64,000 nt of DNA, taken from the NCBI GenBank assembly GCA_039545355.1, contig BCJJ01000017.1, positions 372,001 to 436,000 of the forward strand, read 5' to 3'. The DNA comes from Trichosporon coremiiforme. Lineage: Eukaryota > Basidiomycota > Tremellomycetes > Trichosporonales > Trichosporonaceae. Positions 1-64,000 of the stretch are shown here, piece after piece; position 1 is the stretch's first letter; every line of letters begins with the position of its first letter. The notes beneath the pieces were generated by a model. That model did no database searches and was not told where the DNA came from. It worked only from the letters and a program-made list of their open reading frames with translations. A program made the translations under genes and the position numbers.

Positions 1-627
1 CGCGGCGTCTCGTACCAGTCGCACCGGCATCCGCAGCTGAGCGAGGACAAGAAGGTCAAGATCAAGTCGTTCACGAAAGAGTTTACGCACAAGGTCTTAC
101 GCAACCTGAAAGCTAAGGGCAAGCTGCGCAAACCTTCGCGGTCTGGAGAGGGTTCGTCCTCCTCTGCGCCGCTCGTGACTCCGGGCGCGACCCCAGCTCT
201 TACTGTCGGCAGTAGCAGCGCAGGCACGCCAAACGGGGCGGGCAACAGTCAGCTCCTGGACGAGATGTTCGGCGACGACGAGCAGAGCATACACTCCGGC
301 ACGCCGCAGACGCCGCTAGACGGGACACCGAGGGAGACGCCATCGTCCATGTCGCCCTCCTTCGTCTTTCCGTCCCCGCACATGCCGTCTTCCATGGCGT
401 CGGTCGCGTCCACCTCGCCAGCGGGCCGATCGCCCCTGCCCCCACCCGTGCCCGTGATCCAGCAGCCGGTCGTGCAGGACCGGTTCGTCGGGATCAAGCA
501 GCCCCCGACGGGCCCGAGGGCCATGCAGGGTAACGCCAACGGCGCCAATGGAGCCGGGGCCAAGGGACCGATCTTAGTCGACCGCGTTGCCAATGTGCGC
601 CTGTCCGGCGACAGGGAGAAGCAGTAG
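1..627 (+). CDS. 3' part of a gene; possible Set2 SRI-domain C-terminus
   Basis: Frame 1 is open from the first base to a TAG at 625-627, giving the last 208 residues of a protein whose start lies outside the window. The first 45 residues are helical and highly charged (DKKVKIKSFTKEFTHKV, then KAKGKLRKPSR). This looks like the last helix of an SRI domain, the module by which the histone H3K36 methyltransferase Set2 binds the phosphorylated C-terminal domain of RNA polymerase II. The remaining ~160 residues are a Ser/Pro/Gly-rich, probably disordered tail with repeated TP motifs. The SRI reading rests on remembered similarity over a short stretch and is tentative; the SET domain cannot be seen. 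The downstream PWP2 gene is on the opposite strand and ends 177 bp away, so the two genes converge. Confidence 0.55.
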   Translation, partial: RGVSYQSHRHPQLSEDKKVKIKSFTKEFTHKVLRNLKAKGKLRKPSRSGEGSSSSAPLVTPGATPALTVGSSSAGTPNGAGNSQLLDEMFGDDEQSIHSGTPQTPLDGTPRETPSSMSPSFVFPSPHMPSSMASVASTSPAGRSPLPPPVPVIQQPVVQDRFVGIKQPPTGPRAMQGNANGANGAGAKGPILVDRVANVRLSGDREKQ

Positions 628-803
628 TGCTGTAGTGTAATGAAACATAATCAGAGTGTCCAGTTGGTATCCAAAGCTGCATGCGTTCTATGAGTCTAAG
701 TGTTACAGATGCGTCCTCCCCTTCCTATCTTCCACCACCCGCTCCCTCATGTAGAGTAAGGCCGTCCGTCTTGCGCCCTCGCTCGCTCCGCTCACACGGG
801 CGT

Positions 804-3562
804 CTAGTACACGACATCCCCGTTCTCCCGCTCGCCCAGCTCCTGAGTCCCATTCTGCCTCCGGTTCTGATCAATGACATACTGGAGCGCGAACCCGTTC
901 TGGTCGCTGAGCTTAGCGACACTGGCCTCAAAGTCCATGAGCGCCTTGTGCAGCGCGCGCATGGCCGGCGCAAACTCGGCCTTGCGCTGCTTCAACTCGC
1001 GTCCATGGGCAGTGAGCAGCGCCGCGCTCCACACCAGGTCGAACTCGACGTGCGGCCCTTGCTCGGCGTGTTGCGCCAGGAACCGGAGCAGGCGGGGCAG
1101 GTGCACGGGCGGCAGCTGGCGCGCGAGCAGCGGCACGTCGCCGGGCGGCACGGCCTCGAACACGCGCATGAGGAGCGGGGCCTCGTTCAAACGGAGCGCA
1201 AGGATGAGGGCGACGAGGTGCTCGCCCGCCGCCAGGGACGTGAGCACGCTTTCGGGCGTCACGTCCAGCGCCAGGTCGAAGGGGTCGAAGGCGGCCGATT
1301 CGTCGAGAGAGTACACGAGCAATCCCTCGGTGGTGGCAGCGGCCCAGGACCGGCCCGTCGCAGAAAAGCGGACACAGTTGGCGCCAACGGCACGCCTGTA
1401 CTTCCTCTTGCTGAGATCACCGCGCGTGGCACCGGGAAGCGTCTCGTCCAGCCTGTCCTCGAGGTCGGACGCGTCCGCCGCCGCATCATCAAGCGCGTCG
1501 AGATTGCCCGCCTCGGTCATTTTGCGGCTGTCGAGCAGCTCCTGCGTCCCGTCCAAGCTCAGGTTGTCCGAGATGGTAAACTTGCGCAGCATGACGCCGT
1601 CGATCGCCGCGTAGAGCAGGACGTACTTGCTCTTGCCCGCTGCGAGGACGCAGCGCCCGTCCGCGCTCCAGCACATTGTCGTGAAGTACTTGCTGGCTGC
1701 GTTGTTGGCCGCGCTCATCTTGTCCTCTGCCCTGCGGCCGCCGGAGAGGTCCCGCCGTCCTTCGATGACGGAGCGGATCTCGCCCGACCCGGCGTCGACA
1801 AAGGCGAGGTGCCCGTCCAGCGTTGACGCAACGAGTTCCTTCCCGTCGGGGGAGTAGGCGACGTCGGTCGCCTCGCCTGACAGGGTGATCGGCTCCGTGG
1901 ACCGGTCACGGCCATAGACTCCCCACAGACGCAGGGTGCGGTCCCACGAACAACTGGCGAGGCGGTCGCCGTTGGGCGAGAAGGAGAGGCCCGAGACGGG
2001 CGCGGTGTGGCCCTCCAGAATATCCAGCAGCTTGCCCGTCTGCACGCTCCACATATAGATTGCGAAACTGTCGCTGGAGCCGGCACACACGACCTCGCCG
2101 CTGGGGTCGACAGCGAGGGAGGAGAACTGCACCGGCGTCGGCGACGTGAACGTGCGGAAGTTGCGGTATCGGACCATGTCGAAGGCGCGCACGGTGCCGT
2201 CGAGCGAGGCGGAGAAGAGCACGCTTCCGCTCTTGGCGAACTGGACGCTGCTGACGGACGCGCTGTGTTCCGAGAACGTGACGAAGCAGAACCCACTCGC
2301 CGCATTCCACAGCTTGACCTTGCCGTCCTCGCCTCCCGTGGCGACGTGCTGCCCATCGGGGGAGAAGGAGAGCGTGTTCATGTCAAAGTAGTGCCCCTGC
2401 TGCTTGAGGACGTACGACTCGGACTGCCACTCCCACACGAGCAGCTGGCCGAGCTTGGCGGCGCCGAACGCCAGCCACTCGCCAGACGGGTTCACGGCCA
2501 CACTGCTGATCTTCTCGTTGCTGATGCTCAGGGTGTGGACGGGCGTGAAGTCGGGCATCTCCCAGAGACCGAACACGCCGCTGCTGAAGCCGACAATGAG
2601 CAGAGACGTGCCCTGGTGGAACGTCGCGCAGGCCACCTTGGTGCCGGCCTGGTTGAAGAAGTGGCGCGAGCGGATACCCCAGCGCGTGTACGCGGCCTCG
2701 AACTCGGCCACAGTGGCCGCAGAAGCGGAGGTCGAGGGGAGGTCGAGGATGTCCTCCTCGTCGTCGCTGTCCTCGCCCACCGCCTTCTTGGCGCCCCACA
2801 CGAACACAGCTCCGTCACGGGAGACAGTGTAGATCGTCTTCTCGTCGGCGCTGAACCAAGCCCCGAGCACGGCGTCGCGGTGTCCGCCAAAGCTCTTCGG
2901 CTTGAATCCCTCGAGCGGGTCGAGCGTCCACAGGCGCGCGCTCATGTCCCGGCTCGTCGTGAGGAAGTACTTGCCTGTCTTGCTCCACGTGATGCTCAGC
3001 ACGTCGTCCTGGTGACCCACGTAGTCGCGGTGCAGGACGAAGGGGGCAAACTCGCGCGCGAGGTGCGACGGCGTGCGCCAGACTTGGATCTTGTTGCCGA
3101 GTCCGACGGCGAAGAACTTGCCGTCGGGCGAGAACTGGACACAGCTGACTGGACGCTGGAAGTTCATCCAGTGCAGCACCGTACCCTTGCGGAAGTGCAC
3201 AAGCTGCGCGCGACCGTCCAGGTCCACCGAGAGTAGGACCTGGCCATCGGGCGAGAGAGCGATGCACGCGATGTTCTTGCGGTTCTCAAAGGGAAGGGTG
3301 CGCGACTTGTTGCTGAGGGGTCAGCTAACGTGAAAGACGACAACAGCTGCAGCTACCATCCTCAATCCCACGATTCCCGTTCACAGAGATGGGAACAGCC
3401 AAATGAGGGCATACAGCTCCAGGGCACTCACTTGACAAGATCGAAGACGGAGACGCGGTTGCCGACCGGAGACAGGACGCTGTTGCCGTCCGCGGTGAAG
3501 ACGACGTTGCCCTGGCGGTACACTGTACCGCACAGGTTTTGGAACTGGTAGTTGGCCTTCAT
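804..3562 (-). CDS. PWP2: Periodic tryptophan protein 2 (PWP2), U3 snoRNP/UtpB WD40 protein
   Basis: The model is complement(804..3312,3432..3562), 879 residues, close to the ~900 of yeast Pwp2. The single 119-nt intron starts GTGAGT and ends CAG. Joining the exons restores the family's N-terminal signature: a GTVYRQGN motif, then SPVGNRVSVFDLVNNKS. The body is a long run of WD40 blades (repeated SFSPDG, SWDRTLRLW and TGGEDGKVKLW types) to about residue 600. An acidic stretch near 220 and the helical Utp12-type C-terminal domain (around ALRLNEAPLLMRVFEAV) follow. Pwp2 belongs to the UtpB complex of the nucleolar small-subunit processome and is needed for early cleavages of pre-rRNA. The start at 3562 was chosen because it begins the conserved MKANYQFQNL segment. 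Nothing looks broken. Confidence 0.95.
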
Positions 3563-4233
3563 GGCCGGTGTCGTCGCGGTGTCGGTGTTGTTGTGATCGA
3601 AACCTGGCCCGGTGACGGCTTGAAGGATTGCGAGTGAGCAACAGTCCGCCGACTTTTGAGAGCATTTTCCCACGGTCGTCCACTTAGTCACGTGAGTCAC
3701 GCACCACATCCGAGGTCCGAGATTCAGAGGTCGCCGATGGTTGCTTCTGATCTTATCGCGACGGCAATGCAATTAGTGAGCACGACATGCATGCAGTGGT
3801 AAGAGAGGCCCATGGCAGTGCCGTTGTCTATAGTTAAGTGCTCATGCCCTAGGGAAACAGCTTCACGGGTAGATGTGCGTACTCTGTGGGTATGTTTTGT
3901 GCACCCTCGCCCTCGACCGGATATGAGCGCCCCGGAGTCGTACATTGTGCATGCCGCACTCACTTCCTACTGACCTTGCTTGTTGATACTCATCACTACT
4001 CTGATTTACTCTATTGTAAGCTGGCGTGCCCCCTCGACTGGTCGCATCATGGCGCGCTTCATTGGTGCGGTGGGCTGAGGCCGAAGACGCTCAAGCTCAC
4101 AGCAGATCATCTGCAGGAAGCGCCGTCCCGCGGAACAACGCGAGGTAGGCTGGTCATCCTGAACCGAAAGCTGACAGCAGGGCACTCCGGCGCAACCACG
4201 CGACGACTCGAAGCCATCCCCCCCTCTCGTTCG
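3563..4233. other. Intergenic region between PWP2 and the tandem paralogues
   Basis: This 671-bp spacer separates divergently transcribed genes and must hold the PWP2 promoter on the minus strand. No open frame in it has recognisable similarity, and no clear TATA box or repeat stands out. Confidence 0.4.
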
Positions 4234-5040
4234 ATGACACTCAGGTCAGCGACGCGAAGGACACCTTCCCCATCATACACGTACGCAGCTCTCACCGCGA
4301 AGAAGCCCTCGGCTCCAGCAAAGAAACGCTCTCGCCCCACGTCTGCCATGAAGGTTTAGCGGAGCCCTTCTCCCACCCCGACGACTAGGTGGGAAAGAAG
4401 CAGGCCGTACGACTTTCCTGTGCCCTACCGACACGCTTCGGCTCGGAGCAGCGTCGCCCTCCCCCCCTCGCCCCCGTCGCAAGCGAGTGCTGAGTGTGCC
4501 TGAAGACCTGCGTCACACCGCCTCTCAAGTGCACACGGCACTTGCTCTGCTTGGTGTCTCGCCCGCTGATCCAGAGCCCGTGCGCCTGGTTCTTCCCGTC
4601 TTGCTCGGCCGACTCTACGACCGCGACCAATTCTGGGATCATCTCGGTATGCTTCTTGAACAGCCTCCAAGCTGATGGCAGACCTCGAGTCCGAGTGCTG
4701 GCTCGAATGCCTCCGCTCCCTCATGCTGCAGGTGCTGAGCTTGCCTCGCATCGACCTTACGCGCTTGTGGGCAGCAGTGCAGGCAGGTTCGAAGAGGCAG
4801 GTCGCCCAACCGCACCCTGCACCAGCACTCCTATCGCGCCTCAACCACGCTTGGAATGAGCGAAGCTTCCGTTGCGAGATTGCAGGTGAGCTTGCCCGGT
4901 AGTATTTTGAAGCTAAGCAGCCAGATGTCCTCAGTCAGGCTTGCCCGGGTCAAGCCCCGCCGACGATGAATGCGGCGGGGGAGTTTGTGTATGAGGTGGA
5001 GGGGTTGCAGCGGGCGCTGATCCGCGCTCTGTGGTCGTGA
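4234..5040 (+). CDS. Unrecognised protein, tandem paralogue A; 5' structure unresolved
   Basis: Three conserved coding blocks match the next gene block for block: one ending at 4646, then 4682..4885, then 4925..5040 (stop TGA). They are separated by 35- and 39-nt introns that start GTATGC and GTGAGC. Shared motifs include PEDLRH, LLGRLYDR, MLQVLS and, at the C-terminus, EVEGLQRALIRALWS. The middle exon is 204 nt in both copies. The first block is open in its frame only back to a TGA at 4349-4351 and has no ATG there. A plausible N-terminal piece starting at 4234 (basic, Ser/Pro-rich, PAKKRSRPTS) lies in another frame, so an upstream intron or a frameshift is needed. I could not find a convincing splice pair, so the start is provisional and a decayed copy is possible. 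No domain is recognised. Confidence 0.55.
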
Positions 5041-5501
5041 AGCTTCCAGTGAGGATGTGAGCTTTGCATCGGGGGAGTATCAGCGTCCTATGGATCCTAT
5101 GGATCTATGAACAGGTGAGCATGGCAGTGCGAAGGAGACAGTCCGATAGCTCGGCTCCACGCACCGAAACCGCTTCTCCTGCGAGTGTGTCTTCGCACAC
5201 TCGCCCCCGCGCCCAAAGGATGTGGAACGACGTGTGGATGCCCCCTGTCGCTCTATCGTGTCACTCATTAAGGTACTGACGTCGTGCAACCCTTCTGCGC
5301 TTCTCACCATTCTTCACTCACGTCCAGGGTAACCACGGCGCTTCACCATGTCCGGCATGGAAGTGGTACGCTGGCAAGCTCCCGTTGACAGCTGATTCCA
5401 GGTGCTCTTCGAGGGCAAGCCCCGGAGTAAGCAGCCGGAGGTCAGCATCCTACTGCCGAGCAACCAGCTGACAACAGACTGCTCCTGCCCGCCAGACCGA
5501 T
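5041..5501. other. Spacer between tandem paralogues
   Basis: A 461-bp spacer that presumably carries the promoter of paralogue B. I see no further gene, TATA box or repeat in it. Confidence 0.35.
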
Positions 5502-6457
5502 ATGCCGCCCCCGCCCGTCCCATCTCGCGCTCTGACTCTGCACTCGACAGCCACATCCCGCTCTCGCTCAATGACCCGCGACGTCGTAGACCTCACCATC
5601 GCCCGCCCGCGCGCAGTGGAACTCACTCCCACACCGTCGAGGAAGCGCTCCTACACCACCTTCTCGATCAAGGCGGAGCGCAGTCTGTCTCCCGCGCCCT
5701 CCGTCAAGCGCGAGAGGGGCGAGCGGAGCGAAAGCGAGCGGACAGTGCCGCCCCGTCGTACGCCCATCCCGCCCGCGCACCCTCGCGCCCTCTCCCACGC
5801 CCGTATGCCCTTCCGCAATGCCTCGAGCGTGAGCACTGTCGGTCTCGGCCCCCCTCGTCCCCGCGTCAGTGGCAAGAGCACCACCGACACTGGCAAGAGA
5901 GGACTGGGAGGCCAGCCGGCGCCAGAGGATCTGCGCCACGCTGTGTCGCAAGTACGCACCAAGCTCGAGTCCGTTGACGTGCTCACCGATGGCGAGGTGG
6001 GGCCGGCCCTCGCCGCCCTCCTCGGACGTCTCTACGACCGCTTTCTTCTGGGCGATGCACTCGGTGAGCCGCCCAGCTGCTTTCAGCGGTAATGCTGACC
6101 GCAGACCTCGAGACGGAGGGCTGGCTCGGATGCTTCCAGTCTACCATGCTGCAGGTTCTGAGCCGTCCGCGCTCGCACCTCGCCACATCCTGGTCCACGA
6201 CGAGTGTCAATCTGAAGGCGCAGGTCGCCCAGAAAAGGCCCAGTACCGCGCTCCTCGCACGCCTCAACGATGCGTGGAGAGGGAGAGACTTCCGCCGCCA
6301 GCTTGTCGGTGAGCTCCAACGTTGCCGCCATATCTGACAGACAGACATCCTGGGACAGGCGTTGGGGAACCGGCGCGCGACGCTGACTGAGGCCGGAGAG
6401 CTGGTGTACGAGATCGAGGGACTGCAGCGCGCGCTGGTGCGAGCCCTGTGGCCATGA
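5502..6457 (+). CDS. Unrecognised protein, tandem paralogue B
   Basis: The model is join(5502..6063,6105..6308,6345..6457), 292 residues, with introns of 41 and 36 nt (GTGAGC...GCAG and GTGAGC...ACAG), both in phase 1. Residues 1-135 are low-complexity and rich in Ser, Pro, Arg and Lys, with RKR, KRER and TPTP motifs suggesting a disordered, possibly nuclear segment. Residues ~145-292 form a compact, probably helical domain shared with the upstream paralogue (PEDLRHAVSQV, AALLGRLYDRF, TMLQVLSRPR, ALLARLNDAW, EIEGLQRALVRALWP). I do not recognise the family. The gene converges with LRA3, its stop being 85 bp from that of LRA3. An alternative start at 5571 is possible. Confidence 0.72.
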
Positions 6458-6542
6458 GTCGAGCACAAGCCAAGCAATATGTGTACCCCGTATGAGTCTA
6501 TGATCTGCATTGTCTATAACCCTAATTAAACCTTGTTACAAC

Positions 6543-8024
6543 CTAGTGGCCGTTCTCAGCGACACGGCCCTTGAGCGCCTTCTTCTCGTCCTCTGTCCTG
6601 TCCTCTCCGGCCGATCCGAGACCCTCAGACGCCTGGAAGAAGGCAGAGTACGGCACCAGCTTGGCGTTGGGGTTGAGTTCGAGGCCCCATCCGGGCTTGT
6701 CCGTGACCTTGATGCGGCCGTTCTCGGGCAGGGGCTCGTCGAGGAACAGGTCGCCGAACGAGGCGTGCACGCTCTCTCCGTCGGGCGAGTTGGCGATGTA
6801 CTCGCAGAACTCGGAGTTGGGGAAGGACATGATGGCCTGGAACGAGTAAGGACCAGAGCCGTGGGGCACGACGGGAATGTCGTACGCGGCCGCCATGTTG
6901 GCGACCTTGATGAGCTCGGTCAGGCCGCCGAGCCACATGACGTCGGGCTGGATGATGGCCAGGTTGCGGCCCTCGATCAGCTTGCGGAAACCGTACTTGC
7001 TGTACTCGTGCTCGCCGGTCGTGAACTTGATGTGGGGGAGGGCGCGGTGCAGCTCGGCGTGGCCGTCAAAGTCGTCGGGGTGGAGACACTCCTCCCACCA
7101 CTCGATCTTGACGCCGGCCTGCTCCACGGCACGCACCACCTCGATCGTGTACGGCACGTCGAGCGACATGTAGCAGTCCACCATGATGGGGTAGTCGGGG
7201 CCGACCTGGTCGCGGCAGTCCTTCAGGAAAGCGACGTTCTTGCGGATACCCTCCTGGCCGTCGCTGGGGCCGTGGGGGAGGGGCACCTTGCTTCCCCAGA
7301 AGCCGAGCTTCTTGGCGACGCGAGGCTTGGGGCCGGTGAGGTAGAGGGGAATGTCGGGCTTGGTCGCGCCGCCGATCATCTTGTAGATGGGCTCTCCGCG
7401 GATCTTGCCAATCAGGTCCCAGATGGCGAGGTCGACGACCGAGATGGCAGCGAGGGGAAGACCCTTGCGGCCATAGAACATGGAGGCGCGGAACATCATG
7501 TCCCACATCTTGTTTGTGTCGCGCGGATCCTGGCCGACGACGAAACGCTTGTAGTGCTCCTCGATGAGCCAGCAGGCGGGGGGACCGCCGAAACCGGTCG
7601 CGTAGCCAACGGTTCCGTCCGTGGCAGTCACTTTGACGAAGATGGAGCCGAGAACACCGATACCCCACGACGTGCGCGAGGTGCGGTACTCCGGGTACTT
7701 GTGCATCGGGCACGAGATGTTGCCCTGCACGATCCAGTGCTGCTGCGCCTGGCGGTGGTAGTCGCCGCCAGAGCCCGTTGCGGACGGGATGAACGTCTCG
7801 AGCTTAGCCTGGGCGTTAGCGAACGAACCACGGGCGAAGCGTGTGCGAGTGGTGCGGGAGCGGTGAGGTCACGACCAACAGCGAGCGTGCCGCGCTCAGA
7901 GGCGCGGTCCGCCGATCACATCGCACAGTGCTCCGTGTCCGACGCTCCGAGAGCCGAACCGGCTCATCCAAGTTGTCTCACTCACGATAGTAGGCCACTC
8001 GTTGCTGGCAAGGTTCTTCGGCAT
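6543..8024 (-). CDS. LRA3: L-rhamnonate dehydratase (enolase superfamily)
   Basis: The model is complement(6543..7808,7986..8024), 434 residues. Exon 1 encodes only 13 residues and is followed by a 177-nt intron (GTGAGT...CCCAG). The enzyme dehydrates L-rhamnonate to 2-keto-3-deoxy-L-rhamnonate, the third step of the non-phosphorylated fungal L-rhamnose pathway. The sequence has the mandelate-racemase/enolase layout: an N-terminal capping domain (GDYHRQ, PMHKYPEYRTSRTSWGIGVL), then a barrel with the metal-ligand strands IMVDCYMS, IEWWEECLHPDDF and TTGEHEYSKYGFRKLIEG, and the IIQPDVMWLGGLTE and VVPHGSGP segments with the catalytic-type His. A TATATAT at 8078-8084 lies about 55 bp upstream of the start. 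The first intron is itself mostly open, so a slightly different N-terminus cannot be ruled out. It is divergent to LRA1, which acts two steps earlier. Confidence 0.92.
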
Positions 8025-8166
8025 GATGTCTGTTGTGGGAATAAGACAATGCGTTCGGCGAGCCGACCGGCGAGGACTATATATGTCGCCCGGCAAGCCT
8101 GGCTTCGGAGCAGCGGGGCGTACGAGTAGCCGGGTCATCCTGGGTCAGACTCATCTCGGGGGATTG

Positions 8167-8199
8167 GGACCCCGGTAGGGCCTAGGTAGGACCCCGGTA
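8167..8199. repeat. Direct repeat GGACCCCGGTA x2 in the rhamnose promoter
   Basis: Two identical 11-bp copies, 22 bp apart start to start, each with a CCGG core. The near two-turn spacing would put two bound proteins on the same face of the helix. Function is unproven. Confidence 0.4.
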
Positions 8200-8391
8200 A
8201 CTCTCCTGCTAACCTTTGCGGGGAGCCTGGGAGAGAGAGATTGTGGAGCACGATTGGTCCACTGGCGGCCAGCTGGCGGCCCGGAGCGACTGTCGGGGCG
8301 TCATTGTGCCGAGATGCCGACTGGCTGGTTTCGGCTATCTGGGTGGATATCGCTCCAACTGAGCTTCGGATCGGGTCTCATGCGACGTCAG

Positions 8392-8412
8392 CAACGGCCG
8401 TCACGGCCGTTG
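8392..8412. promoter_or_regulatory. Perfect inverted repeat, candidate activator site
   Basis: Two 10-bp arms, CAACGGCCGT and its exact reverse complement, flank a single central C. Each arm contains CGGCCG, so the site offers inverted CGG triplets as bound by Zn2Cys6 regulators. It lies nearly midway between the two rhamnose genes, 368 bp from the LRA3 start and 455 bp from the LRA1 start. Confidence 0.5.
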
Positions 8413-8866
8413 ACGATGCACGTTGGGAGCAATGAGGCATTAGTTGCCGGTGTGGTAGGCACACAGTGCACACAGATCGTTGGATCGGCGCAGGTGTTTG
8501 AACCTGTCAGCCAACCTTCGGTGCTCGGTAGGATGATATGCCGAGCGGCAAGTCTACCGCGATATAGTGTCCAGCACCCGATATGTCGGCCGGCCGCTCA
8601 TATTCGCTCTCATACGCCAGTCTCTGTCGGTTGTAGGCCTCACGGAGATATTTACTGTAACCGGCGCGCATGCAGACAGCCCGCTTTTTCAGGGCGATAA
8701 GTCACCGACAGGTGGGCGGCCGTGCGGGGCCCAGCCTCGGACCATGTCTTCTGCCGTGTTCCATGCCTGCCATGCAAAGCGTGCAGCAGTCATTCATAAT
8801 GCTCAACGACGGGCTGATACCCGCCCCTTCAAGCTTGCGTACATTTCTCCGCCCCCCGATTCCGAC

Positions 8867-9769
8867 ATGAGTGACGCCGCCAGCGGACCGAGCACGACCA
8901 CCGTCAGCGCAAACACGCCGACCTCGCGCCTGCTCCCCAACAAGGTTGTCGTGATCACGGGTGCGAGCCAGGGTATCGGTCGCGCGGTCGCGATTGGTGA
9001 GCAGAGCACGCGCTAAAGTCTCGACAGCAGACCAAGCTCTCACTGCAGCGAAGGCAAGGCAGAACTGACCCCAGCCTGTGCCGAGAACGGCGCCCGACTG
9101 GTCCTCCACCACCTCGGACAGTCAACCCAAGCCGACGCCGACAGCCTCAAGTCCGAGCTGGAGGCGAAGGGCACGCCCGTGACTCTGGTCTACGGCGACA
9201 TCTCCGAGCAGACGACAGCGGCAGCCATAGTCGATGCCGCGATCTCAGCCTACGGCCGGATCGACGTGCTCGTCTCGAACGCGGGCATTTGCCCCTTCCA
9301 CTCGTTCCTGGACATGCCCCTCGACCTGTGGAACAGGACCCACGACGTGAACCTGACCAGCTGTTTCCTCGTCACGCAGGCTTGTGCCAACGTCATGGCC
9401 AAGATGGGCGGTGGCTCCATTGTTGCCATCAGCTCCATCTCCGCTCTGATGGGAGGCGAGTTCCAGACACATTACACGCCCACGAAAGCGGGCGTCAAGA
9501 GCCTGATGGAGAGCTGCGCCATCGCCCTGGGCAAGCACAACATCCGCTGCAACTCCGTCCTGCCAGGCACGATCCGGACTGCGATCAACGAGGAGGACCT
9601 CAGCAACGACGCAAAGCGCGAGGGCATGGAGGCGCGCACGCCGCTGAGGAGGCTGGGCAAGCCGGAGGATATTGCGGGACCTGTCGTGTTCTTCGCGAGC
9701 GACATGAGCGCGTACTGCACTGGCGCATCGTTGCTTGTTGATGGAGGCGCGGCCATTTCGCTCCAGTAG
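8867..9769 (+). CDS. LRA1: L-rhamnose 1-dehydrogenase (short-chain dehydrogenase)
   Basis: The model is join(8867..8996,9075..9769), 274 residues, with a 78-nt intron (GTGAGC...CCCCAG) just after the cofactor loop. It oxidises L-rhamnose to L-rhamnono-lactone with NAD(P)+, the entry step of the non-phosphorylated pathway. Landmarks are the Rossmann glycine motif TGASQGIGRA, the NAG motif (VLVSNAG), the catalytic Ser in ISSISALMGG, the YTPTK active-site Tyr/Lys pair, and the ending DGGAAISLQ. HYTPTKAG and LPGTIRTAINEEDL strongly resemble the Scheffersomyces enzyme as I remember it. The start at 8867 gives the usual family length; an in-frame ATG at 8743 would add 41 residues. Generic SDRs share many of these motifs, but the divergent LRA3 partner supports the specific call. 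Confidence 0.87.
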
Positions 9770-11331
9770 AGCGTGAGGGGGAGGATAGGAAGTCATGTTG
9801 TATCAACGTAAGCATGTAATCGTCGACAGCGAGCTGTGATAGGATCTTTCGGGCACACCCCGCACTGGCTGCGGAGCGCTGACATACTGGCGCGGACTGT
9901 CTAGGTGAAAGGTCCCCCGGACACAGAGTGCAAGAGAGGTGCACAAGATCTGTGGAGAAGGTGGGCAGGACGGAACGACGAGCGCAGAACCATGTGGCAT
10001 TCACACGAATTGCAACGATTTCTCCGACTCAAGTGATCGGCGTGGCGAGCGACTTGCATGCGTGCACAAGGTTAGGCTACACTGACGCGTTGATGCTGTT
10101 CCCCGTTACACTGACGTGTTGGTGCGGTACCCCGCAGAGCGACCCTACATTGACTCCGGTGTCGCCGAAGTCAGGCGAGACGCCCTCGTCGCCCCTAGTT
10201 GCGATGGCGGGAACAAAGCGTCGCCGACAGCGGCCAAGCATCCCCGCCGAGCAGAGTTTAGCCATTGAATGCGGACCTTTTGGTAGCATGTGGTGTCTTC
10301 TTTCCTCGGCGTCACGAGCCAACACGAATGAACTGCATGAGCTGCAATTGCCCTGCATGTGAAACGCACTCGAGGACGAAACGCTCTCACGGAATGAGCA
10401 CGGAACAGACGCGGGGTGTGACAGGCCACGCACGCCGCTACTCCGCTTTGAGACGGCGTGAATCGCCCATTCACTGGGATGCCGATATCGTCTGCACTTG
10501 TGCATCGCATGCAGCGGACAACGTGCAGTTCATGCTGTCGAGTTTCCGCGCGGGCCATCTCTGATCCGCCCTGGACGGCTCGGACGGTGGCCAGCTTTTA
10601 AACGTGCTGTTGAGCGTTTCCCCCGAATCTCCCAATTGCGCGGCCCCCGCCGCGCCAACGCATGCCCGGCCCGCTCGCCGACGTGTCGTCCCTCCTCGCC
10701 TCGCTTGGTCCGCGACCCTTCGGCCTGCTATCCTTGGTCGGTCCTAAGACATCGAGGCGGGTCCTTGCGTGCCCTCGGGTGCTGGCATAGTGCCAGGCCA
10801 GAAGCCTTCGGAGGCAGAATGCACCGCGATCGAAAGTCCCTGCTGGTACTTTGGCTCGCAGCGCGTACAAGGACACCGAGCCATGCGGGTAATTAGCCAT
10901 TTCTCCCGATCTGCCGTTCTTCCGGACCGAGAAACCGACTCCGCTGGGGCCGGCGCTCCTCACTCGCTCCAGCTCGGTGGACCTGGGGACGTGAGGTAAG
11001 CAGCTGGGAGAGCTAATCTCGGACTGCGCTGTACAACATGTGCGCAGCGTGCGTCATGCACCGAACTTTGCTCCGCTCCGAATGCTCCGAAGATGGGCGG
11101 TGGTGAGCGTGTGCTATGCATGTGCTAGTGATACAGATGGAGCATGGCGCTACAGCTTCGTAACAAAGACAGGCGCGAGCTGCCGAGGCCGCCGCCCAAG
11201 GCCATGTCGTGATTGCGGGGACTGCGGGGTTCGTCTATGGTGAATGAATGCTGTGCTGGGCGTTGAGTTCGTCCAGTGATTATTATAAGGCTGTTATCGT
11301 TGTGAAGTCTTGAAATGCAGGTGCTAGAGGC
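9770..11331. other. Gene-poor interval
   Basis: These 1.56 kb contain only short open frames without recognisable similarity or intron-joinable partners. It probably includes the 3' regions of LRA1 and of the small gene that follows. I see no RNA gene or repeat. Confidence 0.4.
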
Positions 11332-11662
11332 TTAGCAGTCGCCCCGCCGCCGCTTAGCTTCGTCTAGCCGCTCCTTCAGCTTCTCCAGCTCGTGTCCTGC
11401 TGCTTCCAAGGCTATCTGGGCTTCTGTCGGATCCATGCCTGCTGCCAGCACCGTTGCAATACGGTCTTCGAGCTCGAGTAAAAGCGCCATCAGAGCGTCT
11501 GCCGTCAGCTCCTCTTCCCCATGGTGTAGGCGCACCATAATCCTCCTCGGCAACGTCGAGTTCGGGGGGTGGCGAGGTCTTGGGCGAAGGCGATGTCTTG
11601 GGCGAAGGGGTCATGGACATGGGCGGGGTCGGGGATGGTCGTGGCAGGAGTGCGAGGGCCAT
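11332..11662 (-). CDS. Small acidic/coiled-coil protein, two exons
   Basis: The model is complement(11332..11498,11536..11662), 97 residues. A 37-nt intron (GTGCGC...GGCAG) switches frame in the middle. Joining the exons turns two unremarkable short frames into one coherent protein: a Pro/Ser/Thr-rich N-terminus with a repeated SPKTSP motif, an acidic DVAEEDYD junction, then a strongly heptad-like helix (LLLELEDRIATVLAAG ... HELEKLKERLDEAKRR). TATATA at about 11713 lies some 50 bp upstream of the chosen ATG, which is the first in-frame one downstream of it. No family is recognised. If the intron is not removed, the downstream frame alone could start at an internal ATG and give about 68 residues. 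Confidence 0.6.
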
Positions 11663-14600
11663 GTTTGTCTTTGGTGGGTGGGCTCTGGGCGGGGCGATCG
11701 AGATTGGCAGGTCTATATATACGAGGTGGGTGCTGATGCACTGCAAAACTTGCCGAGATATAGAGCGGCGTCGCAGCACAAGCGTCCCAGAGCAGACTGA
11801 GGCTTAGGGCATGGAGCGCGATCGCTAACGGTAAGCATTAGCTGAGAAACAACATGCTCAGGGCGCGGCTGGGTTCCAGGATCCGAAGTTTGGAGCGCGT
11901 GAGACAGAGGGAGGACACGCCCGTGCGCGGTAGTCTTGGTGGATATCCTGTTGCTCCTGCAGATTGCATTCATGACAAAGCGTAGGCTGGGATGGCATGC
12001 TGGTCCATGCTGGCACTGGCGCAAGCGGCCGTGCGGCGCATGCGTGCGCGCTGAGCAAGCTGGATACGCTGAGCTAGCTGCCGACATGAAACGCCGCCCA
12101 GCCGCTGGCCTCTGCAGTGCCCGTGCAGTGCGAGCGGGCTGCACTGCAAGCCCGCACTCGAGTTTGCTGCAGCCCGTAGCACAGCGCGGGACACTGAAGG
12201 GGGTGCATTGACTGGCGGAGTAACTACCCAAGTCACCACCAATCTCAGGAGCCCAGGAGCAGGGAGCAAGGCGGTGGGTCGTGCCTCGTATCGGTACCTA
12301 GAGCTCCTGCCTTTGCTCTTGAGCCTACATGGAGAGCTTGGGTTCCTGGCGCACGAGGATTACGATGTGTACGAGAGCTGAGAGCGGCATCGGCTAAGAG
12401 GCCGAGATTGGTATTTTTGGGTGTGGGCCGAGTGGGAGACTTGGCTCAGCAGAGTTGACACGCACAGCGGGGGCAGGGGGCACCATGTGATCCGCCGTTC
12501 CTGCTCCTGCGGCTCGCAACGCGGGGTGACTGCCTGCATGTCAGCTCGAGGAGCGCTGCATGACATAACGCCTGACGACGTAGAGGATCTAAGCTCTGCG
12601 GAGTCGGCGGCTGAAAGGATGAACGCTCCGCTTTCGGGTCGAAATTGGCGTGCGCTAGCGATTGGAACCATTCTCTGACGCCTGCTTGCCGTCGGCAGTG
12701 TGCTTCCGCGTGCCGCGCTATCACTGAGCCCATGCACAGTCGGAGAGCGCAGCACCCACTCCTCAGCCGGGTCTCGGTGGACCATAATACTCCGCCCCCA
12801 CACCCATCCGCCGGGACACCCCGCACCCCACCTTGTTAAGGCCCAGCAGGCCTGTATGTATTGTCCCACATGAATGCGTACGTGTATTCTGTGTATGACT
12901 CTGTAACCACAACTACAAGCACCAGCTGACCTTGAGACGGTTCTTGGTAGAGTGGGAGCAAGTGACACGGTTGCGGCAACATGCCCGCCGTTCCTTCGTC
13001 TCCTTTTCATCACGTTCCTGTCGGTTTGTACCTTTATGTCCCTGGAGGATGGCCCCGCGTCCTGTCCTGCAAGGGGCTCTGGGGCTCGGTGCTGGATATA
13101 CCTGCTACACCCTGTACAATCAAGTCAAACGAGCTGTTCAGATCTCTACGCGCGATCGCTACCCTAGCTCGCTTGACTCGAATGGCCCAGCGGCAGGCGC
13201 CGCAACGTTGTCGACGACGCGGCGCTTGGGCGGCTCCGAGCAATTGAGCAAAGGCTCAGGCGGCCTCGGAGAGAAGTGCGGGCGATCTGAAACAAATGCT
13301 CTACAGACTGAAATGCGTTGAAATGCTCGCGTCTGCGGGTAGAGGTCGCCTCGATGTGCATTGGGGATGTCGGCGTTGGTGGCTCCGGGGGGCAAGTTGT
13401 GATCAGCCTGATTAATGCCTCACTGTGCGTTGTGGACGATGATCGCTGAAAAGCGCTAGTGTGAGAGAAGAGCCACGGCGATCACGGCTGTGGATCCACG
13501 GCTGTACTGTGAAACCGTATCCAAGTGCGCCGACGCCGACGCCGCGAGGCGAAGTGACTGCGCTGTTACGGTGTCGGCGTGATGACGAGCTACGCCAGCG
13601 ATGCCACCGCCGGCCAAACGAGAACAGCCAGGGGTCCCTATTCGCCATATTTGGCAGCGTATCAGTTGCTTAATGACATTCTCCGCGGGGAAACTGGGAC
13701 AGCAATATATCTCAGGATCATTGCGGGCGTCCTGACCGCTGCCCGCTCGTCTGCTGCGGTGGCCTTCGCTGAAACCCGTGCGAGCTGTCGCTGGACATTC
13801 CAGCCCTTGAGTTCCAGCTGCTGTGCGTTCCAAGTCTTCCAGGCGTTCCAGACCGTGCACTCTGGACTCATTTGGCAGGTGCATGCCCGCGCCAATGCTG
13901 TAAGCATACTGGGACGCAGTGTAAGCATACTACGGCGCCGGGGAGAAGTCGACGGCAGCTCTACTGCTTCGATTCAGACCCTGCCCTCTCCCCTTCAGAA
14001 CCAGAGAGGGGGGTCAGGACAGCACTCTGCGCTGAAGACTCTCTCTGACCTTCAGAGTAAGTCCGAAATCCGAGATTCCGAGATAAGTACAACATGCGTT
14101 GTCTAAAGACGACATATCAGAACTCCACTCTCCGCTTGCTCCCCAAACTTCTTGCACAGCAGCGGTCACCAAGCGTTGGCCGCTGGGACGGAAATCCGAA
14201 CCTCACTCTGTCGGAAGTGTACCTTCTGCACACATTCCGAGCTCGAGCATCACAGCACAGAGTAGCCAGGACCAAACCGCGGACCTCAACATCAGCCCAC
14301 CCCTCGCCGCCGATCGCCGCGATGGTCATCTCGACAAGTGACCGCTCTGAGTCATGCCGTCCGAATCTGATTCCACTGGCCGTGCACCGCTCAACTGGAA
14401 TCGGGCTCGGTGCTGGGCTCGCCGTCTTTGTACGTCTGAGCTGGGATGCGACTGACTATCCCGAGCTGTGGTCAATAGCGCACAGACCGCTTTCTCATCA
14501 TTATCTAACTCCCGAAGAAGGGATACTCGCACGATCGGAGCATTTACCTTCGCACAGCATCGAGGTTAGACCGCCGTCGGCGTGTGTATGCGCTGCTTGG

Positions 14601-15279
14601 GGTCTAAGCGCCGGGTCCGATGAACAGGCAGAGCGCCATACTTCGTCATCGTGGCGGGCTCTCACCGTCACCGGTGTGAGTGTACGTGTCAGTCGGGCTT
14701 GCACACGACATATGATGCCTAGCCAACTTCGGCGTATGATGCAGTCTTAACGGCACCGTTTCGTAGTCGTTTCGTGCCCACCAGGCGGCGCCACAGGCGG
14801 CTCTTCTGAATCTTCCGCAACTAGCAGGGCGACTAGAAGACTGTGCTTTATCTCTCAGACGGAAGGCGCTGCAATCGCTGCGCTGACAGCCGTGGCGCTC
14901 CCTACAGTCGACTGCGCGGTCGCCATGTCCTCAGCGTCGGCAAGTGCTCGGCCTCTCCCTTCTCTGAGTGTCACAAACCATACTGATGCGCTGACCCACT
15001 GACACGCTGACCTACATGCCTGAGCAATCCCTGGGACGATAACGCACCTGCGGCCTGCGGCGAACTTCCCCTCTGCGGCATTCACTCTGCCGTGTCGTCT
15101 AGTGTCTGGTGCCGATCTATCCCTCCGCACACGCCCTCCACATACTTACCCCGCCGCCGATCCCGCCGATCCTCCACCTCCACTCCCACTACCGCACCAC
15201 CTCACTCCTCCCTCCTCCGGCCCCCCCAGCTTCTCCTCAACAAGCCCCAAAAACTCATGCTATCGCCTGCAGGCAAGCT
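11663..15279. other. Gene-poor interval upstream of tRNA-Arg
   Basis: These 3.6 kb have scattered open frames of up to about 220 codons on both strands. None has convincing composition, splice continuity or similarity. The 5' end includes the TATA box of the small coiled-coil gene. No repeat, transposase or RNA gene was recognised. Confidence 0.4.
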
Positions 15280-15390
15280 AGGTCACGACGGGGATCGAAC
15301 CCGCAATCTTCTGATTAGTCCTGATCTCGCTCTGAAGAAGAGAGAGGGAGGGAGTCGTAGTCAAACGCCTTGCCATTGGGCCACGCGACC
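15280..15390 (-). tRNA. tRNA-Arg (ACG), intron-containing
   Basis: On the minus strand the ends pair as GGTCGCG with CGTGACC (one G-T wobble) and the discriminator is T. The anticodon stem is TTTGA with TCAGA. The loop reads CT-ACG-A, then a ~39-nt intron (CT-rich, about 15316-15354), then A. The T arm is GCGGG-TTCGATC-CCCGT. The mature length is 72 nt. The GTGGCCCAATGG box A region is typical of fungal tRNA-Arg(ACG). The inosine-modified anticodon would read CGU, CGC and CGA. Confidence 0.9.
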
Positions 15391-15448
15391 ATGCCCTCTT
15401 GCTCGCGCCGTGGGAAGTGGCGGGGCGGGGGCGGGTGCGAGTGGCCCT

Positions 15449-15499
15449 CTCTCCCTGCTCTCCCTGCTCTCCCTGCTCTCCCTGCTCTCCCTGCTCTCG
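15449..15499. repeat. Minisatellite, 9-bp unit CTCTCCCTG x5
   Basis: Five perfect tandem copies plus a partial sixth, lying 60 bp beyond the 5' end of tRNA-Arg. The remainder of the interval to 15716 is pyrimidine-rich and shows nothing else. Confidence 0.9.
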
Positions 15500-15716
15500 C
15501 AACGGGCAGAAATATTGTACATATATATTGGCGGAGACGCATAGCAATGGAGAAGTGTTCAGAGTGTAGATAGTACAACTGGTGGTGGCACCGACGGGGT
15601 CGATGATCTATTATTTTGAATTAACTATATTCCCACTCCTTCCTCCACGCCCTTCCTCTCCATCCCTCCTCCCCTTCTCTCCTCCCTCTAACAAGACGCC
15701 TCGCTGCGCTCGGCGC

Positions 15717-17560
15717 TTAGACTGAGTTGATCCTCCCGTCCGGCAACCTAATGTCGTCCTCCATCTCGCCCATTGCGCGCCTGTGCTCGTTCACCGCGTG
15801 ACGGCGCGTGAGCCAGGTGGCCAGGGGAATGGTGATGAGCGACACGGCGACCCAGGCCAGGAGGATGCCGCAGTTCATGCCCAGTTGGTTCTTCGTGTCG
15901 AAAATGATCGTACGGACAGCCTGTTGTGTTAGCGTTGCGCTCTGTGGTGCAAGAATATCGAAGAAAGGCAGGAGTGAGGAATGGAAGGTTGGTAGAAAGA
16001 GAAGAAAGGCGAGGTGTGGTGGGATCGGCGAAGTGGAGATTGACTCACCCTAGAAGCATTGTAGAACGGCACAGCGACGCCGTACCTGTAGATCCAAGGC
16101 TGGAGCTCGTGCGGGAGACTGACGACCGACACATTGACGATAATAAGCGGAATGAGGAAGAAGGAGATGAACCGCGGCCCAAGGATGGTGATCATGAACT
16201 CGGTCGCGAACCCGACACTCGCCATGCCCAGGTACATGATGAAGGCCCAGAGGAAGAAGCCGCCGGCGTACGTGAAGTGCGCGCCAAAGTGGATCTTGAA
16301 GGGGAGGTTGATCATGGCGAAGAAGAAGCTGAGGGGCAGGTAGAGGATGAGCGGGAGGCAGATGCGGTAGACGATGTAGTGCCCCGTCGACATGTAAGGG
16401 GCGATGATCTCGCGACACGCATTGTTCGTCATGGTGATGATGAAACTGAAGATGAGCATGTAGATCAGGCCGACTAGCGTGATGGCAGTCGCGACGGGCT
16501 GGTTGTACGGCCGCAGGTTTTCGAGGTGGAAGTTGATCGGTGTCGTGAGCGTCGTCGGGGCGCGCGCGAGGGCCTGCACGTTCTGCGCCGAGGCAGAAGA
16601 TAGATATTGGGAGACACTCTCCGCGCTCATCTTGCCCGTGATCTTGCCGAGGTCCCGCTGCAGTGCCGGCAGGAGGTAGGATCCAATCGCAGTCTCGGAG
16701 CGCGCCTGCGCATAGACGATCTGGACGAGGTTGTGGCCGTCATACGTCGAGTCGGCCGTCTCCCTCGCCCTCGTCAGATTCGCCGTCGCGCCCTCCATCA
16801 CAACAACGGAGGCCCACGCGCCCTCCTGCACGATGTCGTGGTAAATGTCGTCCATGGTCGGGAACTCGTCCCGGCTGGTGTAGAAGTAATGCGGCGTGTC
16901 CTGCGGTCCGTCGAGGGCGAGCAAAGAATTGGAGAGTTCGGACCCAATAGCGCCCCCGTCGCGGTCGATCACGCGCACAGCCAGGCGGTTCACGTACTTG
17001 TCCGCCTTCCAGAGGGAACCCCAGTAGACGGGCGCGCAGATCCACATGACCAGGATCGTGATGATGCATGTGCCGGCGTAGATCTTGTAGACGATTTTGC
17101 GGAGAGGGGCGAGCTCGGGGTCGAAGACTGGCTGTCAGCTTGGTCCCATGTGCCACCTGCAAGCTTCACAACTTCACACTTCACATTACGCCCCGTCATT
17201 GGGTTTGAAGCCGACGCTCTAAGACCTCCGGCGAATGCTGCGTGAACACCAAGTATACTCACATCCATGATGGAATTTCTTCGCGCCCGGGGGAGGCGGG
17301 GGCCCAGGACCCATCATGCCCGGCTTGGGCGGGCCGCCGGGGGGTCCACCGGCTCCGTTCGGGGCGTCCTGCGGTCCCTTCTCGTTCTGCTCCGCCTGCT
17401 CCGACTTGGCGAGCGTATCCCGCGTGCGTCCCATGCTGTCCAGCGTCGGGGTGCGGGAGAGGGTCTGGCGGGAATCGTATACTTCGGGGTGCTGGGGATA
17501 CTCAATGCCGTTGGGGGGAATGGCGGGGATGCGCGCTGGTTGCGGGTGGGGTGCGGCCAT
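15717..17560 (-). CDS. SNG1-family (DUF3533) multi-span membrane protein
   Basis: The model is complement(15717..15920,16049..17127,17263..17560), 526 residues, with introns of 128 and 135 nt. The family includes yeast Sng1, linked to nitrosoguanidine resistance and plasma-membrane lipid asymmetry. Order: a cytoplasmic Pro/Gly-rich N-terminus of ~95 residues (PGPPPPPGAKKFHHG); a first membrane span followed by APVYWGSLWKADKYVNRLAV; a large extracytoplasmic region; then about five spans beginning at TAITLVGLIYMLIFSF and including FLIPLIIVNVSVVSL. The last exon supplies IIFDTKNQLGMNCGILLAW, another span and a charged tail. Splice joins restore the conserved NASRAVRTIIF and FFDPELAPLR segments. 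The start at 17560 lies ~250 bp downstream of a TTTATAAA; the frame stays open further upstream, so a longer N-terminus is possible. Transport substrates are not predictable. Confidence 0.85.
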
Positions 17561-18407
17561 CGCGGGGTCGGGGGGGTCAGACTTGGTGTCTGTTGTTGTG
17601 GCTTTGGCCGAAAATAGACGAAGCGGGTGGAGGTGGAGTGAGAGGGTTGTGTTGTGGTGCCGATGTCGGTGTTGAGGTTGGTGGAGAAGGAGACAAAGTC
17701 GTGAAAGCGAAGGGGATGAATTGGAGCTTATCTGCTCGAGCAGGGAGTGTGGGACTGACTGATAGCTGACAGAGAAGGGCGATTGCAATGTCAAGACGTG
17801 CTCCGGGGTTTATAAAGGGGTGGATCGCATGGATCGGCTTTGATGCGCTCAACAGGTCCGCTCACCCCTCTGTAGCCGACGCACCCGAGAGAGCACGACC
17901 CCGGTCTCCGAGGTGCAAGCCAGGGCCCCGAGGCATGGTGCGCCCCCAACAAGCCGGTATTATATCCTAATCGGAGATGAAATGGGCCGGATTAGGACTT
18001 GGCTATTAGCACGTGGGACCAGTTCTCACCGAGTCGATTAGATTAGGTGGGTATGCATCGGGCACACTTGAGCCCGGGGTCACTCACTCGTGCCGTGCCG
18101 AGGTACACGAGGTGACGCTGGTGGAGCGGCATCCACTCGGATCCGCTATCATCGTTACCCCGTCCATTCCTACTGGGTGAGTGCCCGTCGGCGAGCACGT
18201 TCAGATCTCTCATCAAGCCACCTCGCCATTGTCGGCTGACCCATCCATTCATCCAAACACATCCCCCTCCATCGCTTACCAAGCCCCTGCCTTATCAACC
18301 AACCCCCACATGTTTCAGTCATAGAGGTGCATAGAGATTAGGCTACGAATAAATCTTTTATCGGTTGAGGTGTTGGGGTGTTTGCGTCGTGTGGCGTGCT
18401 CGGCTGC
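17561..18407. other. Intergenic region between SNG1-like gene and glycogen synthase
   Basis: This interval holds the 5' flank of the SNG1-like gene, including TTTATAAA at about 17809-17816, and the 3' flank of glycogen synthase. No further gene is supported. Confidence 0.4.
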
Positions 18408-20801
18408 TTAGGCAGTCTGGGTCTGGCCCTCCTTGCCGTTCTGCCCAGTCTGGTGCGACTCGAGCGCAGCGTCAGCCTTCGACAGGTCGTGCTCAGACAG
18501 CTTGCGGCCGCCAGAAGGCGTCATCGTGCCCGAAATAGCGGACGCGAGAGAGTCGGACCGCTTCCTCGGCTTGAGAGTGAGCGGGAACGGGTAGTGGTTC
18601 TCGTCGTCGTCGTCATCGTTGATGCCCTTCCAGCCTGATCGTCAGTTTCGACAACTAAACGTTTAACTCACTCTTCGCGCCCATGTAGTCGCTCGTGCCC
18701 AGGTGCGCCATCTCCTCCGTCAGCGTCGCGTAGTCGCCAGGCGTCATCATGCCAGAGCGGTTTCCACCCCTCGGGCTGCCCGGAGCCGAGAGCGGAGCGC
18801 CGACACGGCGGACACCCGTGAACTCGGGCTCGTCGTCGTGGAACGAATCGGGGTAGGCACGGCGCAGCGCGAGCTGGCGCGCCTTGGAGTACTCGAGGCC
18901 GAGCGACTTCCAGTCGAGTAACTCGGAAAGACGCTCGGTACGGTTACGCTGGTTGATACGCTGACGGCGAGACTTCATCGTGAAGCTGCACAGCTGGTTC
19001 GTGAGCTGCTCCACCGACTCCTCGACACCCTTGGATCGGCGGTCGACAATGTAACAGCCGTAGTCCTCGGGCGACTCGAGCAGGTCCTCCATGAAACAGC
19101 CGAAACCGGAAAGGTTGGTCGTCACGTTCGGGATACCCATGACCGTGCACTCGGCAGGAGTGTAACCGAAGGGCTCGTAGTACGAGGGGAAGACACCGAG
19201 GTGACAGCCACGGACAAACTCCTCATAGTCGAGGCCGAGAATCGGGTTGTTCGAGTTCAGGAACTCGGGATGGAAAACGACCTTGACGCGGTCAGAGGTG
19301 CGGTTGAACAGCTGGACGCGGCGGATCTGGTTCAGGATCGGGTCGTTGGCGTCGTCCTGCATGTTGTGGGTGACAACAGGCGGGAGCGAGTTGCGCTTGA
19401 GCGCGAACACGCGACGCTTAAGCAGGATGCGGTCCTCCTCCGACATGAGGTCCTCGGCGTTGGGGACCTCGGTTCCGTGGACGCCTTGGTAGCGGGCGGC
19501 GTGGTCGTAGATGCGGTCACCAATGCGCTTCGTGATCTGGCCGACGACGTCCTTGAGCTGGCCGTTGACAGCCTGCCCCTTGAGCGCCTCGATCGTGTAC
19601 GAGTTTGTGGCAGCGGGCATGATGATGAAAGCGACAACAGTCATCTTCGAGTTCATCTTCTTCAGGCGGTAGTTGAGACGAGCGAGCGACTCAATGAACA
19701 TGTCGACACCCTTGTTCCTGAACTCGTAGCGACCGGCCGTGAACATGTAGACAGTGTTGTCAAGGTCAAAGTCATAGTGGCCGTAGAAGTGGCCGCGGAC
19801 GAACTCGTTGATCTTCTCCTTCGACTTGACGTGCAGGTTCTGGAACTCGTGCATGGCGGCAAACTTCTTGACGTTGAGACCGTTGGGAAGCACTCCGTCG
19901 GGCTTGCGCTTCAGCAGGTGCTCACTCTCGAACGCCGTAATGTGCGAGACGGTCGTGAAGACGTCGGCGCAGTGCGCAGCAGATCGCTCAATGCAGTAAC
20001 TGTCGTTAGCTCACTGTGGGAGCCGTCTAGCTTACCGGTGGTAGATTCCACGCTTGCCGGCCTCGTGGTCAACGTCAAAGTACTGCAGGTTGTTGTAAAA
20101 GTCGACATCGCCTGCGCAGAGGTAGCGACCGAGAAGGGTAGCGTGGGTGGTGAAAATGGTGGTGACGTCGATGTGACGCTTGCGGCAGAGCGGGATCGCG
20201 AGACCAGCCTGCCACTCGTGGAAGTGGGCGACAATGGCCTTGTCGAGGCAGCGGGCAGAGAACTCGCCGAGGAACCAAGCAACCATGTAACCGAACAGGA
20301 GCGTCTCGTTCGTCTCGTGGTCGTTGGGCGGCGTAGGGATACCAGCGACGTTCCAGAGGTCGGCCTTCCACTCGTCCAGGCGGTTGTAGACGCTTCCAGT
20401 GTCGAACAGGAGAACACGGGGAGCGCCCTCAATCAACCAACGGCCGTAGATGTACTTGATGCCGCCGTCCTTCATGGCGCGGAGGGTGTCCGCCATCGGT
20501 CCGGGCTCACTGGATACGTTAGAAATGTCGCACGAGCGGCTACTCACGGCTCCTCGGACTCGACCTCCATGGGCGCCGTCTTGTAGCTGAGGGGACCGAT
20601 CAGGCAGTATCTGGGGCGTCGTCAGCTGTTGTTCGGTGGGCGCAGTCGCATCAGCATCACTCACCGGTCTCCAAACTCCTTGACGGTCACGGGCACCTTG
20701 GTCTTGATGACGGTATAGATACCGCCGACCTTGTTGGCAACCTCCCAGGCGACCTCGAAGAGCAGCGGGTTGTGGACATCACGGTGAATGACTTCAGACA
20801 T
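18408..20801 (-). CDS. GSY1: Glycogen [starch] synthase
   Basis: The model is complement(18408..18634,18672..19999,20036..20509,20548..20610,20665..20801), 742 residues in five exons. Three of the four introns are only 36-38 nt and the fourth is 54 nt. It transfers glucose from UDP-glucose to the non-reducing ends of glycogen (GT3 family, cytosolic). The N-terminus has the donor-site motif [13 protein letters not shown], then EFGDRYCLIGP. The catalytic pair of glutamates in [12 protein letters not shown] sits near residues 500 and 508, the expected E-x7-E. The C-terminal ~100 residues ([17 protein letters not shown], then RKRSDS) form the Ser/Thr-rich tail that is phosphorylated to inhibit the family; two Arg-rich patches there and at [13 protein letters not shown] fit the glucose-6-phosphate site. 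Every splice join restores conserved sequence. Length is normal. Confidence 0.96.
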
Positions 20802-21086
20802 GATGAGAAGCGGATGAGGGGTTGAGGATAAGGAAGGTTAAGGGGTTGCGGTCGATGACGCAGATGGGAGTGGATGCGGGAGATGGGGTCGAGATGAAGA
20901 ACGGATGAGACGAGGGGAGAAGGAGAGAGGTGGGCTGTTTGTTAGCGCGACGAGTCCACCGAGTATGCGGAAGAGTGAGAGTGCGAATGACGATGATGAC
21001 GAGCGGCCGTTGAGAGCGGCGGCCCCGAGAAGGAGCAGCAGCAAAGGGGGGCGGCGTTGAGTCAGCGCCGGAAGGTAGCCGTGTAG

Positions 21087-21114
21087 GCGAGCGAGCGAGC
21101 GAGCGAGCGAGCGA
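21087..21114. repeat. Microsatellite (GCGA)7
   Basis: Seven perfect tandem copies of GCGA, about 290 bp upstream of the glycogen synthase start. Confidence 0.95.
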
Positions 21115-21454
21115 GTAGCCAGCCAGCCAGACCCTTCTGTCATCTGGGGGCTGGGCTGACGCCCGCTTGATCAGGGTTCACTGGGGTGATGCGGAGGATG
21201 TGTGTGATGAGTGCGAAGGGGCCGTCAGTTGTTGTCCAAGCACTTACAGAGGGAAGAGAGGGGGGTGGGGATGGGATGGAGAGGGATGATGAGGAAGGGA
21301 GAAGTAATGAAGAGGGGGCGGGGAAGACAAGGCTGCGGCAGGCAGCGGTGAGCGGAGGGTGAAGCCGACAGGACCAGGACAGGATGAGCAGGTGAGCTGG
21401 GGATCGTTCCGCGAGCGTGCCTGATTGCTGGCTGCGGGTCCTGTGGTCCTGTGG

Positions 21455-21486
21455 TCTGGTGGTCTGGTGGTCTGGTGGTCTGGTGG
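21455..21486. repeat. Minisatellite (TCTGGTGG)4
   Basis: Four perfect copies of an 8-bp unit, preceded by a degenerate CCTGTGGT copy. Confidence 0.95.
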
Positions 21487-22636
21487 CTTCCCCTTACATC
21501 ATACGTCGCTGGGTGCTGCCAGATGACCACAAGCAGTAGTCTGCCCCCTGCGATCCCCTGCGATCCCTGGTGCCCCGTACGGTGCCAGTGGGGCAGCGAA
21601 CCAGAAGTCAACTACACCTAGGACCACCTCGTACCTCCTTTGTCGTTCTCATGCATAGTCGTCTATCCCCTCCCCATCCGGCTATAGCAACTGCTTGCAT
21701 CGGCTACGGGTGCCTGCTAACATAAAATTTACGCCTCGGTGACAGCACGACACCAGCGAGGTCCACAGCAGCATGTGATCGTGCACCTACGCAGACTGTA
21801 CGCTGTCACGGTGATGAAATTTGCAGGACCCGCACAGACACCATGGAAAGATGTGGGGACATGAATCACCGACACCGGCAGAAACCCATGGTTAAAGCGG
21901 CAGAACGAAGCGGCCATCTGGCAGTCGACGGCGACTGGCGGACTGGACTGGACTCAAGCCTAGGCTGGGCCATGAGTCTGGCTCATATGCTCATAGGCTG
22001 CACCTGACGGCTTGAGGCGGCTTCAGGTGCTCCCTCAGCCGCACAGTGGGACCGGCACCGGCACTGTACGGCACATCCGGCATGAGCGCGTACATGCACG
22101 GCCACAAACGGCCCGCTTTTTCCTCGATCATTTCAAGCCTTCACCACTCATCCCTCCCCACGGTTTCATCCTGCTTCTGCAAAGTTGGAAAGTTTTTTCA
22201 CGATCCGTCGAGTAGCAGCTGCTAGGCGCATCTCTGATCTGCGCTGCCCCGGATTCTCGCCGACTTCGCTGCGGCTGCAAGCCATGCTTCTCATCAATCC
22301 GCTGCGCTACCGAGCAAGCACGGACGGTGATCACGAGGCGCATCTCGGTCTACTCGTCACGTGCACTGATCTTTTCGTTCGTACCTTACTCGCGTGCATG
22401 GAGCGTGCATTCGACGTGGTCGACTCTCCCACGAAAGCATCGACTGATGGCGTAATGTCCACAGTGTGGCCCCGATATTTTGAGCGGCGCGCCCATGGAG
22501 ACGTGATCGGCGCAGGTCGGAGCAACCCTGCACCCCTCCTTCTGATCGTCGTCTTCCTCGCATCTCTCCTTTCACTCACAACAGCTTTCGCCACCCTTTA
22601 CATAGCCAACACCCACCTCACTATAATGGAGCTACG

Positions 22637-23581
22637 ATGATCAACGAGCTCGACTCCGACTCGGGCTGGAGCCTCTCGTCCTACTCGTCCAGTGCGACGC
22701 TCTACAACGCTTCCTCCTTGTCTCTGGCCAAACTCCCACTCTCAGCGTCGCCTTCCCCCTGCGTATCGCGATGTTCTCCCGAGCCTTCCCCAGGACCTTT
22801 GCAGCCTCTACCTACGGAGCTGCTTGTGCTCACCCTGGGTCTCCTCGACCGCGCGTCGCTCTCCGCTTGTCTCCGCGTCAACAGCGTGTTCGCCAGCGTC
22901 GCCTTCCCTCTCCTCTATCGCCGCCTCTCGCTCGGCGAAGGACCATGGCCCAGCTTCCAGAATGCCTCGCCCTCTGTGCCATGGTACCTCAACCGCGGGA
23001 TGCTGGTCCACTTTGTGCGCGTGCTTGAGCTGAGCCCGCATTCGCTTCTCCGGTGTCGAGATTCAGGCGGGTGGACGACGTCCCTCCCGCCATTACCAGC
23101 GCACACGTTGCGGATCAACTTTGGCCCAACGCCTCTGCCATATCACCCCGAAGGGCCCGAGTGTGACTCTCCGCTACCATGCGCGGCACTGCGACACGTC
23201 CACCCGCACCGTCTCATCTTGCGGCTCTCTACGGCGGAGGTGCCACGGACGGCTATCAATGCCACCGAAGTTGTCCTGGTCCTCGACGGGCATGTGAAGG
23301 GTCAAGCGAGCCTGAGGCAATTGCCCAGGAAGTGCGGACGCGTCACTGTCATCCTGGTGGGAGCGCTGGAACAGGACACGGCGGAGAGTCTCCTCAATGC
23401 AACGAGAGCTTGGGCTAGGAGAGAGCTGCCGTGGACTAAACCGAGATCTGCGGAGCTCGTGGGATTGACGCAGAAGAGGGTGGACGAGGGAAGGGTCGCG
23501 CTACTGCCGATGCGAGTGTGGGTGCGGGCCAATGACTGGAAAGACGTGCTGTCGACGGAGGAGGCGAGGCCGTGGTTGTGA
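22637..23581 (+). CDS. F-box-like protein
   Basis: A single-exon frame of 314 residues. An N-terminal Ser-rich, low-complexity segment (1-55) is followed by an F-box-like helix bundle at about 57-100 (LQPLPTELLVLTLGLLDRA, then VASVAFPLLYRRLSL-type spacing). Such modules bind Skp1 in SCF ubiquitin ligases. The rest, with VVLVLDGH and VILVGALEQDTAESLL strands, resembles the degenerate repeat region of fungal F-box proteins, but no WD or LRR repeats are evident, so the substrate is unknown. The ATG is followed by ATCAACGAG and has no in-frame competitor nearby upstream. The MFS gene downstream converges with it, 155 bp away. Confidence 0.7.
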   Translation: MINELDSDSGWSLSSYSSSATLYNASSLSLAKLPLSASPSPCVSRCSPEPSPGPLQPLPTELLVLTLGLLDRASLSACLRVNSVFASVAFPLLYRRLSLGEGPWPSFQNASPSVPWYLNRGMLVHFVRVLELSPHSLLRCRDSGGWTTSLPPLPAHTLRINFGPTPLPYHPEGPECDSPLPCAALRHVHPHRLILRLSTAEVPRTAINATEVVLVLDGHVKGQASLRQLPRKCGRVTVILVGALEQDTAESLLNATRAWARRELPWTKPRSAELVGLTQKRVDEGRVALLPMRVWVRANDWKDVLSTEEARPWL

Positions 23582-23736
23582 GCGAGAAACGAGCACAACA
23601 CTCGTTCACCCGGGATGTGATAGACATCTACATCCTCTTGTATCAGAATACCTTTTGCATTTTGCATCCGTTCATATTCTAATTCTGCATTAATCATTAG
23701 TCCGTACAAAAGAAAAGCTCCTCTAGCTGCCCATCA

Positions 23737-25548
23737 CTATCGCCGTCTCGGCCGTGGCATCTGAACCGGCAACAACACGGCAAAAGCGAGGAACGCAATG
23801 ATCCCATCGAGGGCGAAGATGAGCCGTGGCTTGCCCGCTTCACTGAGAAATGCGAAGAAGTAACTGAACAGCGAGATCGTGATGACCTGGCCAAACTTTT
23901 CGATCAGCGCAATGCCAGAGAGCACATTGCTCTTGTCCGTGTTGCTGATGCCTTGTCTCCTCTCCTTCCGCGGTCTCTCCGAGTCCGTGGCACCGTACCC
24001 ACCCTCCTGTCTCCCTTCCGGCCCCGCTTCCCGTCCAGAGTCAAGCAGCGGGGCACGCTCGTCCGCGTCCTCGTAGCTCGGCGGGAGCGCGGCCTCGGCA
24101 AACTCGAGAATGACCCCCTTGACGGCCGGACTCGTCCCAGAGGCAAAGGGCAGCACGACAGCCGCAGCATACATGTGCCACGCCCTGTTTGCGAGACTGA
24201 CGCACGAGGTCAGGACGCCGTCAAGGAGGATGCTGTATTTCAGGAACAGGAGGTCAAACTTGGCCCCCGGCACGCGCGTCGGTTCGAGCACGAGCTCGAG
24301 CTCGCCCTCGGCGTCCCTCTCTTCCTCGACGAGGGTCGTTTCGCCCGAACTCGAGGTCGCGCTGCTGCTTCGCGTGGGGGAGACGCTGCGCACGCCCTTG
24401 GTGGGAGGGGCGAGAGCGTTCTCCGCCTCGGAGGGGGATGTCTCGCCCGCATGCGTCGCGGGAAGGGCTTTGGAGCGCTTGGCTGGTGTCGACGCAGCAG
24501 TCGGCGCAGGCGTGGGCGCGGGCGACGGATGGTCGATGTACCACCTCCTACCCCAGCTGATGATCCGCGGAAAGCACACAGAGAGGAAGAACGCACGCAC
24601 GACCAGCGTCAGACTCAGCATGTACCCGCTCGTGTCGGGTTTGAAGCCGAAGACATTCGTCGCGACGAGCTGCAGCGCCATGGCAATGTATCCCGTCGCG
24701 AGCACGGAGAGGAACGTGCCGAGGCCGAGGAAGAACATGGCCCAGTTGCGGCCTCCCTCTTCCCTCTTCGTGGGCAGGAACACGGCCAGAGGGGCTAGGA
24801 TGCTCTGTCTCGGTTTCTTCTCCGTCTTGTGCTCTGGCGCGATGTACGGCAAGAAGAAGGCGCCGAACAGCGTGCAAAAGACCAAGAAGCCGAACGCGAG
24901 CACGAAAGGAGCCAGCCGGCCGACATAGTTGAACAGCACGCCTCCGACACTGAATCCGATCCCCGAGCCGAGCATGAAGACGCCAGAGAGGATGCCGAAC
25001 TGGGCTGTTCGCTCCGATTCCTCGGCGAGGATGGAGATGAAGCTGTTCGCGCAGAGCTGGAATCCGCCACCACTCCCGAGTGCGTTGAAGACCTGCGTCC
25101 CGATCGTGATGTCGATGCCGGCCCGGCCGCCCGTGACCTGTGCATAGATCTGGCACAGGTTCCGCAGTGCCGCCCAGAACGTTTGCTGGAACATGGCCGC
25201 CTTCACGCCCCATCTGCTAATAACCCACGCCGACGTGAAGAGGTTCACGATTGTTCCGGCCACCGTCATCGTGCTCATCATGGCGACGGACTTGGCCGTC
25301 GAGGCGTCGATGGCGGGGACGTTGCAGTGGTCCCCTCCTGGAGGAGAGGGGGGTAGAGGACGGGTGAGGTAATAATCCTCGCATGTCATGAGCTTGAAGG
25401 AGTACACGAGCGCCGTCTGCGTGAACCCGAACGTCATCGACATGAGCAAAGATGTGAAGTGCACTCGTGCGATGGGGCCGAAACGCCGCCGAGGCGAGGG
25501 CGTCACCAGCGGGGCATGCTCGTCACCCGCCGAGGCCGGGGAGGACAT
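23737..25548 (-). CDS. Major facilitator superfamily transporter
   Basis: A single-exon frame of 603 residues with 12 likely membrane spans in two halves. The first half runs from HFTSLLMSMTFGFTQTALVY through GILSGVFMLGSGIGFSVGG and FVLAFGFLVFCTLFGAFFLPY. The second runs from FFLGLGTFLSVLATGYIAMA to the C-terminal spans around LIFALDGIIAFLAFAVLLP. A long hydrophilic loop of ~100 residues rich in Ser/Pro/Thr (KRSKALPATHAGETSPSE) splits the second half, and a second acidic loop precedes the last spans. The family moves small solutes with a proton gradient; the substrate is unknown. The inserted loops make it longer than the usual 450-550. Confidence 0.82.
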   Translation of the reverse strand: MSSPASAGDEHAPLVTPSPRRRFGPIARVHFTSLLMSMTFGFTQTALVYSFKLMTCEDYYLTRPLPPSPPGGDHCNVPAIDASTAKSVAMMSTMTVAGTIVNLFTSAWVISRWGVKAAMFQQTFWAALRNLCQIYAQVTGGRAGIDITIGTQVFNALGSGGGFQLCANSFISILAEESERTAQFGILSGVFMLGSGIGFSVGGVLFNYVGRLAPFVLAFGFLVFCTLFGAFFLPYIAPEHKTEKKPRQSILAPLAVFLPTKREEGGRNWAMFFLGLGTFLSVLATGYIAMALQLVATNVFGFKPDTSGYMLSLTLVVRAFFLSVCFPRIISWGRRWYIDHPSPAPTPAPTAASTPAKRSKALPATHAGETSPSEAENALAPPTKGVRSVSPTRSSSATSSSGETTLVEEERDAEGELELVLEPTRVPGAKFDLLFLKYSILLDGVLTSCVSLANRAWHMYAAAVVLPFASGTSPAVKGVILEFAEAALPPSYEDADERAPLLDSGREAGPEGRQEGGYGATDSERPRKERRQGISNTDKSNVLSGIALIEKFGQVITISLFSYFFAFLSEAGKPRLIFALDGIIAFLAFAVLLPVQMPRPRRR

Positions 25549-28348
25549 CTGCCGTCAGTACTGGCTATCGGAGGTGGTGGAGAAGAGCGCGGCGGTGTGG
25601 AGCACAGCGATCGCAGAAGACCGTCTCGTGTCTCCGTCGGAGACAGGCGAGCAGGTCGCTCGCAGGCCGTACGCCACGACGCCAAAGTCGGCTTTGCTCA
25701 GGGTGACTCACCGCAGCGTGGCTTCGCGGCTGGAGTTTGTTTTCCGGACTCCTTTCCTCTGTGCCCAGGGGGGGGGGAGGTTTCTCGCCCTCGGGCTTGT
25801 TGTTGATCGTCGATACGTTCGGATCGCTGATCGGTTGGAAGGATCCTCGTTACCGCGGCAGTTGGTGACGTCGCTGTTCGCGCTGCCGTTGGTCGTAAAC
25901 AGAACAAAGAAGGGAGGAAGAGGTGTGGAGTAAAGAGACAGACAGCGATGAATTATCGACAAGAGGAGTCTGCTGAACGAGGTCGAGGTCGTCGCATGGA
26001 GAATCCGAACTCCACAGCGCCCAGCGGCACTCACCGCTCGGCACTCCCGGCATGGATCCATCGTGTACGGCGTTCTCACGTGTAGGTCCTCGTAGAGCGG
26101 GTATCGCCGCCGGACTCTCCGTCCACCGGGGCGTGTGGTGCTGGGCCCCACTTTGCATGTTGCCCCCGTGACGGCTGATTGCCGCGATCTGCCAGATCCT
26201 CATTCGCTGTCAACCCTCTCATGGCTCGCTTCACGCGAACCTCTCTGTCATGTGTTTGGCTGTGGAACAGGGTAAGGGAGAGGATATACAAAGTGGCGAC
26301 CTGCAAGCAGGAATAGAACCGACACTGGCTCCTGCCGTCCCGTCATACCGGTCATACCACTCCGTCCAGATTCTGCCTTATGCCCGCATTGCCCACAAAG
26401 ACTTCATCTGAAAGTGGAAGATGGGCGCACCGGGGCCGCAACATGAGAAGGCAAAGCGGAAACATGACGTCGACCAAGAGTCTAGCCAAGAGACTAGTCG
26501 GTATTCTGACCTGTGGATTCCGCTGATCGTGTGTGGGTGACGGTGCCCCAGACGTCGTCGGTCTCCGTCGCTTTAGGCTCGAGCTAGTGCAGCAGACCAA
26601 AGTCATCGGCGACTTGCGCGACAGAACTAGCATAAGTGTGACCTCGTGACGCTAGAGTGGAAATCGAACTCCGAGCCCCGGCCCACTCCATCATTCCTCG
26701 TCGCTCCTCGCCGCTGTCTGTTGCCTCCGCAGAGCCAGTGCTGGATCAAGTGATCCGCTGATCTGGAATACGGGGACAGGAATGCGAGCAGCACTCGTGT
26801 TCCGTCGGTACAGCATCCGCATTGTGCGGAACTCGGGCATGGCCACCTTTCCGCTGGAAAATCCACAGAGATGGGCAGTGGGAGGCGCCGCCGCGGATTG
26901 CAGCCCGAGGAATGCAGCGATCACCATCCACTTGGTCTGGACCAGTGTAGCGCGGAGTTTGCTTGCATTGCCCGCTACATCTCTCTGCCTTTGAGGGGAG
27001 TACATAAGCACCCAGAAGGTCAGGTGGTGTGGAAGGAAATCGCAGAACGCCGAAAGAACGTGCAGGTGATCAACGTTTATGATTTCTCTCGGCGTTCATC
27101 CCATGACATAGGTTTTCTTCGCTCTTCGCCGTCAATACCTGGCGCTTACACTGACCGAGCTGAGTCAGTCGATACCGCTCACTCAGCTCCTCATGTCAGG
27201 TGACTCAGCATGGGAGGTCCTTCCAATGCCCTTGGGACGTACGCCGTCTTGTCCGAAACAACACTCAGCGCGTACTGACTAACCGCCAGTCCAGTGTCTC
27301 GGGCCATCACCGTTAAGCTCACCGGCCACACGCTCCGCGGGGGTGATTTGTCAGGTGAATCTTTGTCAGACAGAGTATTGAGGACACGTTGCCTGCTCTG
27401 GGCGCTTAAGTGAGTTGAGGTGCAGAGGGCCTGAGTACAGAGGGGCTGAGGTACAGTGAGGGTTGAGGCTTGGCGAAGGGCGAGTGAGGCGCGAGGGGTC
27501 GGAATGCGACCGTTGTGGAGGTGGCCGATGGCGCCTGATTTTGTGTAATCAACGGGCAATTGATTCATTTGGCGGTCGCGGTTTGTCCGTGAACATCGAC
27601 ACATTTCAGCAGGGCCAGAGCAATGGCTTCATTTTGGAACGGTCTTTTTCTGAAGCGCCTCACGCGCCTGCTTAGGCGCCTGGTTGTTGTCAGCGGACGC
27701 TCGCGAAGATCGCAGCATACCTCCCCCACTTCCTCCCCAACTCACGGAAGGTACGCGCACGAGCGCCATCGCTTCGACCCGCCAACAGAGCTGCTCGCGT
27801 GTGGCAGATCGTTCGCTCCCTCAGTTACGGTGTTGCGTGTGTACCGCTCCTCTGGGACCTTCTGTACCTCTCATACCACTGCGATAAACTGTGCCTAAGG
27901 TGTACCTCGTAAACAGAGGACCCGCGAGGTTGTCCCTCCGACAATCGGTGAATGGGTGGCGTAAGCGAGGGAGGATGGGGTGAGCTGCAGCTCGGACCTC
28001 CTGCTTTCGAGGATGAGGAGGTGGTGGTCCTTGGCGCTCTTCAGTGCCTCGAACTCCCCGCTCCCTCGGAGTGACAGTTTTAGGGGAGGAGAGAGCTCAG
28101 ACCGCCGTTTCGGGTGACCCGACCGTATCTCTGCTCAGCATGTTGTCTCGCCTCCTCCATTGTCAGGATGATGGGTGAGCAAGGCTGTCGCTCTCGTTTC
28201 GCAGCTCGACGTGCCCGTCCCCCTCCGTCGCGGACGCTCGGACCGTCGACCCACATGCTTGGGTCGGTAACCTCGTCTACCCCGCCTCTTCCTCTGAGCT
28301 CGTTTCTGCATCAGTTACGCGCCAGGGTACGAGACAGAGACAGCCGCC

Positions 28349-28585
28349 AGGTCCGAGGTCCACGGGACCCGAGGTCCGAACGCGGTGCAGCACGGGAGTG
28401 CGGACCGACGCTCCTCCCATGACTTGGCATCCCCAGTATTTCGGCGCCAAGCACAAAACATGTGGGTGCGGGGTTCCAGAGGCTCCACCATTCACCGCTG
28501 AGGTCCGCAGTCCGTAGGTCCGCTCCGCAGACCCCAGGTTCATCTGAGGTCCACAGGTCCGCAGGTCCGAAGGGTAGGTCCGAGT
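28349..28585. repeat. Dispersed short repeat AGGTCCR
   Basis: The hexamer GGTCCG or GGTCCA recurs about nine times in 240 bp, in two clusters (28350-28380 and 28502-28583), mostly as AGGTCCG with spacings of 6-14 bp. It looks like a degenerate minisatellite or a run of protein-binding sites. Confidence 0.55.
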
Positions 28586-28867
28586 AGGCTTGATAGCGGT
28601 GCGGAGCAGAGTTTCCGCCCGCTGAGAGCCCGCTCCTCCTTCCAAAGTCAGACCTGCGTGCCCCGACATAGAACAGCATGGAGGCAAGTTGGACCAGCCG
28701 ACGCGCACGGCGCAGAGTGCTGGGTAAGGTTCCGCCGTCCCTCACTCTGCCCTAGATCGACCTAACTTAACGATTGAGCTATGGCCTGCGATTGACATGC
28801 GTGAGCTGCACGGGCGTTACGCTAGAGACACTCCGATTATCGGTGTCGCTTCGATACGACGAGAACT

Positions 28868-28894
28868 GCTGAGAGCGCTGAGAGCGCTGAGAGC
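28868..28894. repeat. Minisatellite, 9-bp unit GCTGAGAGC x3
   Basis: Three perfect tandem copies followed by a partial fourth (GCTGA). Confidence 0.9.
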
Positions 28895-31488
28895 GCTGAC
28901 GTAGAGTGAGTGGTATTTCTGCTTGCAAGTCGGCAGATTCGCCGGCTCGATGTAGCATACCTCGCTCTCGTCATCGTGTCCCGTTGAGATCTGCGCTCCC
29001 CGCCAACCTGTCGCTCGCGGCGAAGCCCACTCCGCTCGTCTCTGTCCGCTCTGAAGATTGCAGAGAGGGGAGGAGCTGTAGGAGATGTGTATTTCTCCTA
29101 TTACTCCGTCATCCCAGGAAGCCACAGGAAGCCCGCAGGAGAGCAGGTGCCCAGGCATGCAAAGGTGTGGGCCACTGACGCACGGACCGGCGCCACATTC
29201 CGCCCCCTTGCTCTTTCACTCTCACTGTCCTGACCCCCGTTGCGCTTCCCTGCCCCGCTGAGCCTGACTTGGCTCAATGGGCGAATCATGTATGCAACTC
29301 TTGTGGTGGATCAGGTGTGGTGCACGAATGGGCCGGTTTCGCTGCCGTTGACGTGTTTGTGTGCATGGTGGCACCGGTCTGGCATAGAAGCGAAGTCCGG
29401 AGCCAGAGGTCAGTAAGGTTCGAGATCTGGCGGCGGGTGCGGCATGCGGCAATGACTTCAGAGGTTCGCGGCAACGCCGATTCCCACACTTCGTTACGAG
29501 TTCCCGCGCTGTTTCGCTCGAGCTTGATGCCAGGCTTATGCTGAAGCCATGTAGCTTGTGCATGTGATTCATCCTAACCCTACTCCGCAGCCCACGCAAC
29601 ATGCTGAGTCGCACGACACTGCCTCCAACATGCATGCTGCCCCCGTGTCCTCGTGTGCGCGTCACATTGATTACCGGAGCAAGCTTCCAGAATGACGAGA
29701 AGCTCACGAGATCTGTCGTCAGACTTTGTGGCACTCTCCCACATGAACAGTCCGGAAAGCGGACCGACCGTCGAGTTCGGGCTCGGCGAACAGAATAGGC
29801 GATGAGAGGGGCGCAGATCACCCCACTCTCAGCCTCCCCTCAGCCTCTGCGCCAGACCCACTACGCCGACAGCACGTCCACATACCCCGCTCTGTCGTGT
29901 CTACTGATGTGCAACTGGGACACTAACGGGGTTACGCGACGGTGACTGCGCGGCGTTGAAGTTGTGTTCAGTGGAGGCCGGTGTCAACTCGCCCGACATC
30001 GGGCGTGCAGACAAGTGTGGCTGGGAAAGTGTTGAGACTGGCGATCCTCGCTTGAAAGTGTTGAATTAGGGGGCGCAAGCTTGGCCATCAGGACAAAGGA
30101 TCAGGGTCAGGCATGCGTTGTTGTCCATCTCTCTGGCACCCGGCTGCGTGAGGAGAAGCCTTCGGCATGTCAGCGTGCGCCGAACGGAAGCTCCTGAGGA
30201 AAAGCACACTCGCACCCCTTGGAGGTCACACTGGCGCCTGCCTGGCGTTGAAGCAGCGCCGTGCCTGCGTCAGAGGCGTAGCTCGTTCTGGCCAACCACC
30301 GCCTGGCGAAATGGGATGATTCGACTTTGACATCGCTCTGAGTGGGCAGCTACTTCCAGTGGCGCAGGGAGGAGAGGGGGCAGAGGCGCGGGCGCTCGGC
30401 GTACTCGCTGGCGTACAGTGTGTACAGCGTACAGCATTCGACTCTGTTGCGCCGCTTGCGCCAAACATCATGCGACATGCCGACCACGGACCTTCTCTGT
30501 TCCAATGCGGTCCTCTTTGTCCCTCGATGCCTTCGGGATAAACGCACGACCAGGGCCGAAAAAGATGAGGAACAACCTCGAGGTACAGAGGAGCCTGAAC
30601 TTGCATGGAATTCAAGCCATGGCATTGGAGCCGACAGAGGCGAGCGTGAGGTGCGCGAGGTGCGCGAGCGCTACACTCGTCGCGCGCTCCCTCTCCGCGT
30701 CGCTTAAGGGGCTGTGGCTTTCCAGGTCCACCAGCAGGAGCTTCGGCGTACACAACATGCAACGATGCCAGCCAAGGCCGACCGGCCTTGGGTTCAGGCT
30801 CAGGCTCAGCAGGCGTCTTCACCTGATGCCTCGTCCAAACCTGATGGCTAACCTGGGGGTTCGACCTGGAACTCGCCGTGCGGGCACACACAATCACCTG
30901 GGTCGCCTTGCGGCTCGCGGCTCGCCCACTCGCAGGCACATCTGGCCGCCCGCGCACACACAGGATCACGGGAGACTGGACGAGCGGAGGAGCGGCCGCT
31001 GATTACGACGAAGCAAGACTGTTGGCCGCCGACGTCTTCAGGCATATTATGCAGTGATTGCTTGCCGCAGATCGCCCCTCTTTCCCTTCCCAACTTGCCA
31101 CTGCACACATCGCACTAGACACTTGGACACCACTAGCACTCCCGGCGCCGTCACCGACGACATTCGCCTGGAACATCGAAAGTCACGGCGACAACAGCTC
31201 CGTCAGCAAAGCAGCCGCCTCGGTTCTGAGCCTTATATTCGCGCAAGGCTTGTGAAATCGTACGAGCTGGATTGGTTGCGACGCTCGACTGTCGACTCTG
31301 CCGAGTGCGACTTGGCCCGGTCGGTGTAGTTGGTTTCGCTGGGAACGAGGGTATTGGCAGGGTGGATTAGGAAAAAATTGGTCCCGCGCGACCTACCAGT
31401 ACGCGAGTAGCCGCTAGTTGAGGTACGCAGGTCCGCGCAGGTTGCGGCTTGTACCGGGGGTTAAGGGCCCCTCTAACGCCTGGGCGCC

Positions 31489-33656
31489 ATGAGCTTGTAC
31501 GACACTGTGTCGACCGCGACCTCCGCGACCACCGCAGACTCGCTCAGCCTCACCACTCCCACACCCACCCCCTCCCCACCCCATCTCGTCTTCTACCAAC
31601 AACCCCCTCCTCCGCAACAACCTCAACTCATCTACCCCCCCCACCACCACCAGCAGGGCACCCCCTTCCTCGAGCCCCTGCCCCAGGCTCACCCACCCTT
31701 CACCTGCTCCATGGCTCGCGTCCACGACCACCGCCAGCCACAGCAGCAGCAGAACTCCCCCTGGACAAGAAATGCACGCGAGGCGTCCGAACCGAGTGTC
31801 TCCGCGAGCACCTCGTCAGGTTCCTCCCCCCGAACTGCTCCGCAACCACACACCATGACCCAACAACTCCCGCCAAACAACAAACAGCCAGTAGCCCCCG
31901 CTCCCCCGGCACCGGCATCGGCATCGGCACAGGCGTCAGCGAACCAGACCGCGCCGAGCTCAAGCAACTCGTCGACCCCTCAACCAAAGAACACAAAACG
32001 CGGCCCAGACGGCAAAGTCACCCGCAAAAAAGTGGCAAAGGCTTGTCTCGCTTGCCAGAAGAGCCATCTGACATGCGACGAGTGTGAGTGTCCGAAGCAT
32101 GCGTGGTCTCGTCATCGACGCAGGGCATGCATGGGCTTTGCTCACTATGCATACCACCTTGCCCGCCGCCCATGATTCCTTGCCCGCCACTAGAGCCGCC
32201 GCTGACAGACAGCCCGCCCATGTACTCGCTGCGTCAAGAAGGGTATCGGAGACCAGTGCGTCGAGGGTGTGCGCAAGAAGGCCAAGTACCTTATGGAGGG
32301 GGATGAGCGAGGTGAGTTATTCCTGGGTTGCTACGCTAACTCCCAGCACCGCCGCCACCACCGCAACCGCAACCGCAGCAGCAGCCGCAGCCGCAACCGC
32401 AGACGTCGATCCCCCCTCCGCCGAGTGGGTTCACAGGCTCGCCGAACAACCACCCCTTCGGCGGCGTCAACATCAACATGCTCCCTGGCGTTCTTCCTTT
32501 ACAGCAAGTACAGCCAGAACGCATTCCAGACAACATCTGGCTCACGACGCCAATGGTCGATGCGCAGCCCCCGCCGCAGCCGCTGCAGGACTGGAACCTG
32601 CAGCAGAACAATGAGCCATTCAACTTTACGTCAACGGCCGCCGCCAACCTCGAGTACGAGATGTTCGATTCGATGTTTGCGTCCCTGTCGCCTTCCTTCC
32701 CGTTGGGCGACATCGCCGCTCCCCCCGGCAACACTGGCAGCACCACCGACGGCTCCACGCCGACGATATGGAGCAACCTCGGGTTCACGGATCCGAATGG
32801 CCCGGCTAGCGATGGCACGGTCATGCAGAACCAGGACTCGAACATGTCCATGCCCATGATGGGGAACCAGAACCAGGGCCAGGGACAGAACCAGGGCCAG
32901 CCGCAGCAGCAGCAGATGGAGTACACGAATTCGAACGGGTGGCAGCCGGAGCCGCAGCAGCAGCAGCAGGAGCAGCCGGCTCTGCAGCCCCAGCAGCAGC
33001 AGAACCACGACGGCGTGCCGAAGAAGATGACCCCGGAGGAGCTGTACTCAACCGTGGTCAAGCCGTACGACTACACCGAGGGCTACCACAACCTGATCAG
33101 CTACCTGGAGAGCAAGTGAGTGCCCGAGCTTTCGTGTGCCTGGAGGCAGTGCTGACGACCTAGTTTCGAGAAACCCGACTTCATCCGTGTCGTGAAGGCG
33201 TTAGCCGCGTTCCGTCCGTCCCTGATCGCGCTCCAAGTCGGCATGACAGAGGAGGACGACGTCTTCGTCGAGCGCTCCTTCCAGCGCACGCTGATCGAGC
33301 TCGACAAGCTGATCAGCTACTCTGCCACGCCGACGGCAGTGTGGCGGCGAACAGGCGAGCTCGTGTGCGTCGCGCCGCAATTCTGCCAACTCGTCGGACA
33401 GAGCGAGGAGCAGCTCGTCGGACAGCGCACGCCCATCTGGCGCCTTCTGTCAAAGGCGAGCACGACAGCGTACTGGGAGAACTTTGCGGAGCACGCGTTT
33501 GAGAACTCGACGCAAAACTTCTTCCAGGCCACCACGCTCGAGACGCCCAAGGGAAGCATCCCCTGCGCCGCGTCGTTCACGATCAGGAGGGACACGTTCG
33601 ACCTGCCCAGTGTGATTATCGGGCAGTTCTTGCCGATCCCGCCGGAAGCTATGTGA
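31489..33656 (+). CDS. ERT1: Zn2Cys6-PAS transcription factor, ERT1/AcuK (gluconeogenesis) family
   Basis: The model is join(31489..32083,32213..32311,32347..33115,33164..33656), 651 residues, with introns of 129, 35 and 48 nt. Residues 1-175 are Gln/Pro/Ser/Thr-rich. The zinc cluster spans ~186-214 with cysteines at 186, 189, 196, 202, 205 and 214 (ACLACQKSHLTCDE, then SRPCTRCVKKG), followed by a basic VRKKAKYL linker, as in Ert1, Rds2 and AcuK. A Gln-rich middle follows. The C-terminal PAS-like domain includes FRPSLIALQVGMTEEDDVF, the helix that follows it, TGELVCVAPQFCQLVG and FTIRRDTFDLPSVIIGQFLP. The split of the zinc cluster by an intron right after TCDE closes perfectly. The family activates gluconeogenic genes on non-fermentable carbon. 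The exact orthologue within the family is uncertain. Confidence 0.83.
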
Positions 33657-34783
33657 GCGGCGGCGAGCGGCGAGCGGCGAGCAAGGCGAGCCGCAAGCGC
33701 TCTACGTGACCATTGGTCATGATTAGTGACGAAGAGAGGCGTGCAGAGAAGGAGCAAGAGGCAACAGCAGCCGAAACGCAGCGAGAGCCGGCCCCTCGCA
33801 CCGCACCCCAACTTAATTCCAGCATCCAGTCTATTTTTCCATTTGGGCTTTTTATCCATTTTTCTTTTCCCACCGCACCAACCCCACCCACCGGCGCTAT
33901 CGCAGAATGGCATACACTTTGTACTTGTAGATAGAGCATGAGACGGACGTTGCACTGGTACTTGAGCTGCAAGCAACACAGCCGAGCGCAGCCAGGCGAG
34001 GGAACGCTAGATGGCAATACTGTGGGCAGATATGGTTAATGCGGACACTGACAGACTGGGGGGTGTCGGGAGCGTTTGTGTCAGGAGGGTGTTGTCAACG
34101 TGTTTCAGTGTGGACGGAGCCGCCGAGGTCCGAGATAATCAGCAACCCGATGTGTGAGAGTCCCTCTCTCTGCATGTGTTTATGGGCTCGGTCACCATGT
34201 CGTCCGGTCGTGCGAGCAATGACGAGAGTTCGGTGCGGGGAGCGCGGCTGCGGGGAGTGCGGGGTTTCAAGACACCGATGTGCGGGAGTATATTCCCTCC
34301 CATAACTCCCAGCTCCGGACCGATTACTACCCCGAGTCCGCGTCTTGTCCCGGCTACCCGGCCTCACTCTCACTGTGTGCCGCTGTCTCAGCACCATCTC
34401 ACACGACGTCGAGCGATCCAGCGCCCGCATCCGCAAGACTCGTTGCCCGCCCCCCATCGACAGCTAAGCTTCTCAAGTCTTTGACTCCGCGGCGCCCCCT
34501 CCACGTCCTCCTCCTGGAGCACGATCCCCAATCTTCCTGTCGAGTACGACTCCAGAGGTCCTAAGGTAACAACATTGCTCCGTCCACCGATCGTCCAACC
34601 CCGGTACATCGGCACGCCGGCACGCCACGGCACCGCATCGCATCGCACGGCAACGGTATCGCTCTCGCCGGCCCGATCACGGGCTGATCGAGTGGGGATA
34701 CGATGCACCCGCCTCGCAACTCGGTACCTTCGGGGCCCCCGTTCCCCCCGCTCGCGGCGGGATCGGCCAGTTCGGCGGGCTCG
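33657..34783. other. Intergenic region between two regulators
   Basis: About 1.1 kb between co-oriented genes. It holds the 3' flank of the ERT1-type gene and the promoter of the next. No gene or repeat was recognised apart from short GGCGAGC copies right after the stop codon. Confidence 0.4.
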
Positions 34784-37685
34784 ATGGAACCGATTTCTGG
34801 CGTAGGCTATTATCGACAGGGGAGCGAGGGGGCTCCCTCGAAGAGGGCCAGGATGGATGTGGACGAGAGGTGAGTCGTGGTGTCAACAGTCACCACTTGT
34901 GCCGCTCGCTGCACGTCGCGAAACGAGTAGGCTGACCCCCAGACCACTCGCTATCACTTGCACGCCGTGTCGGGCGAGGAAGATTAGTGAGTTCTCTACT
35001 CTTCAGATGTTTGGTGTATCTAACGGCAGAATGTGACAGTACGAAACCTGTGTGCCAGAATGTGAGTTCACCAGCTGTTCGGATCAGAGGATAAGCTGAC
35101 CCCAGTGCTCCAAGTACGTACCTCCTCGGCCTGCGTGGGGCAGATCACGCACTGAGCTATGGGTGGCCCGCGATCTGCAGCTCTGCAGCTCGGCGGCTCT
35201 GCATATCAAATGCTCCGCGAAGCTAGGTCCTTCCTCTGCCGAGCTGACTCCAGTCGGAATCCGCAGGACTGCGTGTACCCCGTCAAGATGAAGCCTGGGC
35301 TGCGCCCTGGTACGGGAGTAGATATGGCCAAGCGGTTGGGTGGGTCTCCTCCTCTTCTCCTTCGGCTGTTACTATCCCACAGCTAGTTGTAATCGATCCC
35401 ACTTAGCTGACCCGCAGAACAGCTCGAGGACCGAGTAGCAGGCTACGAGTCCCGCCTCCGGGATCAAGAAGGTGTCATTGCCTCGTTGACTCGCTGGCAG
35501 CAACAACAAATGTCCCAGGGCCAAGTTTCCGTCCCCACGCCCTCCGCGTCGAGGAGCGGCAGCGGCTTCGCACCAGTTGGCTTCCCCTCTGAACCTGCGC
35601 CGGCCGCGATGCTCAGCCCCTCCCACGACCCGAGCCACGCCCACCCCTCCCCAGGAGGACTGTCGACCACCTCCTTCTCCGATCCGCGGATACTGCCCGC
35701 GGACGAGATCGTGTCCTCCCTCATCTCGCTGTACTACACCCACGTGTGGCCGTGGGCGCCGATCCTTCCACGAACGACCTATTCGGCGCCGTGGGGCATC
35801 GTGCCGCACGCCATTGTCGTACTGGCGCTGAGGCTGAGCGACGACCCGAGGCTGGACAGGTTACCAGGAGGCAAGCAAGCGCTGCGACAATCGGCGAAAG
35901 CGCACGTGCTCAGCCACGCGGTGGAGAGCACGAGTATCGCAAGCATGCAGGCGCTCTCGCTCCTCGCGCTGGATCTGATAGGCAGCGAACAAGGACCAAG
36001 CTCATGGGGCACGCTCGCGCTGTTGACTAGGAGTGCAGCGCATCTCGGCCTCATGACGGAGGACGCGGACGGCCCTGCAACGCAGGGCTCGTCTGCGCCC
36101 GGACCTCCAGGCTCGGCAGGGTGGAGACAGAAGGAAGCCCGCAGAAGGGGAGTGCAGAAACGAACGGCCATCGTGCCCCCACCAGCGACATGGGAGGAGG
36201 ACGAGGCGCGCCGCCGCTTGTTCTGGCTCGTCCTCGTGCTCGACCGGTACGCCAGCGCAAGTACGGGGTGGGACTTTGCCCTGCGGGACAGCGACATCAA
36301 GCGCCGGCTGCCGTCGAGCGATACGCTGTGGTTCCACCCCCCTCCGCCTGGCTCGCCGTGGCCGCGTGCGCCCCTCTTCTCCCCCGTGCTGCATCGCGAC
36401 CCATATCCGCCCAGCGTGCTCGCGAACCTCTCACCGATGGTGTTCCTCATCGAGGCCGTCGACCTGCTCGGCCGGTCTCATACACTGCACGCCTCAGGCG
36501 GCTCGGCCGAGGAGGCGCGCGACGCGGCCCTGGCGCTGACAGCAGCGTGCAGACGGTGGGCGGCCGAACTGCCCCGGCTCGAGGGCAGTCTGGGCCTGAC
36601 GGTGCTCGCGCTGCACCACGCGACACTCCTAAAGGTGAACGCGTACCACGCCTTTCCGGCTAGTGGAGGCAGTGTGGCGCCGTTCCGAGACCGGTGTGCC
36701 GAGTCTACGGCTGCCGTGGCAGAATTGTGCAAACAGCAACAGGGACTGGGGTGGAAGAGCGCCTCGCCGCTGTTCATCTGGGGAGCGTGGGTCGCGGCCC
36801 GGGTCGTGTTCATCAGCCGTTTCGTGACCCATACGGACCACCCCAACTCCCACCCTTCCCACCCTCAGCCAACAGGCGGGGTGAGCGGCAGCCTCGCGTC
36901 CGACCCCGAGTTTTCAGTCCTGCTCGCGAGCCTGAGGGATGCGAGCCGGCACTGGTCCCTCGCGTCTCAGTACGTCCGCCTGCTCGATGCCGCGTCGCGA
37001 CGCTGGTCCTCGGGCCAAGTCTCGACCCCCTCGACACGGAGCCATCCCGCCCCCGGGACAGGGGCAGAGGACAGTGACGACGAAGGACTGCCCGATGCCA
37101 TTCGGGTGCTGTTGGACCTGAGGCGGACGGCATACAATGCCGTCGGGGCTGGGGAGGATACGCCCCCCGAGGAAGGCGGAGGGGATAGAGTGGGCGAGGA
37201 GGCGAGGGAACAGCAGGGACAGCCCGGGATGGAGATGGATACGCAGGGCATGGATCTGAGGTGAGTCACGTTCACAATCACTTGCATGTTGGATACAGCG
37301 TCGGATGGAGGTGGAGTTCGCTGCTTGGTCATGCTTGGGGCTGTGGCATGCTCGTAACAGCGGCTGTGCTGCTGCGCCATCGCGGATCTGGATGGCGGTA
37401 TCAGTACCGCTGGCAAGCTCGGACCACGACCGCATTTCCCACGCCACCGATCTGCAATCGGTCCGCGAGGCCGAGCCAACCCCCTGTTCGGAGATCGAGC
37501 GCGGCCCTGTGCCGACCGTGTGCCGATCCGATCACCCAGATCTCCTTCTCTAACGCTTCGCAATGGAGTTCAAACCAAGCTGACATTTTTCCAGCAACCT
37601 GCCCGCGTGGGCTGTGCAGCCCCTCCTCGGCGATCTGCACCATTGGTTCGACCTCCCGCCCAACTTGTTCTCGGAGCAGGCCTAA
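34784..37685 (+). CDS. Zn2Cys6 transcription factor with fungal-specific regulatory domain
   Basis: The model is join(34784..34869,34943..34986,35030..35061,35106..35113,35254..35339,35418..37260,37595..37685), 729 residues. Exon 4 is only 8 nt. The zinc cluster is cut by three introns and appears only after joining: Cys 35, 38, 45, 52, 55 and 63 (AITCTPCRARKIKCD, KPVCQNC), a basic linker, then a heptad dimerisation helix (MAKRLEQLEDRVAGYESRL). A long Fungal_trans-like domain follows (DEIVSSLISLYYTHVWPW, then ARRRLFWLVLVLDRYAS, the classic FWxLFxLDR-type motif). The last exon, after a 334-nt intron, adds NLPAWAVQPLLGDLHHWFD. An acidic segment (AEDSDDEG) may contribute to activation. The target genes are unknown. 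The start was set at the first in-frame ATG of exon 1. Confidence 0.85.
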
Positions 37686-37927
37686 CTCTCAACACATAGC
37701 TCATGTACAAATACATATCCCCATCGTCATAAGTCACACGTCATACCGCTTCGTTGTAGCGACTAGTTTCTACAAGTTCATCTTGAGAGGGCGTTATACA
37801 AGAACGCTGCTGGGTCTCCGGTCTCCATGCTATATCATGCTATATCTTCCTCCTGTCGGCCTTCTCGTGGTCATTCTCGTAACATTGTCGTCATGTCTGG
37901 TCAGCCCGAGCGTCTCCAGGGCTCAGC

Positions 37928-40835
37928 CTAATGCTGCAGCGTCTCCTTCACCTTTGTCCAGAACAGGCCATACTTGACCTCTCCCATTGCGCTGGCTGCC
38001 TGGCCGGCACTGACGCCATGGGCGCCCGAGGCGAGGTATCGCCTCACGTCTGCCGCGGTGACGCGGCCGCGCATACGCGCCAGGAGACGCGCAACATCGG
38101 CCTCCTTGCCCGCCACGTGCTGAGCGTCAAGGAGGGCAAGTAGGGCCTGCCGCGCCACACCCTGCGTGCGCCAGTGGACTTTCTCGAGCCTGGCCGCGTC
38201 GAGGTCGAGCCACTCCGTCGCTGCGGGGCTGGGGCTGAGCCTCCCGCTCGACGAGCCGCTCTCGCGCCGGCCGTCCGATTCCCGACGACTGCGGGCCGAT
38301 AGAGTGCTCGTCGCACTTCCCCGGCGTTCCCTCTCTTCCGGATCCGTCGGCGTGAGAGGGGCGAGGTGCGAGTTCGACGTACGCTCCTTCAGCTCGGGGA
38401 TCTTTGGCTCGCCACTCAACCGATCGCCCGCCTTGGATTCTCTCGGCGTGATCGCCTCGAGCGCCTTGTTCGCGTACACCTCTGCCGAAATCAGATAGCT
38501 GCCGCGACGTTCTGTGCCCAGCGCCTGTAAGAGAGACCGCGGCACGGCCGCCTTGAACAGGTTCACGGCCGCGAGCTGCAGGAGCACCTCGGCCCGCTCC
38601 TTTGCATGGCCGTCCGGGAGACACGAGAGCGAGTGCTGGTATCGCGCCTCGGCGCACTCGAGGTGCTCGATTGCGCGGCGGGCGAGCTCGAGCGTGCGCG
38701 CAACCGGGATCGGGGTGCGAGGCTCCACTGGCGAAACGGGCGCCGTGTGCGGATACACATGCGGATGCGGGTGTGGATGCGTCGCAGAAGGAACTGAGAT
38801 GGCCGAGAAAGGAGTGATGCTGCTCGGACTGAGACGGGCGGAACCGCTGCTCGCGCGCCGCGGGGCAGAGCCGGCAGGGAGCGTGCCGCTGAACTGGCGC
38901 ACCACACGAGGCCGCGTCTCGCTGGCTCGGCGCGGGTGGGCGGGGTTGAGCGGGGACAACGGCGAGGGGACAGGCGGGAGCGGGCAGACCGGCGGCGGTA
39001 AGCTGAGTTGCAGCGGTGGCGGGCGTCGGCGGCCCTTCGGGGTTTGCGCCGGCTCGGGAAGGGTCGACGGTCGGGTGGGCGAGACCTTGGGGGCGAGCGT
39101 CGGGAATGTCGAGGGGCTTGTTGGTGGTTTCGTGCCACCACCTGCCGCCCAGGAGGGCGATACAATGTCGTCCTCCTCGATGATGACTTCCTCTGCGATC
39201 GGGGGCGACTCGAGGCTACCAATACTGGTCGTCGAGGATTGCCGACTGCGGTCGAGAACCGGCAGCGAGCCGTCCGATCCGCGTCCCGGAGGTCCGACGC
39301 TGCCAGCCCGGCTGCGGGAGTAGACGTATCCCTCGGGTGTGGGCTGCGCCTGCGCCGAGCACGGCACTGATGTTGTCGTCGCGACCGACAGGAGGTGGTC
39401 GCCCCAGTGACCGCGCATGAGGCAAGCGACGAGCCAAAGCGTGTCACCGAGTAGCCTGGCACACTCGTACGCTTGCATCGCAGAAACTTGGCTCGATGTC
39501 GCGCGCTCCTTTGTCTCGTCCGCGAGCAACGTCAGGTCGCGCAGCGCGCCGGCAAAGTCAGACTCGTGGAACGGCACGCGGAGAACCGCGAGGTGTCTCA
39601 GCCGGTCGACAGTGATACGTCCAGAGGCGAGCTGGACCCTCGTTATGAGCGCAGTCGTGTCCGGGCTCGGGGGCAGCAGCGTCGTCGCCAGCCCAACCAT
39701 ATTCGTCGCCTGGTCCAACGCCTTCTCGGCTAACTCGGCGAAGTCCTCGACGCCACCACTGTCAGGCGAGAGCACCGCCGCAGCGCCCGCTGTTTCCGCC
39801 AGATGCAGGAACATGGCCGCCAACGCTGGCGTCTGCGGACCAAACTCCGCCCGCGCAAGCTGCGCTGCCCGGTCCATCCTCTCAGCGGCCACTTCCTCCA
39901 TGCACTCGAGCGCCTCGAGCGCCAGTCGTCCTGCCGGGCCGTCGCCTTCGCTGGTGTCGGAAAGATGGAGTCGGGACAGCTCGCCAGATACCGTCGCCAG
40001 TGTCTCGCGCACCGTCATGCTGCCCGGGGCGCAGCGGGAAAGGTGCAACAAATCCGCACGAGCTTCCTGAAGCTGAGCTGTAGCGAGATTATGCGCCGTA
40101 GGCGGGTCCTCTAGCCGCGCCAAGAGCAACAGCATCGTCGCACGTCGTAGCCTCGCCCAAGCAGAATGCGGGCGCATCGCTAGCGCCTGGCCAAACAAAT
40201 TAGATGCAATACGCAAGTGCCGTGCTGCCAGTACTCCTTGGTTCCCAGCCTCGTGTGCTTGGGCTTCGTAGGCCGTTCCGCCTGTTCAGGTCAGCCACAG
40301 CTGCGCCTCAAAATTAAGACTGAAAGAACTTACTTTCCATGCACGAGTCAAACGTGACAGTGTCGCTGCGGTCTCTCGTCGGCGTTGACGGGCGAGAGCT
40401 GCGAGTGCGCTGCCGGGGCGTGAGACTGGGCGTGCGCTGCGCCGACGCCCGACTGCGAAGGTCGGATCCGCTGCGTGCCTTGGACAGCGCTCGCGGTGGA
40501 GCTGGAAGATGAGCTTGCTGCTCAGTCGCTGATGGTCGCTTGTATCCGCCGGAAGACGAGGCTCGCGAGTTGAGCTGGAGCAACGGGGCCGACTTCATCG
40601 CGGCCGAGTTCTCGAACACGGCCGACGTCGGTGAGGCTGCATTGCTGTTTGGTAAAGATGGGGGCAGAGGGAGCGCCAGGACGAGGTCGGTGAACGAAGG
40701 CTCGGGGTCCTCTATCCGTTTCTGCAGTGGGTGCAGTTCCGGCCGCCGTTTGGGCTGCTGTTGCGGCCGCGAGCTCGAAACCTTTAACGAGTAGTTATGC
40801 GGGAACAGCGACGACATGAAGGGCACCGACGGCAT
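37928..40835 (-). CDS. Large protein of unknown function with helical-repeat segment
   Basis: The model is complement(37928..40281,40334..40835), 951 residues, one 52-nt intron (GTAAGT...AACAG). Residues 1-165 are Ser/Arg/Pro-rich and disordered (RPQQQPKRR, TPSLTPRQRTRSSRPSTPT). The segment from ~168 to 420 is Ala/Leu-rich and helical, with TPR-like pairs (YEAQAHEAGNQGVLAARHL, ASNLFGQALAMRPHSAWARL). A long Ser/Pro linker with PPPLQLSLPPPVCPLPPVP follows, then another helical block near 670-760 (LELARRAIEHLECAEARY) and a C-terminal helical end (ARLLARMRGRVTAADVRRYL). I do not recognise a named family. The paired helices suggest a scaffold or MIT/TPR-type role, which is inference only. The first ATG of the frame was chosen; one six codons downstream is equally possible. 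Confidence 0.72.
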
Positions 40836-42211
40836 GGTGGGCGATCGTCGAAGATGGTTAGACGGTGTGACCGTCCGGGCGACCGAGTGTGTGTCGTCGC
40901 GAAGAGAAGGAAGAGTTTGGCGAGTTGGAGAGAAAGATTGTTGGGTGGGAGAAGGGAAAGAACAGCTAGCACCGATCGATCGGGCGGGGACACAAAAGGT
41001 CTCGAGTTCCAGTCGCCGACTGTCGAAGGTATCACAACAATGGGCCGAATACGCTAATCGGTGCGGCGTGTGCAGCGAGCGATCTGGACGACGTTGATAC
41101 GTTGCGAAGACAAGGTTCCACGGCCATGCAGCCGGTGATGGTTAGACCAGGACGTTTGCAGGAATCGTCCCTGCGAATGCCGAGATCAAGGTCGGGACGT
41201 CCGAGAGGAAAGAGATGTGAGAGGTTGAAGGGGTACGGAGAGACTGCCGATAGCGCAGTTGGCCGGCGTCTGGCTGGCTTGGCTGGCTGACGAGAAGGGA
41301 GGAGGTCGATGAGGCGCAGGGATGAGGCTTTGTGAGGACGATACGGCTGCTGAGATGCGTCAGATGTTTGGTCGCACTCAAGTGGACAGCATGGAGCACG
41401 TTGGGCGCATTGGACTGGTGCGGCCGTGTTGGCCGTCGACCCGTTGTGTGGGCGGAATGAGGTTTGCATCCAGAAAATTGAGGTTCGTTATCCAGGCCGG
41501 CCTGTAGAGGGTAGGAACGTAGGAAGGCTGTATAGTCTGTTGGCGCCACCAGTTGAAGGGTGACTTGCACAGTCGTCATCGAAGGGTCACAACGCAACAT
41601 CCGAGCAGGCGCACGCGAGGGTGGTCGGCACGAGAGCAGCGAGGTGAAGAGAACGGCCGAGAATGGTGGCTTTCAGTGTGGCGTCGATGGCGTGGAAGCA
41701 TGAGGTTGTCGTTGCCCAGCGAGTGCAGAGAAGCAGAGCCGCCATGGCGAGCGGCGATGGAACGCAGTCAGCATCCTGAGTGGCAGCCCTGATCTTGGAC
41801 TTTTTGGTGCTATTCAGTCCTCGATTAGAGCAATTACACTTTGGCACTAATCGCACCCCTCGTACCTGTATATCCCTATCTCAATCCCCATTACCAAGTC
41901 GCCCAATAGACCCAAGATCAACACTCACCGTCTGGTGATCCCTCGGAACCAAACATTTGCCGTCCGCAGCTGGAGAACAGATAGCAGATAGGCACAGTCG
42001 GTCAGAGCTACCAGGCGTGCCTACAATGAGCCCGCCTACCGCCATGCCATGGCACGCCTGCCCCCACGCGAGCCAGTTGCCACCGCGATGTCATTGCCGC
42101 ATAGCGTTGAGGTCATAGCCCATCCATTCCTCGCTCGTCGCTCGTTGCCCGATCACATTCACTCGACGTCAACTTGTCTTTCCTTCCCTCTGCTCACCGC
42201 CATCCACGACG
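40836..42211. other. Intergenic region between divergent genes
   Basis: About 1.4 kb with no supported gene. It must contain the promoters of the flanking minus-strand gene and of ATG5. No clear repeat or RNA was seen. Confidence 0.4.
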
Positions 42212-43472
42212 ATGGCAGCAGCGACCGTTCAGTCCTCGACCAACCTCTTCCGCCAGCTCGCCTGGAATGCCAGCGTCCCGATAGAGGTCCGCCTCGCGGA
42301 CGGCGAAGCCCCCGGAGCCGCCGTCGACAAGTACTACGTGAGTCGCGCCCAACGTGTGGGATCCATGCATTTGGGCTATGTGTATCACACAGCATTCTAG
42401 CCTTAGCTACAGAGATTGGAAGACCTGTGGGCTAACAGCAGGTCCAAGCACCACGATACACTTACCTTCCCCTGCTTCTGCCTCAGATCAAGGAGAACCT
42501 AGTTTCCCTTGCTCTGGATGACGAGCAGCTGGCGAAGACGAATGAGGCGCAGTGGTGGTTTGAAGAAGACGCGGAGGAGCCGGGACTCGGCGGCCTTGGC
42601 GCTTGTCGATGGTGAGCAGCGAAGGAGCGCAGCATGGACCCAGGCGTCTTGGTCTGGATATGGGAGGTCACCTCCGCGCCCTCACCACACAGCGTAACAA
42701 TCACACGCTCTAAGAGACCGCGCTCAATCCACGGCTGCCTGTCCTTGCGATTGTAGCTGACCACAGGCACTGGCCCGTTGACCTCCTCGACCTGAACGCG
42801 ACGATATCGAGGCCCGTGCGCCGGGACGCGACAGACCCGAGTGCTCGCCCGTTGAAGCTAATCTTGCACCTGTCATCTCCGCCAACGGACAAGCTGACGC
42901 TGCCGGCGGGAGTGGAGTCGTGCAAGGCCGCCTTCACGAGCCAGGTGAAGGAGGCGGATTTCGTGCGATGGGGCAACACGAAGCGCGTAACGGGCATGCG
43001 TCGGCAGGACCTGGAAGCTGGCTGGGACGGAGTCATTGGCGGCGACTACGACCTGCACTCGCGCATGGGCTCGCGACTCGTGCCCATGCCCATCCCGCTG
43101 GGCAGCTCCTCGACGCCGTCCAACGTCCCCTCCCGTCCGCCGTCGACAGAACCGGGTCAGACGAGCTCGGTGCCGAAACTTGAGAGTGCGTACGCCGCCC
43201 GCTCCCTGCCCATCAAGATCTACCTCCCCGACGCGCCGGCTATGCAGCACGTCGTCCCCCCGCTCACGGACGGACGGCCGACGACCCTTCTGTCTTTCCT
43301 CAGGCAGCACTACCCGCTCCTCTTCCCGACGACCGGCGAGCCCTACGCCCTCGCCGTCCCGTACGTGCTCGGCATCGTTGTGCCCTCCGACGCCGAAGTC
43401 GCCTGGCTCGCGAGCTGCATGTGTGGCGCCGACGGGTGGGTGCGTATCGGGCTGGGGCTTGTTGGCGAGTGA
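42212..43472 (+). CDS. ATG5: Autophagy protein 5
   Basis: The model is join(42212..42337,42442..42611,42767..43472), 333 residues, with introns of 104 and 155 nt. Atg5 is conjugated to Atg12 and, with Atg16, forms the E3-like complex that lipidates Atg8 at the phagophore. The N-terminus has the typical [19 protein letters not shown] start, then [20 protein letters not shown], the WWFEED motif, and [12 protein letters not shown], created by the second splice join. The helical middle has [20 protein letters not shown], followed by the second ubiquitin-like fold (SLPIKIYLP, then [16 protein letters not shown], ending [20 protein letters not shown]). The Lys of VKEADF fits the region of the Atg12 attachment site, but the exact residue was not aligned. 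The length is slightly above the yeast protein because of a Pro/Ser linker. Confidence 0.94.
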
Positions 43473-46151
43473 GCGAGTGAGTGAGCGAGCGAGGCGAGCC
43501 CAGCTGCTCGTAAGGAGTCAGTCGCGAGCGGCGAGTGTCCACGTTCCGCTGAGCACCGTCCGTTGCGAGCCACGCGAGTATCACGGGCATCTCGAGCTTC
43601 TGGTCCACACGTGCGACCTCAACGCCAACCGACGACGCCGGCCCAAATGGGGCATCAGGAGGCGTGACGTAGAGATATAATTAGACAGACAGTCGAGGGC
43701 CAGGCCGACGACGCCGGCCAGGGTACCGGCGGGCAGGGCCGTTCTTGTAAGGATCATACATTGTAAGCATAGCATAAGTGTCTGGAATGCTGCGAGACGT
43801 GAGCGAGCGAAGCGAGCGTATATCTGACAGGCCGCTGTCAGCCCGGTCGACAGGCAGTCTGGCTCCAGTCTCCAGAGAGCAGAGAGGGGAGGCTGAGAGA
43901 GGCAGACCTGGGGCTCGTTGATTTTACTCCGAAAAAAAAGAAAAGTGAGCGAGAGTGGGGAGACAGAGCACACGAAGGCTGGCAAAGTGGACGTCAGTAG
44001 GTCACCAAGGTACCAGCAGGCACTCTGGATTTTCTGTCTGGGCCCCAAGTTGGACCTCGTGATCGGTCGTCGGTTCGTTCAAACCGTTTTGCCAGTTTTT
44101 CGAAATGAGGGTCAACGGTCGAACAGAAGTTCAGACATTCGTCGGATGCGCCGAGGGCCGAGAGAGGGTGAGTCGAGGGTGAATGGGGACCTTGCTGCGG
44201 CCGCGAGCCGAGAAAGGCTCGCAGACGCTGTCCACTGGCCCACTGACCACTGCATGCTCTATAGCTTGCATGCTCCGTCGCCTGTAGTCTGCAGCCAGAG
44301 AGGCCAGAGAGAGGAAACAAGCACGAAGGAGAACAACAAGGGGCGATCGCCGATTGAGTTTTTCGAGACGGGGTGATCCCTAAGTCGTGGATGATACGCG
44401 AGGGGCAATCCCCCCTGAGGTTGCATTCAGTTCCCCCTCTCGGCTCGTGGCGCCCGTCTCCACTCTACCCAGTCCGCCAGCTGGCCAGTTCGCCCGTTGA
44501 GACCCCCCTATGACCCCGTACCCCCGTCGTCACGATAAACACGACCATGCAGGCGCATGACGGCCATGCCAGAATGAAGAGCGTTTCACAAGCTCGAGTA
44601 ATCGGCGACAGCTGGAGTTATACCGATTCTTGATGAACGAGTAACGGCATAGTTTGTAAGTGACGATACCTTCCTCTCGTCACTCCGCTGCGTACCGTCC
44701 AACCGGCGCCCTGCGTTGAGCACCAGAAAGAGATGCTAGCGCCCTACTTGTGCGCTGCTGGCCCTGCTTACGGCGTGTTTTCGGTTGTGCTTTCGGCCAA
44801 GTTCACAGCTCTCTCACCATGCTCTCCACGACACGAGCCCCCGTCGGGCAGATGGAGCCAGATAGGCTAGCTAGGACAGGGGAACCGAGAGGATGGACCT
44901 GGGATGATCATGTATTGGGCCAGGTTTGGTTATCCCGGGACATGATTCAATTCAAAAATACGTTCTGGCTCGTTGTCGAGCGTAGGCGTGCTTAGCATGC
45001 ATATCCGACATGAACCTCGCATCCCAACGTCACATTCGACTCTACCCACGGTCCTTAGGTACTCGGGGCTCGGCGTAGCGCGTGTCTGTGACTATTTGTT
45101 CATCACACAGCGTCCTGTCGGTCCGGCTGGGGGCGCTGGGCACTCTGAGCACAGCATGAGCTGGTGGTGCACGGCTGTACGGCTGTGTCAGTGTTAAGCT
45201 TTTCAGCACGGTCAACAAGGTGCAGGCGAGCGAGGAACGCGAGGAAGGTGCATTCTATGCTGTGCTTTGCCGCTGCTCTCCGCCTGCCCCGCGACGCGTA
45301 CGACTGCACTGCACCGCAGGTACTGCAGCATGCAAGCTGCAACACGCCCGACACGGACCCACTCTTCACGGTGGGTGCCTGGATGCCGGTACCCGGATCC
45401 CACCCCGAAAGTGCCGGACGCGTCTGATGCTGCTCTTGGCAGTGACCCGGTTCTTTGCCTGCTGCATGATCGTCACGATACGGTGCACCATGCACCAGTG
45501 TCGGACTGGATCCAAACTGGGACAGCTAATGGTACGTTGGTACGTAAGTCCCACCCGGCGCGCCCGGCGGACGTGAGGAGCATGGTCTACGGATGGATCT
45601 GTGGTGTCTCGCCCAGCGTGCCCAAGGAGGATCGCTCCTTCGTTCCTGCTTGCCCTGCTTGCCCTGCTTGCCGGGGCACAGGGATCACAGGGGACGTTGT
45701 CTCGTAACCTTGTCCACTGGGTGGTGTTCACCGTGTTGGGTCCCTCGACGCCTTCCTTCCCGGGCACACTCCCTCCCTTGACCGTTGTCCGTCAACCTTG
45801 CAGCCAAGCGATGCATATCAACGCAGCATACCTTCCTCGTCTTCGTACTTTCTCTTTCTTTCTTTGTCTTCGTCTCTGCCTCCCTCCCTCTCTTCTCTTG
45901 TTCATCCCCCCTTTCTCCGACATCCTCGGCTTCCGCTCCAGTCAGCGAGCCGCTTGACGCTCCTTTTCACGCTCGACAACCTCATCGACATCGACAACCC
46001 GCAGGCTCGGGCTCACCTTCCTTTTTTGTTCCCCCGTACCGTCATCTCTCCCAACGAGAACGAACGAAAGCTAGTCTTCGCGATTTTGTTGAAGAACTAG
46101 TGTTACCACGAAAAATCCAACTCATCTCTCAACTCGCATCTTTCAGCTGCA
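43473..46151. other. Gene-poor interval before the DUF1996 gene
   Basis: These 2.7 kb show no supported gene. The last ~330 bp are very pyrimidine-rich (CTTTCTTTCTTTG runs near 45850-45900), as is common in promoters or leaders of strongly expressed fungal genes. A 9-bp minisatellite is listed separately. Confidence 0.4.
45645..45671. repeat. Minisatellite, 9-bp unit CCTGCTTGC x3
   Basis: Three perfect tandem copies about 480 bp upstream of the DUF1996 gene. Confidence 0.9.
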
Positions 46152-48053
46152 ATGGTTAGCTTCAAGACCGTTGTGGCGGCTGCCGCGGCGCTGCTCCCCC
46201 CTGCGCTCGCGAACGCCGACCACTTCATTCTGACCGAGGTCAACACGCTTGTGCAGGCCCGCATCGACCCGATCATCAACGGTGGCAAGGTCGGCTCTCA
46301 CGTGCACAACATCATGGGCGCGTCCAACTTTGGCACGAACCTGAAGCACCCTGACAATCTCATCGGCGGCGCCGAGTGCACGACCGTCATGGTCAACGAC
46401 GATAAGTCCAACTACTGGACTCCCACCCTGTACTACATCCACGACAACGGAACGTACGAGGCCATGCTGGCCGGTGCGCGCATCTACTACTTCCTGAAGC
46501 ACGAGAATGTCCAGGCGTGGCCGAAGGGAATGCGTATTGTCTCTGGAACCGCCATGAGCCGTGACGAGAATGCGATCCAGTCCCTCGGCGTCGACCTCAC
46601 CTGCGGCGAGACCTATGGCACGCGCCACCTCCCCAACGGCACCAGCCACGACTACTGCGACTCGATCCACGCTGGTATCTACTTCCCGTCCTGCGGATGG
46701 GCAAACCAGTCTCTCGACTCCTGGGACCACTTCTCGCACCTGACCTGGCCGATTCAGCGCGGTGGCGGCCGCGAGTGGATGGACATCAACGGCATCCACT
46801 GCCCCGACAGCCACCCGATCAAGTACCCGACCATGTTCATCCAGCACTTCTATCGCTTTGACGAGTTCCGCCCCTGGCGCAAGGGACGCAACAATGTCGT
46901 CTTCTCCAACGGTGACCTGCTCGGCACCTCGTTCCACGGCGACTTTGTCAACGGATGGAAGGACGGTGTCCTCGAGGACGTCGTGAGCCAGTGCAAGACT
47001 CCGCACGGCGTCGGCGACCAGACTGACCAGTGCGCGCCGCTGAAGAAGAGCCACAACGTCGAGGAGTCCCGCAGCTGCGCGTACCAGGGTATGATTCCCA
47101 GCGAGGACGTGGGCGTGTACCGCGCCATCGACAAGCTGCCCGGCTGCAACCCCCTGTGGCCCGTCGAGGCCGGAGACGAGAAGCCCAAGTGCGACGGCGC
47201 CGCCACGCCCGGCTTCGTCAAGCCCAACGTCGCCTTCAAGCAGGGTTTCCTGAACCGCATCCCGCTGTACCTGCCCAACATGGTGCCCGAGAGCCTGAGC
47301 TTCAACTGGCGCAACTGGGAGGCGGGCACGTGGGGCTCCCTCTTCGGCAACAAGGACAGCATCCAGAAGCCCGACTCGCAGGCCGCGCAGACCGAGTCGC
47401 CCAACGATGCCGTCGCCGGAAGCCAGCTCAACGCTGGTGCCGTCTTCGACCAGGAACAGCCCCTCGACGCCCCCGTCATCATGGAGCAGCAGTACGCCAC
47501 CTTCCCTGCCGACGTCACCGGCACCCCTGTCGTCACGTACAAGGGCATTCCGGGCAACGTCGACATTCTTGGCAACCCCATCGACCCCAAGGAGACTGGC
47601 GCTCCCGATCTCAACGCGGGCGACAAGCAGAAGGCCAACGCTAAGCCCACTGCGGCCCCCGGCGTCCAGTTCACGCAGCAGGACAACGAGATCGCTCAAA
47701 ACGGCTCGGCCTCGGGCTCGGTTGCCTCGTCTGGCTCCGTCGCTTCGTCGGCTACCTCTTCCTTCGCCGCCAAGCCGACGCCGGACGAGAATGCCTCCTG
47801 GCTCGACGTCCCCGAGGAGGAGGAGAAGCCCGCTTCATCTGCTGCCACCTCCGCGACTTCTTCCGCCACCGCCTCCTCTGCCGCCTCGGCCGCTACTTCC
47901 GGCTCCATTGCCTCCTCCGCGTCGGCTGCCCCGACCTCCGACGCCAAGCCCAAGCTCGGCAAGCACGGCAAGAAGTGCCGTCCCAAGGGACACAAGAAGA
48001 CGCGCCGGAGCAGGGGCCACACGCTGCGTCAGGCCCGTCGCGGCTTCCACTGA
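46152..48053 (+). CDS. Secreted DUF1996 protein with Ser/Ala linker and basic tail
   Basis: A single-exon frame of 633 residues. A clear signal peptide (VVAAAAALLPPALANA) ends near residue 21. The DUF1996 domain fills ~22-340: HFILTEVNTLVQARIDPI, then GSHVHNIMGASNF, YYIHDNGTYEAMLAG, AGIYFPSCGW and HCPDSHPIKYP, with His- and Cys-rich patches typical of the family. From ~520 a low-complexity Ser/Ala/Thr stretch resembles an O-glycosylated linker, and the C-terminus is unusually basic (KHGKKCRPKGHKKTRRSRG). Family members are secreted fungal proteins of unknown biochemical role, often near cell-wall or stress functions. Strongly biased codons (GTC, AAG, GAC preferred) and the pyrimidine-rich leader suggest high expression. 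No membrane anchor is evident. Confidence 0.88.
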   Translation: MVSFKTVVAAAAALLPPALANADHFILTEVNTLVQARIDPIINGGKVGSHVHNIMGASNFGTNLKHPDNLIGGAECTTVMVNDDKSNYWTPTLYYIHDNGTYEAMLAGARIYYFLKHENVQAWPKGMRIVSGTAMSRDENAIQSLGVDLTCGETYGTRHLPNGTSHDYCDSIHAGIYFPSCGWANQSLDSWDHFSHLTWPIQRGGGREWMDINGIHCPDSHPIKYPTMFIQHFYRFDEFRPWRKGRNNVVFSNGDLLGTSFHGDFVNGWKDGVLEDVVSQCKTPHGVGDQTDQCAPLKKSHNVEESRSCAYQGMIPSEDVGVYRAIDKLPGCNPLWPVEAGDEKPKCDGAATPGFVKPNVAFKQGFLNRIPLYLPNMVPESLSFNWRNWEAGTWGSLFGNKDSIQKPDSQAAQTESPNDAVAGSQLNAGAVFDQEQPLDAPVIMEQQYATFPADVTGTPVVTYKGIPGNVDILGNPIDPKETGAPDLNAGDKQKANAKPTAAPGVQFTQQDNEIAQNGSASGSVASSGSVASSATSSFAAKPTPDENASWLDVPEEEEKPASSAATSATSSATASSAASAATSGSIASSASAAPTSDAKPKLGKHGKKCRPKGHKKTRRSRGHTLRQARRGFH

Positions 48054-48692
48054 TCGTCTACAGGGAAGGGAGAGGGGCTGTGCCTCGCCCCATCAGTTTA
48101 AGTTTTCCTCTAGTCTCCTCTAGTCCAGCTAGTCCATCTAGTCCAGCTAGTTCATGCAAGCCATGTTGTGACATGTATCGGTAACGTTTACACCTTTGAC
48201 ACTGGTCCTCGACCATTGAGCAACCAAGTCAACTTGAGGGCGATAGTGGGACAGTGGGGTGTTGAGATAGTGGCTGGAGCTTATCGGCGCCTCGTTTCGA
48301 TGTCTGAGCCACGGTGAATGCTCGATCTGGCACTGATCGCGATCACATTCGGGTCGGAGGCGGTATCGAGATCCAATGTCTTGCTACGGTCCGCGAGCGG
48401 GTTGGGTCAGACCGTCACTCCGCGTGCACTCCGCGTGAGCGGCCATGTCCTGGATGTTCTGGGGTGACCGCCGCCCATGTCAGTGTTTACGACCAGCACA
48501 CAACCACAACATACCTCAGCCGGTGTCTGACACTCCACTTTTCACCACTCGTCTCCATCCTGGATCCGTCCTGAACGCAGCTGCACCGTGCCCTAACCTC
48601 CAGCAACCCTCTGACATGCATGACCTTGCGATTTTCGCAAAATTATGACTGGCAGGCCACACCTATTCGATTTCGAAACTAGCCACCAATAA
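48054..48692. other. Intergenic region before the tRNA-Ser array
   Basis: The DUF1996 3' flank begins with short CTAGTCC-type repeats at about 48110-48150. Nothing else was recognised. Confidence 0.4.
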
Positions 48693-48799
48693 GGCGTTGT
48701 GGCGGAGTGGTTAACGCGGTTGACTCGAATGGTCTCCTTCGGGAGGGATTCAGGAATCAACTTCCTTCGGGAGCGCATGTTCGAATCATGTCAACGTCG
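48693..48799 (+). tRNA. tRNA-Ser (CGA), 26-nt intron
   Basis: The acceptor GGCGTTG pairs with CAACGTC, discriminator G. Anticodon stem GTTGA/TCAAC, loop CT-CGA-A then intron 48730..48755, then A. A short TCC/GGA variable arm marks a type II tRNA. T arm GCATG-TTCGAAT-CATGT. A TTTT terminator follows at about 48805. Reads the UCG codon. Confidence 0.95.
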
Positions 48800-49162
48800 T
48801 AAATCTTTTGCCATCATGGGTCCCCTTTTTTTTTGGCCCCGTTGCAGGTTTGAAGGAGAGGAGAATGATGTGGACACAGGTGTTGGATGCATTGGAGATC
48901 TGGAGCGGAGGAGTTGAAGGTTGTGAAAGGTGATGGGGCGTTGTGGTGGGGCGCAACACGGCGCAAGTGAGGGAGGGCTGCTGGACCGCACGGCCGTCGT
49001 CCATCGAAAAAACAGCATGGTATGTTCTCCGGGCCGTATGCATAATTTATACTGCTATCGTTTATGCATGCGAAGAAGCGACTAGAGTAGGACTGCAAGG
49101 TTGGAGTGTCGGGTGGGTAGAGGGCAGTGGCCAGTGGACGGGGCCGGAGTTCAAGTTGCGTA

Positions 49163-49189
49163 GAGCATGTTCGACACATGTCAACGTCG
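49163..49189 (+). pseudogene. tRNA-Ser 3'-end relic 1
   Basis: T stem, T loop (TTCGACA) and acceptor 3' strand CAACGTCG identical or nearly identical to tRNA-Ser(CGA), preceded by GAG as in the variable arm. No D or anticodon arm lies upstream. Confidence 0.8.
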
Positions 49190-49338
49190 TCTTGTCTGTC
49201 CTCTCGATTTCACACGCTGGCTCCCCATGACTGAAGAACGAGGGGGATGCAGCAGAGATGTGTGTAGGCTATGGTGGACGCAATCGTGCATGCATCAGCA
49301 CTGGGGCAAGGCGAGGCGGACAGAGCGACCCGCCCTGC

Positions 49339-49365
49339 GAGCATGTTCAAATCATGTCACTGTCG
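49339..49365 (+). pseudogene. tRNA-Ser 3'-end relic 2
   Basis: The T-arm region reads GCATGTTCAAATCATGTC, then ACTGTCG. Compared with the intact genes there are changes in the T loop (G to A) and the acceptor strand. No 5' half is present. Confidence 0.7.
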
Positions 49366-49386
49366 CGACTGAGCGAGTCGCTCGTA

Positions 49387-49412
49387 GAGCATGTTCGAAT
49401 CTTGTAACATCG
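49387..49412 (+). pseudogene. tRNA-Ser 3'-end relic 3
   Basis: GCATG-TTCGAAT followed by CTTGTAACATCG: an intact T loop with a mutated T stem and one base lost before the acceptor strand. The five bases before it (CGTAG) match those before relic 1. Confidence 0.75.
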
Positions 49413-49442
49413 TACTGCCCGTTCAGGAGGGTGCAGGGCACA

Positions 49443-49467
49443 GGATGTTCAAATCACTTCAACATCG
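49443..49467 (+). pseudogene. tRNA-Ser 3'-end relic 4
   Basis: GATGTTCAAATCACTTCAAC, then ATCG: acceptor strand CAACATC as in tRNA-Ser(AGA), with a damaged T arm. No 5' half is present. Confidence 0.65.
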
Positions 49468-50312
49468 CATGCCACCTTTTGACTTCGGTTTGAAGAAATT
49501 ATGACCCCTCGGACAGACAACTACATGCATGACACGCCATCTAGGGCGCGTTCGAAAAGCGCGTAGTGTGGCCGGCATAAGAGGACAGAGACTGTGGGAT
49601 CCGAAGACTTTCCAGTGTCTAGGGAGTGGAGCACCAGCACCTACAGTAGAGGATGATGCAGTTTGTCATGATAGGAGGAGGGAGGGCGTCGAGCTGGGGC
49701 AGATTAAAGACAGAGGCGGGAGTCCGCATCGTTGCGAACTTGAAGGCTGACTGCGTGTCGGAGGTTGTGAAGCGAGATCGAGAGGTGGGATGAGGCTCTC
49801 CGACCCTTCTGCGGTGGCTTACGTAGTCGCTGGACACTCTCGATACCATGGCTCCGAAAACAACCAGTGAGCCTGTTCTCCTGGCACTGTCAGCCTGTTA
49901 TTGGGCAGGCTATGCGACTCGCTGGCATGGCATGCGCAGGCTCGACCACGGCGCCCTTCGTAGCCACGGGGAGTTGAATCCTGGTCGCGACAACGAGAAC
50001 CTATTGACCTCTGCTCTGTTCCAAATATTCCGTTGTCCACCATCAAGGTAACGCCTGATCTCTCCGTGAACAAGTCTGAAAAGGGTGCAGAGCTCAGACA
50101 GCCCGATGGCGGAAGCACGGCGACTTCTGTCTCACCCTATTTTACGTCACTCCGACTGACCTCACAGCCCTCCGTTCTACTTCTAGATTACCGTATCACT
50201 CCGCCATGCGTACCAGCCTCTATCTTGCAATAGCAACGTGCTGACAGCAGTGCAATGAGGGCTCCGCTGGGCTCGACCGCGCGCTCGGCGCCGCCTCCAG
50301 CGAAATAACCCA

Positions 50313-50428
50313 GGTGCTGTGGCGGAGTGGTTAACGCGATTGACTAGAATCTAGTTCTTCTCTCGTAAAGAGAAGATTGGGTCGATCAATTTCCTTCGGG
50401 AGCACATGTTCGAATCATGTCAGCATCG
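50313..50428 (+). tRNA. tRNA-Ser (AGA), 35-nt intron
   Basis: Acceptor GGTGCTG with CAGCATC, discriminator G. Anticodon stem ATTGA/TCAAT, loop CT-AGA-A, intron 50350..50384. T arm ACATG-TTCGAAT-CATGT. A TTTTT terminator follows directly. With inosine at the first anticodon position it reads UCU, UCC and UCA. Confidence 0.95.
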
Positions 50429-50883
50429 TTTTTAGCTGTTTGCAGTCCTTGTCAGAGCTCGGAGACGGCCTAGGAGATGGACCAGAGAGGAACAGACGAC
50501 TCGGTTTGGTGCCGATGGAGACCAGGAGGACGTTGTTGCGGAGTCTTACCGGCCGGAAACGTTATCGGCGTATCTTTCTCCGGGACAGCCCCTGGTCGAT
50601 GGGAGGCTCTAGCCTTGGCTGGTGCCCAGGGAATGATACAGCGACCTCGTCGGGCGCCGGCATGTGACCCTCGGAATCTGATGCGGAGCGATGTCGGCTG
50701 CCACACTACTGCACCCACGGAGCAACCCTTCTGCCCTCGGACGCGTGCCCCGCCTTTCCACCCAATGATCCCTTACTGCCCTCACCCGGCCAACGATGCA
50801 GTCCCTGTTTTGTTCTGGAGCATGTAGACGCCGATGCAGCACTCGGCGCTGCCCCGATCCTGGATTTCAGCGTATCACGCTCG

Positions 50884-50992
50884 GGTGTTGTGGCGGAGTG
50901 GTTAACGCGATTGACTAGAATCTGAAGCCTTCAGAAGGAGGCGATTCCATCAATTTCCTTCGGGAGCACATGTTCGAATCATGTCAACATCG
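50884..50992 (+). tRNA. tRNA-Ser (AGA), 28-nt intron
   Basis: Acceptor GGTGTTG with CAACATC. Anticodon stem ATTGA/TCAAT, intron 50921..50948. Same body as the other AGA copies; TTTT follows at 50995. Confidence 0.95.
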
Positions 50993-51398
50993 GCTTTTGC
51001 TCCTTGTGCGTGCTCAATAGGGTGTAGAAGGGTTGGGAAGGGCCTGGGGTGCGTGGAGGGTCAGAGGATGAGTGGGGAGTCGCCATGCGAAGATGTGAGG
51101 AGACGTTGTGGCACATAGCAGCCAATCACATGTGAAACGAGCTTTCTGCAGAACTGTGATGGCTGCAGCAAAGGCATAGGGGATGCTACTGGCCACGTAG
51201 GGTTCACGAACGCAACCTGGGAAAGTTGTGGCGGCCGCTTCACCACCTTCCGGGCCGGTGCTCTCCCACCCCCACCCAGCGACCAAGCTGAGGACTGTTC
51301 TCTGCCGCTTCTCGGAGTCGGTATAAGCCTCCTCACCGCCATACACACAACAAACTGTCAGTGCAGCGCACTCTGTGGCCTTCAGGAGCTTCTCTTCA

Positions 51399-51503
51399 GG
51401 TGTTGTGGCGGAGTGGTTAACGCGATTGACTAGAACTCGAAGCCTCTTCAGGCGGTTCCATCAATTTCCTTCGGGAGCACATGTTCGAATCATGTCAACA
51501 TCG
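51399..51503 (+). tRNA. tRNA-Ser (AGA), 24-nt intron
   Basis: Acceptor GGTGTTG with CAACATC, anticodon AGA, intron 51436..51459, TTTT terminator at 51505. Confidence 0.95.
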
Positions 51504-51838
51504 GTTTTAGGCCTCTGGTTGCTTCCCAGCGTGTTCTGTCCACTTGAGACGGAGTCGGGAAGCGGTTCTGGGGTACGGGAGCCCGTCCGGGCCGAAGGAG
51601 GGGCCCTATACCCAGGACTGGCTGGTAACTGTACGCGTAAGTCAATCCGTTTGGTGGGATTCGAGCGGCTGTGCAGGCTTTCGTATCTTACTGAGAGCCG
51701 AAGGCGTCGATGCAATGGATCCAATGATATCCTCCGGCTCTCGTCGCTCTCATCGCTTCCACTCCAATCTTGGACAACTTTTGCCTCACCGACCACGCCG
51801 CCAGTTACACTCAGCTCCTCGACGGTGAGGGCGTGATT

Positions 51839-51955
51839 GGCGTTGTGGCGGAGTGGTTAACGCGGTTGACTCGAATGGTCTTTGGCTCTCAGGAGCCCGA
51901 GAGGTTCAGATATCAACTTCCTTCGGGAGCGCATGTTCGAATCATGTCAACGTCG
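51839..51955 (+). tRNA. tRNA-Ser (CGA), 36-nt intron
   Basis: Acceptor GGCGTTG with CAACGTC, anticodon stem GTTGA/TCAAC, anticodon CGA, intron 51876..51911, followed directly by TTTTT. Confidence 0.95.
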
Positions 51956-52402
51956 TTTTTGGCTTCTTCGGGGGCTTGCGTGACACCAGAGACCCGTAAG
52001 CTTGAGGAGAGAGTGCACCTGCGGCTATGGGAGGAAGAAGAGTGGGAACTCTCGAAACCGACTGGGCCAGGTGTTTCGGCGGTGATGAAGGACCCTTCTG
52101 GGGGCACCGCCTACTACTGGCGCTTTCCCGTGACTCTCAGAATGGCCGGAAGACGGAGGACAGAGAAGCAGGAGGGTGTGGTGAGAGAAGAGGTGGATTC
52201 TCTCAAAATTGCTGCGCCCGCCACAGCGTCAATCCGAGATCACATTAGCAATCCCCTCAAGGTCGCCTTCGCCACGATGGCCAGTTTAGACGGCGCTCCT
52301 CTGTCCTTCTCCCTGCCCCATTTGGAACAGGCTCTGCTACTTCTCAGCGCTGTCGCCCGGGCCTATCGTACTCGTTCCAGGACCGCAGAGCCGGACAGGA
52401 GC

Positions 52403-52515
52403 GGCGTTGTGGCGGAGTGGTTAACGCGGTTGACTCGAATGGTTTCTCTGGCAACAGAGAAGGGTTCTTCTATCAACTTCCTTCGGGAGCACATGTTCGA
52501 ATCATGTCAACGTCG
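52403..52515 (+). tRNA. tRNA-Ser (CGA), 32-nt intron
   Basis: Acceptor GGCGTTG with CAACGTC, anticodon CGA, intron 52440..52471 containing a TTCTCTG/CAGAGAA hairpin, TTTTT terminator. The T stem has the AGA-type ACATG form. Confidence 0.95.
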
Positions 52516-52921
52516 GTTTTTGGCACCCCGGCGTCTCTCTGCGTTGCCAGATGCACGCGGATGTCAATGTGAACGTCCCACGACACCGAGGAGCAGATGT
52601 GAAGGCGGTCAAGGCTCCCGGAACACTGGGCTACCCAACGGATGAACGAACAGGCACCGTGCCGTTGTCGGCTCCTATAGCCTGCACGAGCAGCTCTAGG
52701 AGGTGAGCGAGTTCAAGGGATGCGAATTGGAGCCCTCGCGGCATGGTGAGATACGCGATGACACCAGCCGGTCGCCCACCCTTTCACTTCTTTTCAACCA
52801 TCCCTCAAACTAATCACGCCCGCTGTGGTGCCCCTTTGCAAGCTCTACCCTCCGTGGTTCTCACCGCGGTCCCACACACCCAGCCACATACGTTCGGCGG
52901 TCTCCAGTCGCTGACGTAATC

Positions 52922-53031
52922 GGCGTTGTGGCGGAGTGGTTAACGCGGTTGACTCGAACGGTCTCTCACATCGAGAGGGGTTCTGCAATCAACTTCCTTC
53001 GGGAGCGCATGTTCGAATCATGTCAACGTCG
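52922..53031 (+). tRNA. tRNA-Ser (CGA), 29-nt intron
   Basis: Acceptor GGCGTTG with CAACGTC, anticodon CGA, intron 52959..52987 with a CTCTC/GAGAG hairpin, TTTTT at 53034. Confidence 0.95.
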
Positions 53032-53275
53032 TCTTTTTGGCTTTCTGTGCTTCAGGAAACGTCCCAAACCCATCCCAGAGTGATTGCGGATGTTAAAGGA
53101 GGGATTTCGGTAAGGGTACACCAACTGAGTGAACATCGGATGCTGCCGAGGCGAAATCGTTGCATGTCGTGCCTGTCCTCTTCCCAGTGCAGCGCTCCCC
53201 ATCTCCGCGAGCTCCAACGCCGCCGCCGCGTGCGCGGCGCCGCCACCACCGCGCGACGGGAAGGCTTTCATATCT

Positions 53276-53356
53276 GGTGTTGTGGCGGAGTGGTTAACGC
53301 GATTGACTAGAAATCAATTTCCTTCGGGAGCACATGTTCGAATCATGTCAACATCG
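53276..53356 (+). tRNA. tRNA-Ser (AGA), intronless
   Basis: An exactly 81-nt gene with a contiguous 7-nt anticodon loop CTAGAAA between ATTGA and TCAAT. Acceptor GGTGTTG with CAACATC, followed by TTTTT. It is the only array member with no intron. Confidence 0.95.
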
Positions 53357-53800
53357 TTTTTGCTGCTCTTCTGGGCTGCTTGGGAGCCGGGTGGCTTGCG
53401 GAAGGTTGTCGGCTGGTCAGGGAAGACGGAGCTTGGACAAATGAGGTGTAGGGGAGGGGTAGCGGGCGAGTGGAGTCTGCAGCTCTCTGTACTAGGACAG
53501 GAGGTGGGTGAACTCCTCAAGACGAATATCTGGCATTCTCACTCCTGCGAGGTCCCGGTAAACGATGGTAAACGATAACGCAGTGGACTTAAGGCCATCA
53601 ATGCGCGTGTACGGAAAATGGCGAATATTCAGATGAGTGCCACACATCACCCCACTGTACCAACACACAGCCCGCGCCCCCCTCCATCTTGCCTTTCACC
53701 CAACGTCCTCAATCCACCCTACTGCTCTCTCCGCGATTCTTCCACACTTCCCCAACTCATCCATCGCCCAACTCTACACACATCAGCCAGCCAAAAAAGA

Positions 53801-53894
53801 CGATGCTGACATGATTCAAACATGTGCTCCCGAAGGAAATTGATCGAACTGTTCAAGTTCTAGTCAATCGCGTTAACCACTCCGCCACAGCACC
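53801..53894 (-). tRNA. tRNA-Ser (AGA), 13-nt intron, T-loop variant
   Basis: On the minus strand: acceptor GGTGCTG with CAGCATC, anticodon stem ATTGA/TCAAT, anticodon AGA, 13-nt intron, then a poly-T terminator. The T loop reads TTTGAAT instead of TTCGAAT, replacing the near-invariant C56 of the B box, so transcription or folding may be weakened and the gene may be decaying. Confidence 0.8.
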
Positions 53895-54755
53895 CTGTCA
53901 GTTCCTGAGAGATGGTTGGTTACGACCCAGCCCGGCGGATTGCGATTTTTATGAGTTTCGTCGTGTTGCGCGTCGCGGGTGTATTGTGTGTGAGACAGAG
54001 GTGGCAGTCCACCTCCCCGTCATCTGCTCGACTACAGCGACGTTCGTTGGCGGCACGACCTTTGTTCGAAGGGACCTCCAGTTCGACGCACGGACGAGCC
54101 ACCATCTCCTAGATGCACAGGTGCCGCGGCTCCCAGTGGCTGTGCACAAGGTGGCGCTCGGAGCACGCGGCACACAATGCGTCTAAACGTCCCATTGTTC
54201 CTCCATCCGCTGTTCTCCGAGTTCCGGGATCCGTTGATAACGGAGTGACATGACGGAGCGTTTCAGACTAAGCGGAAACGCGGCCTTGGTTGGCAAGGTG
54301 ATGGTGGTCCGATGTCGTCGGTGTTCCGAGGGCTGCATTGTGGCGAGATAAAAATAAGTGTTCTGTATTTCATGTCGCTGATGGTCCCTCCAAGCTCTGG
54401 ACCGGGGATAGATCCCCCGTCGTCAGGACTTTGCTCGATAGTGGCAGACAAAGACGTTCACTGCGAGATCCGAGATGACGAGAACAGAGCTGCGTCGTTT
54501 CCTCGGCGACAAGCGTCGCGACCTCCGGCGTACTTCCACAAACAATGACATTCTCCTCTCACCGAGCAATGGATACCGCCGTTCTTCACACACATATCGA
54601 GCTACCTGTAGGTCTCAGCCAAAGACACAGCCCCCCGCACAGCTATATAAGCCGTTGATTGGAATGTGAAACGACCCAGATCCCCACCAATCACCAAACC
54701 TCTCTCCTCTACACATCCTAACAAAACCAACCCAAACCACCCCAACAAGCCCACA
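53895..54755. other. Intergenic region upstream of pheromone candidate 1
   Basis: No coding region is supported. The right end holds a TATA box (54644-54650) and an A/C-rich leader of about 90 nt. Confidence 0.4.
54644..54650 (+). promoter_or_regulatory. TATA box of pheromone candidate 1
   Basis: TATATAA, 106 bp before the ATG. A TTCCAATCA motif in reverse orientation follows at 54656-54664. Confidence 0.65.
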
Positions 54756-54857
54756 ATGATCGCCAAGAACGACGCCCCCACCAACGAGTTCATGACCGAG
54801 CACGGCTTCTCGGGTGAGGCCCGTCTCCCCGAGTTCTCGGCCTGCCTCATCCTCTAA
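54756..54857 (+). CDS. Lipopeptide mating-pheromone precursor candidate (CaaX CLIL)
   Basis: An intronless frame of 33 residues starting MIAKNDAPTNEF and ending ACLIL, a C-terminal CaaX box. Basidiomycete pheromone genes encode such short precursors: the Cys is prenylated, the last three residues are removed, and the N-terminal part is cut off to leave a small lipopeptide that binds a Ste3-type receptor. An E-H pair near residue 16 fits the charged processing site of many family members and would leave a 14-residue peptide, GFSGEARLPEFSAC. The final Leu would favour geranylgeranylation rather than farnesylation in the classic rule. Support comes from a TATA box, a long A/C-rich leader and a paralogue 475 bp away with the same start context. 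The ORF is too short to be safe on its own; the paired features make it credible. Confidence 0.72.
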   Translation: MIAKNDAPTNEFMTEHGFSGEARLPEFSACLIL

Positions 54858-55332
54858 TCGGCTTTCGCCTCCCTCGAGGCGCGCTTCGCTCACCTTCGCC
54901 TAATATAGGTGTTCACGGGATACATTGTAGTGAAAACCCTTATGCAGACGCAGAAGCGCATCTCGTACTCTACTCCTTGCTACTAGGAACTGGGAAGGAT
55001 GGCGCAAGTCAGTCAATGCGTCAGTGGAGAGAAGGAGGAGTGGACACACATGCATGTCAAACACCCCCCGGGGGAGACTAAACTAGGATCTGTCTGCCGG
55101 GTCGCTGAGCATCCGAGGTGGGGTAAAGGGCACGAATGGTCCACACCAGTCGAGGGAAGGGTTGAGTGAGGTGGGGGAGGAAGGAGAGAACGAAGGTCGG
55201 CTACAATAAATCGAGAAGATCTGAGATCGTACGGCCAGGGCGGCGCCAGTCACAGACCGGCAACCGGCCGGCTTCGACGAGATATTCTACGGCCGAAAAG
55301 CATTCGGCGCAGTGGCACAGCCTGCTGGCCGC
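54858..55332. other. Spacer between convergent pheromone candidates
   Basis: 475 bp between two stop codons. Shared 3' flank with no further small CaaX frame that I could find. Confidence 0.4.
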
Positions 55333-55440
55333 TTACATGACGACGCAGGCTCCAGTGTGCTCCCCCAGGATCTTGAAGGTGCGGGCACGATACTCCTCAA
55401 AACTCTCCTGGTTGACAGGGGCGCAGTCGTTGGCGATCAT
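55333..55440 (-). CDS. Lipopeptide mating-pheromone precursor candidate (CaaX CVVM)
   Basis: An intronless frame of 35 residues on the minus strand, starting MIANDCAPVNQESF and ending GACVVM. The terminal CVVM is a good farnesylation-type CaaX box. After an EEYR charged motif the remaining ARTFKILGEHTGAC is 14 residues, the same length as the predicted peptide of the convergent partner. The leader just before the ATG (CCCCAACAAGCCACA) is nearly identical to that of the partner, and TATATAA lies about 100 bp upstream in both. The N-terminus is recognisably related (MIA-ND-AP-N) but the presumed mature peptides differ completely, as expected for paralogous pheromones. The main alternative is a chance short frame, which the shared architecture argues against. 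Confidence 0.75.
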   Translation of the reverse strand: MIANDCAPVNQESFEEYRARTFKILGEHTGACVVM

Positions 55441-56908
55441 TGTGGCTTGTTGGGGAGTTGGTAAGTTGGAGGTGGTGTGGATGAGTTCTGAGTTGGGGAG
55501 GTTGGGTTGCTGAAAGCAGAAGAAGTCGGCGCGCGGAGCGCTTTATATACCTGTTCAGACACCTGTTCTTTAGCTCGTCTCTAGCCTGATGGTGCCCTTC
55601 CGACGAGGAGAAGGTCCCAAGTCGCCGAGTTACGAAGTTGAATAGCCCTTGTTGTGAAGCGATAACGAGGTAGTGGACATCGAGTCGTTTCAGTTTCCAA
55701 TCAAGCTGGCTTCTTCAAAATCCAATCAAACCTGACGTTTGTTACCAGCAAGACATTCCAATCATCTACGGCCCAAAATAGATGATGTCAGGCGTATATC
55801 CAGGATACACTGGAGGTGATATGTGTACTGGACGACGAGCAGAGCACAGTCTTGTGGCGGTGGACGTCGGAGTGGCTCGTATCCGTGGGAGGAAGCCTCA
55901 TTCCGATCAAATGTGACCCCGGCCCCCCATGCTTTTTGAGTGTAGACATCCGGTCTCTGACGAGGAATGCCGCAGCTTAATGCATGGGTAAGGGCTCTAC
56001 TGTGTCAACTGCGCAATTGGACCCTCTCACTTGCCCGTAAAAGCAATTGTCACAGGGTGTCTGCTGCCAGCGAGAGGCCGGCTGTGTAAACCCACTGCTC
56101 CGCCGTGTTCGTGCCACCCTTGCACTCGGACGGGAGAACAGACGAATCGCGGTGACAGCGTGTGCAGCGAAGGAGATCTCTGGCGACCGGAGCGTTAAGA
56201 AGGTGGCCGCGATGACATTGCGCTTGAGGAGAAGGAGTGAAATTATCTGAGCAGAGCCATGTTGTGAGGCGGCGATGAGGGTTCCTCTTGCGAAGCAGCC
56301 AGACGTTGGGGACTATGAGCGTCGTGTGTTGAGAAGCTGTGCAAAGGCGGGGGAGGGTCGATGCGCGGCGGTCATCGCGGGGGAAGGCGATGTCCAGGCA
56401 AGCCATAGCTGCTTGCAGTTGCCAGAGCTGTCCACGCCAATTGCCAAGGGAGTCTTTCAGGCGCCCCTACTGACCCACCCCGGAGCACATGTGATTCTCG
56501 GCAGACCCATGACTCGAAGGAGGAAGCACTGTGGTGAGTATGATGCAAAGGAGGCAAGCGGATCGAGTCAGAGTTGTGTTAGTCGGGTGATTAGAGATTA
56601 GTCGGCAGTGATTAGCGCGCTGATTAGCGCCGGAACCAAATATTTGGAGTTTCACTATGAGCAGTGCATCACTGATACAAGACAATCACTACACGAGGCA
56701 GTGAGCCGTCGGGGTAAAGAGGTTTGGCTCCTGGTCGCTGTTGCGACCACGATGCCAAGTTTTTATGCCTATGAGAGAGAGAAGAGAGTGGTGGAAATGC
56801 GAGGGAAGAAAGCGTAAATGGTTGTGGAGTGGGTTGGTGTGTGAAATAAAATGCTCTTTTAATGGTGGTAAAAAATTATCACTTCGGATCAACAACAACG
56901 TTGCCACT
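55441..56908. other. Promoter of pheromone candidate 2 and SSC1 3' flank
   Basis: About 1.5 kb. The first ~330 bp carry the TATA box and three TCCAATCA copies. The remainder has no supported gene. Confidence 0.45.
55541..55550 (-). promoter_or_regulatory. TATA box of pheromone candidate 2
   Basis: GTATATAAAG on the minus strand, about 100 bp before the ATG. Further upstream, TCCAATCA occurs three times: at 55695-55703, 55720-55728 and 55756-55764. Confidence 0.65.
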
Positions 56909-59300
<2,392 letters not shown>

Positions 59301-60130
59301 GGTGAGTACCGGCGTGATTTTGGAGAGAGTTGAGGGAGTCGAAAGAGAAAAGTCGGGCAGCACTTAAGGGGGGTGGATTGGGTGGCCCTGCAGTGCGGCG
59401 GGTGAGGTGCTCCGGCCGATTTTTTGGTCCCGTCGCCCCCCCGTCGGCAGTGACATGTGTTTCTATGGGTCGTAGTGACGCCAGCGCTTGACATCAGAGG
59501 GTTGTAGAGCATGCCAGAAGATTACCCTGTCCTATAGGCTGCGTTAATCCGAAATACCTCCGCTAATCAGACATCTGGGTGGTCGGGAAAAGCGCCCGCT
59601 AAAAGCCGACAGGTAATAGTCCGCATTAGACACTGAGGGCGTTAACCGGTCGCGGCTCGGTTAAATGAGGGGTTTTCATGACGCGGCAACTTGGGCTGGT
59701 GGCTGGATGGAGTCGGAATGAGGCCTGGCTGGGCGGACGAGTTTTTGCGGAGAGTCTCGTGATACGTAAGCATGTCCTTGGGGGATCACGAGGGCGGAAG
59801 TATACCCACGCGGCCGCCGACTGTCAGGACGCTCTACCAACTTTCAGCGTCCAATCCGGAATGACAGGTTTGGTCGCTGTGCTGGGCGCTGGGCGTGCCG
59901 TAGACAGGCTTCACTCGTTGCTGATCGATGTCAACCTCACCACCACTCATCAAAAGGTCCACACGTCGATCAGTGTGTGGGCTCAACAGTTTGCCCCAAC
60001 TCTCATTCTAGTCGTCAGCGCCTGCAGCGTCACGACCCGATTCCGACGACTTGCATCGCTTGTGCTGTCTCGGAACGACATTCTCGCCAAAACTTCCATC
60101 TTCCCCGACCACTCCGAATCGCGGTAGGCG
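59301..60130. other. Divergent promoter region of SSC1 and the small membrane protein
   Basis: 830 bp between divergent genes. No extra gene is supported and no perfect heat-shock element array was spotted by eye. Confidence 0.4.
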
Positions 60131-60352
60131 ATGGCCCCCCTCCTCTTCTCGCACTTCCGCGCGCGCCACCGTTCCGTCCTGACGGGTCTGTTCGGGGCGA
60201 CCTTCCTCGCCGCCGTCGCTGTTGTCGCCATGCCGTGTCCTGCGCGCGAGAAGCGCACCCTCCTCGACGAGCCGACGCCCGTCCCCGCCGGCAACAAGGA
60301 GGTCATCGTCATGATGAACCAGAGGGGACGGAGGCGGTTCATGGAGGAGTAG
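60131..60352 (+). CDS. Small single-span membrane protein, possibly mitochondrial
   Basis: A single-exon frame of 73 residues. A basic N-terminus (FRARHR) precedes one hydrophobic span (SVLTGLFGATFLAAVAVVAM), then a CPAR motif, an acidic/Pro stretch and a basic-acidic end (NQRGRRRFMEE). The arrangement resembles the small inner-membrane assembly factors of respiratory complexes, but I do not recognise the family. No signal of splicing was needed. It is divergent from SSC1, which also acts in mitochondria; that link is only suggestive. Confidence 0.6.
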   Translation: MAPLLFSHFRARHRSVLTGLFGATFLAAVAVVAMPCPAREKRTLLDEPTPVPAGNKEVIVMMNQRGRRRFMEE

Positions 60353-61074
60353 GCTGGCCACCGACAGGTGGCCGACGCCCCCTTGCCCTTACTCACCGAA
60401 CCCGTCGCCTACACTACCTCCAATGGCCAACAATGTCCTGAAGGACGAACACGCCAAGACTAAGAAATAGCGCATGCCGCGCGCCAACGAGCCAATCACT
60501 GGACCTACGAACCGACGCGATATCAAGACTCACATCAAGTTGTATAACAAAGTGAGTGTCCCCCAATCAGTTGCGCGCAGCCTATCTGACTTCCAGGCCA
60601 CATCATAGCATTAGATTTCCGGTTCGATGCATTATTCATTTTGCATCACGATCTCTGGTTGCCCTGGGCAGGAGAAGGAAGGATGGCGATGAGCGGGGCA
60701 GGGGCCGGAGAGGGTGAGGCGGACGTACACGTACGCACTGGATTAGACTGACAGATCACATTGACGCGCTGACGTGAAGAAAGGAGGACAGGGACATGAC
60801 CGCCGACTCGAAAGGTACTTCTGCGATGTGCCAGACAGCCTATACGCCTACATGATACAGTTTCTTGCATGCAAATATCCGTCTAGCTCACTCTAGCCCA
60901 ATTTTACACGCACAACAGAGTTATCTATGTCACTTAATACTTAGCATGGCCATTACCCTTCTCCCTTCTTTGACCGCGCATCTCCATCATGTCCAGTCTG
61001 TTGACGAACAAACCATGCAAGCGACGGATGGCTGGGGGAGGGAGGGCAGCGTCGCGACCTATCGGTCACCCCAG
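60353..61074. other. Interval between small membrane protein gene and zinc-finger gene
   Basis: 722 bp with only very short frames. One two-exon possibility of 29 codons near 60474-60609 is discussed among the rejected items. Confidence 0.35.
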
Positions 61075-63684
61075 TTAGAAGCCCCTAACCTCCAACTGCT
61101 GCACGAACTGCGCGACCTCCATCATGCTCGAAGCCAGCGCGAACCGCTCAGCCATCTTGTCGTAGCTGGGCGTGTACTCGAGGAGAGCGAGGAGATCCTC
61201 CACCTGGCTCGGGGCTGAGGAGAGGGCTGAGGCGTCGGAGCCAGCCTCGGAGGCACCGGACGGAGCAGAGGGGGAGGAGGCGGGGGAGAGCTCGTCGAAT
61301 TCGGCCTTGCTGAGGCCGTCTACGCCGTTTTGCTTGGGCGAGGACTCGCCGTTGGCTTGGGCTGCGGCTTGGGCTTCGGCTTGCGCCTTTGCTTTGGCTT
61401 CACGCGCGCGCTCCCGCTCAGCACGCTCCGCCGCGACTGCAGCCTCACGCTCGGCCTCGGCTTCCCGCTCTATGCGCTCGCGCTCTGCCTCGCGCTCAGC
61501 TTCGGCCTGTGCGCGCTCCTCCCGCAGCGCGAGGCCCCTCTTCTCCTCCTCCGCTGTGAGGCTAAGTTTCTCCACCCCCTCAGAGGGCCAGTACCCCTCC
61601 TTCGCCATAGCCTCGAGCTTGTTGAAGAGCTCCCACCCCGTCCAGGTCGCGAGCTTGCGCAGGTCCTCGCTGCTCTCGACGCGCATCCAGCGCTCCACGG
61701 CCTGCGGCAGCGTGTCATCCCAGGGATACCCTTCGCCAAAGATGTACGCTGTCCGCGCCCAGCTAGCGGGGCTGGGGCGGTAGCGTTCTTCGTCGATCAG
61801 ACGCGGCGTCAGGAAGTAGTACCGACGACCGGCCGCGTCGAGACCAATCGGCGCGAAGCGGGTGGATTTGCGCTGCGCCACTGTCCGCGGGACGAGCTCG
61901 ATGCCCGCCAGCGCGGCGCGGTGCTCGCCCTCCTTCTCGTCGTAGAGCGCCTTGTTGGCGCGCGTGGATGCGGCAGAAGTACAGCGCACGCGGGCGGCGA
62001 GAATCTTCTTCTTCTCCGCCTCCCAGCGCTGGTTCTCGGCCTTGGCGAGGCGCGTCGCCTCGCGGCGATATTCGCTCTCGCGGCTGTTCCAAGCCGGATC
62101 CATCTCGGTGCGCACCGCGTCCATGGGGATGATGTACTCGCACAATCCCAGAAGCATGCGCACAACCTCGACCGCACTCGGGATACGGGACGCGGCGGCC
62201 CGGCCCCTCCTAGGAGCCTCTGTGGCCCAGGTCGGCGTCTCGTCCCCCTCGCCGAGGTCCAGGATGGACCGGAGCGCAGCCTCGTTCCGCTCCCTGCTTG
62301 CGTTGCTCGGTTCCTCCGCCATGGTGATGCCGAGCAGATCCTCGAGATCGTTGAAGATGCGCGCAAAGCGAGCGAGGTCCGCGTAATGCTTCAGTTCCGT
62401 GTGGTACTGGTTCAGCGCGTCGAAGGCGTCCTCGGTCGTGCCATAGTGCGCGCCCTGGTCTGTGATGATGACGTCGAGCAGTCCCGCAGCGACGGAACGC
62501 ACAGTCGCTTCGGGAAGGGGGTGGTCAAAGTCGTCCAGCGGCGCGAGCGAGCGGTCGGCCAGGCCGAGGAGAGAGCGGAAACGCACGACAAACTCGCGCA
62601 GGTACATGCGCTGCTCGGCCTCTTCGAACGAGAGCCGCGTGTCGACATTCTTAACGACGGGACGCGGGGGTTCGGGGTGCTCCTTCTTCTTCACGGGGGC
62701 TTTCTTCGGCTCAGCCTTCTTCGCCGTCTTCTTCTTCGCATCCTTGGCAGCGGCGGCCTTGCCCTTCACGTCCTTCCCCTTCGCCTTGGACTTGGGGTCC
62801 GCCTTGGCCTTGCTCTTCGCCGTTGTTGTCTTCGCCTTGGACTTTGCCGCGGGCTTCTTCGCCTCCGCCTTCTTCTTCGCGGGCTTCTTCGGCGCGTCGG
62901 GATCGCTGAGCTCCGAGTCCGACCCCTCGCCCGCCTGCTCCTTGACGGCCTTCTTCTTGCTCTTCTTCTTCGGCGGCGTGTCGGTGATCTCGCCCGCGTC
63001 GCTCTTGCGCAGGAACTCTGCAATCGGCATCCCAATGTCCTCCGCCTTCTTCACCACGTTACTGCGCATCAGCTCAGTCGAGGGGATTGTAGCCTACCCG
63101 AGCGGCTCCAGGCCCTTCTTCTTACGACACGTCGCATTCTGGCATTCCTCGAGACAACACGGGCACTCGAACGTGTACGGCAGTCCGTCGTCGTGTCCCT
63201 CTGCTGCTCGCGGCGCCGAACGCACAGCAGCCACATCAATGCCGTACCGCTTCACCAGATCGCGCTCGCACCACACGTAGTTGCAAGCACGGGGTGGTTG
63301 GAGCTTGGAGTGTTTGCGCAGTTTGGTGCACCGCAGCAGGTCTGGTTGAGTCAGCTCGTGGTCGCCGATCTGCCGTAAGCTGGGTTACTGACTCTCCGGC
63401 TCAACCGCCAACCGGCACTGGTGGCAGTACGGCTTCTTCTCCTTGTCGCTGCTGTCCTGCTCCGGTTTAGGTGCGGGCTTGCTCTTCTTCGCGCTGGTCT
63501 CCTTGCCAGAACTAGAGGGCGCCTTCCGCTTGGACGCGAGTTGCGGGGGATCCTCCGGCGGCGGGGTGAGGACGTCGCTCTCGACGGACGCGGCGCGTCG
63601 TGAATTCGGGCTGCTCGTCGTCTTCGTCAGCGTCGGGACCGTGGAGTCTGCCATGGGGGAGGACGCGGTGGACGCGGCAGACAT
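61075..63684 (-). CDS. zf-4CXXC_R1-type zinc-finger protein, probable chromatin/nuclear regulator
   Basis: The model is complement(61075..63061,63098..63341,63393..63684), 840 residues, with introns of 36 and 51 nt. The N-terminus is Ser/Thr/Lys-rich. A Cys-rich domain at ~90-178 appears only after joining the exons: YCHQCRL, LLRCTK, RACNYVWCERDLVKRYG, FECPCCLEECQNATCRKKKG, the layout of the zf-4CXXC_R1 family (CDCA7 and R1 repressor type). A Lys/Ala/Pro-rich basic stretch of ~130 residues follows, then a helical region resembling DDT/WHIM-type modules (EEAEQRMYLREFVVRFRSLL, then DGVGRRYYFL-like GLDAAGRRYYFLTPRLID). A long charged coiled coil (REERAQAEAEREAERERIE) precedes the end. Related proteins act in chromatin and DNA-methylation pathways; the specific role here is unknown. 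Confidence 0.8.
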
Positions 63685-63950
63685 GGGGTGCGAGATAGGA
63701 TAGGATGGGGTGAGAGATGGGACAGAGTGGAGTTTACGCGATTGACCCCATCTGACCCAGGGAGGGAGAAGGTGAAGGACTGCACCCGCTACCTTGTGGT
63801 ACCGCTCGAACTGAAAAGCCACGCGACTTTGTTTTCATTTTCATTTTGGTGGCGCGTCACATGTCATCTCCACCCTCGCGTCTGGGTGTTTGTCCGATCA
63901 AATCTATCCTTTTTCGTCGGACGTCAGAGTGAGCCTCGGCGCGCTCGGAG
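63685..63950. other. Divergent promoter at the right edge
   Basis: 266 bp upstream of the zinc-finger gene, with an A/T-rich patch (TTTTCATTTTCATTTT near 63832) and no gene. Confidence 0.35.
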
Positions 63951-64000
63951 ATGTCCTTCCTGCATACGCTTGTATCGCTGGGTGTGCAAGGCAGCTGGCA
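63951..64000 (+). CDS. Possible 5' end of a gene running off the window
   Basis: An ATG at 63951 opens a frame to the last base (MSFLHTLVSLGVQGSW). Position and orientation fit a gene divergent from the zinc-finger gene, but 16 codons cannot establish it. Confidence 0.25.
   Translation, partial: MSFLHTLVSLGVQGSW

Follow-up and report, generated by a model that had tools for sequence, protein, structure and literature searches.

The accessible part of a study of Trichosporonales by Sun et al. (2019, PMC6730849) describes fused MAT loci in which the HD and P/R genes lie about 55 kb apart. Two MAT allele types are reported there, along with hybrid strains that hold two MAT alleles, and each allele has one pheromone gene, located near STE3. 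By that account no sexual cycle has been observed in the order, and unisexual mating was proposed for it. In Cryptococcus, also a tremellomycete, the genome has multiple pheromone genes, which lie within MAT, are oppositely oriented and often divergent (accessible part of PMC12510652). Pheromone-like genes without a role in mating type are already known in mushrooms: Agaricus bisporus has CaaX pheromone-type precursors of 44-54 aa, with mature parts of about 11-13 aa, that are unlinked to mating type, and species of this kind carry several STE3-like genes (accessible part of PMC8305134).

Here, we examine two short genes, F1 and R1, in a window of 64,000 nucleotides (C17:372001-436000) from a Trichosporon coremiiforme genome of 42,036,993 bases in 134 contigs. 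A second such pair, F2 and R2, lies on contig C5. Like the MAT pheromones described for Trichosporonales, F and R are short intronless ORFs whose CaaX end fits the consensus; they differ in being longer, in forming a convergent pair in each gene set outside MAT rather than occurring singly near STE3, and in the regulation of R (compared with the accessible part of PMC6730849). With the STE3-linked pheromones of their own genome they share the M/P-x-N start and a TATA box near −100, and F also shares their ACAAWG clusters. As in Cryptococcus MAT, there is more than one gene per genome and the orientations are opposite, although the genes here are convergent and outside MAT. The resemblance to A. 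bisporus lies in CaaX precursors unlinked to mating type, whereas F and R have 33-35 aa with about 20-22 predicted in the mature part, and one STE3 was found per MAT region; this comparison was made by description rather than by sequence. In the open-access literature searched, we found no earlier report of non-MAT pheromone genes in Trichosporonales; the supplement of PMC6730849 may list these ORFs.

A convergent pair of short CaaX genes

The following two ORFs were identified with their translations:

54756..54857, plus strand: F1, a 33-aa pheromone-type precursor, MIAKNDAPTNEFMTEHGFSGEARLPEFSACLIL, CaaX box CLIL
55333..55440, minus strand: R1, a 35-aa pheromone-type precursor, MIANDCAPVNQESFEEYRARTFKILGEHTGACVVM, CaaX box CVVM

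Coordinates, lengths and C-termini all reproduced those of the original prediction. The genes are convergent, with their stop codons separated by 475 bp. A TATATAA had been placed about 100 bp before each ATG and was seen at −112 in F1 and at −109 in R1. The two leaders had further been called almost identical; this holds for a stretch of ~14 bp running up to the ATG, together with the first codons (CCAACAAGCC[C]ACA-ATGATCGCC), whereas the remaining leader is merely CA-rich in general. The near identity of this short stretch suggests that the pair originated by an inverted duplication.

Nine tRNA matches (Rfam) adjoin the pair at 48693-53894, eight on the plus strand and one on the minus strand. 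Most are 105-117 bp long, and the long ones probably carry introns. Two were identified as tRNA-Ser(AGA) by ARAGORN, and comparable tRNA units are also present next to F2/R2 on C5.

The second pair on contig C5

The counterparts of F1 and R1, the latter found within the homeologous stretch, are:

C5:487039-487140, plus strand: F2, homeolog of F1, MIANAEAPVNEYLNRWGFSDKARLPEWAGCVVM, 48% identical to F1
C5:487614-487721, minus strand: R2, homeolog of R1, MAASKDPAPVNADWYEDYQKMIEWRMTHGMYCVVM

These genes are convergent like F1/R1, have equal lengths and keep their CaaX boxes, both of which read CVVM. The same HSP70 and tRNA genes flank both pairs. Blocks on the HSP70 side are 82-84% identical in DNA between C17 and C5, and the non-coding DNA around the pairs is alignable in short blocks only. 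Homeodomain genes are likewise paired between C17 and C5 and between C11 and C23, with equal scores within each pair. Two diverged sets of genes thus seem to be present in the genome.

Peptide likeness was gauged with 2,000 shuffled controls, in which the first M and the CaaX box kept their places. F1/F2 reached a z of 11.8 and R1/R2 a z of 5.1, values matched by none of the 2,000 shuffles in either case. Pairs of F with R peptides gave z of 2.7 to 4.5.

STE3 genes and MAT regions

A PF02076 profile search, in which all three first-look candidates were scored, found two STE3 genes in the genome, on C11 and C23. The features of these regions are:

C11:829280-830467: STE3, read as a single frame (PF02076)
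C23:648011-648976: STE3, in three exon pieces (PF02076)
C11:835041-835121, minus strand: STE3-linked pheromone, MAYTNEPVNQENGSVRTDGYTGCVIA, about 5 kb from STE3
C23:653902-653985, minus strand: STE3-linked pheromone, MAYKNEPVNQEIPGTGSGGFQHGCIII, about 5 kb from STE3
C23:600728: Homeobox_KN match
C11:781948: weaker homeodomain match, below the Pfam curated cut-off

Identity between the two STE3 genes is only about 26%, which makes them look like distinct mating-type alleles and not homeologs. Each is accompanied by a single pheromone gene found nearby, and on both contigs a homeodomain gene lies ~53 kb from that pheromone gene. From this layout and the two STE3 types, which correspond to those in the accessible part of PMC6730849, we infer a hybrid strain of Trichosporonales type that carries two types of MAT allele. 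One strain thereby seems to carry both kinds of mating-type receptor.

The expected linkage of F1/R1 to a STE3 receptor was not borne out: the STE3 genes lie on C11 and C23 and the F/R pairs on C17 and C5. Judged from the distances to contig ends, F/R and STE3 are at least about 0.55 Mb apart, even supposing that the contigs adjoin. Because F and R are unlinked to STE3 and each STE3 has its own pheromone gene, F and R are, as read from their positions, additional pheromone-type genes outside MAT and not the MAT pheromone genes. The convergent pair is present in both gene sets of a genome that also has two STE3 types.

Shared features of the six peptides

Across the six peptides (F1, R1, F2, R2 and the STE3-linked pheromones of C11 and C23), the initial M, the P, the N and the cysteine of the CaaX box never vary, and each peptide fits the pheromone-search consensus of Sun et al. 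(accessible part of PMC6730849). Over their full length, F and R show weak likeness to the STE3-linked pheromones (z of 1.2 to 2.7 against shuffles), so the case for common descent with these rests on the N-terminal motif, the CaaX box and the promoters. The predicted mature part, from P-x-N to the cysteine, has 20-22 residues in F and R versus 14 and 15 in the STE3-linked pair.

We surveyed ATG-initiated ORFs of 20-45 aa in 199,258 bases for a strict CaaX end (C-[AVILMST]-[VILMST]-X), which occurred in 12 of 1,236. Half of these 12 are the six family members, a share that does not come from a random sample, as the surveyed DNA was partly chosen for containing these genes. P-x-N near the N-terminus was found in 6/6 family peptides versus 0/6 unrelated CaaX ORFs. 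Upstream of all six family genes there is a TATA-like box at −97 to −122, the one of R2 (TATATG) being counted only by a looser TATA pattern; none of the six unrelated ORFs has a TATA-like box within 150 bp upstream.

None of the six peptides was matched in Pfam. As this includes the STE3-linked pheromones, its silence on F and R is uninformative. Genome searches with F1, R1, F2, R2 and the C11 MAT pheromone returned no further family member, at a limited sensitivity at which R1 and R2 missed each other and the F1 and F2 queries missed R1 and R2. The start-motif pattern occurs at five places in the genome, comprising three known members and two unrelated sites. A 13-base TATA-context pattern was found at ten places, versus three for a reversed control pattern; four of the ten are pheromone genes, and at the other six no CaaX ORF starts within 300 bp.

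Promoter elements

In smuts, the pheromone response element (PRE) is ACAAAGGGA, to which the HMG factor Prf1 binds (accessible part of PMC3248468), and in C. neoformans pheromone and STE3 genes have upstream elements bound by the HMG factor Mat2; the accessible part of the source gives no sequence for these elements (PMC3744442). Upstream of F1 and R1 we located the following elements:

54644..54650, plus strand: TATA box of F1, TATATAA, at −112
55543..55549, minus strand: TATA box of R1, TATATAA, at −109, in the context GAACAGGTATAT
54654..54676, plus strand: GTTGATTGGAATGTGAAACGACC, between the F1 TATA box and the ATG, identical in F2 at 23/23 bases
55684..55704, minus strand: TTGATTGGAAACTGAAACGAC, upstream of R1, related to the GTTGATTGGAATGTGAAACGACC element of F1
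54174..54547, plus strand: upstream of F1, five HMG-type, PRE-like ACAAWG sites with starts at 54174, 54193 (minus), 54336 (minus), 54448 and 54542

The five ACAAWG sites of F1 recur in F2 with order and orientation conserved. Within 600 bp upstream, F1 and F2 have five sites each and the C11 and C23 pheromone genes four each, counts that were equalled in at most one of 500 dinucleotide shuffles for each promoter. As the ACAAWG core was picked after the promoters had been inspected, background counts matter: among 448 background windows of 600 bp, eight held three or more sites, one held four and none held five, and the sole four-site window is the C11 STE3 promoter. Three or more sites were present in 20 of 635 partly overlapping windows, 17 of which lie at or within ~1.4 kb upstream of F, STE3 or STE3-linked pheromone genes, one of these 17 sitting inside a STE3 coding region. 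The remaining three (25801-26400 of our window, C5:477601-478200 and L040 2101-2700) have no recognised mating gene near them; they could mark other pheromone-response genes or be due to chance.

The 600 bp upstream of R1 and of R2 contain no ACAAWG site. TGAAAC counts in the R1 and R2 promoters were not above shuffles, and GATTGG was raised in R1 (3/500 shuffles) and less so in R2 (32/500). With HMG-type sites in the F promoters and none in the R promoters, F looks to be under pheromone-response control and R under a different control.

The GAACAGGTATAT TATA context is common to R1, R2 and the C11 MAT pheromone gene. Of the R1 element TTGATTGGAAACTGAAACGAC, the R2 upstream region holds separate pieces only. 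The GTTGATTGGAATGTGAAACGACC element has no other occurrence in the genome within two mismatches, and one with three mismatches (C18:615984-616006). Near this C18 copy there is a second GATTGG/GAAAC-like element, and downstream of the copy a minus-strand frame of 410 residues. By eye the frame looks secreted and not like a pheromone gene; it may belong to the regulon of F.

Interpretation and alternatives

The originally proposed pheromone-precursor reading is upheld by the recurrent pair and by the M/P-x-N/CaaX frame in common with the STE3-linked pheromones. The promoters add support for F, which shares its code with the STE3-linked pheromone and STE3 genes; those of R hold no ACAAWG site. 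We therefore consider it probable that F1 and R1, both intact and intronless, encode precursors of prenylated lipopeptide pheromones and are located outside MAT.

For the proposed course of events, we draw on pheromone biology as given in the accessible parts of two reports, in which the peptide is prenylated, trimmed, carboxymethylated, cleaved at the N-terminus, secreted and sensed by STE3 (PMC3248468, PMC8305134). An ancestral pheromone gene would have given rise to F and R, the convergent pair having formed before the two parental gene sets diverged. In each precursor the CaaX cysteine would be prenylated, the last three residues lost and the cysteine methylated, and the leader would be cut near the conserved P-x-N to leave mature peptides of about 20-22 residues. 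Cleavage directly after the conserved Asn is a guess, modelled on yeast a-factor processing. The mature peptides would then be exported and sensed by a STE3 receptor, the likeliest being a MAT STE3, as two STE3 genes were found and each MAT region has one of them. The prediction for F is control by the pheromone-response HMG factor, as for STE3 and the MAT pheromone genes, and for R control of another kind. Being unlinked to MAT, F and R are expected to be carried by cells of either mating type, and their signal would most likely be independent of mating type (autocrine or same-type) rather than setting it.

A more specific and distinctly speculative proposal is that the pair forms an autosomal module in every cell, in which a pheromone-inducible F and a differently regulated R would let cells stimulate STE3 with no opposite-type partner present. 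If true, such a module would be a molecular basis for same-type ('unisexual') mating in Trichosporonales, and likewise for hybrids of like MAT type, the A1/A1 strain of Trichosporon ovoides being one.

The strongest alternative, which we hold to be possible yet unlikely, is that F and R are genuine genes for prenylated peptides, descended from pheromone genes but with signalling through STE3 lost, their products using another receptor or staying membrane-bound, for example in morphology or density sensing. The lack of linkage to STE3, mature parts unlike those of the MAT pheromones and the absence of HMG sites from R would all fit, and the pheromone-like genes and STE3-like receptors that A. 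bisporus has outside MAT are believed to lack a mating-type function (accessible part of PMC8305134). However, the HMG-site code of the F promoters is also that of the two MAT pheromone genes and of the STE3 promoters, and a further STE3-family receptor was not found in the genome with PF02076.

We regard it as improbable that F and R are relics, that is, formerly functional pheromone genes now decaying, with frames preserved by chance. In favour of decay, dN/dS is near 0.7-0.8 (0.39/0.47 for F and 0.65/0.89 for R), slightly below 1 and thus a weak indication that the residues are under constraint, and F1 ends in CLIL whereas the other three genes end in CVVM. Against it, start, stop, length and CaaX box are preserved in both pairs. 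In a neutral simulation with substitutions only, scored for survival of start, frame, stop and CaaX box, F stayed intact in 1.9% of runs at its measured divergence of 0.31, and R in 0.5% or 1.7% at assumed divergences of 0.40 or 0.31. Both F promoters, moreover, keep the five HMG sites and the 23-base element. All of this conservation was assessed inside one genome, between its two diverged copies.

That F1 and R1 are short ORFs open by chance, or the first exons of longer genes that are spliced, is very improbable: unrelated CaaX-ending short ORFs do exist (6 in 199 kb) and F1 contains a possible splice donor, GGTGAGG, but none of those six has P-x-N or an upstream TATA box, this sole plausible donor is not in F2, and pair, motif and promoter sites recur in the second copy.

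Read as probable pheromone precursors, F and R are an example of tiny, easily overlooked genes, whose signals either mating type may produce. Inspecting only the surroundings of STE3 can overlook such pheromone genes. With pheromone genes outside MAT, one of which (F) apparently uses a promoter code also found at STE3 and the MAT pheromone genes, the idea of unisexual mating becomes directly testable.

The CaaX boxes of the F homeologs are unlike, CLIL in F1 (54854-54857) versus CVVM in F2 (C5:487137-487140). CLIL would favour geranylgeranylation and CVVM farnesylation, so the difference would alter the attached prenyl group.
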